Shown here in pieces: positions 1-64,000 of a stretch of DNA of 64,000 nucleotides (position 1 is the stretch's first letter; each line of letters begins with the position of its first letter). The translations under genes and the position numbers were made by a program. The notes under the pieces are model-generated. The model did no database searches. It was not told the origin of the DNA and saw only the letters and a list, made by a program, of their open reading frames with translations. Source of the DNA: an uncultured Bacilli bacterium. Its GTDB lineage: Bacteria > Bacillota_I > Bacilli_A > RF39 > UBA660. The stretch is taken from contig CANQQV010000008.1 of assembly GCA_947626095.1 (NCBI GenBank), positions 1-64,000 on the forward strand. The letters are read 5' to 3'.

Positions 1-82
1 TTCTCGACAAAGCTTGTCTTTGTTTGTTATCTATAATTAATTAAAAACTGACATTTCTAAAAAATCTTAACATAATTTTGAC

Positions 83-1429
83 TTATTTTAAAACTAATTC
101 TTTGAAACGATCGCCTTTTTCTTGATAATTCTTAAAATATTCATAGCTAGCAGCAGCGGGACTTAATATACAGCTTTTACCCTTTTTAGTAACTTTTTTG
201 GCAGTTTGAACAGCTTCATCAATTGTTTCAGTGTAATAAACGTTTTTATTCTTTAGTTTTTGGCCGATGTCATAACCAGTTTTAGGCATACAAATAAAAT
301 TATTAACTTGGCTATGTTGTAAGAAGGTAATAAACTCAGTATAAGAAATACCCCTATCCATCCCACCAAAGATTAAGGTATCAACGTCTGTTAAAGCTTT
401 TAGAGCTTCTTCAGTAGCTTCAGGAATAGTAGCTAATGTATCAACATAATATTTAACACCTTTAATAGTTTTAATGTATTCGATACGATATGGTAATGAC
501 TTAAAAGAAGCAATAGCAGATAAGATATCTTCATTGGCAATATTAAGTAATTTACCAACGACAAAGGCAACCATAATATTTTCAAGATTATGGTCACCAA
601 GAATATTTCTTTCAAGATTTCTCGTAAAGACTAATTCATCGTGGTAATAGACTTTACCATCAATCATTTTAATTGTAGATTTATGGTCTTTACCAGTTAT
701 ATCAACGGAAATTAGGTGACCTTTTAACTTAGTAGTTTGAACTTTCTTATTAAGATTAGGATTTGATGAACAATAGATACTATAGTCATTTGCTTCTTGG
801 TTAGTAAACATACGCATTTTAATGTCATGATAATGTTTTACAGATAATGCGTGATCAAGATGGTCTTGAAATAAATTTAAAATAATACCTATTTTAGGTG
901 AGATATCTAAGTATTCTAATTGATGAGAAGACATCTCTAGAACATAGTAATCAACATTTTCATTTAAGTCTAAATCAAAGATTGGTTTACCAATATTACC
1001 AGCTAATAAAACTTTATATTTCTTTTTTAAGATTTCGTATATTAAAGATGATGTTGTACTTTTTCCTTTTGTACCAGTTACCCCAATAACTTTATCTTTA
1101 GCAACACTAAGAAGAAGTTCCATTTGGGAACTAATCTTATGATAGAATTTAGTTGTATCTATTTTATTTAAAGATATACCTGGACTTTTAATAATAATGT
1201 CATATTGTTCTAAATTATCTAAATAGTTTACACCACTAATAAAGTTAACATGATTATCGTTAATAAACATCTCTTCATTAGAAGATTTAATATCGGCTTG
1301 GTCGATGATAGTTATTTGTTCGTCTTTTAAATAGTTACGAATAAATTTGTAGGTAGATTTACCTTCGCGACCAAAACCTAAAATAGCTATTTTTTGGTTT
1401 TTTAATTTTTGAATTATTTTATCGATCAT
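83..1429 (-). CDS. murD: UDP-N-acetylmuramoyl-L-alanine:glutamate ligase (MurD, possibly MurD2)
   Basis: Cytoplasmic ATP-dependent Mur ligase that adds glutamate to UDP-MurNAc-L-Ala in peptidoglycan precursor synthesis. The 448-aa length is normal. An N-terminal Rossmann-like domain (ILGFGREGKS, residues 16-25) precedes the Mur-ligase P-loop GTKGKST (119-125) and the central and C-terminal ligase domains, ending in the usual SPAAASYEYF-type segment. It starts inside the 3' end of the upstream murL gene (11-nt overlap), so the two are translationally coupled. Because its partner is a MurL-type epimerase, this MurD may add L-Glu (MurD2 type) instead of D-Glu. That is an inference; I see no residue that proves substrate chirality. 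Confidence 0.93.
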   Translation of the reverse strand: MIDKIIQKLKNQKIAILGFGREGKSTYKFIRNYLKDEQITIIDQADIKSSNEEMFINDNHVNFISGVNYLDNLEQYDIIIKSPGISLNKIDTTKFYHKISSQMELLLSVAKDKVIGVTGTKGKSTTSSLIYEILKKKYKVLLAGNIGKPIFDLDLNENVDYYVLEMSSHQLEYLDISPKIGIILNLFQDHLDHALSVKHYHDIKMRMFTNQEANDYSIYCSSNPNLNKKVQTTKLKGHLISVDITGKDHKSTIKMIDGKVYYHDELVFTRNLERNILGDHNLENIMVAFVVGKLLNIANEDILSAIASFKSLPYRIEYIKTIKGVKYYVDTLATIPEATEEALKALTDVDTLIFGGMDRGISYTEFITFLQHSQVNNFICMPKTGYDIGQKLKNKNVYYTETIDEAVQTAKKVTKKGKSCILSPAAASYEYFKNYQEKGDRFKELVLK

Positions 1430-2747
1430 TTATAGCATCCCTAACTAATTTTATATATTTTTCATCTAAATTATGTTCATTATTCCAATAATTTTCTAAA
1501 GCTAAATTACTTAAATCATGATAATAGTTTTCATAGTAGTATTTAAGAAGAATTGGTAAATTACTTTTATCTAGTTTATTAATTGTTTGATATATAGCAT
1601 AATTGATTTCTTCAAATGTCCCAACACAATCAAATGGTTTAACATTTTCATAACCTAGTAATTCTTTAAATAAAGGTAATAGTTTTTGATCATTAAATAA
1701 GTCTTGGCCAAAGATTGTTACTAGTTTTTTAGGATACAAGAAAGGACTTAGTAAAGAAAAGACAAATAAACATTTAGCACATTTACCACACCAACACCAT
1801 GGTTCACTTTTACTTCCAACATTACAGCTTTTAAATATTTGGTGATATTGAGGATATTTAGAAAATAACATACCAATTTGATATTCAGTTAATGGTCTTA
1901 GAAGAGAAAAATAATTAATTATATTACCTAAATATTCTTTTTGATAGTTGTTAAAATCATTTTCAAATTCAAAAGATTTAGAATATTGGTGATTAACTTT
2001 AGTCCCTTTTACATTAGCTTCATTAGCACTAGATTCATTAGATAAAACAATATTTTTTTTATTATTCAAATAAGCTGTTAAATAAGAAACAAAAGCAACC
2101 ATGGCGGAAAATGGTGTATGACCATTTAGATAACCTTTACTATTTAAATCTAATAAATTATGATCTATAGTTCTTTTTATTTTAATAATATCATGATCTT
2201 CGTAACCAGCAGCATAGGCACAATCAAGCATGACTTTTTTAGGATTGATGATGAATGGTGTTCCTTTAATTAAACTTAGGGTAACACATGAGTCTTTACC
2301 GCCGCCAATAGCGATCATATCCCCTACTCCATTATAATCAATACTTGGCTTAGAACTAGTTGAAGGGCAAATAAATTGAAGAAAATTAGAATAAGATGGA
2401 TGAAGATGATTAACATAGAAAAATTCACCTAAGCCATAATAAAATATTTTTTTAAAGAATGCTTGTTGTTGAGAGTCTAATGAGCCACACTCAATAATAA
2501 AATTGGGGGCACAAGTACTTTTCCAATAACTAATAGCTTCAATCATTCCAATATTAAAAGCTAAAGTATGAAGATAATCTTCATTAAGATTATTATTACT
2601 AAATGGTATTTCTAAACTTGGCTTAAATTCACATAAATTATCAATTGAAAAAGTATAAACTATTTTAATAGTATTATCTTGGAATGTAAGATCATATTTT
2701 TGATATCTAAATGTATTATATTTTTTTATTTCATCTTGATTTAACAT
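1419..2747 (-). CDS. murL: UDP-MurNAc-L-Ala-L-Glu epimerase (MurL)
   Basis: MurL uses ATP to epimerise the terminal L-Glu of UDP-MurNAc-L-Ala-L-Glu to D-Glu (family known from Xanthomonas, paired with MurD2). The 442 aa carry a PP-loop-like GGGKDS at 148-153, a NESSANEANV block at 237-246, NHQYSKSFEFE at 252-262, and a cysteine cluster C318/C320/C323/C326. I recall these blocks as typical of MurL proteins. The gene lies directly upstream of murD and overlaps it by 11 nt, which strongly supports the pairing. RBS GAAAGAGGG precedes the ATG. The identification comes from motif memory and context, not from a search. Confidence 0.8.
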   Translation of the reverse strand: MLNQDEIKKYNTFRYQKYDLTFQDNTIKIVYTFSIDNLCEFKPSLEIPFSNNNLNEDYLHTLAFNIGMIEAISYWKSTCAPNFIIECGSLDSQQQAFFKKIFYYGLGEFFYVNHLHPSYSNFLQFICPSTSSKPSIDYNGVGDMIAIGGGKDSCVTLSLIKGTPFIINPKKVMLDCAYAAGYEDHDIIKIKRTIDHNLLDLNSKGYLNGHTPFSAMVAFVSYLTAYLNNKKNIVLSNESSANEANVKGTKVNHQYSKSFEFENDFNNYQKEYLGNIINYFSLLRPLTEYQIGMLFSKYPQYHQIFKSCNVGSKSEPWCWCGKCAKCLFVFSLLSPFLYPKKLVTIFGQDLFNDQKLLPLFKELLGYENVKPFDCVGTFEEINYAIYQTINKLDKSNLPILLKYYYENYYHDLSNLALENYWNNEHNLDEKYIKLVRDAINDR

Positions 2748-2815
2748 TTTAATCCCTCTTTCAAATTATATCACTTTATATTATATTTATAAATTCTCTT
2801 TACTTTTACTAGACT

Positions 2816-2839
2816 TAAAAAACCGATTATTATCGGTTT
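2816..2839 (-). terminator. Rho-independent terminator after the 572-aa membrane protein
   Basis: On the minus strand a hairpin (AAACCGAT / ATCGGTTT) is followed by T residues and begins at the stop codon of the 2839-4557 gene. Confidence 0.75.
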
Positions 2840-4557
2840 TATTTAGAAGATATAGAATTGAAAATGCTTTGATAGAAATTTTCACAGATATGGTTATCAT
2901 CTTCATATTCCATTTTATATTCAAATAACAATATCTTATCGTTTTTCTTAGTAACATGGAAATATATTTGATTGTCGTTTTTACTAGAAGTAAATGTTTG
3001 CCATGTAATATTGTTATTGGTTATAGTATTAATACCTTCAGTCTCACTACGAGTATAATAGTAAGATATTGATTTAATTAAATCATTTTCATCTTTGTAG
3101 CCTTTGACAGCATTAAATGATAAAGTACATTTATTGTTACTATATTCTACTTTTGGTTTCTCTTCTTTTGGCTTTTCTTCTTGATTTGAAGAATCGTTTT
3201 CGGTTTTTTTGTCATCAGATTGATTTTGATCTTTTTCGGGTTCATCTTCTTCTACTGGTAATGGAACTCTGTATATATAAGTAAATGTTTGACCTTCTTT
3301 AGTAAATTCTTTAGGAATGGTAATATTAAAGTTATCTTCAATATTGTATTCCTCGTAAGTTAGGTCACCATTATAACCAGTAACTCCTTTACTATCTTCG
3401 TTGATAACTGGTTCATTATTTTCCGGCAACAAATTAAGTAGGTCTTTATAATCAAGTGAAACACCAATGATAAAGACTGCTAGACCATAAACTATTGTAG
3501 CTAAAAGAGCTATTAAGAAATTGGTACCACCTTTTTTCTTAGCCATAACTGATAATTCATATTGATTTTTTTTGATATTGTGCTTATGAAGAATTTTAAC
3601 TCTGGTCTTAACAATACCAATATATAAATGATTGACAATTAAAGCAAGAATTAAACGATAGATAAATAGACCAATAAAGGAAAATGGTGTTGGGACAATA
3701 ATTAAAATAGCAAGTTCAATAACTAAAGCAAGTAAACCGAAAACATATAATTTACGGTAAATAAAATATATACCACCAAATAATAAAGCATAGAAAGAAA
3801 ATGGAGCCATAGTAATTTTAGTAAAAGCTGGACCAACATATTCTTTACTTACTTTTACTTCATCAATCTCAGGATATTGTTCATTAAAATTATTATATAT
3901 ACTTGGAGCACTGTTAATTGCTGGAGCTGGTGGTTCTACCGCTTTATTGCTTGCTGGTTCGTAGTTACGTGGTTGAATAAAACGATTATTTTCCACAATT
4001 TCTTTTGGCGCATCTTCACCGACTATCGTATTTACTCCTAGCCCACCCATACTAAGGGGTTGAGAATTCATCCAACTTTGATAATTGTCATTAGGATTTG
4101 GTGGGGTTGGATTGGGATTATTTTGATTCACATTAGGGTTTACTGGCCGAGGATTAATATTATTTTGATTGTAATTAAATTGTTGAGGATTTGGTTGTGG
4201 TGGCATTGGGGCTTGAGGAACAGGAGCCGCTGGAGTTTGATTATAGGTGGTTCCATTAACACCATCCATTAAAGTTTCAATTTTATCGTCAAATAAATCC
4301 AAAACTTCTGGTGATTGAGAAATGCTTGGACTATTATTTAATTGATTATTGTTATTATTGTTATTGCCAACACCCCAAGTTGTTCTACTAATGAATTGAC
4401 TATTAGCAGTATTAGAAGTTTCGGAATTAACTTCATTTATATTATTATTAAATAAATCAGCAGGAAAAAACTTATTAGTTACAGAACGTGTAGGAATTGA
4501 GTTATTATTAGGTACTTGATTATTAAATTGAGAATTAAAATTATCTCCATTGTTCAT
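2839..4557 (-). CDS. Asn/Pro/Gln-rich multi-pass membrane protein with extracellular C-terminal domain
   Basis: Function unknown. The first ~240 residues are low-complexity Asn/Pro/Gln-rich and probably disordered and cytoplasmic. Several hydrophobic segments (about 250-317) and a further TM helix (about 343-370) follow. Then comes a Glu/Asp/Lys-rich linker (about 425-475, EEKPKEEKPK type) and a C-terminal domain of about 100 residues with two cysteines (CTLSF and HICENF). That tail resembles the C-terminal domains of the zinc-ribbon proteins at 8111-9220 and 9225-10196 (Cys-x-[LI]-S opening, a TW/PWQ-type strand, a final Cys-x-x-F/Y helix). I infer one family of envelope proteins. RBS GAGGTG precedes the ATG. 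Confidence 0.85.
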   Translation of the reverse strand: MNNGDNFNSQFNNQVPNNNSIPTRSVTNKFFPADLFNNNINEVNSETSNTANSQFISRTTWGVGNNNNNNNQLNNSPSISQSPEVLDLFDDKIETLMDGVNGTTYNQTPAAPVPQAPMPPQPNPQQFNYNQNNINPRPVNPNVNQNNPNPTPPNPNDNYQSWMNSQPLSMGGLGVNTIVGEDAPKEIVENNRFIQPRNYEPASNKAVEPPAPAINSAPSIYNNFNEQYPEIDEVKVSKEYVGPAFTKITMAPFSFYALLFGGIYFIYRKLYVFGLLALVIELAILIIVPTPFSFIGLFIYRLILALIVNHLYIGIVKTRVKILHKHNIKKNQYELSVMAKKKGGTNFLIALLATIVYGLAVFIIGVSLDYKDLLNLLPENNEPVINEDSKGVTGYNGDLTYEEYNIEDNFNITIPKEFTKEGQTFTYIYRVPLPVEEDEPEKDQNQSDDKKTENDSSNQEEKPKEEKPKVEYSNNKCTLSFNAVKGYKDENDLIKSISYYYTRSETEGINTITNNNITWQTFTSSKNDNQIYFHVTKKNDKILLFEYKMEYEDDNHICENFYQSIFNSISSK

Positions 4558-4652
4558 AAGCCTACACCTCTATCATAATGATAACATTATTTAAAGCCTA
4601 TGTAAATTTTAAAAATTTATAATTTTAAGCCTAAATGTAAAGTATTATAAAA

Positions 4653-4678
4653 AGAGTTACTTGTTATTATTTAACTCT
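4653..4678 (-). terminator. Terminator overlapping the DUF1003 stop
   Basis: AGAGTTA / TAACTCT stem followed by a T-run on the minus strand, partly inside the end of the 4657-5166 gene. Confidence 0.65.
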
Positions 4679-5166
4679 TTAATCTGTTTTTCAAGGTCTT
4701 TTTGTCTTTTTAATATCTCATCTATTTTATCATGAAGTTCTTCAATGATTAATTCGGTTTTTAAGTCAGTTTTATAATCGTTTTTGTTTCTTAAACTATC
4801 TTTTTTGGCTTGACGATTTTGACTCATCATAATTACAGGTGCTTGTAAAGCAGCAATACATGATAATAATAAATTTAATAAGATAAAAGGAAATGGATCA
4901 AGAGCATTAACTAAAATAACCCCATTTATAACAATCCATCCGATTAAGAATAGAGAAAAACCAATGATAAAATGCCAACTACCAGCTATTGCTGTTAGTT
5001 TATCAGCGATTTTATCACCAATGGTCATGTTTTCTTCATCCATCTTATCTACATCAACACTTATTGGATTATCAACTAACATGTCTAATAATTCATCTTC
5101 ACTTTGTTTGTCTATATCTTGGTTTAATAACATTTTAACAATTTCTCTTTTATTCACATTTTTCAT
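4657..5166 (-). CDS. DUF1003 family membrane protein
   Basis: 169-aa protein matching the DUF1003 pattern: a short soluble N-terminus, a GDKIADKLT lead into two transmembrane helices (about 60-105, including the conserved WHFIIGF and FILLNL segments), a QAPVIMMSQNRQ motif just after the second helix, and a C-terminal coiled coil (about 115-169). DUF1003 proteins are integral membrane proteins of unknown function. It is monocistronic between terminators, with RBS AGGTGATA before the ATG. Confidence 0.85.
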   Translation of the reverse strand: MKNVNKREIVKMLLNQDIDKQSEDELLDMLVDNPISVDVDKMDEENMTIGDKIADKLTAIAGSWHFIIGFSLFLIGWIVINGVILVNALDPFPFILLNLLLSCIAALQAPVIMMSQNRQAKKDSLRNKNDYKTDLKTELIIEELHDKIDEILKRQKDLEKQIKELNNNK

Positions 5167-5229
5167 ATTATCACCTATATTTATTATTATACTACTATTG
5201 TAAAACTATAGATAAAAAAGCATAAAAAA

Positions 5230-5255
5230 AGTGTATGTATTAAATGCATACACTT
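5230..5255 (-). terminator. Terminator after the HExxH protein
   Basis: Strong stem AGTGTATG / CATACACT followed by seven T on the minus strand. Confidence 0.8.
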
Positions 5256-5264
5256 TAAAAGTTA

Positions 5265-6365
5265 TTAAGAATTATTTTGAGATGCTCTAAGACGTATTGC
5301 TTCGATATCATTATTGCTAAAGTAAGCTGAGTATTCTAATTGCATTTGATTCCATATTCCATTAAAATTACTAACAATTCTAACAGCTCCTTCTGGATCA
5401 ATAAGACCATGTTCTAAATAATAATCAATTTTTTTATTTAAGAAATCAGGTAAGATATTCATAATACGTTTTATTTCTTCACTAGGAATATCTTGTTTTC
5501 TTTTACAAGACATAAACAATCTATCTAAATATTCACAAAATATTCTGTAAGCTCCTTGTCCCATGAATTTATCAAATTTAGATTCAATGTGTAATGGATC
5601 AAATAAGATACCATATAAGAAGTCGTTGGCTCTATATCTTTCGCCATTATTCATTTCTGTAACAAGAGAAAATATATCTCCACCATTATTAATAACATTT
5701 TGATAATTTACATTGCCATTGTTAGAAAATGCGGCAATTGCTAGTCTAGTTATTGAAGTAAACATTGAATAACCAGTTGTAGCATCATTCCACTCATCAT
5801 ACTTCGTAGTTAAAATTTCATCAACTGTTGGGCTATAAGGATTATCAAAAGTGTTTATAGCCATAGTCGTAATTATATCCATCATGGTTTCATTAAACAT
5901 CTTACCATAATGATGTTGACCGACTAATTCACCGGTTGTTGGATCACTTTCTTTTATCAATCCCATATGGTTTTCACATTTAATACCGTCTTTTATAATA
6001 CCATTGGGACGACTAGAAAAGATTAATGGTAAAATATCAGCAAAGGCATGGCAAAATTCATGAGCCCCTTCGTGCTTAATAAAGTCATATTGATCACTTG
6101 TTGCGCCAATATAACCTAACATTTCAATAATTAGTTTATTGTCACTGGTATCCAAACGACAAACTCCTGGAGTTGCATGGCTTAAATACTCAGTTGTTGT
6201 TCCTTGTGGAAATATATTGACTTGTTTTACCATAATTTCTAATAATTCTTTAAATTTAGCAATTTGTTCTTGATTGTTTATTCCAAAAACTAAAGCAGAT
6301 AGATAATTAACTGAGTTTTCAATTAATTCTTTATCTTTGTTTGATGCACAATAAAATTTAGTCAC
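5265..6365 (-). CDS. Putative zincin-like protein with HExxH motif, unknown family
   Basis: I do not recognise this 366-aa family. It has no signal peptide or TM helix, so it is probably cytoplasmic. The clearest feature is HEFCH at residues 102-106 (HExxH zincin signature), preceded by H98-E99. A conserved-looking GMLIKESDPTTGELVG-type stretch and a C-terminal helical part follow. This suggests a metallopeptidase-like fold, but the third metal ligand cannot be assigned by eye. Translation starts at GTG with RBS GAGGGG eight bases upstream. The gene stands alone between terminators and intergenic gaps. Confidence 0.75.
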   Translation of the reverse strand: MTKFYCASNKDKELIENSVNYLSALVFGINNQEQIAKFKELLEIMVKQVNIFPQGTTTEYLSHATPGVCRLDTSDNKLIIEMLGYIGATSDQYDFIKHEGAHEFCHAFADILPLIFSSRPNGIIKDGIKCENHMGLIKESDPTTGELVGQHHYGKMFNETMMDIITTMAINTFDNPYSPTVDEILTTKYDEWNDATTGYSMFTSITRLAIAAFSNNGNVNYQNVINNGGDIFSLVTEMNNGERYRANDFLYGILFDPLHIESKFDKFMGQGAYRIFCEYLDRLFMSCKRKQDIPSEEIKRIMNILPDFLNKKIDYYLEHGLIDPEGAVRIVSNFNGIWNQMQLEYSAYFSNNDIEAIRLRASQNNS

Positions 6366-6441
6366 TTTTTTGTCCCCTCTTTTATGGCATTTATACTACC
6401 ATGTCTCACATAACAAGTCAAATTTAAATGAAATTATAATT

Positions 6442-6870
6442 TTAATTATTAGAGGCAATATTCTTGATTTTCTCACCATATTTCTTCATTATTTCTGCGC
6501 TAAAATCAAAAGAAAATTGCTCGAGATATTCAATAATTAAATCGATATGTTTATCAAAAGCCAAGTCATCTTTTATATTTTTCAAGTATTTGGCTACCAT
6601 TTTATCAGTATTAACTCTTTCAACATAGAAACATAGTAAGTTATTATCACCAAGATATTCTTTACCAGCTTTAACTATTGAAAGTAAATATTCACGGCTT
6701 GCATTAGGGCCAGTAAATCCACTATTAAACATTATAAGGACACAACCAATAAAAATTTTATCAGTTCCATCACTAGGAAATGTTTTTTGAGTAAATTCTT
6801 TTAATTTTTCAATTGATTTTGAATTAGTATATTCTTCAGAAAATGTTTGTAAAAACTTATTAATAATCAT
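6442..6870 (-). CDS. Hypothetical helical cytoplasmic protein
   Basis: 142-aa protein with no recognisable family, signal peptide or TM segment; it looks mainly alpha-helical and charged. The ATG at 6870 is chosen because RBS AAGGTGG lies eight bases upstream; an upstream GTG (6882) would overlap that RBS. It lies 72 nt upstream of the HExxH gene and may be cotranscribed with it, as there is no terminator between them. Confidence 0.65.
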   Translation of the reverse strand: MIINKFLQTFSEEYTNSKSIEKLKEFTQKTFPSDGTDKIFIGCVLIMFNSGFTGPNASREYLLSIVKAGKEYLGDNNLLCFYVERVNTDKMVAKYLKNIKDDLAFDKHIDLIIEYLEQFSFDFSAEIMKKYGEKIKNIASNN

Positions 6871-6940
6871 TTTGTTTACCACCTTTTTTTATAATAGAAC
6901 ATGTTTAAACTTAACATGACGAATTTATGATAATATAAAA

Positions 6941-6962
6941 AAGACCTTTTTACAAGGCCTTT
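6941..6962 (-). terminator. Terminator of the tRNA operon
   Basis: AAGGCCTT / AAGGTCTT hairpin plus T-run on the minus strand, 37 nt downstream of tRNA-Leu. A second small hairpin (ACTCGAT/ATTCGAGT) lies between it and the tRNA. Confidence 0.7.
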
Positions 6963-6998
6963 TCTATTTTACTCGAATTATCGAGTTAATATTCAAAT

Positions 6999-7084
6999 AT
7001 GGTGCAGGTGAAGGGACTTGAACCCCCACTCCGTAAGGAACTAGATCCTAAGTCTAGCGCGTCTACCAATTTCGCCACACCTGC
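6999..7084 (-). tRNA. tRNA-Leu (anticodon TAG)
   Basis: 86-nt cloverleaf with encoded CCA. The acceptor stem GCAGGTG/CACCTGC is perfect. The anticodon loop CTTAGGA (anticodon TAG) sits on a CTAGA/TCTAG stem. A long class II variable arm and a GGTTCAAGTCC T-arm are present. It is the second gene of a two-tRNA operon. Confidence 0.95.
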
Positions 7085-7092
7085 ATTATAAA

Positions 7093-7169
7093 TGGTGGAC
7101 CTCGTAGGACTCGAACCTACGACCGCCCGGTTATGAGCCGGATGCTCTAACCAACTGAGCTAGAGGTCC
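7093..7169 (-). tRNA. tRNA with CAT anticodon, probably tRNA-Ile2 (alternatively elongator Met)
   Basis: 77-nt cloverleaf with encoded CCA, acceptor stem GGACCTC/GAGGTCC, anticodon loop CTCATAA, and T-arm GGTTCGAGTCC. The acceptor and D-arm resemble Firmicutes/Mollicutes tRNA-Ile2, in which TilS converts the CAT anticodon to lysidine. An elongator tRNA-Met cannot be excluded by eye. It lacks the three consecutive G:C pairs of the initiator anticodon stem, so it is not tRNA-fMet. Confidence 0.85.
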
Positions 7170-7181
7170 ATCGACCATTTA

Positions 7182-7210
7182 ATCATAGCATATATAGGCA
7201 ATTAATGCAA
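7182..7210 (-). promoter_or_regulatory. Sigma-A promoter of the tRNA operon
   Basis: Minus-strand TTGCAT (7205-7210), a 17-bp spacer and TATGAT (7182-7187), 12 bp before the first tRNA. Confidence 0.7.
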
Positions 7211-7295
7211 TATATAAATTTTTAAAATTGAAAAATGTATGCTACCGTGTATACTACCGTAAAAATTTTAAATAAAATAAATTATGGTTATTTTG

Positions 7296-8048
7296 TTAAA
7301 AAAGAGCAATATTAGCAAAAAAGACAATTAGTAAGATAAATACAACATCGACAAAAATAAAATTACCTTTTTTATCAAATTCTTTACCACATAATTTGCT
7401 AACAAAAATAAAGATAGCATAAAATAAATTAAACAGAACAAACCCAACTAAGGAAATCGTTAAACAAATAATTCCGGCATTTAAGCTAGTAATGTTATTA
7501 AAAGCTTGGAGAGTAAAACTAATACCACTTACCATACCAATAGTTATAGCGATAAAGATAGCAACTATTGAAACAATATCAATCATATTACGATCATAGC
7601 GATTTTTTAAATCTTTAACGTTATTATTTAGTTTAACAAAGTCTTCATTACTACGATCAAAAACATCTTTTAATAATCTTATTTTAAAACCATCACTAAT
7701 CATATTCTTAGTACTTATATTAGCTTTTTCAATACGGTCCATTGTATCATAATAATTATACATACTAACTAAGTCTTCACGATGAACTTCCATTTCAATT
7801 GATTTAAGCATATTATCATAAATATTATCTTCTAGGAGTATAGATTCACAGTAATAGCATATTTTCTTTAAGTTAGCTGTGAACATACCATTATCGTTTT
7901 TATAATATTCATAAATAAATCTTTCACGAGCATCATTATCTTTTAAAAAATAAAGTAAGTCAAAAGCGACAATAAAACAGACAACATTAGTGCCATTTCC
8001 CCCATTTTCTAGTCTTTTTATTTTTTCTAACATATCTTCTAGATTCAT
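7296..8048 (-). CDS. Hypothetical membrane protein, soluble N-domain plus C-terminal TM helices
   Basis: 250-aa protein of unknown family. Residues 1 to about 150 are soluble, helical and charged. The C-terminal third has three or four hydrophobic segments (about 155-182, 192-215, 230-250). RBS AAGGAAGTGA precedes the ATG. It lies just downstream of the zinc-ribbon gene at 8111, separated by a weak hairpin, and may belong to the same functional cluster. Confidence 0.75.
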   Translation of the reverse strand: MNLEDMLEKIKRLENGGNGTNVVCFIVAFDLLYFLKDNDARERFIYEYYKNDNGMFTANLKKICYYCESILLEDNIYDNMLKSIEMEVHREDLVSMYNYYDTMDRIEKANISTKNMISDGFKIRLLKDVFDRSNEDFVKLNNNVKDLKNRYDRNMIDIVSIVAIFIAITIGMVSGISFTLQAFNNITSLNAGIICLTISLVGFVLFNLFYAIFIFVSKLCGKEFDKKGNFIFVDVVFILLIVFFANIALF

Positions 8049-8087
8049 TGTATCACTTCCTTGAAACTAGTATATCACAAAATAAAA

Positions 8088-8104
8088 AGTACCAAAAGGT
8101 ACTT
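8088..8104 (-). terminator. Weak terminator-like hairpin
   Basis: AAGTACC / GGTACTT stem followed by TTTTTATTTT on the minus strand, after the 8111-9220 gene. Confidence 0.55.
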
Positions 8105-8110
8105 ATTTAA

Positions 8111-9220
8111 TTATTTTTCTTTTTGAAATGATATAGATTCAATAAATGAATCGTAGTAAGCTGAACATGTGCCATCACCATCTAAGTTGGCGTATCTTAT
8201 ATCGTAATAGGTTCCTTTATATATCATCGCAATATATTTAAACCTTGTATTAGTTGAAAAACCACCAGTTCCAGAAGGGTTTTCTTGAAGTTTTATAACA
8301 TTTAATTCTTGCCATGTATTACCATCTATTTTTAGTTCTTCAGTTGATGTTGTATAGCCATCAATTGTTTCATAAGATTGTCTAACTTCGTCAAAATACT
8401 TATCAACAAAGCCATCAACATCATTTGTTGTTCCGTAAGTAATACTAATTGTACAATTTTCACCTTTGGTATAATAACGACTAAAGTTATCGTCTTTTTT
8501 TAGGATAAATTCATCATTAATGGAATATACGATTCCACCAAATTCAATTATGGCATCTTTTTTAGGCTTAAAATAACTAAAATAAACAAAAAGCATTACA
8601 GCAACAAATAGAACAAAGGAAACTAAGTTAAAAATAAATGTCAAACTTAAATTAAACTTAATTTTTTTATTAGTATCTTTTAAATTGTCGCCCCAATTAA
8701 TTTGCGAATTATTTGGTTGAGGGTTGGGTTTAAATGGTTTTTGTTGAACTGGATTATTTGGAATAGGATTATTTTGAGCTGGAGCCGGTTTAGCAAATTG
8801 ATTATTATTCAGTAGATTCGGAGCTGTATTAATTCCTTTCCCCTTTTCATTTTTATTCGGTACGGGTGGTTGTTGATTACTCAGGGCATTTAATTCATCT
8901 TTACTTTTAAAGCGTGAATCATCCGAAAAAATTTTTTCCAGAGCAGTTCTTTCATCATAGCGTTGAGAATTTAGACTATTGAATTGGTCTTTAAACATAT
9001 TAGCTGTTCCACTACTTTGAAATGTTTGAAAATTATCTTGATTAATGCCACCTACATTATTAAAAACGTTGTCTTGACTTTTAGTAACAGTCGCTCCTAT
9101 TTGACTATCAAAAGTTTCACCAAAATTTAAAGGAGAATTATTAGTTAATACAGTACCACACATATAACAGGTTTTTTTAGAATCATCTAAAACTGTTCCA
9201 CATTTTGGGCACTTTTTCAT
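8111..9220 (-). CDS. Zinc-ribbon, Asn/Pro-rich, single-TM envelope protein
   Basis: 369 aa in a three-part layout. An N-terminal zinc ribbon has C4/C7 and C18/C21 (CPKC, CYMC). A disordered Asn/Gln/Pro-rich segment (about 25-185) leads to one TM helix (about 190-215). An extracellular domain of about 150 aa follows, with CTISITYG near 285 and a final CSAYYDSF. The ribbon would be cytoplasmic. The next gene upstream (9225-10196) encodes a paralogue of the same layout only 4 nt away, and the tail resembles that of the 2839-4557 protein. Function unknown; I infer a membrane sensor or scaffold. RBS AGGAGTGA. Confidence 0.85.
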   Translation of the reverse strand: MKKCPKCGTVLDDSKKTCYMCGTVLTNNSPLNFGETFDSQIGATVTKSQDNVFNNVGGINQDNFQTFQSSGTANMFKDQFNSLNSQRYDERTALEKIFSDDSRFKSKDELNALSNQQPPVPNKNEKGKGINTAPNLLNNNQFAKPAPAQNNPIPNNPVQQKPFKPNPQPNNSQINWGDNLKDTNKKIKFNLSLTFIFNLVSFVLFVAVMLFVYFSYFKPKKDAIIEFGGIVYSINDEFILKKDDNFSRYYTKGENCTISITYGTTNDVDGFVDKYFDEVRQSYETIDGYTTSTEELKIDGNTWQELNVIKLQENPSGTGGFSTNTRFKYIAMIYKGTYYDIRYANLDGDGTCSAYYDSFIESISFQKEK

Positions 9221-9224
9221 TTAA

Positions 9225-10196
9225 TCACTCCTGTTCATCAATGAATTTCAAGGATTTGGCAAAGTTATCTAGTGAAGCATTACAAACAGAATCATTACTA
9301 TTATTAACTAGTTCTATGTCATAATAGTAACCTTTATGAGTAGATGTTAAGTATTTATATTTTAGTATAGTAGGATCTTGTTCAACACTTGGCTTATAGA
9401 AGATATTTAAATAATACCATGGAGTATCGTTGATTGTCATACTACTATCTGAAGCAGTAAATATTTTTAGTTCATCAACAACATTAGTATTTGAATCACG
9501 TTCAGGATCTAGAGAAGTTTTTTTAGTTTGAAAAAACTCTTTAACATGATCTCCTTCAGTACTTGAGCCATAAGTTATAGAAATAGAACAAGCACTTCCC
9601 TTTTCACCACTTTTATTATAAATAAGAGTGCTGTTGGAGTTACCAGCTACTTGTTGTAAACTTGAATCTACTTCAAAATATAAGTTAAGTAAAATAGGTT
9701 TTTCTTCAACTGGTTTTAATTTATGTTGATAGTATTTATAACCAATAAAGCCTAAAAGAGCAAATAAAGCTAAAACTGAGACTATTTTAATAATAGTTTT
9801 GTTTTCAGAAAAGAAGTCAAAAATATCTTTATCTTCTTTCTTAATATTGGTTTTATAATCCATATCTTTGTAACTATTGAATTTATTTTCATAATCTGCT
9901 TGGCGTTGAGACATGCTTTGGTTAGCGTTACCACTACTAAAGACACTACCAGTACTAAAACTAGGATTAGCATTAGGGTTGCCACTAAATGTGTCATTAG
10001 AACTGAATGAGTTCATATTATTAAATGAATTATTAGAGCCAAAGCCACCAGTTTGATTAAATGTGTTGTTATTAAAATTGTTAAATCCTAAATTTTGGTT
10101 ATTATTATTATTATTATTATTATTTATAGCTGCACCACACATTGTACAAACTGTTTTATTATCGTCAAGAAAGGCACCACAATTTGGACATCTCAT
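9225..10196 (-). CDS. Zinc-ribbon, poly-Asn, single-TM envelope protein
   Basis: Paralogue of the adjacent downstream gene (4-nt gap). The zinc ribbon is C3/C6 and C17/C20 (CPNC, CTMC), followed immediately by a nine-residue Asn run, a Phe/Asn/Ser/Gly-rich disordered segment to about 120, a TM helix (about 135-156), and an extracellular domain with CSISITYG and a final CNASLDNF. The shared CxISITYG motif marks the pair as one domain family that I cannot name. RBS AGAAGGTGATA precedes the ATG. The poly-Asn run is coded by an ATT/AAT triplet tract that could vary in length. Confidence 0.85.
   Translation of the reverse strand: MRCPNCGAFLDDNKTVCTMCGAAINNNNNNNNNQNLGFNNFNNNTFNQTGGFGSNNSFNNMNSFSSNDTFSGNPNANPSFSTGSVFSSGNANQSMSQRQADYENKFNSYKDMDYKTNIKKEDKDIFDFFSENKTIIKIVSVLALFALLGFIGYKYYQHKLKPVEEKPILLNLYFEVDSSLQQVAGNSNSTLIYNKSGEKGSACSISITYGSSTEGDHVKEFFQTKKTSLDPERDSNTNVVDELKIFTASDSSMTINDTPWYYLNIFYKPSVEQDPTILKYKYLTSTHKGYYYDIELVNNSNDSVCNASLDNFAKSLKFIDEQE
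10101..10124. repeat. ATT/AAT triplet microsatellite
   Basis: Eight consecutive ATT triplets on the plus strand (AAT on the coding strand) encode the poly-Asn run of the 9225-10196 protein. Unit length three keeps the frame, so slippage would change linker length only. Confidence 0.9.
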
Positions 10197-10208
10197 TTAT
10201 ATCACCTT

Positions 10209-10421
10209 CTATATTGTTATTTCTTTCTTTTGTTCTTTATATGCAATTATTCTTCTAACTTGTTCAAGCAAATGACGATTGGTTGTAGTAGCAACAATTT
10301 CTTTTAGATAGTCCTCAGCTTGCGCAAACAATCTATTAAATTCTTCGCTATAATCAAATGAAGTTAAAGTATCTAAATAACCGATCATTAATTCTTTTCG
10401 AAAATTAACATTATTTTGCAA
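10209..10421 (-). CDS. Small hypothetical protein
   Basis: 70-aa helical protein of unknown family. A TTG start at 10421 is favoured because AGAAAGGA lies nine bases upstream; a downstream ATG (10388) is the alternative. It overlaps the end of the 10411-10731 gene, so translation is probably coupled, and it ends 13 nt before the zinc-ribbon gene at 10196. The whole block 10731-8111 therefore looks like one operon. Confidence 0.55.
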   Translation of the reverse strand: MQNNVNFRKELMIGYLDTLTSFDYSEEFNRLFAQAEDYLKEIVATTTNRHLLEQVRRIIAYKEQKKEITI

Positions 10422-10731
10422 TTTTACCAATCCTTTCTAGATTAAATTCACCTAAAACTAAGTTTACTAATTCTAACAATAATTCACAGGCAATGTTAGT
10501 TTTACTAACTTTAATTTCCTGTTTATTTATAATGGCATATATAAGTTTATTTAAAAATATATAAGGATCATTTTCAAGGAGGATGGATATACGATATTCA
10601 ATTGGTTCGATAGTAATAAGTTTACTTTTATTAAGCTCGATATTAGCTAAATTAAAACTTGATTCAATAATATCCATATTTTCTTTAATTCTTTTTATAA
10701 TCTCTTTGATAAACTCTTCTTTAAACTTCAC
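10411..10731 (-). CDS. Small hypothetical protein, first gene of the zinc-ribbon operon
   Basis: 106-aa helical, Ile/Leu/Lys/Glu-rich protein with no recognisable family, signal or TM segment. It begins with GTG at 10731, preceded by GGGGTGG. It overlaps the next small gene and heads the apparent four-gene operon with the two zinc-ribbon membrane proteins, which suggests a shared, unknown role. Confidence 0.6.
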   Translation of the reverse strand: MKFKEEFIKEIIKRIKENMDIIESSFNLANIELNKSKLITIEPIEYRISILLENDPYIFLNKLIYAIINKQEIKVSKTNIACELLLELVNLVLGEFNLERIGKIAK

Positions 10732-10787
10732 GAACTACCACCCCATAGTATTGAATCCCTACTATATAAAATTATAGCACATAAAAA

Positions 10788-10804
10788 AGAAGATATCATC
10801 TTCT
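10788..10804 (-). terminator. Terminator after the 103-aa membrane protein
   Basis: AGAAGAT / ATCTTCT stem followed by six T on the minus strand; it separates the 12176-10809 pair from the next operon. Confidence 0.75.
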
Positions 10805-10808
10805 TTTT

Positions 10809-11120
10809 TTATTTTTCATTTATTTCATCAAAATATTTGACTATAACATAAATAACTAATAAAACAATACAAGCAATAAATAGGCTTTCGTGTTGGAAAA
10901 AATCACTCATTGCTATACCTAAGCAACAGATAAGTGAACCTAGGATAATACGTTCAGCATAAGCAATTATAACGCCAAATAGACCTTTTTTATCTTTGAC
11001 AAGTTCTAAGTGATAGTCAAAATGAGTTTTTTTACTAACATGGGATAGTAAATAATTAAAATATACTAAAACTGGTAAAAAAGTTATACATAATCCTAAA
11101 ATTGTAATAATAGCTTCCAT
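10809..11120 (-). CDS. Small multi-pass membrane protein
   Basis: 103 aa with three hydrophobic helices (about 4-25, 57-72, 78-95) separated by a Lys/His-rich loop (about 28-48). No family recognised. It starts 1 nt after the end of the upstream gene at 11121 (RBS TAGGAGG), so the two are coupled. Confidence 0.7.
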   Translation of the reverse strand: MEAIITILGLCITFLPVLVYFNYLLSHVSKKTHFDYHLELVKDKKGLFGVIIAYAERIILGSLICCLGIAMSDFFQHESLFIACIVLLVIYVIVKYFDEINEK

Positions 11121-12176
11121 TTAATTACCTCCTATTAGACGATTGACATAATTACATCCTTCATTTTCATAACCTATTTTGGTGAATTCAGGGGTTTTAA
11201 AACCACCAGTATTAAAGTCATACTTTATTTGGAATTCATAGTATGTAACATTAGTTCCTTTACTATCTTTATTACACATTTTATCGTCATAACCAACTAA
11301 TAAAGTAAAATCACGTGATGCTCGATTATAAGTAACATAGATACTATTACTAGTTGATAAAGTTACACCATTAACAACAATGGGAAACATTTTATCTAAA
11401 TCATAGATAATACCATTACTACTTATTGCTTTAAATTTATAAGCAAATAAATTATTATCATCTGTTTTACCAGGTTCTATTACAGCTAAAGTTTTACCGA
11501 AAGGATAAAACGTAGGCAGATTATCATAATTTTTAATATTTTTTTTGTATAGAGCTGTATCAGCTGAGCCATTTATCGTAATATCGAAAGTATTATCATC
11601 TAGTTTTTCAAAGCCAAAGAATAAATCGGAAGATAGGTTCTTTATTTTAGCTGATATTTTATAATAATTGCCTTCAAATTCGGTTTCATTTAAAATAAGA
11701 CTATAATTATCTAAGTCAATATCTCTAATTGATTTAGATATATTATTATTAGTACTTATAGTATTAAGAGCAGGATTTCTAGAATACTCATGATCTTTAT
11801 AAGTTAATTTATAGTTGGTTTTAGTTTCATTTTCATAAAAAGATAAATTTTCAGTTTTACCCTCATCTAAAGGATAAGTTCCCATACAAGAGCTTTTAAA
11901 GCTATAAAAGTCATCATTAATAACTAAGATATAATAGTTGATAGAGCTAACGTTACAGCCGTTAAAGATAAATTTAGAACCATTAAGTTCTTCTTTATAT
12001 TCGTAAATACCATTATAATTATCATTGATAGCATTGTCATTCTTAAAGCCATCAATTATATTCTGAATAGGATTTTTACCACCTTTAACGAAGTAAAAAG
12101 CTAATACTGACAAGCCAATAAGTAATACAATAATAATGATACCCATAACTATTTTTAAGGTTTTATGTTTGTTCAT
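11121..12176 (-). CDS. N-terminally anchored extracellular protein, unknown
   Basis: 351 aa with a short cytoplasmic Lys-rich tip, one TM or signal anchor (about 8-30), and about 315 residues of beta-rich, Asn/Asp-rich extracellular domain containing at least four cysteines (NGCNVSS, SSCMGT, DKMCNK, EGCNYV). No lipobox is visible. Family unknown. The layout (short inside, large outside, disulphide-capable) matches the other envelope proteins of this region. RBS AGGGAG. Cotranscribed with the 103-aa membrane protein downstream. Confidence 0.75.
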   Translation of the reverse strand: MNKHKTLKIVMGIIIIVLLIGLSVLAFYFVKGGKNPIQNIIDGFKNDNAINDNYNGIYEYKEELNGSKFIFNGCNVSSINYYILVINDDFYSFKSSCMGTYPLDEGKTENLSFYENETKTNYKLTYKDHEYSRNPALNTISTNNNISKSIRDIDLDNYSLILNETEFEGNYYKISAKIKNLSSDLFFGFEKLDDNTFDITINGSADTALYKKNIKNYDNLPTFYPFGKTLAVIEPGKTDDNNLFAYKFKAISSNGIIYDLDKMFPIVVNGVTLSTSNSIYVTYNRASRDFTLLVGYDDKMCNKDSKGTNVTYYEFQIKYDFNTGGFKTPEFTKIGYENEGCNYVNRLIGGN

Positions 12177-12238
12177 AGTATACGCTCCCTATTCTTTAGA
12201 TAATTATAACACATAAATAAAGTTTATTTTAAAAAAAA

Positions 12239-12255
12239 AGAATGCTAAGCATTCT
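12239..12255 (-). terminator. Terminator after the coiled-coil gene pair
   Basis: AGAATGCT / AGCATTCT hairpin followed by nine T on the minus strand. Confidence 0.85.
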
Positions 12256-13360
12256 ATTTTTTATAATTATTATCTAAACCTGTATATACAAGTGAAAAAG
12301 TATCTTCTTCATCTTCATTAAAGCTTGTACTACCAATATAATTATCTCTGCTAGTTATTAATTCACTTACTATGCTCTTTTGTTTATTAAATAATTGAGC
12401 GACAGTATTATTGGCATTACTTATTTTATAGTTAGCTCTATTTACAATAGTTTGATCATAATAAATAATAAACTCGATTAACTTTTCTTTAAATAATTCA
12501 CTAGGTAATATTTCTAGAGATGGTAATTTAGCAAAGTCAATAAATGATTTATATAATTCTTCTTTATCAATATTAGCTAGTTCTTCAGGACTTGGTTCTT
12601 TTAAGCCTAAATCTTCTTCATCTAAGTTAACACCTATTTTAGCATATAGACGATGAGACATATAAGCTCCACGACGAATAGTCATATTATCTAAAAATTC
12701 ATAAAATAATTGTCTTAAAACTTCACAATATTTTTTTACTTCATCAGTATAGTCTTGATATGCTTTGTCAAGATTAGGAAGACTTGTCTGATTATGTTCA
12801 GCTAGACCAGCTTTTAACTTTTTCATTTTAGAGGCTTTTAATGCTCGTACAATAAAGCCACTTCTTTGAATGTCGCTGATGGCATCGGTGTATTTAGCAC
12901 GGCCCATGCCATCAATTGTTCTTGTGTGAATAAAATTATCTTTACGATTTTCAACATGAGAAAAGGCAATACTAGCTCTAATATAAGGAGCATTAATTAA
13001 TACTCTATTTAACGTTTCAATTCTTTTTTGAGCAGAATTCTTAAGGTCAATAGAAATTTTTCGGGCTTGGTAAATACCATTAATTTCACCAGTTAAATCA
13101 TTTAAACTATCTAGTGTAACACCTATTTTTTCAGCATTACGAGCTTTAGCATAATCAAGATATCTTTGATAATACTTTAAATCTTCACCTGTTATAAAAT
13201 GTTTAAAAATAAGTTCAAGCATTTCTTGACGTTCAAAATGAGTACCGCTTAAATTATTCTGTTTGATTATTTCTTTTAATTCACTATCATTTTTTTGATT
13301 TAGTTCTTCTAAAAATGATAAGGTCTTTTTTACACTATTTATCATTTTTTCATCTATCAT
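12254..13360 (-). CDS. Hypothetical helical protein, partner of the 13362-14747 gene
   Basis: 368-aa, mostly alpha-helical, highly charged protein without signal peptide or TM helix. Family unknown. It follows the 461-aa gene with a 1-nt gap, so the two form a two-gene operon closed by a strong terminator. Both proteins look like long helical scaffolds and may form a complex; that is inference from coupling only. Confidence 0.7.
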   Translation of the reverse strand: MIDEKMINSVKKTLSFLEELNQKNDSELKEIIKQNNLSGTHFERQEMLELIFKHFITGEDLKYYQRYLDYAKARNAEKIGVTLDSLNDLTGEINGIYQARKISIDLKNSAQKRIETLNRVLINAPYIRASIAFSHVENRKDNFIHTRTIDGMGRAKYTDAISDIQRSGFIVRALKASKMKKLKAGLAEHNQTSLPNLDKAYQDYTDEVKKYCEVLRQLFYEFLDNMTIRRGAYMSHRLYAKIGVNLDEEDLGLKEPSPEELANIDKEELYKSFIDFAKLPSLEILPSELFKEKLIEFIIYYDQTIVNRANYKISNANNTVAQLFNKQKSIVSELITSRDNYIGSTSFNEDEEDTFSLVYTGLDNNYKK

Positions 13361-13361
13361 A

Positions 13362-14747
13362 TTAATTACCTGCTTTCATATTTAATTTTGGTCCATCTAA
13401 TAATTCTCTAGTTATGTTACTTGTAATATAAATTTTTATATCTTCATATATTCTATTTATTTCTACTTCAGTAAAACCTAAGTCTAACAATGGTTTATCT
13501 ATGGTATTAAGGCTATTATCGTTTTCATCATAATATTTTCTAATTGAAGTATATCTTTTGACATTACTAACCTGTTCTTTTAAATTATCGGTTGTATTAT
13601 TTAAAGAATCTTTAGCTTGTTGCATTTGTTTAGTTAATTCTTCAATTTCTTGTTTTAAATAGTTTATAGCATCTAATATTAATTTCTGTTTAAATTCATG
13701 AGGATTAACGTAAGGACGATTGTTATAGTAATGAGCAAAATAAAGATTAAATGTATTAGTTAGATTAAATTCTTCATTTTGATTAAATTGTTCTAAGAAT
13801 TTTTTAAAGATAGGATAATTCATATAATATGTAAATATTGTTAGTAATTCTTCTTTATTGCTTTTGCTTTTACGTTTAAATAAAGGTTTGTTTTGACGTT
13901 CTTGTTCAAGACTATCACCTATTATCTCGCCAATTAAAGAAGTAAGTAATAAAGATATCTCGACTACTTCTTGATGAATATCAGAAATTCTTGTATTTTT
14001 ATCGGCCATATCACCAATGATAGTTTGAACTTTATCGACTTCACTTTCAGGATCAGTAGTTGTAAATTCTTTTTCACATTCTTCTTTAATGAATCTTTGT
14101 TTATACCATTTATATATGTTTAAATCAATATCATAGAATTTACTTACTAAAGTCATGAATTCTTGGTATGAACAGTTTTCTAAAGTTTTAAAGTAACTAT
14201 CTCTTTCTTTTATATTAGCTTGTAATCTATCGTTTATTTGATGATATTTTAAGCTAGCATAATAATTAGGACCTAAAGCTGTTTTTAAACGATTAATTTC
14301 AGTTTCATCTTCTTTAATTAATGGATTGTAATAGTTTTCTACAATTACACGAAACATATCTTTACGTCTTTTTTCATCAATATTGTCTAAGATATAGAAT
14401 CTTCTTATGGTATCCCCTATTTGATTTAAAATATCTAGTTTCTTTTCAAATTGGTCTTTAATTACATAATTACTTAATTCATTGGTATTAGTTAAGTCAG
14501 CGTAGAATTTAATATAAGCTATTTCATCTTCAGTTAACATATATTTTGGATTAATCGATTTATCGTAAGTAATAAATGATAAACGTCTAGCACGACGATA
14601 TTCTTGTTCACTTACTAAGCCATTAGCATAATCATAGTTTAATAGTGATTGACAATTATGATATTTTTCATATAAATGAAATAAATTGTTTTTTACTTCG
14701 TTAATAGTATCCTGATATTCTTTAAAGATTCCCATTTCTATTGCCAT
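13362..14747 (-). CDS. Hypothetical coiled-coil protein
   Basis: 461-aa helical protein, family unknown. Residues about 370-410 (KQEIEELTKQMQQAKDSL region) form a clear coiled coil. There are no TM or export signals, so it is likely cytoplasmic. RBS GAGGGGG lies eight bases before the ATG. It is first in the operon with the 368-aa helical protein. Confidence 0.7.
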   Translation of the reverse strand: MAIEMGIFKEYQDTINEVKNNLFHLYEKYHNCQSLLNYDYANGLVSEQEYRRARRLSFITYDKSINPKYMLTEDEIAYIKFYADLTNTNELSNYVIKDQFEKKLDILNQIGDTIRRFYILDNIDEKRRKDMFRVIVENYYNPLIKEDETEINRLKTALGPNYYASLKYHQINDRLQANIKERDSYFKTLENCSYQEFMTLVSKFYDIDLNIYKWYKQRFIKEECEKEFTTTDPESEVDKVQTIIGDMADKNTRISDIHQEVVEISLLLTSLIGEIIGDSLEQERQNKPLFKRKSKSNKEELLTIFTYYMNYPIFKKFLEQFNQNEEFNLTNTFNLYFAHYYNNRPYVNPHEFKQKLILDAINYLKQEIEELTKQMQQAKDSLNNTTDNLKEQVSNVKRYTSIRKYYDENDNSLNTIDKPLLDLGFTEVEINRIYEDIKIYITSNITRELLDGPKLNMKAGN

Positions 14748-14808
14748 ACAAAAGCCCCCTCTTTAATGGCGTTTATTCTATCACAACTTTAAAATAATAG
14801 CAAATAAA

Positions 14809-14825
14809 AAGACCATTTTGGTCTT
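14809..14825 (-). terminator. Terminator after the GH25 lysozyme
   Basis: AAGACCA / TGGTCTT hairpin with a T-run on the minus strand. Confidence 0.75.
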
Positions 14826-16281
14826 AACTACTTGAATGATATATATTATCGTTTAAAATATCATAAAATTCAAGGTCTTCGATATAGTATTCTTTTTCAT
14901 CAATTAATACTTTAACATATTCATCATTAGTACCAACAATGGTTATTTCATCATCAATATTTAGCATTTTATACTCATTTTCCCATAAGAAGTCATATGG
15001 TTTATAAAGTACTTGAACTGGTTTAGTAACTTTAACGGTTAAATTAACCTCAGTAAATGGGACTTCAGCTAGTTGCATAGCAAAACAATTTGGATCGTTT
15101 ATATAATAAGTATTATTTTCATATAATATTTTAACCCACTCTTTACCAAGACCAATTACTTTTATTTTAGTATCTTTGTTTAAAGTACCAGCTTTATTAG
15201 GAATGGTTGTATAGGGGCTAATTCTTAGATAAGAATCTTTAGTTAGAATAGTATCCATATCGATTGCTTTAAATTCGATTTCTTCAAGATCACCTGGTTT
15301 ATAAACGCCATTAACAATACTTCTTTTAGTAGCATCATTAGTGACACTAAAATATGAAACGTTCATATCAACTCGACCTTTTATACCTGGTACACTACCA
15401 CTACTGGTATATTGCCACATATAATAACGGCCTTTATAAGTAGCTTCATCGTTGTATTGAGCAAGCCAGATACGATAATTATTAAATTTAGCAGTGTCAA
15501 AGTATTGATTAAATGCACGAGCATAGGAATAAATCATAGGTGTATAACCTTTACTTTTAACATAATCACTAAAAGCAATGGCATTATTAGTTAATGTGCT
15601 ATAACTAACACCTTTTAAGCGATATTTATCAAAAATTTCAGTATCAATAGCTACAGGGTATGAAATATCATAATCTTTAATCAAATTAATTACCCATTTG
15701 GCTTCTTCAATAGCTTCAGTTTTATTTTTAGCCATAGAAAAGAAGTAAACACCAACATTTATATTATTAGCAATAGCACCTTTAATATTATTTAAAAAGT
15801 ATGAATCCAAAGTTATTTTACCAGAATCCATTCCTCTAAAGCCACATCTAATCATAGCAAAGTTAATACCTGAGGCTTTTACTTTTTTCCAATCGATTGT
15901 ACCTTGCCAAGTTGAAACATCAATACCTAAACTAGTTTCATTGGTTTCATATTTAGCAACGGCTTTTTTGGCAGTTGTCTTTTTAGCTGTTCCTTTTACT
16001 TGATTATTCTTTTTTATTTCTAAAGAAGGATCTTCTTTCATAACTTCTGGTTCAGTTAAAATGATATTTTTGGCTTCTGATGATAAATCGACATAAAAAG
16101 ATGGTCCAGGAGCAGAAGACAAAAAGTCACTTATTTTTCGATCAACTGTATTATTGAATTTTTTATTTTCTTCTGAATCTTTTAGAGCATAGCTACGATT
16201 ATTTATTGAAGCAAAAGAAAGTATTAACATTATTAATACTAAACAGATAATAATTGATTTTAAAACATTCTTTTGTTTCAT
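14824..16281 (-). CDS. Secreted GH25 muramidase (lysozyme) with C-terminal SH3-like domains
   Basis: Hydrolyses the MurNAc-GlcNAc bond of peptidoglycan outside the cell. An N-terminal signal/anchor (about 7-27) leads to a Lys/Ala/Thr linker (about 90-112). The GH25 barrel (about 115-310) opens with GIDVSTWQG (D121) and carries the acidic AIDTE motif (D213, E215) and the typical IWLAQYN and MWQYTSSG strands. Two SH3-like segments of about 70 residues fill the C-terminus. RBS AGGAG precedes the ATG. It may act in wall remodelling; its neighbour is a SpoIVB-like protease. Confidence 0.9.
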   Translation of the reverse strand: MKQKNVLKSIIICLVLIMLILSFASINNRSYALKDSEENKKFNNTVDRKISDFLSSAPGPSFYVDLSSEAKNIILTEPEVMKEDPSLEIKKNNQVKGTAKKTTAKKAVAKYETNETSLGIDVSTWQGTIDWKKVKASGINFAMIRCGFRGMDSGKITLDSYFLNNIKGAIANNINVGVYFFSMAKNKTEAIEEAKWVINLIKDYDISYPVAIDTEIFDKYRLKGVSYSTLTNNAIAFSDYVKSKGYTPMIYSYARAFNQYFDTAKFNNYRIWLAQYNDEATYKGRYYMWQYTSSGSVPGIKGRVDMNVSYFSVTNDATKRSIVNGVYKPGDLEEIEFKAIDMDTILTKDSYLRISPYTTIPNKAGTLNKDTKIKVIGLGKEWVKILYENNTYYINDPNCFAMQLAEVPFTEVNLTVKVTKPVQVLYKPYDFLWENEYKMLNIDDEITIVGTNDEYVKVLIDEKEYYIEDLEFYDILNDNIYHSSS

Positions 16282-16373
16282 ATACTAATACTAACTCCTA
16301 TTTTAAATATAGCAGAGTTAAATATTTACTGCAATGAAACTGGATTAATTAATTTTTACTTAACGTCAAAAAA

Positions 16374-16393
16374 AAGACTTATAAAAGTCTTTA
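16374..16393 (-). terminator. Terminator after the SpoIVB-like gene
   Basis: AAAGACTT / AAGTCTTT hairpin with a T-run on the minus strand. Confidence 0.75.
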
Positions 16394-17359
16394 TTCGGTA
16401 ATATTGTCCCCTTCTTCTAACATTTTAATAATACTTATACCGTAGCCGTTAGTTACATCATCAACTAGAACTCTAGTAACAGCACCGATTATCATATCAT
16501 TTTGAACAATTGGGGAACCACTCATGCCTTGAACAATACCACCACTCATTTCGAGTAAAGTTTTATCTGTTACTTCAAAATAAATGTTTTTTTCATCATT
16601 ATTGCGATTGATTTCAAGAATTTCAATAGCATATGGTTTTGTCTCGTTATTTTCATTAGTGGTATAGATATACGCTTTTCCTAATGATACTTCATCTAAT
16701 GAAGCTACTTTGAGTTTTTGTTTATTTAAGTCTATCTCATTATATAAGCCAAAAATACCATAGTTACTATTTTTTTCAATTGTACCTAAAATTTGATTTT
16801 TATCAATATTAGCGTTTTTACTACCAGGATTTCCATTGGTACTTCTAGTAAAACTGGTTACTTTGGCAGCGTAAGTATAACCGGTTCTAATATCAATTCT
16901 TTGATTTGTTTCACTTAAGTTTAAACTATGACCTAAAACACCATATACTTTAGTAGCTGGATCAATATATGTTAAAGTACCAATACCAATAACATTGCCT
17001 TTAACATATAGTCCTGTTCGATAGGTGTCGTTAGATAAAACTAATTTTAAATTATCTTGATATGATTTATTGGCTCTTTCGTAGGTTATTAAGACTTTGT
17101 TCTTAACCATATATTTATCAATAAGTTTAACTAAATTTTCCGTTGATGTTACCTCTTCATTATTAACTTTGGTAATCTTATCACCGATTTCTAAAAAGGT
17201 ATTAATATTATGACCTTGTACTTTATAAAAACCGATAACCATAATACCTTTACTATTTACTTCGATACCTAAGGTTTCACCACCAGGGATTATATAGTCA
17301 CTATAGGCATAGACGATTAAAGGAAAAATTAAGATTATTAACCATAAGATTTTTTTCAT
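16391..17359 (-). CDS. spoIVB: SpoIVB-like S55 serine protease with PDZ domain
   Basis: 322-aa exported serine peptidase. A signal or anchor helix (4-20) is followed by a PDZ domain (about 25-108) and the S55 peptidase domain, with LGHSL (H143) and QGMSGSPI (278-283) carrying the expected catalytic His and Ser. The end VTNGYGISI matches the SpoIVB pattern. In spore formers SpoIVB signals from the forespore to activate pro-sigma-K processing. Here it sits beside a GH25 lysozyme, not near recN/spo0A. ATG at 17359 is chosen for RBS TTAGGTGATT; an upstream GTG overlaps that RBS. Whether it still serves sporulation is unknown. Confidence 0.85.
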   Translation of the reverse strand: MKKILWLIILIFPLIVYAYSDYIIPGGETLGIEVNSKGIMVIGFYKVQGHNINTFLEIGDKITKVNNEEVTSTENLVKLIDKYMVKNKVLITYERANKSYQDNLKLVLSNDTYRTGLYVKGNVIGIGTLTYIDPATKVYGVLGHSLNLSETNQRIDIRTGYTYAAKVTSFTRSTNGNPGSKNANIDKNQILGTIEKNSNYGIFGLYNEIDLNKQKLKVASLDEVSLGKAYIYTTNENNETKPYAIEILEINRNNDEKNIYFEVTDKTLLEMSGGIVQGMSGSPIVQNDMIIGAVTRVLVDDVTNGYGISIIKMLEEGDNITE

Positions 17360-17436
17360 TGGAATCACCTAATATTATTATTGGTAAGAATATAAAGAAT
17401 ATAAAACCAATTAATACCAAGAAAAAAAAGAAAAAT

Positions 17437-18891
17437 TTATTTTTCCTTTTTAACTATTTCATAGATACCTTTATCAACAACGGCAAAGTTGCCTTTAACA
17501 GTAATACTTTGACCAGTAATACTATCTAGTAAATTTTCATTATTGTCAAAAATATTTAAAGATTTAATACCATCACTTTCTTTGATATAAGCAACATATT
17601 CTTCATTTCTTAAAACTAGTTTGCCTTGATCAAAATTTACTTCTTCTCCGGTTTGATTATAATACTTATTAATTTCTTGTTCATCGTTTGAAGTGTAATT
17701 TATTTGGATAGTATTATTAGATACTAAGTTTATATTGTTGATTTTTTCTACGTCATTTAATTGAACGGAAAATAATAAATTAAAATCAGTATCATATATT
17801 TTTAAATTGTAAGCTTTATCGTATAGGTAAATAATATTGTTAACGTCAAAACCTAGTTGAGTTATGGTTTCGTTTATTTTACCATTGCTAATAATATACA
17901 GATTATGATTTTCATATTCCGTTTTATTGGCATCTTCCATATAGTTATTAACAATAAATAAACGACCACCGGCTTTGTATAAATGTAAGCTATTCATACT
18001 ACTTCTTAAATCATAATCTAGTAAACTATCATATTTCATTTTAAAGCCAACTATTTCGTTATAGTCTTTACTATAAATGGCTAGTTTATTGTTTTTATTA
18101 ACTAGTAAATAATAATTTTCGTATAAATCTATTACTTTATAATTAGGTTTAATTATGACCTCATTTTTATTAGATATAATGCCATATTGCTGTTTTTGAT
18201 TTTCTATAATAAAAGAATCATTATAAGTATTAATTATATTAGCATATTGATAAGGAATAACAACATAGCCATTGTAATCGACAGCTCCCATTAAGTTATC
18301 ATTATTTTTCATTATTAAGTATTTATTACTATGAACATAGTATTTATCTTCATCAACGCTATCGCCGACTAATAAAGCATTTTTAATAATTACAATATGT
18401 CCATCATTAATATTATAAAGATAAGTATCATTATCATTAATACCTACAAAACCAACGATATATTCTTGATAAGAATTTTTATAAATAAGAGGTTTAAGGT
18501 TTTTAACATCATTTAATTGATATAATTCTTTTATATTTTCTCCATCGAAAATATAGACATTAAGGTTATTATTATCTTGATAATAGATTAAATAGTTATC
18601 ATCTTTTAACCTATAAATATGGTTATATGAAATATCTTCAATACTTTTGTATACTTCTTCGCCTTGTTTGTTTATAATGACACTAATTTTATCGTTATTA
18701 TAAGAACCGATGAAGTAATCACCCATTGGTTTTAAATTATAATCTGAAAGATATATTTGATTTATTTTTACTTTTATACTATCAGTTTGACTAGCATTAA
18801 TAATAAATAGTATTGTTAGAGCAATAACGACTAATAAAAGTAGGACAACTATTGTTATAATGGTATATTGTGTTTTTTTTGTATTATCCAT
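17437..18891 (-). CDS. Membrane-anchored WG-repeat-like (beta-propeller-like) protein
   Basis: 484-aa protein with a short cytoplasmic tip, one TM helix (about 9-30) and a large extracellular region of repeated units such as GAVDYNGYVVIPYQYANI and YGIISNKNEVIIKPNY, typical of WG/KWG repeats although the Trp is replaced by other aromatics. Ligand unknown. The start is set at ATG 18891 because GAAGTGATT precedes it. The next gene upstream (18948-20603) and 58419-60698 encode proteins of the same layout, so this is a paralogous family. Confidence 0.8.
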   Translation of the reverse strand: MDNTKKTQYTIITIVVLLLLVVIALTILFIINASQTDSIKVKINQIYLSDYNLKPMGDYFIGSYNNDKISVIINKQGEEVYKSIEDISYNHIYRLKDDNYLIYYQDNNNLNVYIFDGENIKELYQLNDVKNLKPLIYKNSYQEYIVGFVGINDNDTYLYNINDGHIVIIKNALLVGDSVDEDKYYVHSNKYLIMKNNDNLMGAVDYNGYVVIPYQYANIINTYNDSFIIENQKQQYGIISNKNEVIIKPNYKVIDLYENYYLLVNKNNKLAIYSKDYNEIVGFKMKYDSLLDYDLRSSMNSLHLYKAGGRLFIVNNYMEDANKTEYENHNLYIISNGKINETITQLGFDVNNIIYLYDKAYNLKIYDTDFNLLFSVQLNDVEKINNINLVSNNTIQINYTSNDEQEINKYYNQTGEEVNFDQGKLVLRNEEYVAYIKESDGIKSLNIFDNNENLLDSITGQSITVKGNFAVVDKGIYEIVKKEK

Positions 18892-18940
18892 ATATTTAAT
18901 CACTTCAATAAAAATCATATCATAAAACACTAATAAAAAA

Positions 18941-18958
18941 AAGATGATTATTCATCTT
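18941..18958 (-). terminator. Terminator between the two WG-repeat-like genes
   Basis: AAGATGA / TCATCTT hairpin followed by eight T on the minus strand. Confidence 0.75.
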
Positions 18959-20603
18959 TTCTTATTGTGAAATAAGTATGATTATCCGCATAAATTACTC
19001 GGTCATCAGCAATTTGAGTAAATAATTTATTATCTTCGTTTTCTTCATCATTATTATATTTATACTTAAAGATTTCTTTATCTTTTAAATATACTTTAGT
19101 TTCTTGATTTTCACCATTCATTTTAAAGACAATATCGTCTAAGATTTTTTCTTCATAGTCTAGAGCTTTGTCTAATTTTTCACCAGTTTTTATATTGTAA
19201 TATAGATTACTATTTAAGAAATTAGTTGATAATGTACCATAAGATATCTTGAAAGTTGGTTCTTGATCATAATCATAGTCTTTAAAATTAATCTTATATA
19301 ATTCTTTAAAGTCTAAGTCATAGAATGTGTACTCTTTATTATCAGAATTATATAACCAAATTATATTATTGGAAAAATCGACTTCAATTTTATTTTCAGG
19401 TATAGTTTCATATTTACCAGTAGAATCGATTAAATAAGCTTCATTTTTATTATATTTAACTGCTTCTTCAGATTCATTAACATTAGTAACTAGTAAGTAT
19501 TTATCATTAAGATGATAAGAAGTAAAGGTATTATAGTTACCACAACATTCATGATATAAGTAACCATTATCTTCATTATCTTGAAAATCAAAGACAAAAT
19601 TAGTAACTAATTTATATTTATCATCCATTAAAGCTAATTTATCGTTTTTACCAACAATGTAATAACCGTCATTAACATCGATAAAGTCATAATTATAATC
19701 AACTATTTTTCTTAAACTTGAATCGATGATTCCAGCTTTATTATTTTTGATAGCAACAAAGTTATTATTGTTTTTATCACGATATAAAACATCATAAGAA
19801 GCATCAATTACTTTAGCGTTATCAACAACATTATATACACCATACTTACCTGCTTCGTTAATATAGATAGCATACTTATTATTTTGAAGATAAATTGGAT
19901 CAGTAACAGCTAATTGAGAATAATCTGATACTAAGGAAATATTTTTTAACTCATATTCTTTACCATTAAGTAAATATATATATTCTTTAAAATCATCTTC
20001 TTCATTTTCTCTTGTTGATATACCATCATAACCAAGGATAGTTTCTTTATTATCTATATCAAGATATATAGGTCTAAAATAAGTATTAGCTTGAGATAGT
20101 TTTTTTACTTCAGCTAAATCATTATTTTCTAAACGATATAGAGTTATTTCATTACCGTTTTCTATCTCCTCTTCCTTACAGAAATATAAATCTTTATTAG
20201 CATCGAGATAATAATCAGTAAAAGCTACTTCGTTTTCATAAATAGTATTTAAGTCTAAATCCATAACTTTTAATACGGAAGTATCATCATATAAAATAAC
20301 GTATTTATCTTCTAAGACTTTTAGACTATTGCCATCTTCTGTTTCATAGCTGATATATTTATAACCATTTTCGTCGTTAACGCTAACTTGGCCTTTATCA
20401 GCTTGTTCTTTATTTTTAATTTCCATATACCAAATGCAACTGACAGCGATTACTGAACAAATAATGACAACTAAAATAATACAAGCTTTAAATTCATCCC
20501 AAAAAGCACCTTTTTTGGCTTTCTTTTCATTTTCTAGTAATAAATCTTCAGGATTAACTATTTCTTCTTTGGTTTCTATTTCCTTTTTTTGACGTTTACT
20601 CAT
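18948..20603 (-). CDS. Membrane-anchored WG-repeat-like protein, paralogue
   Basis: 551 aa: a charged cytoplasmic N-terminus (about 35 aa), a TM helix (about 42-62), then an Asp/Asn/Tyr-rich extracellular domain with repeats such as KYGVYNVVDNAKVIDASY and KAGIIDSSLRKIVDYNYDFI. It resembles its downstream neighbour and the 759-aa protein near 60 kb. An NxCCG cysteine pair sits mid-domain. ATG 20603 is preferred over the upstream GTG, which forms part of the RBS GAGGTG. Function unknown; such repeats usually bind other surface molecules. Confidence 0.8.
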   Translation of the reverse strand: MSKRQKKEIETKEEIVNPEDLLLENEKKAKKGAFWDEFKACIILVVIICSVIAVSCIWYMEIKNKEQADKGQVSVNDENGYKYISYETEDGNSLKVLEDKYVILYDDTSVLKVMDLDLNTIYENEVAFTDYYLDANKDLYFCKEEEIENGNEITLYRLENNDLAEVKKLSQANTYFRPIYLDIDNKETILGYDGISTRENEEDDFKEYIYLLNGKEYELKNISLVSDYSQLAVTDPIYLQNNKYAIYINEAGKYGVYNVVDNAKVIDASYDVLYRDKNNNNFVAIKNNKAGIIDSSLRKIVDYNYDFIDVNDGYYIVGKNDKLALMDDKYKLVTNFVFDFQDNEDNGYLYHECCGNYNTFTSYHLNDKYLLVTNVNESEEAVKYNKNEAYLIDSTGKYETIPENKIEVDFSNNIIWLYNSDNKEYTFYDLDFKELYKINFKDYDYDQEPTFKISYGTLSTNFLNSNLYYNIKTGEKLDKALDYEEKILDDIVFKMNGENQETKVYLKDKEIFKYKYNNDEENEDNKLFTQIADDRVIYADNHTYFTIRKDE

Positions 20604-20655
20604 AACCAACACCTCGTATAATCTATAATGTTATTATATCATAAATAATAAAAAA

Positions 20656-20672
20656 AGAAGATTTATTCTTCT
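20656..20672 (-). terminator. Terminator after xseB
   Basis: AGAAGA / TCTTCT-type hairpin with TTTTTTATT following on the minus strand. Confidence 0.65.
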
Positions 20673-20902
20673 ATTTCAAAATCTTCTAAAACGCCATTTT
20701 CTTTTAAAATCAAATTAACTTTTTCAGTAGCAGCATTTAATTTATCACTAGCATATTTAGCAAGTTTCATTGCTTCACTATATTTAGCAATTGCTTGGTC
20801 TAAATCGACATTACCTGCTTCTAACTCTTTAACTATACTTTCTAATTCAGTTAAATTTTCTTCAAATGTTTTTTCGTTTTTTTCTTCAACTGTCTTGGCC
20901 AT
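20663..20902 (-). CDS. xseB: Exodeoxyribonuclease VII small subunit
   Basis: 79-aa subunit of exonuclease VII, the single-strand DNA nuclease that degrades in both directions; several XseB copies decorate the XseA coiled coil. The core FEENLTELESIVKELE, followed by GNVDLDQAIAKY, is the family signature. It overlaps xseA by 17 nt, the usual arrangement. RBS AAGGAG precedes the ATG. Confidence 0.95.
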   Translation of the reverse strand: MAKTVEEKNEKTFEENLTELESIVKELEAGNVDLDQAIAKYSEAMKLAKYASDKLNAATEKVNLILKENGVLEDFEIEE

Positions 20903-22232
20903 TTTTATCTATCTCCTTTACTATCGCCTTTACATTACCTTTATGCATTCTAATATCTAAGACATCGTTAACTTTTAAAGTATTTATATCTTTAATAGTT
21001 ACGCCATCAACCGTAACTAAACTGTAACCTTTACTTAAAATATTTAAAGGATTTAATAAATCTAATTTATTGATTAATAGTTCAAATTGATGTTTATCTG
21101 TAGAAATCTTATTAATAATTGTTTGATTAAGAATTTTTTGGTAATTACCTATTTTTTCTCTTTTGATATCGTATGATGCTAAAGGATTTTTTAAAACATA
21201 AGCTTTTTTAATATTATCTATTCTAATTTTATATTCATTTATTATATTGATGATACGTTTATTTAATTGATCGATATAATGATCTAGTTTTTGTTCTTTA
21301 ACTTCATATAAAGCCATTGGATTTTTAAGAATATAAGAATTCTTTATATTATCTAATCGTTTGTTGTTAAAGTTAATAATACCTTTAATAACTTCATTAA
21401 GTCTGATTGTATATTGAACAATTAATGTTTTTAAATCAACTAAGTTAGGAACAGCCATTTCGGCAGCACCGGTTGGAGTTGGAGCGCGTAAATCAGCGAC
21501 AAAGTCAGCAATCGTAAAATCTATTTCGTGACCTACGGCACTAATAATAGGAATTTTAGAATCGTAAATAGCATGAGCGACACATTCTTCGTTAAAAGCC
21601 CATAAATCTTCAATTGATCCACCACCACGACCACAGATAATAACATCTAAGTCAAAGTCTTGGGCACGATTAATTTGTTCAACAATGCTCTCTTTAGCCC
21701 CTACTCCTTGAACTAAAGCAGGAAATAAAATTGTTTCACATAGCGGGTAACGACGTTTAATGGTACTAAGAATATCTCTTATAGCAGCACCAGTTGGAGC
21801 CGTTATAATACCAATCTTTTTAGGAAACTTAGGAATTGGCTTTTTATGTTCAGGACTAAATAGACCTTGAGCTTCTAACTTTTTCTTTAGTTTTTCGTAT
21901 TCTAAATATAAGTTACCTATACCATCTAAGTCCATTTGTTCAACGTATATTTGGTAACCACCAGTAGCTTCATAAACAGTAACACGACCACAAACTAAGA
22001 CTTTCATTCCGTCTTCTGGTTCAAAGGTCATTTTACTGGCAGAAGAAGCAAACATGACAGCGGCAATACGGCTATTTTCATCTTTTAAAGTAAAATATAA
22101 ATGACCACGTGAATGATGCTTAAAGTTACTTATCTCACCTTTAATATATACCCTATTAAGCTCAGGTTTACTATCAAACATGTTTTTTATGGCTCTATTT
22201 AAGGCCGTAATAGAATAATACTTTATATCCAT
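20886..22232 (-). CDS. xseA: Exodeoxyribonuclease VII large subunit
   Basis: 448 aa, full length. An OB-fold at the N-terminus (VYIKGEISNFKHH, GHLYFTLKD) is followed by the catalytic domain (IGIITAPTGAAIRDIL, CGRGGGSIEDLWAFNEE, SAVGHEIDFTIAD, RAPTPTGAAE), a long coiled coil (about 270-400) and a C-terminal NILSKGYSLV segment. The stop is TGA, which shows that the standard genetic code applies in this genome. Confidence 0.97.
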   Translation of the reverse strand: MDIKYYSITALNRAIKNMFDSKPELNRVYIKGEISNFKHHSRGHLYFTLKDENSRIAAVMFASSASKMTFEPEDGMKVLVCGRVTVYEATGGYQIYVEQMDLDGIGNLYLEYEKLKKKLEAQGLFSPEHKKPIPKFPKKIGIITAPTGAAIRDILSTIKRRYPLCETILFPALVQGVGAKESIVEQINRAQDFDLDVIICGRGGGSIEDLWAFNEECVAHAIYDSKIPIISAVGHEIDFTIADFVADLRAPTPTGAAEMAVPNLVDLKTLIVQYTIRLNEVIKGIINFNNKRLDNIKNSYILKNPMALYEVKEQKLDHYIDQLNKRIINIINEYKIRIDNIKKAYVLKNPLASYDIKREKIGNYQKILNQTIINKISTDKHQFELLINKLDLLNPLNILSKGYSLVTVDGVTIKDINTLKVNDVLDIRMHKGNVKAIVKEIDKNGQDS

Positions 22233-22265
22233 AACATCACCATTAAGTAATATTATACCATTTCT

Positions 22266-23177
22266 TTATTGAGTTTTGAATTTCTTTTCTAATTTCTTTT
22301 TGATATATAAGGTACTACGGTATAAGCCATTGGTAGCAAAACCTTCAAGGATTTGAAGAGCTTCTTCTTTTTTGTTATGTTCTTTTAAGAAATCAATAAT
22401 ACCAATTCTAATACTATCAATATTATTAAAACTAATGTGATGATTAATAAAATAATCTAAGATACATTTAGGTAATATTGTAATATAGTTTAATTGTTTT
22501 TCACGATCAATTAAAACAGTTCCGTCTTCACTAATAAAGATATAATCACGATAATTACGATAAACTTTTAATAAATCTAAATAGTTACCATTGACAATAT
22601 TTTCGACTTTACGTGGATTTTCAGCAATTTGCATTCTAATCGTGCCAATATAAGATAAACTGCATAATTTAGTAAGAACTTCTTTTTTAGTTGTAACTTC
22701 ATCACAAAATAAAGTAGCAATTAAAAAGGCTGCTTCACGATTTAAATTAATTGCTTCATCTAATTCATTAGTTGATTTTATTGGTAAAATAGGTTTTTGA
22801 AAACGACCAGCCATAAAGAAAGTTGACCAAGTATTTAGTTCATCGATAAAATCATCAACTTCTTTAACACCATATTTAAACATACTACCATTTTCTTTAA
22901 TATGGCTTAGATATGTTACTTTGTTATAACCTTTTAATCTTTTAGCAGGAGCAAATCTGATGTATAGTTTACCAGTTAAAGGATAGTCTTTTCTATTCAT
23001 CTTCATATTTTCTAAATGCCATTTTTTCATATCTTTAACAACAAATAACATGTCTATTTGAGGAGTATCAGATGGTAAATATGAATCTTGTTTAAAAACA
23101 CCAGAGCCATAACAGAAGACTCCTAGAGCTTCTGGTCGATTACTGGCAAAAGCTTTAGTTTTTTCAATTAAATCCAT
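22266..23177 (-). CDS. tam41: Tam41-type phosphatidate cytidylyltransferase (CDP-DAG synthase)
   Basis: Makes CDP-diacylglycerol from phosphatidic acid and CTP, the precursor of phosphatidylglycerol and cardiolipin. The 303-aa protein has no multi-pass TM domain (unlike CdsA) but carries the nucleotidyltransferase start FCYGSGVFKQ (21-30) and QIDMLFVVKD (40-49, D42) with WHLENMKMN, which are hallmarks of mitochondrial Tam41/Mmp37. Peripheral membrane binding is expected. Bacterial Tam41 homologues are known from uncultured Firmicutes. It lies just downstream of valS and upstream of xseA with a 33-nt gap. Confidence 0.9.
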   Translation of the reverse strand: MDLIEKTKAFASNRPEALGVFCYGSGVFKQDSYLPSDTPQIDMLFVVKDMKKWHLENMKMNRKDYPLTGKLYIRFAPAKRLKGYNKVTYLSHIKENGSMFKYGVKEVDDFIDELNTWSTFFMAGRFQKPILPIKSTNELDEAINLNREAAFLIATLFCDEVTTKKEVLTKLCSLSYIGTIRMQIAENPRKVENIVNGNYLDLLKVYRNYRDYIFISEDGTVLIDREKQLNYITILPKCILDYFINHHISFNNIDSIRIGIIDFLKEHNKKEEALQILEGFATNGLYRSTLYIKKKLEKKFKTQ

Positions 23178-23252
23178 CTAATCACCCTCTTTTTTTCACA
23201 AATAAGGTTTTATTATAGCACAAATTCAGTAAATTAATAAATTAAATTAAAA

Positions 23253-23273
23253 AGAAGCTATTTTTTAGCTTCT
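23253..23273 (-). terminator. Terminator after valS
   Basis: AGAAGCTA / TAGCTTCT hairpin plus T-run on the minus strand. Confidence 0.75.
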
Positions 23274-25818
23274 ATTTAAGATTTTTTAATCTATCTAAAA
23301 CAAGTTGTAATCTTTCTTCTTCACGAGCAAGATTTTCTTTTTCTTGATTAACGATATTAGCTGGAGCTTTAGCAACGTAATTTTCGTTAGCAAGTAATTT
23401 TTTTCTTCGATTGATAGAATTTTCTAAACTTTCTTGTTCTTTAGTTAAATTATCTAGTTCTTCGCCCTTTTGTTTAGAATCGTCAAAGCAAATAGTTGCT
23501 TTATATTGATCTAACGATACTTCTAAACGACCAGTTAATTTACTATCTTTAACTATTTTATCAGTTAATTTTAACATTTTTAAGATTAATTCATTATCAA
23601 TATCAGTTATTACTTCAAAATCACTACTTATGTTATTTTCAGCTTTTTTATTTCTAAAATAAGATATATATTCAATTACTACGTCGATTTCTTTTTTTAC
23701 TTTAGTAAATACTTTAGTCTTATCATATTTTGGATATTCACTAATCATAATTGATTCGCTATCTTTAAATGGTAACATACTATATATTTCTTCAGTAACA
23801 AATGGCATAAATGGATGCATTATTTTAAGAATACCAGTTAAAACAGTATATAAAACACTCTTAGTTGTTTGACTATCTAAGTTGAATTTAGCAAATTCAA
23901 TGTAATTACTACAGAAGTCTTCCCAAATGAAGTTGTAGTTTTCAGCACCAACTAAGTTAAGTTCGTATTTATCCATATGTTTGATAGTTCTTTTTAAATT
24001 TTCTTCATATTTAGTTAAAATCCATTTATCGGCATCAGTTAAATTAGTAAAAGTTAATTCTTTTAAATCTTCAATATTAAGTAAAACGAATCTTGAAGCA
24101 TTCCATAGTTTATTAATGAAATTCCAAGTACTAGCTACTTTATCTTGGTCAAATCTTAAGTCAGTACCCATAGCAACATCAGTTGCAAGATAGTATCTTA
24201 AAGCATCAGCACCATATTCATCGATTAAATCCATTGGGTCAACACCATTACCTAAAGATTTAGACATTTTACGACCATCTTTAGCACGAATAAGACCATG
24301 AATAATACAATCTTTAAATGGTCTTACACCAGTAACATGTTCAGCTTGGAAAACCATTCTCGCTACCCAGAAGAAGATAATATCATAAGCGGTAACTAAA
24401 ACATCGTTAGGATAGTATCTTGCCATATCTTCAGTTTTTTCTGGCCAACCTAAAGTACTAAATGGCCATAAAGCACTACTAAACCAAGTATCTAGAACAT
24501 CTTCATCTTGAACCCAACCATTACCTTCTGGAGCTTCCATTCCAACATATATTTCATCATCACGATACCAAGCTGGAATACGATGGCCCCACCATAATTG
24601 ACGAGATATACACCAGTCATAAGATATTTCCATCCAGTGATTTAAGATTTTTTCAAAACGTGGAGGAACAAAATTAACTTTTTCATTCTTTTTCTTTTGA
24701 GTTTCTAAAACGTGTTTAGCTAAATCACCCATTTTAACAAACCATTGTTTTGATAGATATGGTTCAACCATAACACCAGTTCTTTCACTATGGCCGACTG
24801 AGTGAGTCATTTTTTCAATACTAATTAATAATCCTTCTTTTTCTAGGTCTTTTAATAATTCTTCACGGCACATTTCACGGCTCATACCTTGATATTTACC
24901 AGCATTAGAGTTCATTGTACCATCAGGATTCATAACAATTATACGTTCTAGATTATGACGATTACCGACTTCAAAGTCGTTAGGATCATGAGCTGGAGTT
25001 ATTTTAACAACACCAGTACCAAATTCAGGATCAGCATGTTCATCAGTAATAACAGGTATTGGTTTACCAACAATTGGTAAAATAACATTTTTACCAACAT
25101 ACTTTTTATATCTTTCATCACTTTCATTAACAGCAACAGCAGTATCACCAAATAAAGTTTCAGGACGAGTTGTAGCAACATCTAAGTATTCATCAGTACC
25201 TTCAATATAATATTTTAAATGGTAGAAAGCACCAGGAACATCTTTATAAATTACTTCTTCGTTAGATAAAGCAGTTTGGGCTTCTGGATCCCAGTTAATT
25301 ATTTTCTCACCACGATAGATAATACCTTCATTATAGTAATCAACGAAAACTTTAGTAACAGCTTTATTTAAACCTTCATCTAAAGTAAAACGTTCCTTAT
25401 TATAATCAACAGAGATACCTACTTTAGCCCATTGGTCTCTAATACTTCCACCATATTCATGAGTCCAATCCCAACAAGCTTCTAGGAATTTTTCACGGCC
25501 ATATTCGTATTTATCAATACCTTGTTCTTTTAATTTTTTAACTACTTTAGCTTCAGTAGCTATAGCGGCATGGTCCATACCTGGTAACCATAAGCAGTCA
25601 AAGCCTTGCATTCTTTTATAACGAATAATAATATCTTGGATGGAAACGTCTAGAGCGTGACCTAAATGTAATTTACCAGTAACATTTGGTGGCGGAATAA
25701 CAATACAAAATGGATCTTTGCTTTTATCTCCACAATTAAAGTAACCTTTATTTTTCCAATTTTCATATTTATTTTTTTCAATTTTTTTATGATCATATTT
25801 AGTTTCTATTTCTTTCAT
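23272..25818 (-). CDS. valS: Valyl-tRNA synthetase
   Basis: 848-aa class I synthetase charging tRNA-Val. HLGH (in PPNVTGKLHLGHAL) and GRKMSKSLGN give the ATP-binding signatures. The CP1 editing domain includes TTRPETLFGDTAV. The C-terminal tRNA-binding coiled coil is present to the end. ATG 25818 is preferred over 25836 because AGAGGA lies nine bases upstream. It overlaps the preceding HD gene by 20 nt, so both are controlled by the Val T-box at 26552-26756. Confidence 0.97.
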   Translation of the reverse strand: MKEIETKYDHKKIEKNKYENWKNKGYFNCGDKSKDPFCIVIPPPNVTGKLHLGHALDVSIQDIIIRYKRMQGFDCLWLPGMDHAAIATEAKVVKKLKEQGIDKYEYGREKFLEACWDWTHEYGGSIRDQWAKVGISVDYNKERFTLDEGLNKAVTKVFVDYYNEGIIYRGEKIINWDPEAQTALSNEEVIYKDVPGAFYHLKYYIEGTDEYLDVATTRPETLFGDTAVAVNESDERYKKYVGKNVILPIVGKPIPVITDEHADPEFGTGVVKITPAHDPNDFEVGNRHNLERIIVMNPDGTMNSNAGKYQGMSREMCREELLKDLEKEGLLISIEKMTHSVGHSERTGVMVEPYLSKQWFVKMGDLAKHVLETQKKKNEKVNFVPPRFEKILNHWMEISYDWCISRQLWWGHRIPAWYRDDEIYVGMEAPEGNGWVQDEDVLDTWFSSALWPFSTLGWPEKTEDMARYYPNDVLVTAYDIIFFWVARMVFQAEHVTGVRPFKDCIIHGLIRAKDGRKMSKSLGNGVDPMDLIDEYGADALRYYLATDVAMGTDLRFDQDKVASTWNFINKLWNASRFVLLNIEDLKELTFTNLTDADKWILTKYEENLKRTIKHMDKYELNLVGAENYNFIWEDFCSNYIEFAKFNLDSQTTKSVLYTVLTGILKIMHPFMPFVTEEIYSMLPFKDSESIMISEYPKYDKTKVFTKVKKEIDVVIEYISYFRNKKAENNISSDFEVITDIDNELILKMLKLTDKIVKDSKLTGRLEVSLDQYKATICFDDSKQKGEELDNLTKEQESLENSINRRKKLLANENYVAKAPANIVNQEKENLAREEERLQLVLDRLKNLK

Positions 25819-26536
25819 ATTCTTCAATCCTCTCATTTAAATAATTTAATACTATTTTATGGATATCATCAAAAAGATGATTTTGATTAACGATTTCGTT
25901 ATAAACAAGATAATTCTTTTTGTACTCCGCTAGACAAATGTCATTGTATATTTCAAAAGCAAAAGCATACTGTGTACAAAGACGATCGTTAACATTACGA
26001 CAAAATAATCTATTTACTAGTTGATGTTTTTCGATGGCATCTATGACTTCTTTAGACATTTCTTCATCACTACTTTCGAAGTGCCATTCGTCAGGGATAC
26101 TATACATAAACATAATATCTAGTTTATCAACATCTTTAATCAATTTAACATGTTTTAAAGTTCGTTCATCAGTTGTTTCGGGTAACTCAAATTTATTGTG
26201 ATATTTAATAGCTGTTTTAATAATTGGATACCACTCTTCTTGGTTACAAAACGATTTAATCTTGCCTTTAGTAAATAATTCTTCGACACTTAAATCAGCA
26301 TGATCGACTGTATCTTTATCAGAAAAGCTATCGTAGACTCGAGCTTGTTTGAAACGACCGATATCGTGTAATAAACCGATGATGGTAGCTAGCTTGATAT
26401 CTTCAGCATTAAAGTTTAATAATTTAGCATATTTACTAGCTAGTTTCATCACTCGCATCGAATGATTATATTTTAATTTGATTTTAGGATTAGTTAAGTC
26501 ATAATTACTAACATATTGTTTAAATTCATCAAGCAT
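25799..26536 (-). CDS. HD-domain phosphohydrolase
   Basis: 245-aa cytoplasmic metal-dependent phosphohydrolase of the HD superfamily: H25 in NHSMRVM, the HD pair in GLLHDIGRF, and a distal D in LIKDVDKLDI. Substrate unknown. As the first gene after a valine T-box and overlapping valS, it is induced when tRNA-Val is uncharged, which hints at a nucleotide-second-messenger or nucleotide-salvage role during starvation (inference). Confidence 0.85.
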   Translation of the reverse strand: MLDEFKQYVSNYDLTNPKIKLKYNHSMRVMKLASKYAKLLNFNAEDIKLATIIGLLHDIGRFKQARVYDSFSDKDTVDHADLSVEELFTKGKIKSFCNQEEWYPIIKTAIKYHNKFELPETTDERTLKHVKLIKDVDKLDIMFMYSIPDEWHFESSDEEMSKEVIDAIEKHQLVNRLFCRNVNDRLCTQYAFAFEIYNDICLAEYKKNYLVYNEIVNQNHLFDDIHKIVLNYLNERIEEYERNRN

Positions 26537-26551
26537 GTTATCACCCTTTTT

Positions 26552-26756
26552 AAAAAATAAAAAATAGTTATAACTTAAGGACGAGTAAAACCCGCGGTAC
26601 CACCTTAATTTATAACTATTGTTATACCCTTATAATATTTAACGCATATTAACGATTTACTCCCAAGCAACCTTCTTCTATTTTCCATATTCTTTTCCAC
26701 CAACCAAGAACTCTCTTTAACTTCTAAATAGAATACTCCTCTTGTTCAACGTACTT
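26552..26756 (-). promoter_or_regulatory. T-box riboswitch, valine (specifier GTT)
   Basis: Minus-strand leader that reads tRNA charging. Stem I has AGTA opposite GAA, flanked by the perfect pairing TTCTATTT/AAATAGAA, and a GGTTGGTGG loop. After GAA plus one base comes GTT (26669-26671), the valine specifier, aligned as in the glyQS T-box. The antiterminator bulge AAGGTGGTACCGCGG is at 26592-26606. The terminator stem runs to 26565 with a T-tract at 26552-26564. It controls the HD gene and valS. Confidence 0.93.
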
Positions 26757-26762
26757 AAAAGT

Positions 26763-26791
26763 ATTATAAAGCATTAGAAATTTAAAAGCAA
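26763..26791 (-). promoter_or_regulatory. Sigma-A promoter of the valS T-box operon
   Basis: TTGCTT (26786-26791), 17-bp spacer, TATAAT (26763-26768) on the minus strand. It is divergent from the plus-strand promoter of the GspE-like gene only 10 bp away. Confidence 0.75.
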
Positions 26792-26801
26792 TAAAATTTT
26801 A

Positions 26802-26830
26802 TTGAGTAAAAATAGTAAATACGTTATAAT
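26802..26830 (+). promoter_or_regulatory. Sigma-A promoter of the GspE-like gene
   Basis: TTGAGT (26802-26807), 17-bp spacer, TATAAT (26825-26830), 27 bp before the ATG. Confidence 0.75.
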
Positions 26831-26857
26831 TATATAAGAATAAAGAGGATTGGTATT

Positions 26858-28849
26858 ATGGCATTACATGAGTTTAATTATGAAAAGGAAGCTACCGTAA
26901 GTATTGTAAAAAGTATTCTAACTGATGCGATTAAGATGAAAGCATCTGATATTCATTTTGACCCTGAACCAAACAAGTTAGTTATTAGATTTAGAATTAA
27001 TGGTGACTTAGTTGAATATACAACGGCTCCAGAAAATGTTAAAACGAATATTTTAACAAGAATTAAAATTCTTTCAGGAATGAATATTACCGAAGCAATA
27101 ATTCCCCAAATTGGAGCGATTAATTTTGAATTAAGTAGTAGAACCCATAATATGCGTACAGCAACAATCCCAGTCGTTGATGGAGAAAAGATTGTCGTTC
27201 ACCTATCTAATTATGCAAGAAACTTAAAGAGCTTAGATAGTCTAGGTTTTGAAAAAGAAAATATCGATAAAATTATGACAATGTTAAATGATTCTGATGG
27301 AATTATTTTAATTACAGGAACAAATTCATCTGGTAAAACTACTTCAATGTATGCCATATTGCAAGAGTTAAGTAAAAAACCAGTTAATATTATATCAGTA
27401 GAAAATCCTATTAAAATGAAATTACCTAAAGTTAATCAAGTCCAGATTAATAACGAACGTGGAATTACATATAATAGTATTTTAAAATCAATTTTACTTT
27501 CAGATCCTGATGTTATTGCGATTAATGAATTAATTGATGATGAAACAGTTCGTACAGCTTTACGTTCTTCTATTTCAGGACATTTAGTTATATCAACAAT
27601 GCATACTAAAACAGCTTTTACAACAATAAAGTCTTTACTAAATATGGATGTTGAAAACTATTTATTAGGATCTAATTTAGATGGAATTATTTCCCAACGA
27701 TTAGTAAAAAAATTATGCCCTACTTGTCGTGAAAAGAAACAAGCTAGTGAATATGAAAAGAAAATTATCAAAGAAGTATTAGGTGAAGAGGTTGAAGAAA
27801 TATATGTACCTAAAGGTTGCGAAGAATGCCAAGATGGATATATTGATCAATTACCAGTTGTTGAAGTAGTTAATATAAGTGATGAGTTACGTCAAGCTAT
27901 TTCTAATCATCGTAATGAAGATTTAATATACAATATTATTTATAGTGAAAATGAATCGATTGTTAAAGATGCTTTTAAAAAGGTTGTAAATGGTGATACT
28001 TCTTTTGAAGAAGCCGTTAAAGCAATTGATGTAAAGACTGATTTAGGTTGTGATGATAAAAAAATAAAAGATTTACTACTAGGTAAAGAAGTAGATGACG
28101 ATGATACTCAGATTAACGATGAGCATAAAGAAGATGAAGAAAAAGTTGATAAAAAAGAAAAAGTTGATAAAGAAGAAAAAGTTAATAAAGAGAAAAAAGA
28201 TATAGTTACTAAAGAGAAAACTGAAGAAGGTTCAGACAAAGAAAAAAAAGACAAGGAAACTAATGATAATAAAAACGATATAAATGATAAAGAAAAAGAT
28301 AAAGATAATAAGAAGGAAGAAAAGAAAGATGATAGTGAAAAAATTCAAGAAGAACCTGTAATTGACAATAAAGAAGAAAAACATGATGAACAACAAGATA
28401 AACCACAAGAAGAAAAGAAAGAACAACAAGAAAAAAATATTGAAAATAAAGAGGAAATAAAACAAGAAAAAGATAATGCTATAGATCAAGAAAAGAAAGA
28501 AGAAACAGCCAAGGAAAAAGATCTTATAAATGATAATGAATTACTTCAACAAGCATTAAAACTAATTGAAAAACAATTATTAGCTAAAAAAGAAGAAACT
28601 AAAGAAAAGACAGTCACGGAAAGTGAACCTACGCCAATTACTGTTAAAAATGAAGAACAAAAAGTTGAAGAAGTTAAAGTCGAAGAACCTAAGGATGAAG
28701 GCATAAAAGTTGAAGATATTAAAGTTGAAGAAATCGCCCCTACTCCTGCTCCTGAACCAACACCAATTGTTATTCAAAAAGACGATGATGATAATGATGA
28801 TGACGATGACTCATTTAGTTATGATAATTCGTATGTTAATAATTTTTAA
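26858..28849 (+). CDS. GspE/PilB-type secretion ATPase with charged C-terminal tail
   Basis: 663 aa. The first ~385 residues are a GspE/PilB/ComGA ATPase: SDIHFDP (30-36), Walker A GTNSSGKT (154-161), a Walker B region DPDVIAINE (216-224), the His box STMHT (246-250) and a zinc site C287/C290/C321/C324. Unusually, the common GE-I-RD-ET segment reads NELIDDET, so the conserved Arg is replaced. There is no N-terminal GspE domain. Residues about 395-663 are an extreme Lys/Glu/Asp/Gln-rich, disordered tail ending in poly-Asp. It should power assembly of a type IV-like pilus or competence pseudopilus. The convergent neighbour is a prepilin peptidase. No pilin genes are nearby. RBS AGAGGA. Confidence 0.88.
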   Translation: MALHEFNYEKEATVSIVKSILTDAIKMKASDIHFDPEPNKLVIRFRINGDLVEYTTAPENVKTNILTRIKILSGMNITEAIIPQIGAINFELSSRTHNMRTATIPVVDGEKIVVHLSNYARNLKSLDSLGFEKENIDKIMTMLNDSDGIILITGTNSSGKTTSMYAILQELSKKPVNIISVENPIKMKLPKVNQVQINNERGITYNSILKSILLSDPDVIAINELIDDETVRTALRSSISGHLVISTMHTKTAFTTIKSLLNMDVENYLLGSNLDGIISQRLVKKLCPTCREKKQASEYEKKIIKEVLGEEVEEIYVPKGCEECQDGYIDQLPVVEVVNISDELRQAISNHRNEDLIYNIIYSENESIVKDAFKKVVNGDTSFEEAVKAIDVKTDLGCDDKKIKDLLLGKEVDDDDTQINDEHKEDEEKVDKKEKVDKEEKVNKEKKDIVTKEKTEEGSDKEKKDKETNDNKNDINDKEKDKDNKKEEKKDDSEKIQEEPVIDNKEEKHDEQQDKPQEEKKEQQEKNIENKEEIKQEKDNAIDQEKKEETAKEKDLINDNELLQQALKLIEKQLLAKKEETKEKTVTESEPTPITVKNEEQKVEEVKVEEPKDEGIKVEDIKVEEIAPTPAPEPTPIVIQKDDDDNDDDDDSFSYDNSYVNNF

Positions 28850-28870
28850 AAGAGCTTTTGAAAGCTCTTT
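28849..28870. terminator. Bidirectional terminator between the ATPase and the prepilin peptidase
   Basis: AAAGAGCTTT / AAAGCTCTTT hairpin with T-runs on both strands, shared by two convergent genes. Confidence 0.85.
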
Positions 28871-28871
28871 T

Positions 28872-29636
28872 TTATTTGAAAATAATAGTTAAAAAGGATT
28901 TGATAGGTTCCATAAAAATAAAGACTAAATATAAACCAGTAATAAGAAATGGACCAAAAGGTATTTCTTTATTTATTTTCGATAAAGTGTAATATACAGC
29001 GACAGGAAATGCTAAAAAAGAACCAATTACCAAAGAGATAATACTTAATCTAACACCTAAGACAAAGCCAAAAAACATGGCTAGTTTGATATCACCACCA
29101 CCAATTGAATCCTGCTTAAAAATCTTGTTACCTAAAGCACGAATTATTATCATAAAAAGAAAGATTAATAAACCACTACATAAGGATATTAAAAAGGTTT
29201 TAAAACCGAAAAAGATAGCTTTAAAGAGTAAAATTAAGATAGATGAAATAATTAGTGGTTCATCTAAAATAACATAGTATTTAAAATCACTAACGTATAT
29301 ACTAATTAGCAACAAACTTAAAATTATTGTAATAAGCATTTCATAGCTAAAACCATAAAAGATGTAAGATAAAGTAAATAATAAACCTGAAATAAAAGTT
29401 AATATAGGATATAAAAGAGAAATGTGCTGATGACAGTATGGACATTTGCCATGATTAATTACATAGGAATACAAAGGAATTAGTTCATACCATTTGTACT
29501 TATGATTACAATTATCACAAGCATTAACATATTCTTTTTTCTTTAAAGGTAGTTTTAAAGAAAAGATAGTACAAATGTAACCAGATACAAGGCCAACAAA
29601 AAATAATAAGATTATAGTATAGACATCTATTAGCAT
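28872..29636 (-). CDS. Type IV prepilin peptidase (A24 family)
   Basis: 254-aa polytopic membrane aspartic peptidase that cleaves and usually N-methylates prepilins (PilD/ComC type). The cytoplasmic loop has the four-cysteine motif CDNC...CPYC. One catalytic Asp is in YVSDFKYY and the other in the signature GGGDIKL. Six to eight TM helices are visible. ATG 29636 is chosen for RBS AAAAGGTGATA. It is convergent with the GspE/PilB-type ATPase, so both parts of a pseudopilus machine sit side by side though on opposite strands. Confidence 0.93.
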   Translation of the reverse strand: MLIDVYTIILLFFVGLVSGYICTIFSLKLPLKKKEYVNACDNCNHKYKWYELIPLYSYVINHGKCPYCHQHISLLYPILTFISGLLFTLSYIFYGFSYEMLITIILSLLLISIYVSDFKYYVILDEPLIISSILILLFKAIFFGFKTFLISLCSGLLIFLFMIIIRALGNKIFKQDSIGGGDIKLAMFFGFVLGVRLSIISLVIGSFLAFPVAVYYTLSKINKEIPFGPFLITGLYLVFIFMEPIKSFLTIIFK

Positions 29637-29728
29637 TGTATCACCTTTTCTAACCCCTATTATTATAAAATTATAACATATTATTAATAAAAAGTAATTA
29701 CTATTCATATAATATATTGGTGGTACTG

Positions 29729-29959
29729 ATGTATAATAATTTCTCCCTTTTAAGTATTGTAAGTGGTTTATCTAAAACATTAAATATCGCGAATCAAATG
29801 ATTCCATTGTATAAACAAGTTAAACCACTAATTGCTAATTCTAGTAAAATTTTAAGTAATCTCCAAAGTATTAAAGTTGGCAATAATAAACAAGTTAAGC
29901 AAGTAGTTAATAAGCAACAGCCTTATAAACAAATTAATATGCCAACATTCTTTCAATAA
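29729..29959 (+). CDS. YqfQ-like small protein
   Basis: 76-aa protein: a helical N-terminus resembling the YqfQ/VrrA core (NQMIPLYKQVKPLIANSSKI) and a Gln/Asn/Lys-rich tail ending in PTFF. In Bacillus, yqfQ lies in the same neighbourhood as sigA and trmK, as here, which supports the weak sequence likeness. Role unknown. Start at ATG 29729 after RBS GGTGG; a TATAAT at 29708-29713 may be its -10 box. Confidence 0.5.
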   Translation: MYNNFSLLSIVSGLSKTLNIANQMIPLYKQVKPLIANSSKILSNLQSIKVGNNKQVKQVVNKQQPYKQINMPTFFQ

Positions 29960-29963
29960 AAAA

Positions 29964-29987
29964 AGTTATTTCGTAGTTGAAATAGCT
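29964..29987. terminator. Bidirectional terminator (yqfQ-like / trmK)
   Basis: AGTTATTTC / GAAATAGCT hairpin (one G-U pair) with A-tract before and T-tract after, serving convergent genes. Confidence 0.8.
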
Positions 29988-30616
29988 TTTTTTAGTTGCC
30001 ATAATTGATAATATCTTTTTACTTTGATATCTAGTTTAATAAATGGTATTTTTTTGATAATTTGTTTTACTTGATTAATTAAATATTTATTATATTCTTG
30101 ATTATTCAATAATCCGTAAGCAATTTCGGTCTTGGTATTTTTTTGCGGACTTTTAACAAATAAAGATGTTACATACCATTTCTTTTTATCATAAATATAT
30201 TTTTCATCTTTAAGGTAATAACCTTTATTATTTAATTCTTGACGTAAGATATGGTAATCATTATTGGATTGAATAATTAATTTATTGATATTTTTTAATT
30301 TTTCTTGATTACCTAGAATATGTAATATAGTAGCTGTGCCCATACCAGAAATAATTAACGTATTAATTTTTTTAACATCAATATTATCTAGGCCATCACT
30401 TAAAACAGTTTTTATTTTAAGTTTACTATTTTTAATATTAGTAATGGCACTTTGTAAAGCATTAGGATTAATATCACTAGCAATAATGTCTTTAACTAAT
30501 TTATTTTCTTTTAAATAAATACTTAAATAGCCATGATCACAGCCAATATCAACTACTTGATCATTTTCACAGACAAATTCGGCTAAAGTATGTAATCTTT
30601 TACTTAACTTAGTCAC
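29966..30616 (-). CDS. trmK: tRNA (adenine-22 N1)-methyltransferase
   Basis: 216-aa class I SAM methyltransferase that makes m1A22 in tRNA. Motif [16 protein letters not shown], then SDINPNAL and [11 protein letters not shown] match TrmK. It overlaps sigA by 8 nt and follows dnaG-sigA, the arrangement conserved in Firmicutes. Confidence 0.93.
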
Positions 30617-31703
30617 TTAAGAAGTCTTTTAATTTTTTAGCACGAGATGGATGTCTTAGTTTTCTTAAGGCTTTAGCTTCGATTTGTCTTATTCTTTCTC
30701 TGGTAACATTAAATTTCTTACCTACTTCTTCAAGAGTATGACTAGTTCCATCAACTAAACCAAAACGTAATTCTAGAACTTCTTGTTCTCTTTCTTGAAG
30801 AGTCATTAAAACATTTTTAATTTCTTCTTTTAAGATTTCGTTAGTAGCATATTCTTCAGGGCTCATACTTCTTTCATCTTTAATAAAGTCGCCTAAATGA
30901 GAATCATCTTCTTCACCAATTGGAGTATCTAAAGATACTGGATCTTGACTTATTTTCATGACTTCTCTAACTTTATCAACTGAGATACCCATTTTATCAG
31001 CTAATTCTTCTTCACTTGGTTCTCTATTTAATTCAAGAGTCATTTGACGTTGAACACGAGCCATTTTATTAATTGTTTCAACCATATGAACTGGAACTCT
31101 GATAGTTCTCGCTTGGTCAGCTAAGGCTCTTGTTATAGCTTGTCTTATCCACCATGTAGCATAAGTACTAAACTTATAACCTTTACCATAATCAAATTTA
31201 TCAACAGCTTTCATAAGGCCGATATTACCTTCTTGAATTAAATCTAGAAATAGTAAACCACGACCAACATATCTTTTAGCAATTGAAACAACTAAACGTA
31301 AGTTAGACTCAGCTAAAATGTTTTTAGCATCTTCTTCACCATTAGCAATTCTAACAGATAAATCTAATTCTTCTTCAGAACTTAAAAGACTAATACGACC
31401 TATTTCTTTTAAGTACATACGAACCGGATCATTAATATTGATATCTTTAGTAATTTCTTCATCAGATAGAACAAGGTTTTCTTCTTCCATGTCCATCTTA
31501 GGTCCTTCGCCATCACTACCTTCAGCAACAACTTCGATACCATTTTCCATTAATAGATTATATAAATCATCTAAGGAATCATTATCAATATCTAAGCCTT
31601 TTAAACTTTCAGCTAATTGTTCAAAAGTTAAAATATTATTATTCTTTTGTCCTAATTCAACTAGTTCTTTTTTTCTTTCTTCAAAACTTTTAATTTCTAC
31701 CAT
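30609..31703 (-). CDS. sigA: RNA polymerase primary sigma factor
   Basis: 364-aa housekeeping sigma-70. Region 1.1 is short. Region 1.2 has [12 protein letters not shown]. Region 2 has [18 protein letters not shown] and [10 protein letters not shown] for core and -10 binding. Region 3 follows, and region 4 has [18 protein letters not shown] for -35 recognition. It lies 2 nt after dnaG and overlaps trmK: the macromolecular-synthesis operon. The start AUG follows RBS AGAGGAAGTG. Confidence 0.98.
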
Positions 31704-31705
31704 AT

Positions 31706-33454
31706 CTACACTTCCTCTTTTTTTAATTCGGCAATCTGAGCTGCTAACTTCATCTTTTTATCCACATCTAGCTCTTTTTTCATTAATTCTTTTAAACGTT
31801 TTATTTCGTTTTTAGTCATTATTTTATTAAGTGCTAATATATATTCATCCATAGCTTCAATTGTTACTTCATCATTAACTGAATCATTAACAATTTCCAT
31901 TACCTTGTCTTTTATATTTTCTTTATCATTAATATAAGTAATGAAATCAGCTACAGTAATTTTCTGATTATTTTCTAAAAAATAAACTATTTCATTGGCT
32001 ATCTCACGATATAAGCTATCACTAAAGAAACCTAATTTCTTTTGATACTCTTTTATATATTCTTCCCCATTCATCATAAAATAAAGAATTTTTTCCATCC
32101 CAATTATATATGAATCTTTTTTGATAACTTTTTTTTCAACTTTTTCTTTTGGCTCTTTTACTTTAACTGGGGCTAAGAGTTCTAACTTACTTTTTAAGAC
32201 ATCTAGAGAAATATCATATTCTTTACTCATCTTAGTTAAGGTAAGTTCACGAAGAATAGCATCATCATTACTCGCTAAATCTTTTAAGACGTCATTAATA
32301 TAAGCCGTTAAATCAGTTATATTATTTAAGTCTTTATTTTGTTTTAAATAGTTTATTTTAAATTCAAAGAACGTAAGAGGCTCAGAAACATTTTGAATAA
32401 AAGCTTCTTTGCCATTAGCTAAGATATACTCATCAGGATCTTTTTCACCGCTTAAGCGGATAACGTAAGTTTCAATGTTGTTCTTTTCTAATTCTTCACC
32501 ATTATTAACAGTGGCAGTTTCTCCAGCATTATCGTTATCTAAACAAAGAATTACTTTAACACGTAATTTCTTTAAAAGATTAATCTGCTCTTGAGTCATT
32601 GCTGTACCTTGAAGAGCAACAACATTTTTAAGACCAATTGATGAAATACGAATCGCATCCATAAAACCTTCAACAACAATAATTTGCTTTTCTCTTTTGG
32701 CCGCATCTTTAGCATTATGATAATTGTATAATGTTTCACCTTTTTTAAATAGTTTTGATTCACGACTATTCATGTATTTGGAAACATCTTTTTCACCACG
32801 ATAGATACGAGCACTAAAACCAACAATGTTACCATCCTTATCCCATAAGGGGAAAGTAATACGACGACTAAACATGTCATAAGTTTTATCGTTAATGATA
32901 TTTATTAACCCAATATCAGCTAATTTCTTTTGGTCATAGCCTTTCTTCTTTAATAAGTTATACAAAGTATCACTGGTATCTAAGCTTAAACCAATACCAA
33001 ATTCTTTAATAATTTCATCATTTATGCCGCGCTCTTTTAAATAAGTTAAGGCTTCTTTACCAGAATTGGTACGAAGATTATTTTGATAATACTTTTGACT
33101 TAGTTCCATTATCTCGTATTCTTCTTTAAAAGATTTTGAGCTATGACTACTTAAGGTATCGACCGAAAAATTCATGCCACACTTATCAGCAACAATTTTA
33201 ACAGCTTCAAGAAAAGAAACGTTTTCATATTCTTGAACAAAAGTAAAAACATTACCAGTGGCTCCACAGGAGAAACATTTATATATTTGCTTTTCACTAG
33301 AAACACTCATACTTGGTGAATGATCATCGTGGAAGGGACAAACACCAATATAGTTCTTGCCTCGTTGAGTTAGAGGGATATAACTACCAATGATAGAAAC
33401 GATGTCTGCTTTAGCACGAATGCTGTTAATTTCATCATTACTAACAAAAGCCAT
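31706..33454 (-). CDS. dnaG: DNA primase
   Basis: 582-aa replication primase. The zinc-binding [10 protein letters not shown]...CFSCGATG motif is at about 36-60. The TOPRIM core includes [10 protein letters not shown] and the acidic [10 protein letters not shown]-terminal helicase-interacting region completes it. ATG 33454 is chosen for RBS GAGGGGTGAT; an in-frame ATG at 33469 overlaps it. A sigma-H-like promoter element lies just upstream, echoing the sigma-H promoter of the Bacillus sigA operon. Confidence 0.97.
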
Positions 33455-33472
33455 AAAATCACCCCTCATATA

Positions 33473-33509
33473 TAATTATTATAGGTAACTAGTCGATTTC
33501 CTTTTTTTT
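33473..33509 (-). promoter_or_regulatory. Sigma-H-like promoter element, copy C (dnaG-sigA)
   Basis: Minus strand: an A-tract, AAGGAAAT (atttcctt on plus at 33496-33503), 15 bp, then AATAATTA (33473-33480). The spacing equals that of copies A and B. The -10 side reads ATAAT instead of CGAAT, so it could also serve sigma-A (TATAAT overlaps). Confidence 0.6.
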
Positions 33510-33610
33510 TCGTGAATTTTTTGCAAAAAACTTCAAAATTCGTGAATATTTTATCACATTTTGGCATTTTTGAGCAAATAATCCTTTAAATTTTGGAAAA
33601 TCAATTAAAA

Positions 33611-33637
33611 AAAACTTTACTATTATCTAGTAAAGCT
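33611..33637 (-). terminator. Terminator after the thioester adhesin
   Basis: AGCTTTAC / GTAAAGTT hairpin with seven following T on the minus strand. Confidence 0.8.
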
Positions 33638-33650
33638 TAATTAATTATTT

Positions 33651-35171
33651 TTATCTTTTTATTTTCTTTAATATTAGAGTAAGAGCAAAGCCAGCAATTA
33701 ATGGATCATAACATACAATTCCGGTAATTGGGGGATTGATTTCATCAACTGTTGGTTCTGGTTCAGGTTCTGGAGTTGGTTCAGGTTCAGGCTCAGGTTC
33801 AGGTTCTGGTGTTGGTTCAGGTTCTGGCTCAGGTTCTGGCTCTTTATAATAGTTATATAATGTTCTTTTATGTTCTGAAGTTTCATCAACTATTTTTTCT
33901 TGATAACTTTCAGCTAAAGTATAATCTTCATTTGTTGCGACTTGTTCAACGGTATAAGTACCATAACCTATAGTAATACTTGCATAACCTAAATTACTTG
34001 TTTCAATGGTATCAACATTATTACCTAGTTTATCGATAATAGCAAAGGCTGCTCCTCTTTCGTAAGCACAAACATTACTTCGACAAGCGTACTTGATAAT
34101 TTCGATAGTATTTCTGATAAGAAGATTTTCTAAAGTAACTTTAGGATGTTCATTCTTCTTGTTTATGGTAACGTCATAGGTCTTAGTATCTTCTTTATAA
34201 CCGATACCAAAACTAACTTGTTTAACAACATAATCACCATATGGTAAATCTAATGTTTTATATATCATTTCATCTTGAGCACAAACTTTTTCGACTAAGT
34301 CGCCGCTTTTGGTTCTTATTTCATAACAAGTATTCGAAAAATCACTTTCAACCGTATAAACTGAAGTATCTTTTTGGATATCTAGAGTTATATCACCTTT
34401 AGTAACGTTAATATTGATAGTATAGGAATCATTATCAATATTACCTGGTTTTAATAAATCTTGGTTGGCAAGGCTATCATATATAGCGATTTTATTTTGA
34501 TAGTGGTTACTTTTCTTTTTAAAAACAATACTGCCACTTTTAGTTACTTTACTTAAATGAAAGCCATTACTTAAGTCATTATCATAGCTATTGCTAACAA
34601 TTTCATAGTCATTACTATTTAAAGCATTAATATCTAAACTCTCATTTAAGTTAACAGTATAATCTTTAACAAATGATGGCTTTTTATCATGGTTTTCAAC
34701 ATCTTTTTCCAAAGCACTTATTTCGGTAGTAAATTTAGTAATACGATTTCCACCTTTAGTATCCGTAAAATAAATATCACTATCTGGTTCAACGGTTTGC
34801 CAGATTAGAAATTGAGTAACAATATACCAATCACTACTAGTACGATTATTATAGCCATAACCATAATAAGCTAAAAGAGATATTCTTCTAATCTGAGCTT
34901 TATTTAGTCTAGTATAATTATTTACATCGCCTACTTCACTATATGAAGGATCGTCATCTACTAAATTAACATATGGCTCAAGGCAATAAACAATGTTTCC
35001 TTTACTATCTTCGATATATTGACCGTAAAATGGATCATCCTTGCCATTATGAACACGACTAATATAAATATCCTCAATCAAGTCGGTGGCTCTAAAAGTT
35101 TCGGCGTTAACAATAATCCTAATGGAAATTAAAGATAAAAATAAAATAAATAAATTTAATATTTTTTTCAT
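33651..35171 (-). CDS. Cell-surface adhesin with internal thioester domain and Pro-Glu stalk
   Basis: 506-aa surface protein: signal peptide (about 1-23), thioester domain with VYCLEPY (C63) and VTQFLIW (Q120), the Cys-Gln pair expected to form a reactive internal thioester that binds host amines, then two or more SpaA/prealbumin-like modules (GAAFAIIDKLGNNV, YTVEQVATNE). A Glu-Pro/Thr-Pro repeat stalk (about 445-475) precedes a C-terminal NPPITG (a degenerate LPxTG-like motif), hydrophobic helix and KKIKR tail. It is probably sortase-anchored. RBS AAGGAGGG. A sigma-H-like promoter lies about 90 bp upstream. Confidence 0.88.
   Translation of the reverse strand: MKKILNLFILFLSLISIRIIVNAETFRATDLIEDIYISRVHNGKDDPFYGQYIEDSKGNIVYCLEPYVNLVDDDPSYSEVGDVNNYTRLNKAQIRRISLLAYYGYGYNNRTSSDWYIVTQFLIWQTVEPDSDIYFTDTKGGNRITKFTTEISALEKDVENHDKKPSFVKDYTVNLNESLDINALNSNDYEIVSNSYDNDLSNGFHLSKVTKSGSIVFKKKSNHYQNKIAIYDSLANQDLLKPGNIDNDSYTININVTKGDITLDIQKDTSVYTVESDFSNTCYEIRTKSGDLVEKVCAQDEMIYKTLDLPYGDYVVKQVSFGIGYKEDTKTYDVTINKKNEHPKVTLENLLIRNTIEIIKYACRSNVCAYERGAAFAIIDKLGNNVDTIETSNLGYASITIGYGTYTVEQVATNEDYTLAESYQEKIVDETSEHKRTLYNYYKEPEPEPEPEPTPEPEPEPEPEPTPEPEPEPTVDEINPPITGIVCYDPLIAGFALTLILKKIKR
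33762..33845 (-). repeat. Glu-Pro/Thr-Pro coding repeat (wall-spanning stalk)
   Basis: Tandem six-base units (GAACCA-like on the coding strand) encode about 28 residues of EP/TP dipeptides in the adhesin. Slippage would change stalk length by whole dipeptides. Confidence 0.85.
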
Positions 35172-35239
35172 TTAAAACCCTCCTTAATTATTTTGTGTTA
35201 ATTATTTTTTACCTCATAGCTAATCTACTCCCTTCACTC

Positions 35240-35276
35240 TAATTATTCGCGATTGAAAGCTGATTTCCTTTTTTTT
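35240..35276 (-). promoter_or_regulatory. Sigma-H-like promoter element, copy A (adhesin)
   Basis: Minus strand: eight A, AAGGAAAT (plus-strand 35263-35270), 13 bp, CGAAT (35245-35249), then AATTA. This fits the known sigma-H pattern RWAGGAxxT with HGAAT about 13-14 bp on. It is nearly identical to copy B. Confidence 0.65.
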
Positions 35277-35297
35277 ATTGAATATTTTTATAAATAA

Positions 35298-36614
35298 TTA
35301 GTTATTTCTTAATTTTCTAACAGAAACAACACTTGCACCGATTGCACTTAATGCTAATCCCATATATACAAGACCTGCATCATATGTGTTTGGAGCTTGT
35401 TCTTCTGGTTTAGCAGCAGGTTTCTTATCATCTTCTGCTTTTGTTGAAACTACTACTTTGTAGTTACCTTCTTCTTTTACTGTGTAACCTTCTGCAACTA
35501 ATTCTTCTGAAACATCTACAGTTCCATGATCGGAATTTTCGATTTTAGCAATAATATTATTTAAATATCTACCACCTGTTAAAATACCTTTAATTGTAGA
35601 AACTACATGAGTTTCTTTAGTATCTTTGTCAGTTTCAGTATATGCACCAACTAAATTAATAGCAGCTTTAACATCTTTTCCACTATTGAAAGTACCATCA
35701 GTTACTTTAACAATAGCTTTAGGATTAGCTAACCATAATGCATAACCAGTACCAGTAGCTTCTTTAGCAGTAATTGTTCCGCCATTTACAGTTAATTTAG
35801 TATCTTCTGTAGTACCATTAACGATAAGAGCAGCATTTGTTTTAGCAGTTAAACTACCACCATCAACAGTTAATTCAGCATTATTGACTCTTGCAACAGC
35901 AGCGGCACTTTCAATATTAGCATTAACATTAACTTTAACGCCATTAGTAATAGTTAAAGCTTCAGCAGCAGTAGTATAAGTACCTCTAACACTTACTGTA
36001 GATGCTGGATTTGTATTACTAACTGCATCACCAGTAGTAGCAACAGTTAATATAGTTTTTACATCATGTGTACCTGCTAATGTTGTAGTTGAGTTTGCTT
36101 TTGCAACTGTTACTAAAGCACCAGCTTTTAAAGTAGTAACAACATCACTAGCTACATCTAAAGTACCAGCATTATTAACTAATGAATGAGCAAAAGTATT
36201 ATTATTTACTTTTAATGAAGCTAAATTTAATCTAGCACCTTTTTCAACTGTAAAAGTGTCGTTACCAGCACCAGAATACATAGCTACTTCACCATTCTTA
36301 ACAGTTAAAGATGCATCAGCTTTTACTGTTATTCCAGCAGCAGCTGTACTACCAACTGTAAGTTTATGACTGTTTAAGTCAATAACTAAGTTTTCAGTAA
36401 TGTTTCTAGTACCTGAATCTATACCTGTGTCAGCATAAAGTTTAAATGTACCACCGTCTCTGTAAGCAACTGTCCAAGCATCACCCATGTTCCTGAAACC
36501 AACATTATTAACTTCAGCTACACATTCGCCAGTTTTAGCAGTCTTACCATCTGCAGGTAAATCACATTCTGCACTAACAGTAACTACTGATAGTAATATT
36601 GCACATAGTGCAAA
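35298..36614 (-). pseudogene. 5'-truncated beta-helix-like surface protein gene
   Basis: An open frame to 36614 encodes, without any ATG/GTG/TTG, the end of a signal peptide (CAILLSVVTVSA, cleavage before EC) and then a secreted protein of about 430 residues. The first in-frame ATG (36488) would leave no signal peptide. The body has repeated valine/threonine/asparagine strands typical of a pectate-lyase-like beta helix (VNGGTITAKE, VDGGSLTAK, VTDGTFNSG), and the end carries APNTYDAG, a hydrophobic helix and RKLRNN, a sortase-type anchor. Ala/Thr/Val-rich composition differs from neighbours. The 5' part seems lost at the junction with the Rpn gene. A non-standard start codon is the alternative. 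Confidence 0.7.
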
Positions 36615-36629
36615 TTAAGGATTAAAAAA

Positions 36630-36646
36630 AGAAGGATTAACCTTCT
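36630..36646 (-). terminator. Terminator of the Rpn gene
   Basis: AGAAGGTTAATCCTTCT hairpin with seven T; its stem begins at the stop codon. The same 17-nt hairpin occurs at 44578-44594. Confidence 0.8.
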
Positions 36647-37493
36647 ATAGTATTGGCATACTAAGTCGTTTAGATAATTCTTCTTTAGTCATTCCACTTG
36701 ATATTAGTTTATTGATAATACTATTTATACCGTCTTGTTTACCTTTTTTAATGCCTTCTTTAATGCCATCTTCTTTTGCTTCTTTTAAATCAGCTTCTAA
36801 TACATCTTTTAAGTATTTTTCTTCTTCGTATTCTCTTTGCATAGCTTTATATTGATTTACGATTTTCTCCATGTCTTTCATAACACTCTCCCTTTCTTTA
36901 TTTCCTTTAGCATATATCGCCATCTCTTTAAAACTACTTGCATCAAACATCACATAATCTAATTGTTTTTCCATATCTTGATTATAGCACAAGTTAGATA
37001 ATATTGGTATATAAATATTAATTATCTTAATACTATCTAAATCTAGATTATTCTTTCTATCTTTCATTGTATACTCTGATACTCCTATCTCTTTCCTATC
37101 TTTAGAATAGAAGTTATTTAAGTTTACTTGAATAACTTTTATTTTATCGATATAACTTGTTTGATTATCTTTAGCATAGTATTCTCCGGCTATCTTATAT
37201 AGATATGATTCATTACGATTACTAAGTCCTTTATTATACTTAGGATTTAATTCAATATTAATCTTAATCTTTTTATCTGGTGATTCTAATAAGATATCAA
37301 CTATATTACCTTTACTATCTTTTCTTTTAATAGGAAGTTCATTAGGTATTAAGATAAAACTACTAATATCGAAGTTAACAATATTGCTAATAAGGCGATT
37401 AAAATAGTTTCTTGTTCCTTTACTACCTATTAACCATAAAGATTTAAATAATTTATCATAGGTTAAAGGAACAAATGGGTTTTCTATTTTCAT
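36645..37493 (-). CDS. Rpn family / PD-(D/E)XK nuclease-transposase-like protein
   Basis: 282 aa. The start NPFVPLTYDKLFKSLWL, the RKDSKGNIVDILLES core with acidic ELN (PD-(D/E)xK-like), YYAKDNQTSYIDKIKVIQVNL, and a Lys/Glu helical C-terminus with a DGIKEGIKKGKQDGIN tail are typical of the Rpn (RpnA-like, PF12784) family of recombination-promoting nucleases. ATG 37493 is selected for RBS AGGAGG. It is preceded by promoter copy B and followed directly by the truncated surface gene, so it may mark a rearrangement. Confidence 0.88.
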   Translation of the reverse strand: MKIENPFVPLTYDKLFKSLWLIGSKGTRNYFNRLISNIVNFDISSFILIPNELPIKRKDSKGNIVDILLESPDKKIKINIELNPKYNKGLSNRNESYLYKIAGEYYAKDNQTSYIDKIKVIQVNLNNFYSKDRKEIGVSEYTMKDRKNNLDLDSIKIINIYIPILSNLCYNQDMEKQLDYVMFDASSFKEMAIYAKGNKERESVMKDMEKIVNQYKAMQREYEEEKYLKDVLEADLKEAKEDGIKEGIKKGKQDGINSIINKLISSGMTKEELSKRLSMPIL

Positions 37494-37516
37494 AAGGTAT
37501 ATACCTCCTTTCACTA

Positions 37517-37553
37517 TAATTATTCGCTACTCGAAGCTTATTTCCTTTTTTTT
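37517..37553 (-). promoter_or_regulatory. Sigma-H-like promoter element, copy B (Rpn gene)
   Basis: Minus strand: eight A, AAGGAAAT (37540-37547), 13 bp, CGAAT (37522-37526), then AATTATAGTGAA. It is very similar to copy A across the element and the following leader. Confidence 0.65.
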
Positions 37554-37586
37554 CTTGAAAGTTTTTATTTTATGGCATAAAAAAGA

Positions 37587-37606
37587 AGTATTATTACTCT
37601 AATACT
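37587..37606 (-). terminator. Terminator overlapping the alaS stop
   Basis: AGTATT / AATACT stem followed by CTTCTTTTTT on the minus strand; it begins inside the last codons of alaS. Confidence 0.6.
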
Positions 37607-39336
37607 CCTTTAATTCTTCTAACACCTGCAGATGATGCTTCTTCTTTGATGATTCTAAAATGACCTAATTCATTAGTGTTTTTAACATGTGGTCCACCAC
37701 ATAATTCTTTAGAAATATCACCAATACTATAAACAGTTACTATATCAGGATATTTTTCAATAAACATACATTCAGCACCACTTTTAATAGCTTCTTCTTT
37801 AGGCATTTCTTCAACTGTTACAGGGATTCCTTCACTTATCCATTCATTTACTAGGTCTTCTGCACGTTTCTTTTCTTCATCACTTAGTTTATGGTCACAA
37901 CTAAAGTCAAATCTCATTCTTTCGTCAGTTATATTAGAACCTTTTTGATGTACATCAGGACCAACTACAACTTTTAGAGCAGCATTAAGTAAGTGCGTTG
38001 CCGTATGATATCTAGTTTCTACTTCACTATTACCAGCTAAACCACCTTTGAATTTACCAGCAGAAGCAGTACGAGATTTTTCTTGATGTTCCATAAATTT
38101 AGCACGATATCCTTCTTCATCAACTTTTAAGTTTCGTTCACTAGCTAGTTCAATAGTTAATTCCAATGGGAATCCATAAGTATCAAATAGATGGAAAGCT
38201 GTCTCACCATCAATATCTTTATTATCTTTAGCTACTTTTTCAAATTCTCTTAAACCTTTTTCTAATGTACGACCAAATTTAACTTTTTCATTCTTTAATA
38301 CTTCTAAAACAACATTATAGTTATCTTCTAATTCTTTATAGTATTTTTTATATTTATCTAGTAGTAATTTAGCTATTTGTTCTTCCCAATCACTATTAAT
38401 ATCAATACCTAATGTTTTAGCATGACGAATAGCTCTTCTAATTAATCTTCTTAAGATATAACCTTGATCTGTATTAGATGGTTTAATACCAGCAGGATCA
38501 GCAGAAATAAAGACAGCAGTTCTTAAGTGGTCAGCGATAATTCGCATACTCTTTTCATGACCTTCATATGGAACATTAGCTATTTGACTAATTAGTTCGA
38601 TAACATCTTTCCAAATACTTGATAGGTAGTTATCATTAACACCTTCTAAAATAGCAGTAGTTCTTTCAACGCCCATACCGGTATCAACATTTTTCTTAGG
38701 TAGTTCAGTAACAACACCATTACTATCTTTATGATATTGCATGAAGACATTATTCCATATTTCTACCCATCTACTATCTTCAGGATCAAAATTCTTTGGT
38801 ATTTCATCATTACTTCTAAAATAGAAGATTTCGGTATCACCACCACATGGACCGGTTTCACCAGCTATCCAGAAGTTATCTTCGACGGTTTTAGCAATTC
38901 TTTCTTTAGGAATACCTAAACTTAACCATTTATTATAACTAACTTCATCAAATGGGATATCATCGTTACCAGCAAAGACAGTTACACCTAATCTTTCTAC
39001 TGGAATATTTAAATGTTCAGTTAAAAATTCAAAGCTCCAAGCAATACTTTCATCTTTAAAGTAATCACCTAAACTCCAGTTACCTAACATTTCAAAGAAT
39101 GTATGGTGTGTAACGTCTCCAACGGAATCTAAGTCATTGGTTCTAACACATTTTTGGTAGTCAACTAATCTTGTACCATATGGATGTGGTTGACCCATTA
39201 AATATGGGATTAGTGGTTGCATACCAGCAGTATTAAATAATACTGATGGATCATTTTCAGGTACTACTGGAGCACTAGGTATTTGTTTATGGCCTTTTTC
39301 AATAAAAAAATTAATATATAAATCTTTTAAATTCAT
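37594..39336 (-). CDS. alaS: Alanyl-tRNA synthetase, compact form without C-Ala domain
   Basis: Class II synthetase for tRNA-Ala. The catalytic core (FNTAGMQPLIPYLMG, THHTFFEMLGNWS, GMGVERT) and the tRNA domain are followed by the editing domain with YHTATHLLNA (HxxxH) and LCGGPHV (CxxxH). At 580 aa it ends right after the editing domain (SAGVRRIKGVLE), about 290 aa shorter than the usual bacterial enzyme: the coiled coil and C-Ala domain are absent. A terminator overlaps the stop, so the shortening is real and not a frameshift artefact. It is 1 nt after the kinase gene, under an Ala T-box. Confidence 0.95.
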   Translation of the reverse strand: MNLKDLYINFFIEKGHKQIPSAPVVPENDPSVLFNTAGMQPLIPYLMGQPHPYGTRLVDYQKCVRTNDLDSVGDVTHHTFFEMLGNWSLGDYFKDESIAWSFEFLTEHLNIPVERLGVTVFAGNDDIPFDEVSYNKWLSLGIPKERIAKTVEDNFWIAGETGPCGGDTEIFYFRSNDEIPKNFDPEDSRWVEIWNNVFMQYHKDSNGVVTELPKKNVDTGMGVERTTAILEGVNDNYLSSIWKDVIELISQIANVPYEGHEKSMRIIADHLRTAVFISADPAGIKPSNTDQGYILRRLIRRAIRHAKTLGIDINSDWEEQIAKLLLDKYKKYYKELEDNYNVVLEVLKNEKVKFGRTLEKGLREFEKVAKDNKDIDGETAFHLFDTYGFPLELTIELASERNLKVDEEGYRAKFMEHQEKSRTASAGKFKGGLAGNSEVETRYHTATHLLNAALKVVVGPDVHQKGSNITDERMRFDFSCDHKLSDEEKKRAEDLVNEWISEGIPVTVEEMPKEEAIKSGAECMFIEKYPDIVTVYSIGDISKELCGGPHVKNTNELGHFRIIKEEASSAGVRRIKGVLE

Positions 39337-39337
39337 T

Positions 39338-39856
39338 TTACTTCATTCCTTCCAATATTTTATCAACATCTTTTGCTAAGTTTTCATCAAAAGAATTATT
39401 AATTATATAATTAAATTTATCATAGTTATCTAGTTCTAATTCTGTATGATGTAGTTTTTCAGTGGCTGTTAAATTTCGTTTAAATTCTTGAGCATTAACA
39501 CGAATAGTTATTACTTCATAATTAGTATTTTGCGTAAAATACTCTAGTTCATGGACTAAGCGAACATCAGATATAACAATATTTTTGATTCCTACTTGTT
39601 CATAAACTTTAATATCTTCTAATAAACGATTAGTCATAAAGTTTTCATCAACCGCTCGTAAGGTATCACCCATATTTTGTAAGAATTCACGTGGCTTGTT
39701 TTCGTCTTTGCCATCCCAATTAGATAGTTCTAAAGCAAATAGTTTAATGTATTTGCTAAAGCTTGTAATGACTGTATTAGATAATTTTTCTTTAATTAGA
39801 CGAGCAACTTCGTTTTTACCACTACCAGCTTTACCAGCTATTAAAAATATTCTCAT
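39338..39856 (-). CDS. P-loop nucleotide kinase (dNMP-kinase-like)
   Basis: 172-aa cytoplasmic kinase with Walker A GKAGSGKNE at 8-16 and a ISDVRLVHELEYF segment typical of deoxynucleoside-monophosphate-kinase-like and dephospho-CoA-kinase-like proteins. Substrate not certain. ATG 39856 follows RBS GAAGGAGG; a longer in-frame reading (to 39916) would run into the T-box terminator and is rejected. It is the first gene of the alaS operon. Confidence 0.82.
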   Translation of the reverse strand: MRIFLIAGKAGSGKNEVARLIKEKLSNTVITSFSKYIKLFALELSNWDGKDENKPREFLQNMGDTLRAVDENFMTNRLLEDIKVYEQVGIKNIVISDVRLVHELEYFTQNTNYEVITIRVNAQEFKRNLTATEKLHHTELELDNYDKFNYIINNSFDENLAKDVDKILEGMK

Positions 39857-39868
39857 ATGACCTCCTTC

Positions 39869-40068
39869 AAAATAAAAAACCACATTACTTGCAAGGAGCA
39901 AATAATGCGGTACCATCCTTTATTTTACTTAATTTATGATAACGGTCTCCCGTTTAATCTCCGAAGGTAGCTATTTCATTTAATCTTCTCTTAGTTTCCA
40001 CCAACCACTAAGTCTCTATAAGAATTTTAAATTACTTTGTCTTCATCAACGATTAATAACAAATTCAA
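39869..40068 (-). promoter_or_regulatory. T-box riboswitch, alanine (specifier GCT)
   Basis: Minus-strand leader. Stem I has AGTA and ATTTAA/TTAAAT pairing, a GGTTGGTGG loop, then GAA and GCT (39969-39971) followed by A, the alanine specifier. The antiterminator AAGGATGGTACCGC is at 39907-39920. The terminator CCGCATTA / TAATGTGG runs to a T-tract at 39869-39879. It controls the nucleotide kinase and alaS. Confidence 0.92.
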
Positions 40069-40075
40069 TAAATAA

Positions 40076-40104
40076 ATTATATAAAACTATTTTTAAAATG
40101 TAAA
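40076..40104 (-). promoter_or_regulatory. Sigma-A promoter of the alaS T-box operon
   Basis: TTTACA (40099-40104), 17-bp spacer, TATAAT (40076-40081) on the minus strand. Confidence 0.75.
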
Positions 40105-40131
40105 GAATTATTGTGATATAGAAGATGAAGT

Positions 40132-41145
40132 TTATTGACATTTTGCAATTGAAGTTTTTAAGTGAATTAAACAAACTTTAATAATGGCAATAACGGGAGT
40201 GGCTAGAATCATACCAATAATACCAAAGAGGTTACTAAATAGAAGTAAACCGATAATAACGATGATAGGACTTATTTTAATGCTTTTACTCATGATAACT
40301 GGTTGTAAGATATAGTTTTCAATACTTTGAACAACAACGCAGATAATAATGGTGATAATGCCTAAGGTTTTACTTTCGGTAAAGCCAACACAGACAGCGA
40401 TAATACCACCGATATATGGACCAATATAAGGAATTAAATCAGTAAGACCACATAAGATACCTAAAAGTAAGGAAGCGTCTAGACCTACTAGCAAAAAAAG
40501 AATTGTATCCATTAGAAAGACACAAAAAGCAACAAATAAAGTGCCATTAACACATTTTCTAACTTCGATACTAACGTCTTTAGTTAAATTGGTAAAGACA
40601 CATTGAAATTTACTAGGAATAAGGTTATTAAGATTTTGAATAATTTTTTCATAATCCATACTGATATAAAGGCCTAAGATTAAACCAATGATGGTAATAC
40701 CTAGATATTTAAAGAGATTTTTAACTAAATTAACTAAATATAAAGGAATTTTATCCAGTAAAAAGTTTAAAATTTTATCTAAATATGTTCGTAATCCTAA
40801 ATTATTTATTTTACTAACAAGAATTTTAAAAAATGATGGCAAGATAGTACTTAATTCACTTATTTCTTGATAGATAGTAGGAATTAGTAAATAAAAAAAG
40901 AAGAAGATAAGTAATATGATAGATAAGAATAAAGCGATACAAATGAAGTTACGTTTATGATTTTTACTTAATTTATTGATTAAAGGATTTAATAACCAGG
41001 CATAAATAAAGCCAATAAATAAAGGAATTAAAAGACAGATAAGAGTTTTTAGTATAGGAATTATTTTTAAGTATTTAATGATAAAAAGGCTTAAGATAAC
41101 TGCTATTAAAAGTAAGACTAGTTCTTTAAGTTTGTCAATTTTCAT
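40132..41145 (-). CDS. AI-2E family (UPF0118/PerM) membrane transporter
   Basis: 337-aa polytopic membrane protein with about eight hydrophobic helices. The family signature is visible in LIPYIGPYIGGIIAV, the SIENYILQPVIMSKSIKI segment and the C-terminal IGLLLFSNLFGIIGMILATPVIAI. AI-2E family members export autoinducer-2 or act as cation exchangers; the substrate here is unknown. It is upstream of the alaS T-box and transcribed in the same direction. Confidence 0.9.
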   Translation of the reverse strand: MKIDKLKELVLLLIAVILSLFIIKYLKIIPILKTLICLLIPLFIGFIYAWLLNPLINKLSKNHKRNFICIALFLSIILLIFFFFYLLIPTIYQEISELSTILPSFFKILVSKINNLGLRTYLDKILNFLLDKIPLYLVNLVKNLFKYLGITIIGLILGLYISMDYEKIIQNLNNLIPSKFQCVFTNLTKDVSIEVRKCVNGTLFVAFCVFLMDTILFLLVGLDASLLLGILCGLTDLIPYIGPYIGGIIAVCVGFTESKTLGIITIIICVVVQSIENYILQPVIMSKSIKISPIIVIIGLLLFSNLFGIIGMILATPVIAIIKVCLIHLKTSIAKCQ

Positions 41146-41161
41146 ATATCACCTTGGAAAA

Positions 41162-41181
41162 AGGACCTAATAATAGGTCCT
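41162..41181 (-). terminator. Terminator after the 47-aa membrane peptide
   Basis: AGGACCTA / TAGGTCCT hairpin followed by five T on the minus strand. Confidence 0.85.
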
Positions 41182-41323
41182 ACATTTCATCTATGATACA
41201 ACATGTGTCCATATTTTTCATTTTTTCTTTTAAACAACCAAGCATTAAGCCAGCCGCCATTGACACCATACTAGCGCCGACGATGACCATGATATTAGAG
41301 TTATCTTTTAACATTTTTTTCAT
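41180..41323 (-). CDS. 47-aa single-TM small protein
   Basis: A short ORF with a good RBS (GAGGTGAAATTA before the ATG) and its own terminator. It encodes a Lys-rich start, a Met/Ala/Gly-rich TM helix (about 11-30), then a Lys/Met/Cys-rich tail ending in CCIIDEM. It follows recD2 by 12 nt, so it is probably cotranscribed. No family recognised; possibly a regulator or adaptor of a membrane complex. Confidence 0.65.
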   Translation of the reverse strand: MKKMLKDNSNIMVIVGASMVSMAAGLMLGCLKEKMKNMDTCCIIDEM

Positions 41324-41335
41324 TTAATTTCACCT

Positions 41336-43549
41336 CTATAAGGTATTATGGTCATTATTTAAGAATTTATTCACTAATTGGGTTTTTAAATAAGTTTTAC
41401 GATTAGTGGAATAATCATTATTAGTTGCTTGTAAAAAGCTTTCGATTTCACCAATTAAAACTAAACTCTTTTTAGCACGAGAAACACCAGTATAGATTAG
41501 TTTATTGTATAACATTTTATAATAACTTTTAGAGATTGGCATGATAACATGAGCAAACTCGGATCCTTGGCTTTTATGAATTGATATCGCATAAGCATGT
41601 TTAATATTAATTAATTCTTCTCTACTATAGATAACTTCATTACCATCAAAATCTATAGTAAAAACTTCTTTTTTCTTAGGATTCATTATTGTACCTATAC
41701 TACTAATATATCCAATATCACCATTAAATATGTTATTATCAGGATCATTTACTAGTTGTAAGACTTTATCATGTTCACGGTAGATTATGTCCCCTACTTT
41801 TACTTCATGTTTATCTTTAGATTTTGGATTAAAGATTTCTTGTAATAAGATGTTTAAGTTATCAATACCATTTTCACCTTTATACATTGGAGCAAGAATT
41901 TGAATATCTTCTTCAGTTAATCCTTTTTCTTTACTCATTAAACAGATTTGTCGAATCATTTCTTTAATAGCTAAACCACTAGCTCTTAGGAAGTTATAGT
42001 CATCAGTTTGAGTCGTAAAGTCTTCTCTTAGGTTATGTTCTTTGATTTCTTTAGCTAAAATAGGAATATATGAGTTATCACTTTGACGATAAATTTGTTC
42101 TAAGACAGTATGAGTAAACATATCACTATCAATTAAGTCATTTAGAATTAAACCAGGACCAACTGATGGTAATTGGTTAGCATCACCGACTAAAACTAAG
42201 GTAATATTATGGCCGATACCTTTAAGTAGAGAATCAAATAAATAGGTATCTATCATACTGGTTTCATCAACAATAATTAATTTATGATAGTTTTTATTAT
42301 ATTCATTTATTTGAAATTCATTTTTTTCTTTATTCCATTTTAAGTAACGGTGAATAGTCATAGCTCCAAGACCAGTTGAATCACTCATTTTTTTAGCAGC
42401 ACGACCAGTTGGCGCAAGTAAAGCTATTTCGTTGATGATATCTTTATAATTTAAATTATGAATGCGAATATATAGTTTAACGATGGAATTAATAATTGTT
42501 GTTTTACCTGTTCCAGGGCCACCAGTAATAATACTTATACGATTAGTTAAAGCATTTTTAATCGCTTTTTTCTGATTAGAATTGTATTTGACACCATATT
42601 CTAGTTCAATGCCGGACATTAAAGCATCAAAGTTATCAACTTTAGTTTTAGAATGACGTGATATAAGTTCTAAGTTAAGGGCGATATCTTCCTCATAATC
42701 ATAGTATTCTTTTAAAAATAAGTCATTGCCGTTAATTATGATTTCTTTTTTTTGACTAAGTTCTAATAAGTAATTATCGAGTTCACTTTCGGTAATAAAT
42801 ATTTTAAATTCATTTCTAATATTACTAAATAGTTCTTCTTTATAAATATAAGTATCACCGTTTTTAAAACCTAAACGTTTAAAAGATTCAATAATACAAG
42901 CTAAGACACGTTCGTGACTATCAGCTTCTTTCATGGAAAGAAAGACTTTATCTAATTTATTAAAATCAATAATATCGATTAAAGAATATATATTTTTATC
43001 AACTATTTCTAGGGAACTTTCACCCCATTTATTTAAAATGGATAAAGCTTCATTGATTGTAAAACCTAATTTTTTAAGTTTAACGATTATTTCATCAGTA
43101 CTTTGATACTTAACTATTGAATTATATATTCTTTTAGCTTTTACTTCAGAAATACCAGGAACTTTTAGAAGTTCTTGAAAATCATTTTTTATTAAAGATA
43201 AGGCATCTTCACCAAGAGTTTCAACAATAGCAGTGGCAGTTTTTTCACCACAACCTTTAACTAAGGAACTAGATAGAAAATCAATGACAGCATCTTTACC
43301 TTTAGGTTCTTCTCTTTCATAAGATGAAACTTGAAATTGATTACCATATCTTTCATTAAAAATATAATTACCAGTTAACTTGTAGTAATCTTCATTATTT
43401 AAATTAGCAAAATAACCAGTAAAAGTAATGGTTTTATTTTCATATTCAGATAGGCCTTTTGAAGCTTCTTTAATTCTAAAGAGACCGACTTTATAACCAT
43501 TATCTGATTCAAAAATCATTTGCTTAAATTTTCCTCTTATGCATTCCAT
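41336..43549 (-). CDS. recD2: RecD2-type 5'-3' DNA helicase
   Basis: 737-aa SF1B helicase. The N-terminal OB-like and helix-hairpin-helix part (VKGCGEKTATAIVETLGEDA, VPGISEVKAKRI) is typical of RecD2 lacking RecBC partners. Walker A is in ITGGPGTGKTT, motif II in VDETSMID, and the C-terminal motif VI region in AYAISIHKSQGSEF and YTGVSRAKK. ATG 43549 is chosen for AAAGGTGATA. The role is DNA repair and replication fork processing. Confidence 0.95.
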   Translation of the reverse strand: MECIRGKFKQMIFESDNGYKVGLFRIKEASKGLSEYENKTITFTGYFANLNNEDYYKLTGNYIFNERYGNQFQVSSYEREEPKGKDAVIDFLSSSLVKGCGEKTATAIVETLGEDALSLIKNDFQELLKVPGISEVKAKRIYNSIVKYQSTDEIIVKLKKLGFTINEALSILNKWGESSLEIVDKNIYSLIDIIDFNKLDKVFLSMKEADSHERVLACIIESFKRLGFKNGDTYIYKEELFSNIRNEFKIFITESELDNYLLELSQKKEIIINGNDLFLKEYYDYEEDIALNLELISRHSKTKVDNFDALMSGIELEYGVKYNSNQKKAIKNALTNRISIITGGPGTGKTTIINSIVKLYIRIHNLNYKDIINEIALLAPTGRAAKKMSDSTGLGAMTIHRYLKWNKEKNEFQINEYNKNYHKLIIVDETSMIDTYLFDSLLKGIGHNITLVLVGDANQLPSVGPGLILNDLIDSDMFTHTVLEQIYRQSDNSYIPILAKEIKEHNLREDFTTQTDDYNFLRASGLAIKEMIRQICLMSKEKGLTEEDIQILAPMYKGENGIDNLNILLQEIFNPKSKDKHEVKVGDIIYREHDKVLQLVNDPDNNIFNGDIGYISSIGTIMNPKKKEVFTIDFDGNEVIYSREELINIKHAYAISIHKSQGSEFAHVIMPISKSYYKMLYNKLIYTGVSRAKKSLVLIGEIESFLQATNNDYSTNRKTYLKTQLVNKFLNNDHNTL

Positions 43550-43593
43550 AGTAAGTATCACCTTTTTTTATTTTATCACATACCATTATAAAA

Positions 43594-43611
43594 AGCGAAT
43601 ATTTTTTCGCT
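43594..43611 (-). terminator. Terminator after the DUF1292 gene
   Basis: AGCGAA / TTCGCT hairpin with T-runs on the minus strand. Confidence 0.8.
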
Positions 43612-43615
43612 TTTT

Positions 43616-43843
43616 TTAATTGTCATTTTGATGTTTTTTAGTAAAGTAAAGTAAGGCTTTATCAAATTCGTTAGCATTATCTAATTTTAGAACTTCATTA
43701 TCTTGACCCATTTTACGAATACAAAAATCTTTTTCATCATTTTCATTAGTTAAATATAAGTATGTTGTATTATTTTCAGTTATTTCATCAATAATAAAAT
43801 AATCAATACCATTTTCTAATGTTATATATTCTAAATCTTCCAT
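43616..43843 (-). CDS. DUF1292 (YrzB-like) protein
   Basis: 75-aa acidic protein with the family layout: YITLENGIDYFIIDEI, YLYLTNENDEKDFCIRKM, and a final helical FDKALLYFTKKH. The function of DUF1292 is unknown; it is common in Firmicutes. It sits 7 nt after the 43851-44504 gene. Confidence 0.85.
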   Translation of the reverse strand: MEDLEYITLENGIDYFIIDEITENNTTYLYLTNENDEKDFCIRKMGQDNEVLKLDNANEFDKALLYFTKKHQNDN

Positions 43844-43850
43844 TTCACAC

Positions 43851-44504
43851 CTACTTACCTTGTTTAAAGCTTTCTACTTCTTGTTGTTTTTCTTCAAGTT
43901 CATTTAATGTTTGAATATAATCAATAATGATTTCTTTATATTTATCAGTATCAACTACTAGTTTGCCATCAACAACTTTACAAGCACCTTTAGCAGAACA
44001 ATAGCTATCAAAACTGGAATATTCTGTATAACCTAGTTGGTGTAAATCAGAAAATAAATGATTCATACAGTTTAAAGTACTACTTTTATTCCAACCAATT
44101 TTATTAAAGGCGCCATAAACGAATGAATCAAAATCCATGTTTTCACTATCGTATTCACTAGCGATATCATAATAATCATACCAATAAGCGCCAGGTTCTT
44201 GAGCTGGACGCGTACCACTTCTTACAGCATTGTATCCATATTCAACGGAAACATTTGAAGTATTAATGTCTTCAACAAATCCTTTAACACCATTATAACC
44301 TAATACTAGAGTGCCACTTAATAAAATAGTCGCAATAGCTCCAGCAATAAAGCCTTTTTTTAAGCCTTCAAAATGTCCTTTGTTAAAACCTTTGCGATAA
44401 CCTTTACGATATATTTTTTGATTATTTTCTTTTTGCTGTTCTTCAGCAATACTAGCTTCACGTGCTTTTAAATAATCTTCCATAGAAACTGTATTTCCTG
44501 CCAT
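43851..44504 (-). CDS. Hypothetical single-TM protein
   Basis: 217-aa protein: a charged N-terminal cytoplasmic segment with GYRKGFNKGHFEGLKKG-type Gly/Lys repeats, a TM helix (about 50-70), then an extracellular region with cysteines (LNCMNHLF, YCSAKGACK) and a C-terminal helix. Family unknown. Start chosen at ATG 44504, preceded by AGGATGTGAT. Confidence 0.7.
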   Translation of the reverse strand: MAGNTVSMEDYLKAREASIAEEQQKENNQKIYRKGYRKGFNKGHFEGLKKGFIAGAIATILLSGTLVLGYNGVKGFVEDINTSNVSVEYGYNAVRSGTRPAQEPGAYWYDYYDIASEYDSENMDFDSFVYGAFNKIGWNKSSTLNCMNHLFSDLHQLGYTEYSSFDSYCSAKGACKVVDGKLVVDTDKYKEIIIDYIQTLNELEEKQQEVESFKQGK

Positions 44505-44577
44505 GTAATCACATCCTATTATTAATATACTACACTTAAAAATAAGTGTCAAAATGTTTTATTGAGGAATATAAAAA

Positions 44578-44594
44578 GAAGGATTAACCTTCTA
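44578..44594 (-). terminator. Terminator, identical hairpin to 36630-36646
   Basis: AGAAGGTTAATCCTTCT hairpin followed by TTTTTATATT on the minus strand, after the 44601-45608 gene. Confidence 0.75.
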
Positions 44595-44600
44595 TAATTT

Positions 44601-45608
44601 TTATTTCATTCCAGGGCTTGATGGGTTGATTCCATTAAGATAATCTTCAGATACATAGACTTCGTTATTATAGATAACAGCATCTTCTGGAAGATTATCA
44701 ATACTATAATTGTTGTTGGTATCAGTTGCTTGAATAAATATTGTATAATTAGCATCAGTATCATCAAGAATAACTTTATTGTTTTGATCAACTAATTCAC
44801 CTTCGTATTTGCCTTTACCAAGATTTTGACCTGCTTGAGTTAATATAGCGGCATCAGCATATGGAGATTGAGAAAATACTTCTTCAGAAAACATACTTTT
44901 TTTGATAGCTTCATTGTAAGCGGCGGCAGCATTTCTAAATTCTTTGTGATATTTTTCGATTAGCGATCCGACAATTTCTTGTGGTAAACCAGATTCTATT
45001 TGATCAACATAATTATAGTAATTAATCATAACTTGAGTAAACGCTTCATATAATTCATTTCTTTGGGTATGAACATAATCATAACTACTCTTTTCTGCTT
45101 TACTACTTATTTCGCCAATTGCGTAGTTGGCCCATGAAACAAGAATTAAATCATCAGCACTATCAATAGTGTTTAAATGTTGTTCAACAATAGGAATTGG
45201 ATCTTTAGCTGGAGGATTTTTAGGTAAGGCTTTAAATATACCAATAGCAACGAAAAAAGCTATAGCAGCAGCAGTTAAACGCCAAAGGGTTTTTCTTCTT
45301 TGCAGTTTAAACTTACGACTTCTTTCATCACGAATTTCTTGACGATGAGCAATTGTTTCATTTTCAATTACACCGTTATGAAAATAAAATTCATTATAGT
45401 GACCAGCTTGAGGGTTATAGGAAATATCACCGATAGTATAACCATGTTTTGAATAAAAAACATAGCCATTTTCATTTTCTTCGACTCTACCTACTTCTAA
45501 GCCATACTTTCTTTTTATAGAATCACAAATATTTTGTAAGACTCTTTCAGTTAAAGGATATCTTTTTGTGTATACAAAGTTAATTTCCCTATTATCTGGA
45601 TTTTCCAT
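44601..45608 (-). CDS. Hypothetical single-TM protein with DNA/RNA-like N-domain
   Basis: 335-aa protein of unknown family. The N-terminal ~100 residues are soluble, then an Arg/Lys cluster precedes one TM helix (about 108-128), and the C-terminal ~200 residues would lie outside. Start selected at ATG 45608 (GTGATATT upstream), weakly supported. It has the same short-inside/large-outside layout as several other genes of the window. Confidence 0.65.
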   Translation of the reverse strand: MENPDNREINFVYTKRYPLTERVLQNICDSIKRKYGLEVGRVEENENGYVFYSKHGYTIGDISYNPQAGHYNEFYFHNGVIENETIAHRQEIRDERSRKFKLQRRKTLWRLTAAAIAFFVAIGIFKALPKNPPAKDPIPIVEQHLNTIDSADDLILVSWANYAIGEISSKAEKSSYDYVHTQRNELYEAFTQVMINYYNYVDQIESGLPQEIVGSLIEKYHKEFRNAAAAYNEAIKKSMFSEEVFSQSPYADAAILTQAGQNLGKGKYEGELVDQNNKVILDDTDANYTIFIQATDTNNNYSIDNLPEDAVIYNNEVYVSEDYLNGINPSSPGMK

Positions 45609-45657
45609 AATATCACACGCTTTCATCTATTATTCAAATTATATAATATTTTTCTTA

Positions 45658-46938
45658 TTATTTCAATATTGCTAAGACGTCACTGACATGAGCTTCAGTT
45701 ACTAAAGCATCGTAGCTTTGATTTGGTTTTAATGCTTCATTAATTATAACTTTTAAGAAATTTTCGGTATGACCAGTTGACACTCCATTATTAACTTCTT
45801 CTATTAAGACTTTTACTTCTTGGTTAATAAATTCTTGGTTATATGCTAATTGTAGTTCTTCATCGATTTTAATTAGGTGACGAGCACGTTCTTTTTTGAT
45901 ATTGTTTGGTATTTGGTTAGGCATAGTAGCGGCTTTAGTCCCTTCTCTTATACTATAAGGGAAAACATGAATTTTACTAAAACGAACTTTTTGACAAAAC
46001 TCAATACATTCTTTAAAATCTTCTTCAGTTTCACCAGGAAAACCAACTATAACATCTGTGGTAAGATTAATATTAGGACGAGCTGCTCTTATCTTATTAA
46101 TTTTAGTTAAGTATTCTTCTTTAGTATATTTACGATTCATTAGTTTTAAAATTCGCGCACTACCTGATTGTAGAGAAACATGTAAATGACCACAAAGTTT
46201 AGGATTGTTTTGCAGTTCTTCAATAAATTTATCGGTTATTTCCGTTATTTCAATACTAGAGATTCTGATTCTTTCTAAAGAAGGTATTTTAGATACTTCT
46301 CTTATTAAATCAGTTAGATCATATTGACCTGTTTCTTTGCCATAGGCACCAGTATTAATACCTGTAAAGACAATTTCTTTATGACCTATATTAACAAGAT
46401 CTTTAACTTCTTTAATGACTTCAGAAAATTCTTTACTTCTAATACTTCCTCTTACATAAGGAATAATACAGTAAGCACAATAGTTATTACAACCATCTTG
46501 GATTTTAACGTAAGCTCTAGTTAAATCGTTAAATTCAGCAACTTGCATATTTTCAAATTCAAGATGACGAGTATTATAAAATTTAACATATTTTTCATTA
46601 TTTAATTTATAGTCTTCGATTAGTTTAACAACAAGAGATTTTTCTTTATTACCAATTAAAATATCGATATCTAAATCATTTAGAGTTTCGCGTTTGTTTT
46701 CAGCGGTACAACCACAAACCATTAAAATAGCTTGGTTATTATCTCTTCTAACGTCACGAATCATTTTCTTACATTTATTATCAGCTGTATTAGTAACGCT
46801 ACAAGTATTTATAATAACAATGTCACTAGTTTTGTAGTCGTCATTATAAACGTAATGGCTTTTTAAAAGTTGTTCTTTCATATATTCAGATTCATAAGAA
46901 TTAACTTTACAACCAAATGTAATAATACTAAATTTCAT
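45658..46938 (-). CDS. mtaB: tRNA t6A37 methylthiotransferase
   Basis: 426-aa radical SAM enzyme converting t6A37 to ms2t6A in ANN-decoding tRNAs. The N-terminal methylthiotransferase domain has FGCKVNSYES, NTCSVT and CGCTAE cysteines. The radical SAM CxxxCxxC is in DGCNNYCAYCIIPYVRG. A C-terminal TRAM domain completes it. ATG 46938 is selected for RBS CGGGTGATG. Confidence 0.95.
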   Translation of the reverse strand: MKFSIITFGCKVNSYESEYMKEQLLKSHYVYNDDYKTSDIVIINTCSVTNTADNKCKKMIRDVRRDNNQAILMVCGCTAENKRETLNDLDIDILIGNKEKSLVVKLIEDYKLNNEKYVKFYNTRHLEFENMQVAEFNDLTRAYVKIQDGCNNYCAYCIIPYVRGSIRSKEFSEVIKEVKDLVNIGHKEIVFTGINTGAYGKETGQYDLTDLIREVSKIPSLERIRISSIEITEITDKFIEELQNNPKLCGHLHVSLQSGSARILKLMNRKYTKEEYLTKINKIRAARPNINLTTDVIVGFPGETEEDFKECIEFCQKVRFSKIHVFPYSIREGTKAATMPNQIPNNIKKERARHLIKIDEELQLAYNQEFINQEVKVLIEEVNNGVSTGHTENFLKVIINEALKPNQSYDALVTEAHVSDVLAILK

Positions 46939-46974
46939 AAACATCACCCGGTTTTAAATTATAACACAAATAAA

Positions 46975-46994
46975 ACTAATCGCAAATGATTAGT
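46975..46994 (-). terminator. Terminator after the DUF3267-like gene
   Basis: ACTAATC / GATTAGT hairpin followed by TTTTATTTG on the minus strand. Confidence 0.7.
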
Positions 46995-47732
46995 CTATTT
47001 TACAAAAATAGCAAGGATGGCATCAATTAAAATGATAAGGCCAAAGAAGATAAAAAATAACCAGCTAGTCTTGGAAATTGTCACTTTTTTAGCTTTTTCT
47101 TCAGTTATTTCTTTATCATCAGTAACTACTTTTTTTAGTTTGACACTTAAGTATTTTTTAGTACTTAAGTCATCTTTAGTTTTTAAACAGAAAGTTGTGG
47201 AATCACCTAGTTCTTTAAATTGAAGATTATTATCTTGTTTAATAAAGAAACCAAACATGGCTAAATCCCCAGCTGCGCCGGAAATATTAATTACAGATAA
47301 AGCAATTAATAGAAAGGAATTAATTAACCAACCAATTATTAGAGTTATAACACCGATTATCATAAATGGTGATAATAAAGAAATGATAATATTTTTCTTA
47401 TTAATAAATTCACCACATTTACAATAAAATACACCTTTTTCTAAAGCAGCACCAAAGGTAATATTTTCGTTTTTAGCACCATTTAAATGATAAGCTATAC
47501 CATGAATTATTTCATGAAGAATCATCCATAAAAACATTAATACGCAGATTACAATACAATCAAGTAAACTTGATGATTCTATAATATTAATATTTAATGT
47601 AGTATTACTTAATTTATAGTAAGCCCAAGTAAGTAAAACAGGTATTATAAATAAGATAAGTGATATAAAGGTTATATAACCCATTTTATATTCAAAAATA
47701 TAAGTATTTACTTTTTTATCTTCTTTTTTCAT
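46995..47732 (-). CDS. DUF3267-type membrane zincin
   Basis: 245-aa polytopic membrane protein with HEIIHG (HExxH) in the second hydrophobic region (ILHEIIHGIAYH), followed by a CKCGEF strand and two further TM helices, then a Lys-rich cytoplasmic stretch and a final TM. This matches the DUF3267 putative intramembrane metallopeptidase family. Substrate unknown. It ends the small operon headed by the 48211-49497 gene (10-nt gap to the next gene upstream). Confidence 0.82.
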   Translation of the reverse strand: MKKEDKKVNTYIFEYKMGYITFISLILFIIPVLLTWAYYKLSNTTLNINIIESSSLLDCIVICVLMFLWMILHEIIHGIAYHLNGAKNENITFGAALEKGVFYCKCGEFINKKNIIISLLSPFMIIGVITLIIGWLINSFLLIALSVINISGAAGDLAMFGFFIKQDNNLQFKELGDSTTFCLKTKDDLSTKKYLSVKLKKVVTDDKEITEEKAKKVTISKTSWLFFIFFGLIILIDAILAIFVK

Positions 47733-47742
47733 AACTACCCTC

Positions 47743-48189
47743 TTAATTTAAACTATTTTTTAATTGTTTTAATTGAGCTAGGAAATCCTCTTCATGTTGA
47801 TATTCATTATGATAATTATGATTACTAACAATAGTATTATTTATTTCTTGTTCATTTTGGGACTGTTTTACTAATTCATCATAACTTATGATTGCCGTTT
47901 TTTCCTGCTCTATTTCATACTCTGTATAATCAACATTATGCTCTTTTGGTAATTGTTCTAGTTCTTTACTTAAATTTTGTAAATCAGTAGGACTATCATT
48001 TAATTGGGTGATATTGTTATTGCTATCAGGACTGATATTATTTGGTTGTGATGTTTGACTGACGTTATTATTTATTTCTTTGTTTTGAAGATATAAAAGT
48101 AATAAGATAGAAATAATGACAACAAACAATAAAGCAAATAAGATGTAGATAATAGGATTACTATTATTTACATTATCAAGTAAGAACAT
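47743..48189 (-). CDS. Hypothetical N-terminally anchored Gln/Asn-rich protein
   Basis: 148 aa: TM helix (about 11-33) near the N-terminus, then a polar Gln/Asn/Glu-rich, probably disordered cytoplasmic or extracellular tail. Family unknown. ATG 48189 follows RBS GAGGTGATA. Cotranscribed with the surface protein upstream (21-nt gap). Confidence 0.65.
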   Translation of the reverse strand: MFLLDNVNNSNPIIYILFALLFVVIISILLLLYLQNKEINNNVSQTSQPNNISPDSNNNITQLNDSPTDLQNLSKELEQLPKEHNVDYTEYEIEQEKTAIISYDELVKQSQNEQEINNTIVSNHNYHNEYQHEEDFLAQLKQLKNSLN

Positions 48190-48210
48190 AACTATCACCT
48201 CGATTCATGT

Positions 48211-49497
48211 TTAAGAAACAATTATATATGGATTTTCAATAGTTCCATCGCCTTTTATTTTAGCATCAGTATTAATATTAATAACTGGTCTAATATAAGT
48301 ATTAGTAGATACTAGGGTTCCATCACCTATAGCACCATCTTTAGTAACGTTTATCATAGATACATTGTTGTCTTGATTTATAAAGTAACTACTACTAGTA
48401 ATATAACTACCTTCAATATCTTTATTATATAAATAATAAGATTGATTAGGCGTATTTTTGTAAGCACCAGCAAGGACTACTTCATCGACACTTAGAAGAC
48501 CTACTTTGCCAGTATAGATTGTAGCATTACAATATAAATCTGGCGCTGTATCAACAAATATTCGTTCATAAGAACGTGAATAATTTAAATTATTAAAGTT
48601 ATAAGTAAAGTTATTATCAGTACAGAAATCACTACTAGCTAAATAAGCGTCATAATTTTTTAATTTAGTATCAAGCCAAGTATTTAGAGTATTAATGATA
48701 GATGCTTCTTGTAATAAAGCTAAATCTTGATAATTACTTAATGTATTAGTGTTATAAGGATATTCGTTTTCTAAGACATCGTTTAAAACAAGTCTAACTG
48801 AACCATCACCGTTTATTCTAACTATTCTAAATAATAAATCACCTAATCTAACATAGTTATTATCAATATTACCTCTAAAATAGTAAGTTGTTCCTTTATT
48901 ATCACTAGAACTAATTAGCCCTTCATTAAGAGTGGCTATTTCATTACCAATACGAGTTTGAGGACTATTAATAGTATTGTTAAGTAAGATAAGATCATCA
49001 AAGGAATTAGTTGATAATGATTCATTTTCAACTTTTATGGTTCCTTTAAAATTGATAATAGTATTATTAGCTATTTCAATAGTAAAACGAACAGTATCTT
49101 CGCCTTCAATGGTAAATAAGTTTAATAGTTTAACTGTATTAGATTTAGTGGTTACTTCATCGATAACATTACCACTATAATCTTTTATTTTTACTTTAAT
49201 ATTGTTGGTATTTACGTCATTTAAATATAGTGAATAGTATACTCTATCAACAGAAGTATTGGTAATAGTTACTTTATATTCATGGGTTTTATTATCAATA
49301 AAGTTAATATCTTGACCATCGACATAGTTTATAATTAAATCCCCTTCATTAGATACAATAGCAACTGGACCTTCATCACTAAAAAAATCTTTAATTTTAC
49401 TGCCAACTAAAGCGGCAGCCACAATTAAAAAGAAAATAATGATTAGAGTCAAAATTACAATTTTATATTTGACATCTATATCTAGAATTCGAGCCAT
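48211..49497 (-). CDS. Membrane-anchored extracellular protein with pseudopilin/DUF6273-like C-domain
   Basis: 428 aa with a TM helix (about 12-33) and a large extracellular region. A beta-rich domain with TNTSV (about 70-160) is followed by a C-terminal module containing YYFRGNIDNNYVRLGDLLFRIV, NGDGSVRL and a final GTIENPYIIV, which resembles the DUF6273-like segment common in gut Firmicutes surface proteins. ATG 49497 follows RBS AAAAGGTGAGAA. Function unknown. Confidence 0.7.
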   Translation of the reverse strand: MARILDIDVKYKIVILTLIIIFFLIVAAALVGSKIKDFFSDEGPVAIVSNEGDLIINYVDGQDINFIDNKTHEYKVTITNTSVDRVYYSLYLNDVNTNNIKVKIKDYSGNVIDEVTTKSNTVKLLNLFTIEGEDTVRFTIEIANNTIINFKGTIKVENESLSTNSFDDLILLNNTINSPQTRIGNEIATLNEGLISSSDNKGTTYYFRGNIDNNYVRLGDLLFRIVRINGDGSVRLVLNDVLENEYPYNTNTLSNYQDLALLQEASIINTLNTWLDTKLKNYDAYLASSDFCTDNNFTYNFNNLNYSRSYERIFVDTAPDLYCNATIYTGKVGLLSVDEVVLAGAYKNTPNQSYYLYNKDIEGSYITSSSYFINQDNNVSMINVTKDGAIGDGTLVSTNTYIRPVININTDAKIKGDGTIENPYIIVS

Positions 49498-49522
49498 AGA
49501 ACTTCTCACCTTTTCAGTATTT

Positions 49523-49551
49523 ATTATATCAAAAAATAGATAACTCAACAA
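49523..49551 (-). promoter_or_regulatory. Sigma-A promoter of the 48211-49497 operon
   Basis: TTGTTG (49546-49551), 17-bp spacer, extended -10 TGATATAAT (49523-49531 on plus) on the minus strand. Confidence 0.7.
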
Positions 49552-49639
49552 TATTCTTTAAAAGTAATAAATAATTTCAGAATTTGTTTATAATAACTGT
49601 TTAATAATTATTTTACTGTTTTTTCGTATATCCCATAGA

Positions 49640-49653
49640 AATCGAATTCGATT
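49640..49653. promoter_or_regulatory. 14-bp perfect palindrome upstream of the Xre regulator (candidate operator)
   Basis: AATCGAATTCGATT, 34 bp before the start of the Xre gene, in the divergent intergenic region. A self-symmetric site of this size suits binding by an HTH dimer; autoregulation is an inference. Confidence 0.5.
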
Positions 49654-49687
49654 AATTTTAAATGGAATAATTATTTTGGTGATATTA

Positions 49688-50128
49688 ATGATTGTTGAGA
49701 AGTTAAGAGAAAGTCGTGAATCACTAGATATTAAGCAGAAAGATATTGCCAAATTATTTAGTGTTCATTTTACAACTGTTTCTGGTTGGGAGAACGGAAA
49801 TGATACAATTCCTTTAGCAAGACTGATTATTTACGCTAATTATTTTAATTTTAGTTTAGATTATTTATATGGACTTACAAAACATAATCAAAAATATGAG
49901 AAGATTATTGTTAATCTTGATAATATTGCAAAAAATTTAAAAGCATTAAGAAAAGCTAATAATATGACGCAGACAGAAGTATGTAAAAGATTAAATATTG
50001 CTCATAGTTCTTATTCAGATTATGAAACTGGCAAACGATTAATATCAACAACGACTTTATATGCTTTAACAACAATCTATAAACCATTTTCAATAGATGC
50101 AATATTTGATAGAAAAAAGGTAAAATAA
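49688..50128 (+). CDS. Xre-family transcriptional regulator with two HTH domains
   Basis: 146-aa cytoplasmic DNA-binding protein with two tandem Cro/C1-type HTH domains: LRESRESLDIKQKDIAKLF...VSGWENG at about 5-60 and LRKANNMTQTEVCKRL...YSDYETG at about 85-140. A double HTH in one short chain is unusual; each half resembles a full HTH_3. Start ATG 49688 after RBS GGTGATA. Divergent from the 48211-49497 surface operon, which it may control, and preceded by a palindrome. Confidence 0.88.
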   Translation: MIVEKLRESRESLDIKQKDIAKLFSVHFTTVSGWENGNDTIPLARLIIYANYFNFSLDYLYGLTKHNQKYEKIIVNLDNIAKNLKALRKANNMTQTEVCKRLNIAHSSYSDYETGKRLISTTTLYALTTIYKPFSIDAIFDRKKVK

Positions 50129-50130
50129 AG

Positions 50131-50150
50131 GAGAATCAAAAATGATTCTC
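50131..50150. terminator. Bidirectional terminator (Xre / dnaJ)
   Basis: GAGAATCA / TGATTCTC hairpin with a T-run on the plus strand and TTT on the minus strand; convergent genes. Confidence 0.8.
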
Positions 50151-50155
50151 TTTTT

Positions 50156-51265
50156 TTATAAATATTTTTTAAAGTTTTTAAATGAACTACCTGTTTCTAA
50201 ATCTGTTTTATCAAGTTCTTTAAATAGTTCTTTTTGTTTACGATCTAGTTTATCAGGAATAACAACGTCGATAACAACGTACATATCACCTTTTTTATTA
50301 CGTGTTGGATCTTTTACTCCTTTACCACGTAATCTTAGTTGATCACCTGGCTGAGTACCAGCGTCAATATCTAATATAACTGTACCATCAATTGTTGGAA
50401 TTTCTTTCTTACAACCTAGAACAGCTTCGGTTATTGTTAGAGGAACATCAATGTATATATCATTTTCTTTTCTTTCAAATAATGGATGATCTTTAACAAT
50501 GAACTCTATATAAATATCGCCGTTAGGTCCACCATTGTAACCAGCGGCTCCCTTACCAGATATTCTTAGTTGGTAACCGGTATCAACACCTTCAGGAATA
50601 GTGATTTCAATTTCTTTATTTTTAACAACGTGACCTGTTCCACCACATTTTTTACATGTGCTTTTGAAGGTTTTACCACGACCACCACAGTTAGGGCATG
50701 TACTTTCAGCTTGGAAGACACCAAACATGGTTCTTTGTTCAGTAATTACTTTGCCATGGCCACCACATGTACGACATGTTTCTTCGCCACTACCACCTTT
50801 GCCATCGCATTCTTCACATTCAGAATCTAAATCAATATTGATGGCCTTTTTACAACCGAAAACGGCTTCTTCAAAGGTTAAATTAACTTTAACTAAGGAA
50901 TCACGGCCTTTTGTAGGACGGTTGCTTCTTGTTCTTCTACTGCCGCCAAACATACTACCACCAAATAAGTCTTCAAAAATACTTGATAAATCAATATCAT
51001 CAGCAGAGAAACCACCAAAGCCACCTTGAGCAGCACCGTTTGTATAAGCCTCATGACCTAATTGATCGTATTGACGTCTTTTATCTGGATCAGATAAAAC
51101 GGCATACGCTTCACCTATTTCTTTAAATTTAGCTTCAGCCCCAGGTTCTTTGTTAATATCAGGATGGTATTTTTTGGCCATTTTTCTAAAAGCACTTTTT
51201 ATTTCGTCTTCAGTGGCATTTTTAGAAACGCCTAATGTTTCATAATAATCTTTACTGCTAGCCAT
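50156..51265 (-). CDS. dnaJ: Chaperone DnaJ
   Basis: 369-aa co-chaperone stimulating DnaK. J-domain with HPD motif ([10 protein letters not shown]), Gly/Phe-rich linker (GGFGGFSAD), four CxxCxGxG zinc modules ([32 protein letters not shown]) and two C-terminal substrate-binding beta domains. Its ATG overlaps the pepF stop (TAATG), so it is coupled to pepF, an unusual position after dnaK. Confidence 0.98.
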
Positions 51266-53064
51266 TATTTCACCTCACCCTCATATATTTCTTTAAATTT
51301 AGTGATTAAAGAATCAAAGTATTTAATGGCATCTTCATACACTTTTTGATCTTCTAAGTTAACACCTAAAATAGCAAAAGCTTCACTCGGCCATTTATCA
51401 GAACCACACTTTAAGAATTTTAAGTAATTAGTAAGCATAGCTTGGTCACCAGCTAAGATTTTAGAAGCAACTGATGAAGCTACACTAATACAGATGGCAT
51501 AACTATATAAATAGAAATTCATATAATAATGACTTCTAGTTATCCATTTATTCTTGGCATATTTATCGATTTTAACAGCTGGGCCATAATATTTTTTTAA
51601 TGATGCTTTAGTTTTTTTATCCATAAATTCTTTAGTGATTGCGCCACCTTTATGAACTAAGCTATACATTTCTTGTTCAAGCTTTCCTTCTCTTACAGCA
51701 CCGAATAAATTAGAGGTGATTACTTCTAGGATATTAGCAATACCAGCTAGTTTTTCTTCTTTATCTTGACTATTACTTACAAGATAACTAGAAAGTAAGC
51801 ATTCATTAGTTAAAGAAGCTACTTCAGCTACTAAACTAGGAACAAAGCGATATTGATATGGATTATTTTCGTTTTCATATTGGTGATGAACGTTATGACC
51901 TGATTCATGAGCAATAGTTGAAACAGAGTCTAAATTACCATTAAAGCTTAATAAAATACGTGAGTCTTGATTAAGAGATGAGGCAGAATACCCACCACTA
52001 CATTTACCTTTATATTGACAATAATCGATATAATGATTATCAATAATTTTAGCGTATTTTTTACTATAATCTTCACCTAATGGTTTAATAGCTTTTCTTA
52101 TTAGTTCTTGTGCTTCAGGAATAGTATATTCTTTATCAGAAGCAGCTATTTCTAAGTTTAAATCATACATTTTTAATTTATCTAAACCTAATACTTCTCT
52201 TTTTAAATCAAAATAACGATGTAATGAGTCTAAATGTTCTTCAGTAGTTTTAACTAAAGTTTTAAAGACTTTGTCACTTAGATTTAAATTAAATAATTTT
52301 TGTGACCATGAATCTTTAAAATGATATATTTGCGCCAACTTATCATTCATACTTACATAACTATTTAAATATGAAGCATTACTACTACTATATTGTTCAA
52401 GTTTTTTATTAAATAAGTTATATACTCTTTTACGAATATTTTCGTCTTTATTTTTAGTAAGTAAACGATAGTTAGTTGTGGCGATAACGACATTTTCACC
52501 ATCAACTTTTACTTTACCATAATCATGTTCATTATTAAGTAAATTAGAAGACATATCATCGTAATGATTCATCGCTGTAGTTAATTCATTAACAATTACT
52601 TCTTCACGTTCTGGTAAAACATGATCTTTATTACGATATATTTTATCAAGAAGAGCTTTATACTCTAATAGTTTATCATTACTTTTGAATAAAGCTTCGT
52701 ATTCTTCTTTACTTAATTTAAGTAATTCAGGTTCGAAGAAACTAGTATTATTGGAAAGCATAGCACCTAGTTGTTCAGCTTTATTTTTACGGATTATATT
52801 TTCTTCTTTACCTAGTTCTTCATCATCTTTTAAAAAGGCATAAACATATAAGTCCTCAAAATGAACTAAGGTTTCATATTGAAGATGTAAAAATTCATAT
52901 AATTTATGAGCATCTTTAGTACAACCAATATATTTTTTTAAATCATTAACTTCTTGCAAGGTTGTGGTATATGTTTTATTGTATTCTTCTTCATTTTTAA
53001 AGAAGGGAGTTAAATCCCATTTGTATTCTTCTGGTACTTCACTACGGTTATTATATTTTTGCAT
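51265..53064 (-). CDS. pepF: Oligoendopeptidase F
   Basis: 599-aa M3B zinc metallopeptidase that hydrolyses short peptides in the cytoplasm. HESGHNVHH (HExxH) is near residue 390, with downstream Glu in EVASLTNE as third ligand. Full-length. It sits between dnaK and dnaJ; the overlapping stop/start with dnaJ suggests cotranscription with the chaperone operon, linking peptide clearance to heat shock. Confidence 0.96.
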
Positions 53065-53086
53065 GACTTCCTCCTCTATATCAGTT

Positions 53087-53112
53087 AAAAGTTCTAGTTT
53101 CCTAGAACTTTT
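53087..53112 (-). terminator. Hairpin between dnaK and pepF (possible leaky terminator)
   Basis: AAAAGTTCTAG / CTAGAACTTTT stem on the minus strand followed by only four T. It may attenuate transcription into pepF-dnaJ. Confidence 0.5.
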
Positions 53113-53124
53113 ACTAATACTTTA

Positions 53125-55498
<2,374 letters not shown>

Positions 55499-55499
<1 letters not shown>

Positions 55500-56149
55500 T
55501 ATTTACTAACCTTTACCATTGCATGGCGAATAACTTTTCCTTTATATGTATAACCTTTTTGAAGAACATCAACAACTGTATTTGGTTTTACTTCAGGGGC
55601 TTCTTCCATTAAAACGGCTTCCATCGTATTTGGATCAAATGGTTTATTTAGGATATCCATAACTTCGACTTCATACCCTTTTAAGGTATCACTTAAATTA
55701 CCATAGATCATTTTAAAGCCACTTAGGAATTTACTAACTTCATCTTCTAAATTAGTATCATCCATTTGAATAGCTCGTTCAAAGTTATCAACAATTGGTA
55801 ATAACTTTTTAATTAAATCTTCACCTTCGTATTTTAAAAGATTAGCTTTTTCCTCTTCCATACGACGACGCATATTTTGCATTTCAGCGTTTGCTCTTAA
55901 ATATTTGTCTTTTAAAGAATCAATTTCAGCTTGAAGTTTTTTCTTTTCTTCATCGTCTTTTTTCTTAAAAAGGCCTTTTTTCTCTTCTTTTTTAGCTGGT
56001 TCTGGTTCTTTTGGCATTTCTTTTGGCAGATCAGCTTCAGTTACTTCAGGAACTGGTTCTTGAGGAGTTTCTTCTTTTATTTCTTCTTTTATTTCTTCTT
56101 TTACTTCCTCAGTTGGAGCCGTTTCTAAATTTTTATTTTCTTCAGACAT
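55499..56149 (-). CDS. grpE: Nucleotide exchange factor GrpE
   Basis: 216-aa co-chaperone that releases ADP from DnaK. A long Glu/Lys/Pro-rich acidic N-terminus (about 1-65, longer than in most species) precedes the long coiled coil (KLQAEIDSLKDKYLRANAEMQNM) and the C-terminal beta domain (PEVKPNTVVDVLQKGY, IRHAMVKVS). Confidence 0.96.
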
Positions 56150-56205
56150 AAGTCATCTCACTCTCTATCTAAAATCTATAGTAAGTATAATATTACTCAC
56201 ATAAA

Positions 56206-57204
56206 TTATTTGTCTCTTTCTTTTAGTTCTTGATTAATGTATTCAAGTAAACCTACTACTTTGTCATATTCCATTCTCTTTGGACCAACAATCGCAATAG
56301 TTCCTTCTTCACCATTAATTTTATATTTACTTTTGACAACGGTAACATTTGGATCAAATTCAGATTGTTCACCAATATAAACGTTAACGCCATCGCCTGT
56401 TTCTTCGATTTTTCTAACTAAGGATTCATCTTCAAATTTATTAACAATCCTTTTTATTTCATCAATGTTATTATATTCAGGTTGTTTTAAAATATTAGTT
56501 TTACCACTGAAGAAGACATTAGGACTATTTTTAGTAAAGTCATTAAAGGCATCGTGGAATATTTCATAAACAGTTTCATATTGTTTAATAGTTTTACTAA
56601 TAACTGGCTTTACTTCAAATTCTAGTCTCTGACTTACTTCGTTAATTGGTGTACCAATTAGCATCTTATTAATTATTTCACAGGTCTTAACTAATTCAAC
56701 CATATAAATATCTTGGGGAATAGTAAATTTTTTATTTTCAACTATTCCTTTGTTAGTACAAACCAAGGCGATTATTTGATTATTTTCTAAAGGTATAATA
56801 CTTACTTGTTGCAAAGTATTATCACTAGAGTTCTTACCTAAAACAACGCTTGTATAATTAGTTATTTCGGCGATTATTTCCATACATTTATTAATGGCAT
56901 CGCTTACTTGTAGTTGTTGGTTATGGAAGATAGTTTGAAGTTTTAACATTTCTTCCCCATTTAACTCTTTAGGTTTCATCAAATGATCAACGTAATATTG
57001 GTAACCTAGTTCGGAAGGAACACGACCACTAGAAACATGGTTTTTTTCTAAGTATCCGAGCTTTTCTAAAGCAGCCATTTCATTACGAATAGTGGCTGAG
57101 GAAAGCTTAAATTTTTTACATAGAGCTTTGCTCCCGACTGGCTTAACGAATTTAATATAAGACTCAACTATTTCTTTTAATAGTTTTTCTTGTCTTTCAT
57201 CCAT
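56206..57204 (-). CDS. hrcA: Heat-inducible repressor HrcA
   Basis: 332-aa repressor that binds CIRCE. The winged helix near the N-terminus (ERQEKLLKEIVESYIKFV, SSATIRNEMAALEKLGYLEKNH) is followed by the dimerisation domain (IGTPINEVSQRLEF). ATG 57204 is selected for RBS GAGGTGATA; the longer frame to 57228 would start within CIRCE1. First gene of the hrcA-grpE-orf-dnaK operon. Confidence 0.96.
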   Translation of the reverse strand: MDERQEKLLKEIVESYIKFVKPVGSKALCKKFKLSSATIRNEMAALEKLGYLEKNHVSSGRVPSELGYQYYVDHLMKPKELNGEEMLKLQTIFHNQQLQVSDAINKCMEIIAEITNYTSVVLGKNSSDNTLQQVSIIPLENNQIIALVCTNKGIVENKKFTIPQDIYMVELVKTCEIINKMLIGTPINEVSQRLEFEVKPVISKTIKQYETVYEIFHDAFNDFTKNSPNVFFSGKTNILKQPEYNNIDEIKRIVNKFEDESLVRKIEETGDGVNVYIGEQSEFDPNVTVVKSKYKINGEEGTIAIVGPKRMEYDKVVGLLEYINQELKERDK

Positions 57205-57217
57205 TCTATCACCTCTA

Positions 57218-57244
57218 TTAGCACTCACACTTTTTTAGTGCTAA
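57218..57244. promoter_or_regulatory. CIRCE operator 1
   Basis: TTAGCACTC, 9-bp spacer, tAGTGCTAA: 27 bp with one mismatch to TTAGCACTC-N9-GAGTGCTAA. It lies between the promoter and the RBS of hrcA, in the transcribed leader. Confidence 0.88.
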
Positions 57245-57248
57245 ATAA

Positions 57249-57277
57249 ATTATAGCGATATTGTTAGCACTTGTCAA
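57249..57277 (-). promoter_or_regulatory. Sigma-A promoter of the heat-shock operon
   Basis: Perfect TTGACA (57272-57277), 17-bp spacer, perfect TATAAT (57249-57254) on the minus strand. The -35 box lies inside the second CIRCE-like element. Confidence 0.9.
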
Positions 57278-57291
57278 TGGTAAAGTGCTAA
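57264..57291. promoter_or_regulatory. CIRCE-like operator 2, overlapping the -35 box
   Basis: TTAGCACTT, 10-bp spacer, AAGTGCTAA: complementary arms with a 10-bp spacer, one longer than canonical. HrcA here would block RNA polymerase access. Confidence 0.7.
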
Positions 57292-57403
57292 TTTTTTTAT
57301 ACTTAATTAAACAATCACATTCAATATTTAACAATAAATAAATGAAAATTATTTATTTAACCTAAAAATTTGCTATAATAAAAATAAGAAAAGATGTGAG
57401 GCT

Positions 57404-58390
57404 ATGAAATCGTCGGTTAAACGTCGAAAACGCTATCGTTTAAAGTCTGGAGTGACGAGATTTTTAATTTATGCAGCTTTCTTTTTAGGATTATTTATTT
57501 ATGGTTATATTGGAATAAGTAATGCGATTAAAAATATTAATTATCGTGAAACATATGAATATAAATTAACGAATTTAGGATATTCAATGGATGATACAAG
57601 AAAGCTAATTGCCATTTTAAAACCAGAACGATTAGATGAAATATTAAAAGAAGAACAATATAATGAGATATATCATAATATTCTTCAACAAAAGTATTTT
57701 ATTGATAAGAATTTTGAAGATTATGTAACTTATAAAGTATCGCATTCTGATGTTTCATATGAAGATACCATTGCCATAGTTAATGTTCATGCAAATAATG
57801 GATGGTATAATACTTCTTTTGAAAGTAATATTGATGATGGTTATTTGGTATTAGTAAATAAGTTTTATCATTTAAATAAAGATTATAAGAGAGTTGATTT
57901 AGAAAAAGCTAATTTAGCATATGCTTATGCAGATAATCAAGCTGCTAGTATTGTTTTAGAGAATTTTGAACAAATGCGTGATGATGTTTTTAATGAATTA
58001 AATGTTAAATTGATGATTAATTCATCTTATCGTTCATATGAAAATCAAGAAGCAATATATAATGATTATAAAAATATTAGTTTGAAGTATGCTGATCAAT
58101 ATGCAGCAAGACCAGGTTATTCAGAGCATCAAACAGGTTTATCTTTAGATATTACTTCGTGGGAACATCCTGGACAAAAGGCTTTTACCGAATCAGCTGA
58201 ATATGAATGGTTAAAGAATAATGCTTATAAATATGGTTTTATCTTAAGATATCCCGAAGGTAAAGAAAATATTACCGGGTATAATACTGAGAGTTGGCAT
58301 TTTAGATATGTTGGTAATGAAGTAGCTAAACAAATATACAATGAAGGAATTACTTTTGATGAGTATTATGCTTATTATATAGAACAATAA
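57404..58390 (+). CDS. VanY/M15-type D-alanyl-D-alanine carboxypeptidase, membrane-anchored
   Basis: 328 aa. A basic start and TM helix (about 20-40) precede an extracytoplasmic part with the M15B motif SSYRSYENQEAIY, YSEHQTGLSLDI (zinc His/Asp) and ESWHFRYVG (ExxWH). It trims D-Ala from peptidoglycan stem peptides. RBS TGAGG; TATAAT at 57372-57377 with a weak -35 upstream. It diverges from the heat-shock operon. Confidence 0.92.
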   Translation: MKSSVKRRKRYRLKSGVTRFLIYAAFFLGLFIYGYIGISNAIKNINYRETYEYKLTNLGYSMDDTRKLIAILKPERLDEILKEEQYNEIYHNILQQKYFIDKNFEDYVTYKVSHSDVSYEDTIAIVNVHANNGWYNTSFESNIDDGYLVLVNKFYHLNKDYKRVDLEKANLAYAYADNQAASIVLENFEQMRDDVFNELNVKLMINSSYRSYENQEAIYNDYKNISLKYADQYAARPGYSEHQTGLSLDITSWEHPGQKAFTESAEYEWLKNNAYKYGFILRYPEGKENITGYNTESWHFRYVGNEVAKQIYNEGITFDEYYAYYIEQ

Positions 58391-58392
58391 AA

Positions 58393-58416
58393 AAACTCTA
58401 GTTTACACTAGGGCTT
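58393..58416. terminator. Bidirectional terminator (VanY-like / WG-like)
   Basis: CTCTAG / CTAGGG stem with T-runs on both sides, between convergent genes. Confidence 0.65.
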
Positions 58417-58418
58417 TT

Positions 58419-60698
58419 TTATTGTTCTTCTTCAGGTTGTGGTGAAGATACTACTCCACTTGAATCAATTAAGTGTTTGTCATAATCAGTTCCATTGTAT
58501 ATAGAAATGATATAATCACTGCCAGTTTGTGATACTTTAAAAGCAGGATTAGCAGTATTACAATAAGGATAGTCTTTGACTTTGATGCCAGTATTATTTA
58601 TTTTACTACCATAATAATTGTAGATATAAAGTTCTTTATTATTATCGATACCAGCATAGTAAGTGTCATATAATTCAACATAAGCAAAGTTATCACTACT
58701 AACTGGCGTACCATTGTAATCATAGATATGATAGCTATCACCAACTTTTACTTTAAAGTAATTTAGATTCTCACTATATCCTCTAATTTTACTATCAAAG
58801 CCAATTGATTCTTTTGAATCATCAAAATGAATTTTCCATTTATTAGTTGTATCTAAAGTTAAAATATAGTCACCGATTTTTTCCATTTTATTATAGTTAA
58901 ATTGATATTTAGGAATTACTTTATCTTCATCAATAGTTATCATACCGTATTTACCTTTTTTACCTAAGGCGATGACATCAAGAGTACCTTCATATAATGT
59001 CACTTTATTATCGTTGTTAGGAGTATTTGAATTAATTGTTGTATAACCATTATCAACAAGAGATTTATTAGCTTTTAAATCATATAAAATAATATTATTT
59101 AAGCCATCAGCAATAAAGACATATCTTTTATTAACAATTGGAACACGGCTATTACGGTTCATATCTTCAGGTTTAACCATATCGTTATCTTCATAAACAG
59201 TATCTGTTGCAATAAAACACATTGTATAGTCATCATCTTCAGATGAGACATCGTTATTATTTGAACATTTATATGATCCTAATAGTTGTTCTTTAGTTGA
59301 ATCTTCGTAAAAATATAACATACCATCAAAATAATTAACATATTCATATTTAGCATTAACTAATGACTCAGCAACGTTTACTGTCTTAGTTTCAGGGTTA
59401 GTAATATCATTATCATAAACTTGAATTTGAATAGTAATTTTATCAGGAATATTTATTTCAAAGCTAGCTTTAGTTTCGGCTAGTTCACCATCATCATTAT
59501 AAATAAATGTTTTAACATAGTTTTTATTTTTTAATTTAATATTACCTTCATTTATTTTATTTTTGTCTTTATCTTTAATATATAGATTATTGTCTTTAAC
59601 TAAGAAAATATAATTATCTTTAATTGTAATGTAGTCATACTCTTTATCTAGTAAAGTAGCTTTATAATCATATATTGTATAAACACCAGAGACTTTGGCA
59701 ACAACAAAATTGTCATTGTAATTGGTTATTTCATAACTAGAACTAAAATTACCACTTAAGCTTTTATTATTCTTATCAATAATTTTATAACCTTTATTAT
59801 ATTTAGCTAATAAATTATTTTCACCATTTATCATACCTAAATAGTCGTATTGTTCTTCAATTAAGCTTGTGATACCATCTTCAACTTTAATTAAACCATA
59901 TTTTTTATCAGTAGCAACAATAGCATAGTTATCATCATAAGCTTTGACAGATTGATATTCTTTTAAAACTTTATTGTCTTTGATTGAATATAATTTTATT
60001 TTAGCATTTGCTTCTTCTTTGTTATCAACAACATATGCATATGCATCGTCAACAATTGGATAACGTTGATCTTTTGGTTGACCCTTCTCATCTAATAGAG
60101 TTGGAATATCAAAGGTATCATCAGTCTTGTTAAAGCCTACATAACATAAAGAAGCAGATTTATTTTCACATTCATAAGTTCCTACTTCATTACCATCAGC
60201 ACCTAAAAAATGAAGTGTACCATCTTTATAATAAAAATTATCAGCTAAAACTGGTGGTTCTTCTACTGATGGGGTTTGATTGTCTGGATTTTCATCATTA
60301 CGATTTTTATTTAAAAAGACAACTAAGAAAACGATAAGAGCAGCGATTAAAACGACAACTAAAACGGCAATAGTAATAAAGAGAATCTTCTTTTTCTTAT
60401 CTAAAGATTGCCATTTATCTTTTATCTTGGTAAAGATACTAACCTTTTCAGGGTCTTCTTCAGATTCTTCAGAATCTTCATCTTCATTTTCTTCTTCAAT
60501 TATTGCTTCAGCCATAGCAATGTTCTTTTCCGCTAAGGCTTCTTCGGCTTCCTCTTCTTTTTCTTTATTTAAACTTTCTTCTAAAATATCTTTATTCTTT
60601 TCAACTCGACTTAAGCTTTCTTCTATTTCCTCTTCATTCTCTTCGAGATCTTTCAGTGTAGTAATGGGTTTTGTTTTTTCTAAATCTTCATCCATCAT
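58419..60698 (-). CDS. Large membrane-anchored WG-repeat-like protein
   Basis: 759 aa: an acidic, coiled cytoplasmic N-terminus (about 1-95, Glu-rich), a TM helix (about 106-130), and a large extracellular domain with several repeats such as KYGLIKVEDGITSLIEEQYDYL and KYGMITIDEDKVIPKYQFNY, each opening with an aromatic-Gly pair. It is a third paralogue of the 17437-18891 and 18948-20603 proteins, here with a longer cytoplasmic part. Function unknown. The start ATG-ATG follows AGAAAGG. Confidence 0.8.
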   Translation of the reverse strand: MMDEDLEKTKPITTLKDLEENEEEIEESLSRVEKNKDILEESLNKEKEEEAEEALAEKNIAMAEAIIEEENEDEDSEESEEDPEKVSIFTKIKDKWQSLDKKKKILFITIAVLVVVLIAALIVFLVVFLNKNRNDENPDNQTPSVEEPPVLADNFYYKDGTLHFLGADGNEVGTYECENKSASLCYVGFNKTDDTFDIPTLLDEKGQPKDQRYPIVDDAYAYVVDNKEEANAKIKLYSIKDNKVLKEYQSVKAYDDNYAIVATDKKYGLIKVEDGITSLIEEQYDYLGMINGENNLLAKYNKGYKIIDKNNKSLSGNFSSSYEITNYNDNFVVAKVSGVYTIYDYKATLLDKEYDYITIKDNYIFLVKDNNLYIKDKDKNKINEGNIKLKNKNYVKTFIYNDDGELAETKASFEINIPDKITIQIQVYDNDITNPETKTVNVAESLVNAKYEYVNYFDGMLYFYEDSTKEQLLGSYKCSNNNDVSSEDDDYTMCFIATDTVYEDNDMVKPEDMNRNSRVPIVNKRYVFIADGLNNIILYDLKANKSLVDNGYTTINSNTPNNDNKVTLYEGTLDVIALGKKGKYGMITIDEDKVIPKYQFNYNKMEKIGDYILTLDTTNKWKIHFDDSKESIGFDSKIRGYSENLNYFKVKVGDSYHIYDYNGTPVSSDNFAYVELYDTYYAGIDNNKELYIYNYYGSKINNTGIKVKDYPYCNTANPAFKVSQTGSDYIISIYNGTDYDKHLIDSSGVVSSPQPEEEQ

Positions 60699-60725
60699 TT
60701 TGATCTACCTTTCTAATCTAAGAAG

Positions 60726-60734
60726 ATTATATCA
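60726..60734 (-). promoter_or_regulatory. Extended -10 promoter of the 58419-60698 gene
   Basis: TGATATAAT on the minus strand, about 30 bp before the start; the upstream TTGTAT is 15 bp away and weak. Confidence 0.5.
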
Positions 60735-60774
60735 TATTTCATTTTAATACAACATATTTTTTAAAAAGGAAAAA

Positions 60775-60792
60775 AACTCTAAAGAGAGTTTT
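60775..60792 (-). terminator. Terminator after hemW
   Basis: AAACTCT / AGAGTTT hairpin with following T on the minus strand. Confidence 0.75.
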
Positions 60793-61875
60793 TTATAATA
60801 TTTTAATTAAAATTTCATTCATTACATAAATATATTCAGGATTTATATAAATATACTCACCATCAACAATTAGCTCTTCTTCTTTTAAAGCTTCTTTTAA
60901 ATCAAAGACTTCTTGCATATTTACTTCATATTTTTTAAAGAATTCTTTTAAACTAATTCCTTCCATCTTTCTAAAGCCAAGCATTAATTCATTATACATT
61001 TTATCATCTTTACTTAAGACTTCTTCTTTAAGAAGGAATTCACCATTTATATATTTAGTTAAATTACGTGTATTTTCATATCTTACACCATGAATATATC
61101 CGGAAGCACCTAAACCAAAGCCAAAGTATTCGTTGTTATTCCAATAATTTAAGTTATGACGACTCTTCTTACCTTTTTTAGCAAAATTAGATACTTCGTA
61201 ATGTTCATAATTTTTTAGTTCTAGTTTTTCACAGATGTATTCATACATGGATGCATCTAGTTCTTCAGGAATTGGTAAAATACCACTAATACCTATTTTG
61301 GTATTATCTTCAACTATTAAGGAATAAGTACTAATATGATCAGGATTTAATTTTAAGATTAAATCTAAATCTTTTTTCATATCTTTCATACTCTCTTTAG
61401 GAAGACCATAGATAAAATCGACATTAATATTATCAAAACCCATTTTACGCATTAATTTCATTTTATTAGCTGCATCTTCAAAGGTATGACTTCTTTCCAT
61501 AAATTCTAGCTTTTTTTGATTAAAGGATTCAATACCTATACTTAAGCGATTAACATTGTATTCTTTTAAAAGGGTTAGTAATTCTTCAGTAATATCGTTT
61601 AAATTACATTCAAAGGTAAATTCTAGATCTGGTGATAAGTTAAATTTATTAACAGTTTCAAATAGATATCTTAAATATTTAGCATCTAAAGATGATGGGG
61701 TTCCACCACCAATGTATACTGTTTTAATAAGTTCACCATCATATTTATCTTTGATTTCTTCAACTAAAGCATTTAAGTATGGGACTATCCAAGGTTCATG
61801 ATATAGAACCTTACAAAAATCACAGTAACTACAAATACTTTTACAAAAAGGAAGATGAATATATACACTTTCCAT
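60793..61875 (-). CDS. hemW: HemW-type radical SAM protein (haem chaperone / coproporphyrinogen oxidase-like)
   Basis: 360 aa, full length. Radical SAM CxxxCxxC plus an extra Cys in FCKSICSYCDFCKV (the HemW pattern), GGGTPSSL for SAM binding, and the HemW C-terminal domain. HemW binds haem and transfers it; it is not a true HemN oxidase. No other haem genes are in the window. Confidence 0.92.
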   Translation of the reverse strand: MESVYIHLPFCKSICSYCDFCKVLYHEPWIVPYLNALVEEIKDKYDGELIKTVYIGGGTPSSLDAKYLRYLFETVNKFNLSPDLEFTFECNLNDITEELLTLLKEYNVNRLSIGIESFNQKKLEFMERSHTFEDAANKMKLMRKMGFDNINVDFIYGLPKESMKDMKKDLDLILKLNPDHISTYSLIVEDNTKIGISGILPIPEELDASMYEYICEKLELKNYEHYEVSNFAKKGKKSRHNLNYWNNNEYFGFGLGASGYIHGVRYENTRNLTKYINGEFLLKEEVLSKDDKMYNELMLGFRKMEGISLKEFFKKYEVNMQEVFDLKEALKEEELIVDGEYIYINPEYIYVMNEILIKIL

Positions 61876-61912
61876 AAAATCACAACCTTATATCATTATT
61901 ATATCAACCAAA

Positions 61913-63472
61913 TTATTTATTTTCTACTTCTTTACTAATTAAATATTCAAGATTAATTTTTTTATTTTCTTTGATTTTTTTTAGATTATTTTCAATATCT
62001 TTACGAAGATTATCGTTATATTCATTTGAATCTTCAAGACGTTTTTTATAAATTAAAAGCGTATTATAAATATCATTATCTTCACTATCGCGATATTTAA
62101 GACAATATATATAGAAAAGTTCTAAAGTAGCAAGAAAAATGTTATGTTCACTAGCTATATCTAAATATTCTAATGCTTTTGGTTCATCTTTTTTAACACC
62201 AATAGTAATATTACCATTCATATAAAAGTATTTAGCTAAATTATAGTAAGCATAATAACAAAGAGTACGATAGTTACTATTTAGGGCTTCGTTATAGAAA
62301 TAATAAGCTTTTTCTTCATCTTTATCAATTATTCCTTGGCGATAGTATTCCCCTACTTTATTACAAGCCCAGCTTTCGCCTAAAGTAGCAGAATTTAAAT
62401 AATATTTAAAAGCAGTCGAATAATCTTTTTGTTGTTCAGCTAGTTTACCTAAGTTATTTAAAGCAAAAGCATAGGAACTATCTGCAGCTTTAGTAAAGTA
62501 TTTAATAGCTTCTTTTTGATCTTTTTTTAAAGGATAAATACCTTCTAAGTACATATTACCGATTTGATTACAAGCAGCTATATTACCAAGATCATATGAT
62601 TTAAGTAAGAATTCATAACCTTTAGCTAGATCTTCATTAGTTTTTTGACCTAGTAAACCTTTAATATACATATTACCTATCATGTAATTAGCACTAGCAT
62701 GGTTCATAGAGGCGGCTTTAATTAAGTAATTATAAGCTTCTTCATAACGAGGAAATCCTTTAACATAACCATAATATTCATTAGAACCCAATTCAAAATT
62801 GGCATAAGCATTACCTTTAGCAGCTAATTCTTTCATGGAATAATCAAAGTTAATACCTTCTCTTAGTTTTAAAGATAAATACTCTTGTAAATCTAAAGAA
62901 CTAATACTAGTATCATTTAAAACGTTATCGATAACTTCTTTTTTTAATTCATCTTCATACAATGGTTGACGTTTATATAAAACGATATAGATTAATAATT
63001 CGACTAAAGCTTCATAATAGTTATTATTATCAATTAATTTTCTAACTTTATTAGTTAAGTCTTCTTTAACTAAGCGATCGTTTTTAGCAATATTATACAG
63101 TTTATTAGTTAAGTATTTTAAACTATCGTTATTATTGATAAAAGCGATTTTATTTTCTTTGACATTGTATAAGACACCATCGATTATTTCACTTAAACCA
63201 ATTAAGTTGTCAGTAAATTCCGTTTTATCTTTAGCATATCTTTTAACTTTATTTAAGTATATTTGTTTATAATCACTACCAATACTACGGCAACCAACAC
63301 AATAGTTATTAACAGTGGTATCATTAATGCCTTCTATTTCAAATAGGATACAAAATAATTCGCTTTGTAAGGCAGAAGTTTTATTTTTAGATATTTCTTT
63401 AATTAAACGAAATAAGTTACCAATACTTAGGTGTTCATCATTATTATTTAAACGAATAAATTGTTTTTTCAT
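61913..63472 (-). CDS. Sel1-like repeat (TPR-type) protein
   Basis: 519-aa soluble protein with tandem Sel1/TPR repeats of about 36 residues from about 215 on, such as AYNYLIKAASMNHASANYMIG and AIKYFTKAADSSYAFALNNLG. The N-terminal ~200 residues are unassigned. Sel1 repeats scaffold protein complexes; partner unknown. Start ATG with GTGGTGAG upstream. Confidence 0.85.
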   Translation of the reverse strand: MKKQFIRLNNNDEHLSIGNLFRLIKEISKNKTSALQSELFCILFEIEGINDTTVNNYCVGCRSIGSDYKQIYLNKVKRYAKDKTEFTDNLIGLSEIIDGVLYNVKENKIAFINNNDSLKYLTNKLYNIAKNDRLVKEDLTNKVRKLIDNNNYYEALVELLIYIVLYKRQPLYEDELKKEVIDNVLNDTSISSLDLQEYLSLKLREGINFDYSMKELAAKGNAYANFELGSNEYYGYVKGFPRYEEAYNYLIKAASMNHASANYMIGNMYIKGLLGQKTNEDLAKGYEFLLKSYDLGNIAACNQIGNMYLEGIYPLKKDQKEAIKYFTKAADSSYAFALNNLGKLAEQQKDYSTAFKYYLNSATLGESWACNKVGEYYRQGIIDKDEEKAYYFYNEALNSNYRTLCYYAYYNLAKYFYMNGNITIGVKKDEPKALEYLDIASEHNIFLATLELFYIYCLKYRDSEDNDIYNTLLIYKKRLEDSNEYNDNLRKDIENNLKKIKENKKINLEYLISKEVENK

Positions 63473-63568
63473 GTTTTCTCACCACTTTCATTTTAACATA
63501 CTGTGTGGTTTTTTAAAATATAATTTCTTTGTTCTGTGGATTATTGCTGCTTTATATTTACATTAAAT

Positions 63569-63580
63569 AAGCATATGCTT
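63569..63580. promoter_or_regulatory. 12-bp palindrome in the symporter leader
   Basis: AAGCATATGCTT, perfect dyad, about 20 bp before the start of the symporter gene. A possible operator or stem; no factor is known. Confidence 0.35.
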
Positions 63581-63599
63581 TTATTAAGGAGGAAAAATT

Positions 63600-64000
63600 A
63601 TGAAAAAATTCTGGACAAATTATAAGCAAACAATAATCCTGTTAGCGTCTTTAGTAATTGGAGCGATTGTAGGATTAATATTTAAAGAAAAGACGGAGGT
63701 ATTAAAACCATTTGGTGATTTATTTATGAACTTAATGTTCGTAATAATCATTCCTTTAATCTTTTTAACAATTACAACATCTATAGCTAAGATAAGTGAA
63801 CCAAAAAGATTAAGTAAAGTTATTATTACTATATTTGGCGTATTTATCGTTACATCATTAGTCGCAGTTATCGTTGGATTAGTATCAACCTATTCAATTA
63901 AATTAGTTAATCCAAGTGACTCAGAAGCGATTATGGAAACATTAGGTGAAAGTGCTGAATCTGAGAAAGTTGAATTAAATATTCTAGAAAGGACAGTTCA
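63600..64000 (+). CDS. Dicarboxylate/amino acid:cation symporter (partial, 3' end beyond window)
   Basis: The first 133 residues of a DAACS/GltP-family Na+ or H+ symporter. A Lys-rich start, TM1 (about 12-27), TM2 with FGDLFMNLMFVIIIPLIFLTI (GltPh-like), and TM3 are present. RBS AAGGAGG is strong. The substrate (Glu, Asp, C4-acids) cannot be decided from this part. Confidence 0.9.
   Translation, partial: MKKFWTNYKQTIILLASLVIGAIVGLIFKEKTEVLKPFGDLFMNLMFVIIIPLIFLTITTSIAKISEPKRLSKVIITIFGVFIVTSLVAVIVGLVSTYSIKLVNPSDSEAIMETLGESAESEKVELNILERTV

Follow-up and report, generated by a model that had tools for sequence, protein, structure and literature searches.

A probable MurD2-MurL module of peptidoglycan synthesis in an uncultured Bacilli genome that retains a canonical MurD

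Introduction

An uncultured Bacilli genome in which a MurL-like gene overlaps murD raises the question of where the D-glutamate of its peptidoglycan comes from. The canonical route pairs MurD with MurI or with a D-amino-acid transaminase (Dat). An alternative, the MurD2-MurL pathway of Xanthomonas oryzae, was reportedly described by Feng et al. in 2017. For X. oryzae, L-Glu ligation, ATP use, AMP release and one-way epimerisation are documented, and two actinobacterial pairs function in vitro (PMC8788868 and PMC5808125). PMC8788868 has the pathway limited to relatively few genera, and PMC5808125 gives its range as Gammaproteobacteria, Actinobacteria and Alphaproteobacteria, noting also distant orthologs from a fungus, cyanobacteria and an amoeba. 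A literature search with little subscription coverage, the 2017 original lying outside it, returned no report of the pathway in Bacillota or Bacteroidota.

The window analysed here is a stretch of 64,000 nucleotides (bases 1-64000 of contig C8) from a 1.62-Mb metagenome-assembled genome (MAG) of 34 contigs, with 91.28% completeness and 7.9% contamination. Its initial annotation proposed that a MurL-type epimerase and a MurD, if the latter adds L-Glu, would replace a standard step of wall synthesis in this lineage. The sequence evidence presented below makes it highly probable that the pair represents a MurD2-MurL module of peptidoglycan synthesis.

The murL-murD locus

The 442-aa protein matched one NCBIfam model, NF041275 (MurL_Xanthmoales; E 1.4e-70, 238 bits), in a near full-length alignment spanning MurL residues 7-391 and profile positions 4-396 of 447. 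This HMM search bears out the assignment as a MurL-type epimerase, and the motifs quoted in the initial annotation (GGGKDS, NESSANEANV, NHQYSKSFEFE and the Cys cluster) are all present (Table 1). The model has a cut-off of 700 bits, which X. sacchari MurL passes with 836; at 238 bits, the window MurL thus falls outside this narrow equivalog of the Xanthomonadales. It is ~28% identical to X. sacchari MurL, and 39 positions are invariant in a 26-row MurL alignment that includes the latter. All 46 members of a further alignment (A4) match the NF041275 family alone at E 1e-5, and the window MurL had no Pfam match at E 0.001. The KPFDCVG segment is a candidate catalytic region, and the AGAGGG sequence upstream of the gene is likely its ribosome-binding site.

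Table 1. The gene pair and its sequence features, in window coordinates
Feature	Position	Strand	Basis or comment
MurD2-like ligase, 448 aa	83-1429	-	TIGR01087 match, tree placing
GGMDRG of MurD; Arg at E. coli position 348 (Arg358 of MurD2)	350-367	-	
DTLATIP of MurD; Leu at E. coli position 319	422-442	-	
QDHLD of MurD; Asp at E. coli position 182 (Glu197 in X. oryzae MurD2)	854-868	-	
GTKGKST, MurD P-loop; Lys at E. coli position 113	1055-1075	-	
Overlap of murL end and murD start, 11 nt	1419-1429	-	
MurL-type epimerase, 442 aa	1419-2747	-	NF041275 match
KPFDCVG of MurL	1620-1640	-	K370, F372, C374, G376 invariant
Four-Cys cluster of MurL (C308, C320, C323, C326)	1770-1829	-	
NHQYSKSFEFE of MurL	1962-1994	-	N252, H253, Q254, S256, K257, E262 invariant, 26 rows
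NESSANEANV of MurL	2010-2039	-	N237, E238, S240 invariant, 26 rows including X. sacchari
GGGKDS, PP-loop (ATP pyrophosphate loop) of MurL, residues 148-153	2289-2306	-	
AGAGGG upstream of murL	2754-2759	-	Sequence
TATAAT, putative -10 element, in the 91-nt gap before murL	2765-2770	-	Sequence
Second TATAAT before murL	2780-2785		

The overlap of the two genes, as first noted, is real and amounts to 11 nt. In the same-family MurL loci fetched, a MurD ORF lies downstream in 20/20; in L006 it follows after an insert of ~1.1 kb and is cut by the locus end. Wider MurL loci numbered at least 579, of which 80, all named, were kept. A same-strand downstream MurD ORF is present in 87/91 wider loci (3 truncated or split), or 88/91 with one fusion, a single 897-aa ORF of MurL and MurD2 in the Bacteroidia MAG RUG14460 (L146 5959-8652). 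No MurD was found in 3/91, one of which (L153) reaches the end of its locus. The MurL and MurD genes overlap in 73/87 of the relatives' pairs, and by exactly 11 nt in 9, figures that are inflated because ORF starts were picked mechanically. The murL-murD pairing is not due to chance.

A MurL homologue was also seen near integrase genes on a mobilizable Pseudonocardia plasmid (L076, NZ_CP010991.1), with no MurD annotated within 4 kb. The X. sacchari murL-murD pair lies on a 508-kb 'plasmid' record (L074, NZ_CP010410.1) together with an aspartate kinase/diaminopimelate decarboxylase gene, and this record is perhaps a piece of chromosome. A 'Bacteriophage sp.' record (L075, MT836755.1) holds a MurL-MurD2 pair along with ORFs that by eye are elongation-factor-like and NUDIX-like. 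Phage origin of the pair was discarded, as this sole phage-collection match looks like a misfiled bacterial contig.

Only 82 bp separate the end of the MurD gene from the start of contig C8, yet the gene is complete. The location of the pair at a contig end, and the 7.9% contamination of the MAG, could suggest that the pair, or the second MurD described below, derives from a contaminant contig. We regard such an artefact as extremely improbable, given that G+C content is similar (0.281 for the window, 0.305 for the C10 stretch with the second MurD) and that an 'uncultured Bacilli bacterium' MAG (L077) has both the canonical MurD and the pair with a similar upstream order. This MAG is the nearest named relative among the matches listed, with 72% identity in MurL; upstream of the pair, the two genomes alike have a DUF1003 gene and ORFs of similar size in the same order. 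A scan of 8 neighbours of the L077 pair revealed no recognisable wall genes.

The MurD2-like ligase

The 448-aa window protein scores 315 bits with TIGR01087 (murD; cut-off 211.95), a model that does not separate MurD2 from MurD, and is ~28% identical to X. sacchari MurD. Two quick trees were computed. In the first (107 rows), 28 canonical MurDs are set apart from 79 MurL-linked MurDs including X. sacchari MurD2, with SH-aLRT 98. Its rows draw on 48/81 further MurL-linked loci (47/80 named plus L075) and 15/30 fetched same-family canonical MurDs (even numbers), with L006, L109, L125, L128 and L146 left out as truncated, split or fused; 45 of the 81 further loci (80 named plus L075) entered one comparison set. 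The second tree (64 rows) combines 61 of the 107 rows with three MurCs as outgroup, and again the MurL-linked MurDs and X. sacchari MurD2 form one clade (SH-aLRT 96). This clade sits among canonical MurDs, a placing with support of only 87-89 in a tree where long branches meet, X. sacchari being one such long branch.

Residue positions are given in E. coli numbering, Met not counted. Position 113 is Lys in 79/79 MurL-linked MurDs, and Asn (26) or Asp (2) in the 28 canonical ones. At position 319, all 79 MurL-linked MurDs have Ile (73) or Leu (6), and 24/28 canonical MurDs have Lys, the rest being Glu, Glu, Val and Ile. The clade with X. sacchari MurD2 and the Ile/Leu319 signature thus corroborate the proposed pairing of MurL with a MurD2-like ligase. 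In PMC8788868, K319T is described as making E. coli MurD accept L-Glu, and X. oryzae MurD2 is altered by E197D and R358K, with E197D changing stereospecificity; S. mutans MurD is stated there to have Arg348 too. We find Arg348 in 79/79 MurL-linked and also in 17/28 canonical MurDs, and in view of these and of S. mutans MurD it was dropped as a mark of L-Glu use. Position 182 is Glu in 61 and Asp in 18 of the 79 MurL-linked MurDs. The window ligase has Leu319 and Arg348 but Asp182, hence one residue of the Glu197/Arg358 pair, and we call it MurD2-like because of the Asp, rather than Glu, at position 182; in light of E197D, this Asp counts against the L-Glu reading. From its residues and linkage we infer that this ligase would use L-Glu. 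Two MurL genomes (L167 and L168) hold a third MurD type, with Ile or Val319 and Lys348, which branches beside the MurD2 clade.

Could the window MurD be an ordinary D-Glu ligase, with the MurL homologue employed elsewhere, for example in other peptide epimerisation or in surface polymer synthesis? It does score over the TIGR01087 cut-off, Asp182 and Arg348 occur in canonical MurDs too, and the Pseudonocardia plasmid and 3/91 wider loci present MurL with no MurD nearby. We nevertheless consider this unlikely, given the near-constant linkage including one fusion, the Ile/Leu319 and Lys113 common to X. sacchari MurD2, and, as set out below, the mutual exclusion of MurL and MurI and a genome in which no D-Glu source was found. 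A MurD2-MurL module remains our preferred reading.

Sources of D-glutamate

The own genome yielded no match to PF01177 (MurI superfamily), PF01063 (Dat) or PF01678 (DapF), models that were positive in 10/14, 13/14 and 9/14 control genomes, respectively. The whole-genome search for murI and dat suggested in the initial annotation accordingly matched neither. With 91.28% completeness, one missing gene might simply reflect an incomplete assembly, and relatives were therefore examined. Across 117 genomes of the family, MurL is present in 21 and MurI over the cut-off in 40, with no genome containing both. When only genomes with a MurD over the cut-off are considered, MurI occurs in 0/21 MurL-positive vs 33/65 MurL-negative genomes (Fisher p 6e-6, a value that is descriptive only and ignores relatedness). 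Weak partial matches to the MurI model occur in 2/21 MurL genomes (G015 and G024). The Asp/Glu racemase superfamily PF01177 is represented in 3/21 (G003, G015 and G024), and the proteins concerned match TIGR00067 weakly in G015 and G024 and below the reporting level in G003.

The phylum sample (392 genomes) contains 14 strong MurL matches, 3 in the family and 11 in a second family (f14), and none of these 14 genomes is among the 92 with a MurI match. A 15th genome (G195) has weak MurL fragments with stops. By count from our table, MurI matches occur in 24 other f14 genomes. An 'Erysipelotrichales bacterium' has a MurD almost identical to one from f14. Many genomes of the phylum sample have neither gene, which makes the sample a weak basis for comparison. 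In 50 named MurL genomes MurI over the cut-off was found in 0/50, with weak partial matches in 8. This set consists of L077 and L108-L156 out of 80 loci, the 30 loci between being left out, and its record titles name Bacilli, Clostridia, Lachnospiraceae, Oscillospiraceae, Bacteroidales and others. Some same-family loci recur among the named ones, with identical MurD rows in L004/L079, L005/L104 and L013/L102, and hence the sets of 21, 11 and 50 may share members.

Dat was rejected as a source, being over the cut-off in 2/117 family genomes, neither with MurL. DapF can act as a substitute racemase, after the example of Chlamydia. It was likewise set aside, being found in 3/117 family genomes, two of them MurL-bearing (G012 and G090), and not in the own genome.

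Among the MurD-bearing, MurL-negative family genomes, 27/65 have neither a MurI match nor Dat (e.g. G001, G005, G036, G097 and G105), some of the 27 being incomplete (G042 71%, G093 68%). MurI absence is thus no proof of MurL use, and uptake or an unrecognised source of D-Glu is probable in the family. A PF01177 protein occurs in one of the 27 (G084). In the one same-genus genome (G033, 85% complete), MurL and MurI are both missing and no MurD exceeds the cut-off. Another genome, with a canonical MurD, has three MurI-model pieces with internal stop codons (G026:C1:13278-13975), which represent either a disrupted racemase gene or an error of assembly. In PMC7215955, 'Murl' stands for MurI.

A second, canonical MurD

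The own genome also encodes a canonical MurD with Lys319 (G000:C10:59088-60389; L047; L169 5074-6405), located directly before a MurC-like ORF on contig C10. The L077 genome carries both the pair and a canonical MurD; identity between the canonical counterparts of the two genomes is 83.7%, compared with 74.8% between their MurL-linked MurDs. The C10 MurD must serve some purpose, although no D-Glu source was found. Two MurDs over the cut-off are present in 6/21 MurL genomes of the family (the own genome and 5 others) and in 14/50 named MurL genomes, with Lys319 in 10/12 of the second MurDs fetched. The other 15/21 family genomes have the MurL-linked MurD only, and with no other MurD over the cut-off the pair should be the main route there. 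The proposed replacement of a standard wall step therefore stands in part: it looks incomplete in the own genome, which keeps its canonical MurD, and looks to hold in those 15 of 21 genomes. Replacement looks complete in some lineages, though not in that of the window.

Both systems may also run in parallel, with the C10 MurD using D-Glu obtained by scavenging or from an unrecognised enzyme, and the pair of MurD2 and MurL acting as a back-up or under other conditions. A highly conserved Lys319-type MurD kept beside MurC is consistent with such an arrangement, as are the further genomes with two MurDs and the predominance of Lys319 in the second copies; the 27 MurD-bearing genomes that lack both MurL and a known D-Glu source make uptake or an unrecognised source likely. 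Set against this are the 15/21 family MurL genomes with no other MurD over the cut-off, and an own genome in which no D-Glu enzyme was found. We view parallel operation as a tentative possibility, and continue to favour the MurD2-MurL module as the functional wall pathway.

In eight MurL genomes (L174-L181), an ORF of 182 aa (188 in L180) is found between mraY and ftsW, where E. coli has murD; its match to canonical MurD is confined to the C-terminal 40% of the latter. Seven of these genomes are titled Bacteroidota, Bacteroidales or Bacteroidia and one 'uncultured bacterium'. The eight were picked for partial MurD matches among at least 10 such genomes, two with stop codons being left out. We consider this MurD stub a fossil of the replacement, and its conserved length suggests that it still does something.

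Predicted fold of MurL

The AlphaFold2 model of the window MurL (pLDDT 93.4), a structure prediction suggested at the outset, was found by fold comparison to resemble QatC and QueC. The range aligned with QatC begins at residue 9, ahead of the core. MurL is like these PP-loop enzymes (QatC being part of the qatABCD anti-phage defence) in predicted fold, PP-loop and four-Cys site, and unlike them in substrate and role. The motifs also differ in detail, with GGGKDS in place of SGGxDS, and C(x)11CxxCxxC vs the C(x)8CxxCxxC of QueC. By analogy with QueC and QatC, the four-Cys cluster is a probable zinc site. ATP-dependent activation of a carboxylate would fit the predicted fold of MurL.

A MurL profile (A3) matched TtuA (5mko) at profile positions 144-180 with E 3.5e-4. 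Pfam QueC is touched by 2/46 MurLs (best E 0.051) and DUF6395 by 43/46 (best E 5.7e-5), the window MurL reaching 0.25 with the latter, under its cut-off. When E. coli QueC is compared to the MurL profile, the alignment is restricted to the Cys motif and the part following it (probability 6.6%, E 0.0055). A single-sequence PDB search with MurL gave 6 weak chains (best E 0.098), none of them convincing, and PADLOC returned no match for three MurLs.

Proposed pathway and its range

In the proposed module, MurD2 would join L-Glu onto UDP-MurNAc-L-Ala, MurL would then flip the attached L-Glu to the D form, and MurE would carry on as usual. We suppose that epimerisation would proceed via an adenylate, a step that is likewise a proposal of the Xanthomonas workers (PMC8788868 and PMC5808125). 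By analogy we infer that the window proteins would act like X. oryzae MurD2 and MurL. The reading of the initial annotation is thus largely supported, with L-Glu as the probable substrate of the window MurD.

The pathway is the known MurD2-MurL route, outside its published range. As in X. oryzae and relatives, MurL comes first and MurD2 next, with overlapping ends (X. sacchari), MurI and Dat are absent, the MurL motifs are conserved and position 319 of MurD is Ile/Leu. Unlike in Xanthomonas, MurD position 182 is Asp rather than Glu, the same genome retains a canonical MurD, and the lineage lies beyond the range given in the reviews; each protein has diverged to the ~28% identity noted above. 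The canonical route shares the ligase family, but here MurI and Dat were not found and the MurL-linked ligase belongs to a separate clade. We detect the pair in uncultured Bacilli, Erysipelotrichales, Lachnospiraceae, Oscillospiraceae, Bacteroidales and a MAG labelled Saccharibacteria, as well as in Pseudobutyrivibrio xylanivorans DSM 14809 and Ruminococcus flavefaciens XPD3002, two named strains with no MurI over the cut-off. What is new is this extended range, the finding that replacement is incomplete, and the mechanism suggested by the fold.

Taken as a whole, we lean towards a broader model in which MurL would be a QueC/QatC-type PP-loop enzyme that epimerises by carboxylate adenylation, and the MurD2-MurL pair would have taken the place of glutamate racemase, and in many cases that of the original MurD, across Bacillota and Bacteroidota, the old murD surviving as a 182-188 aa stub in eight loci. 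By fold kinship, the QatC reaction may then be carboxylate activation on a peptide. The L-Glu-first route known from Xanthomonas would be far more widespread than its published range, and routine annotation would hide it, because TIGR01087 labels the ligases as D-Glu-adding and no Pfam family matches the window MurL at E 0.001. For such bacteria, any drug or metabolic model that assumes a universal glutamate racemase would be wrong, and the predicted QueC/QatC fold offers a testable mechanism for an ATP-dependent epimerase.

Elsewhere in the window, the long ORFs at 2839-4557, 5265-6365, 7296-8048 and 58419-60698 had no Pfam match at E 0.001, and 14824-16281 encodes a glycosyl hydrolase family 25 protein.
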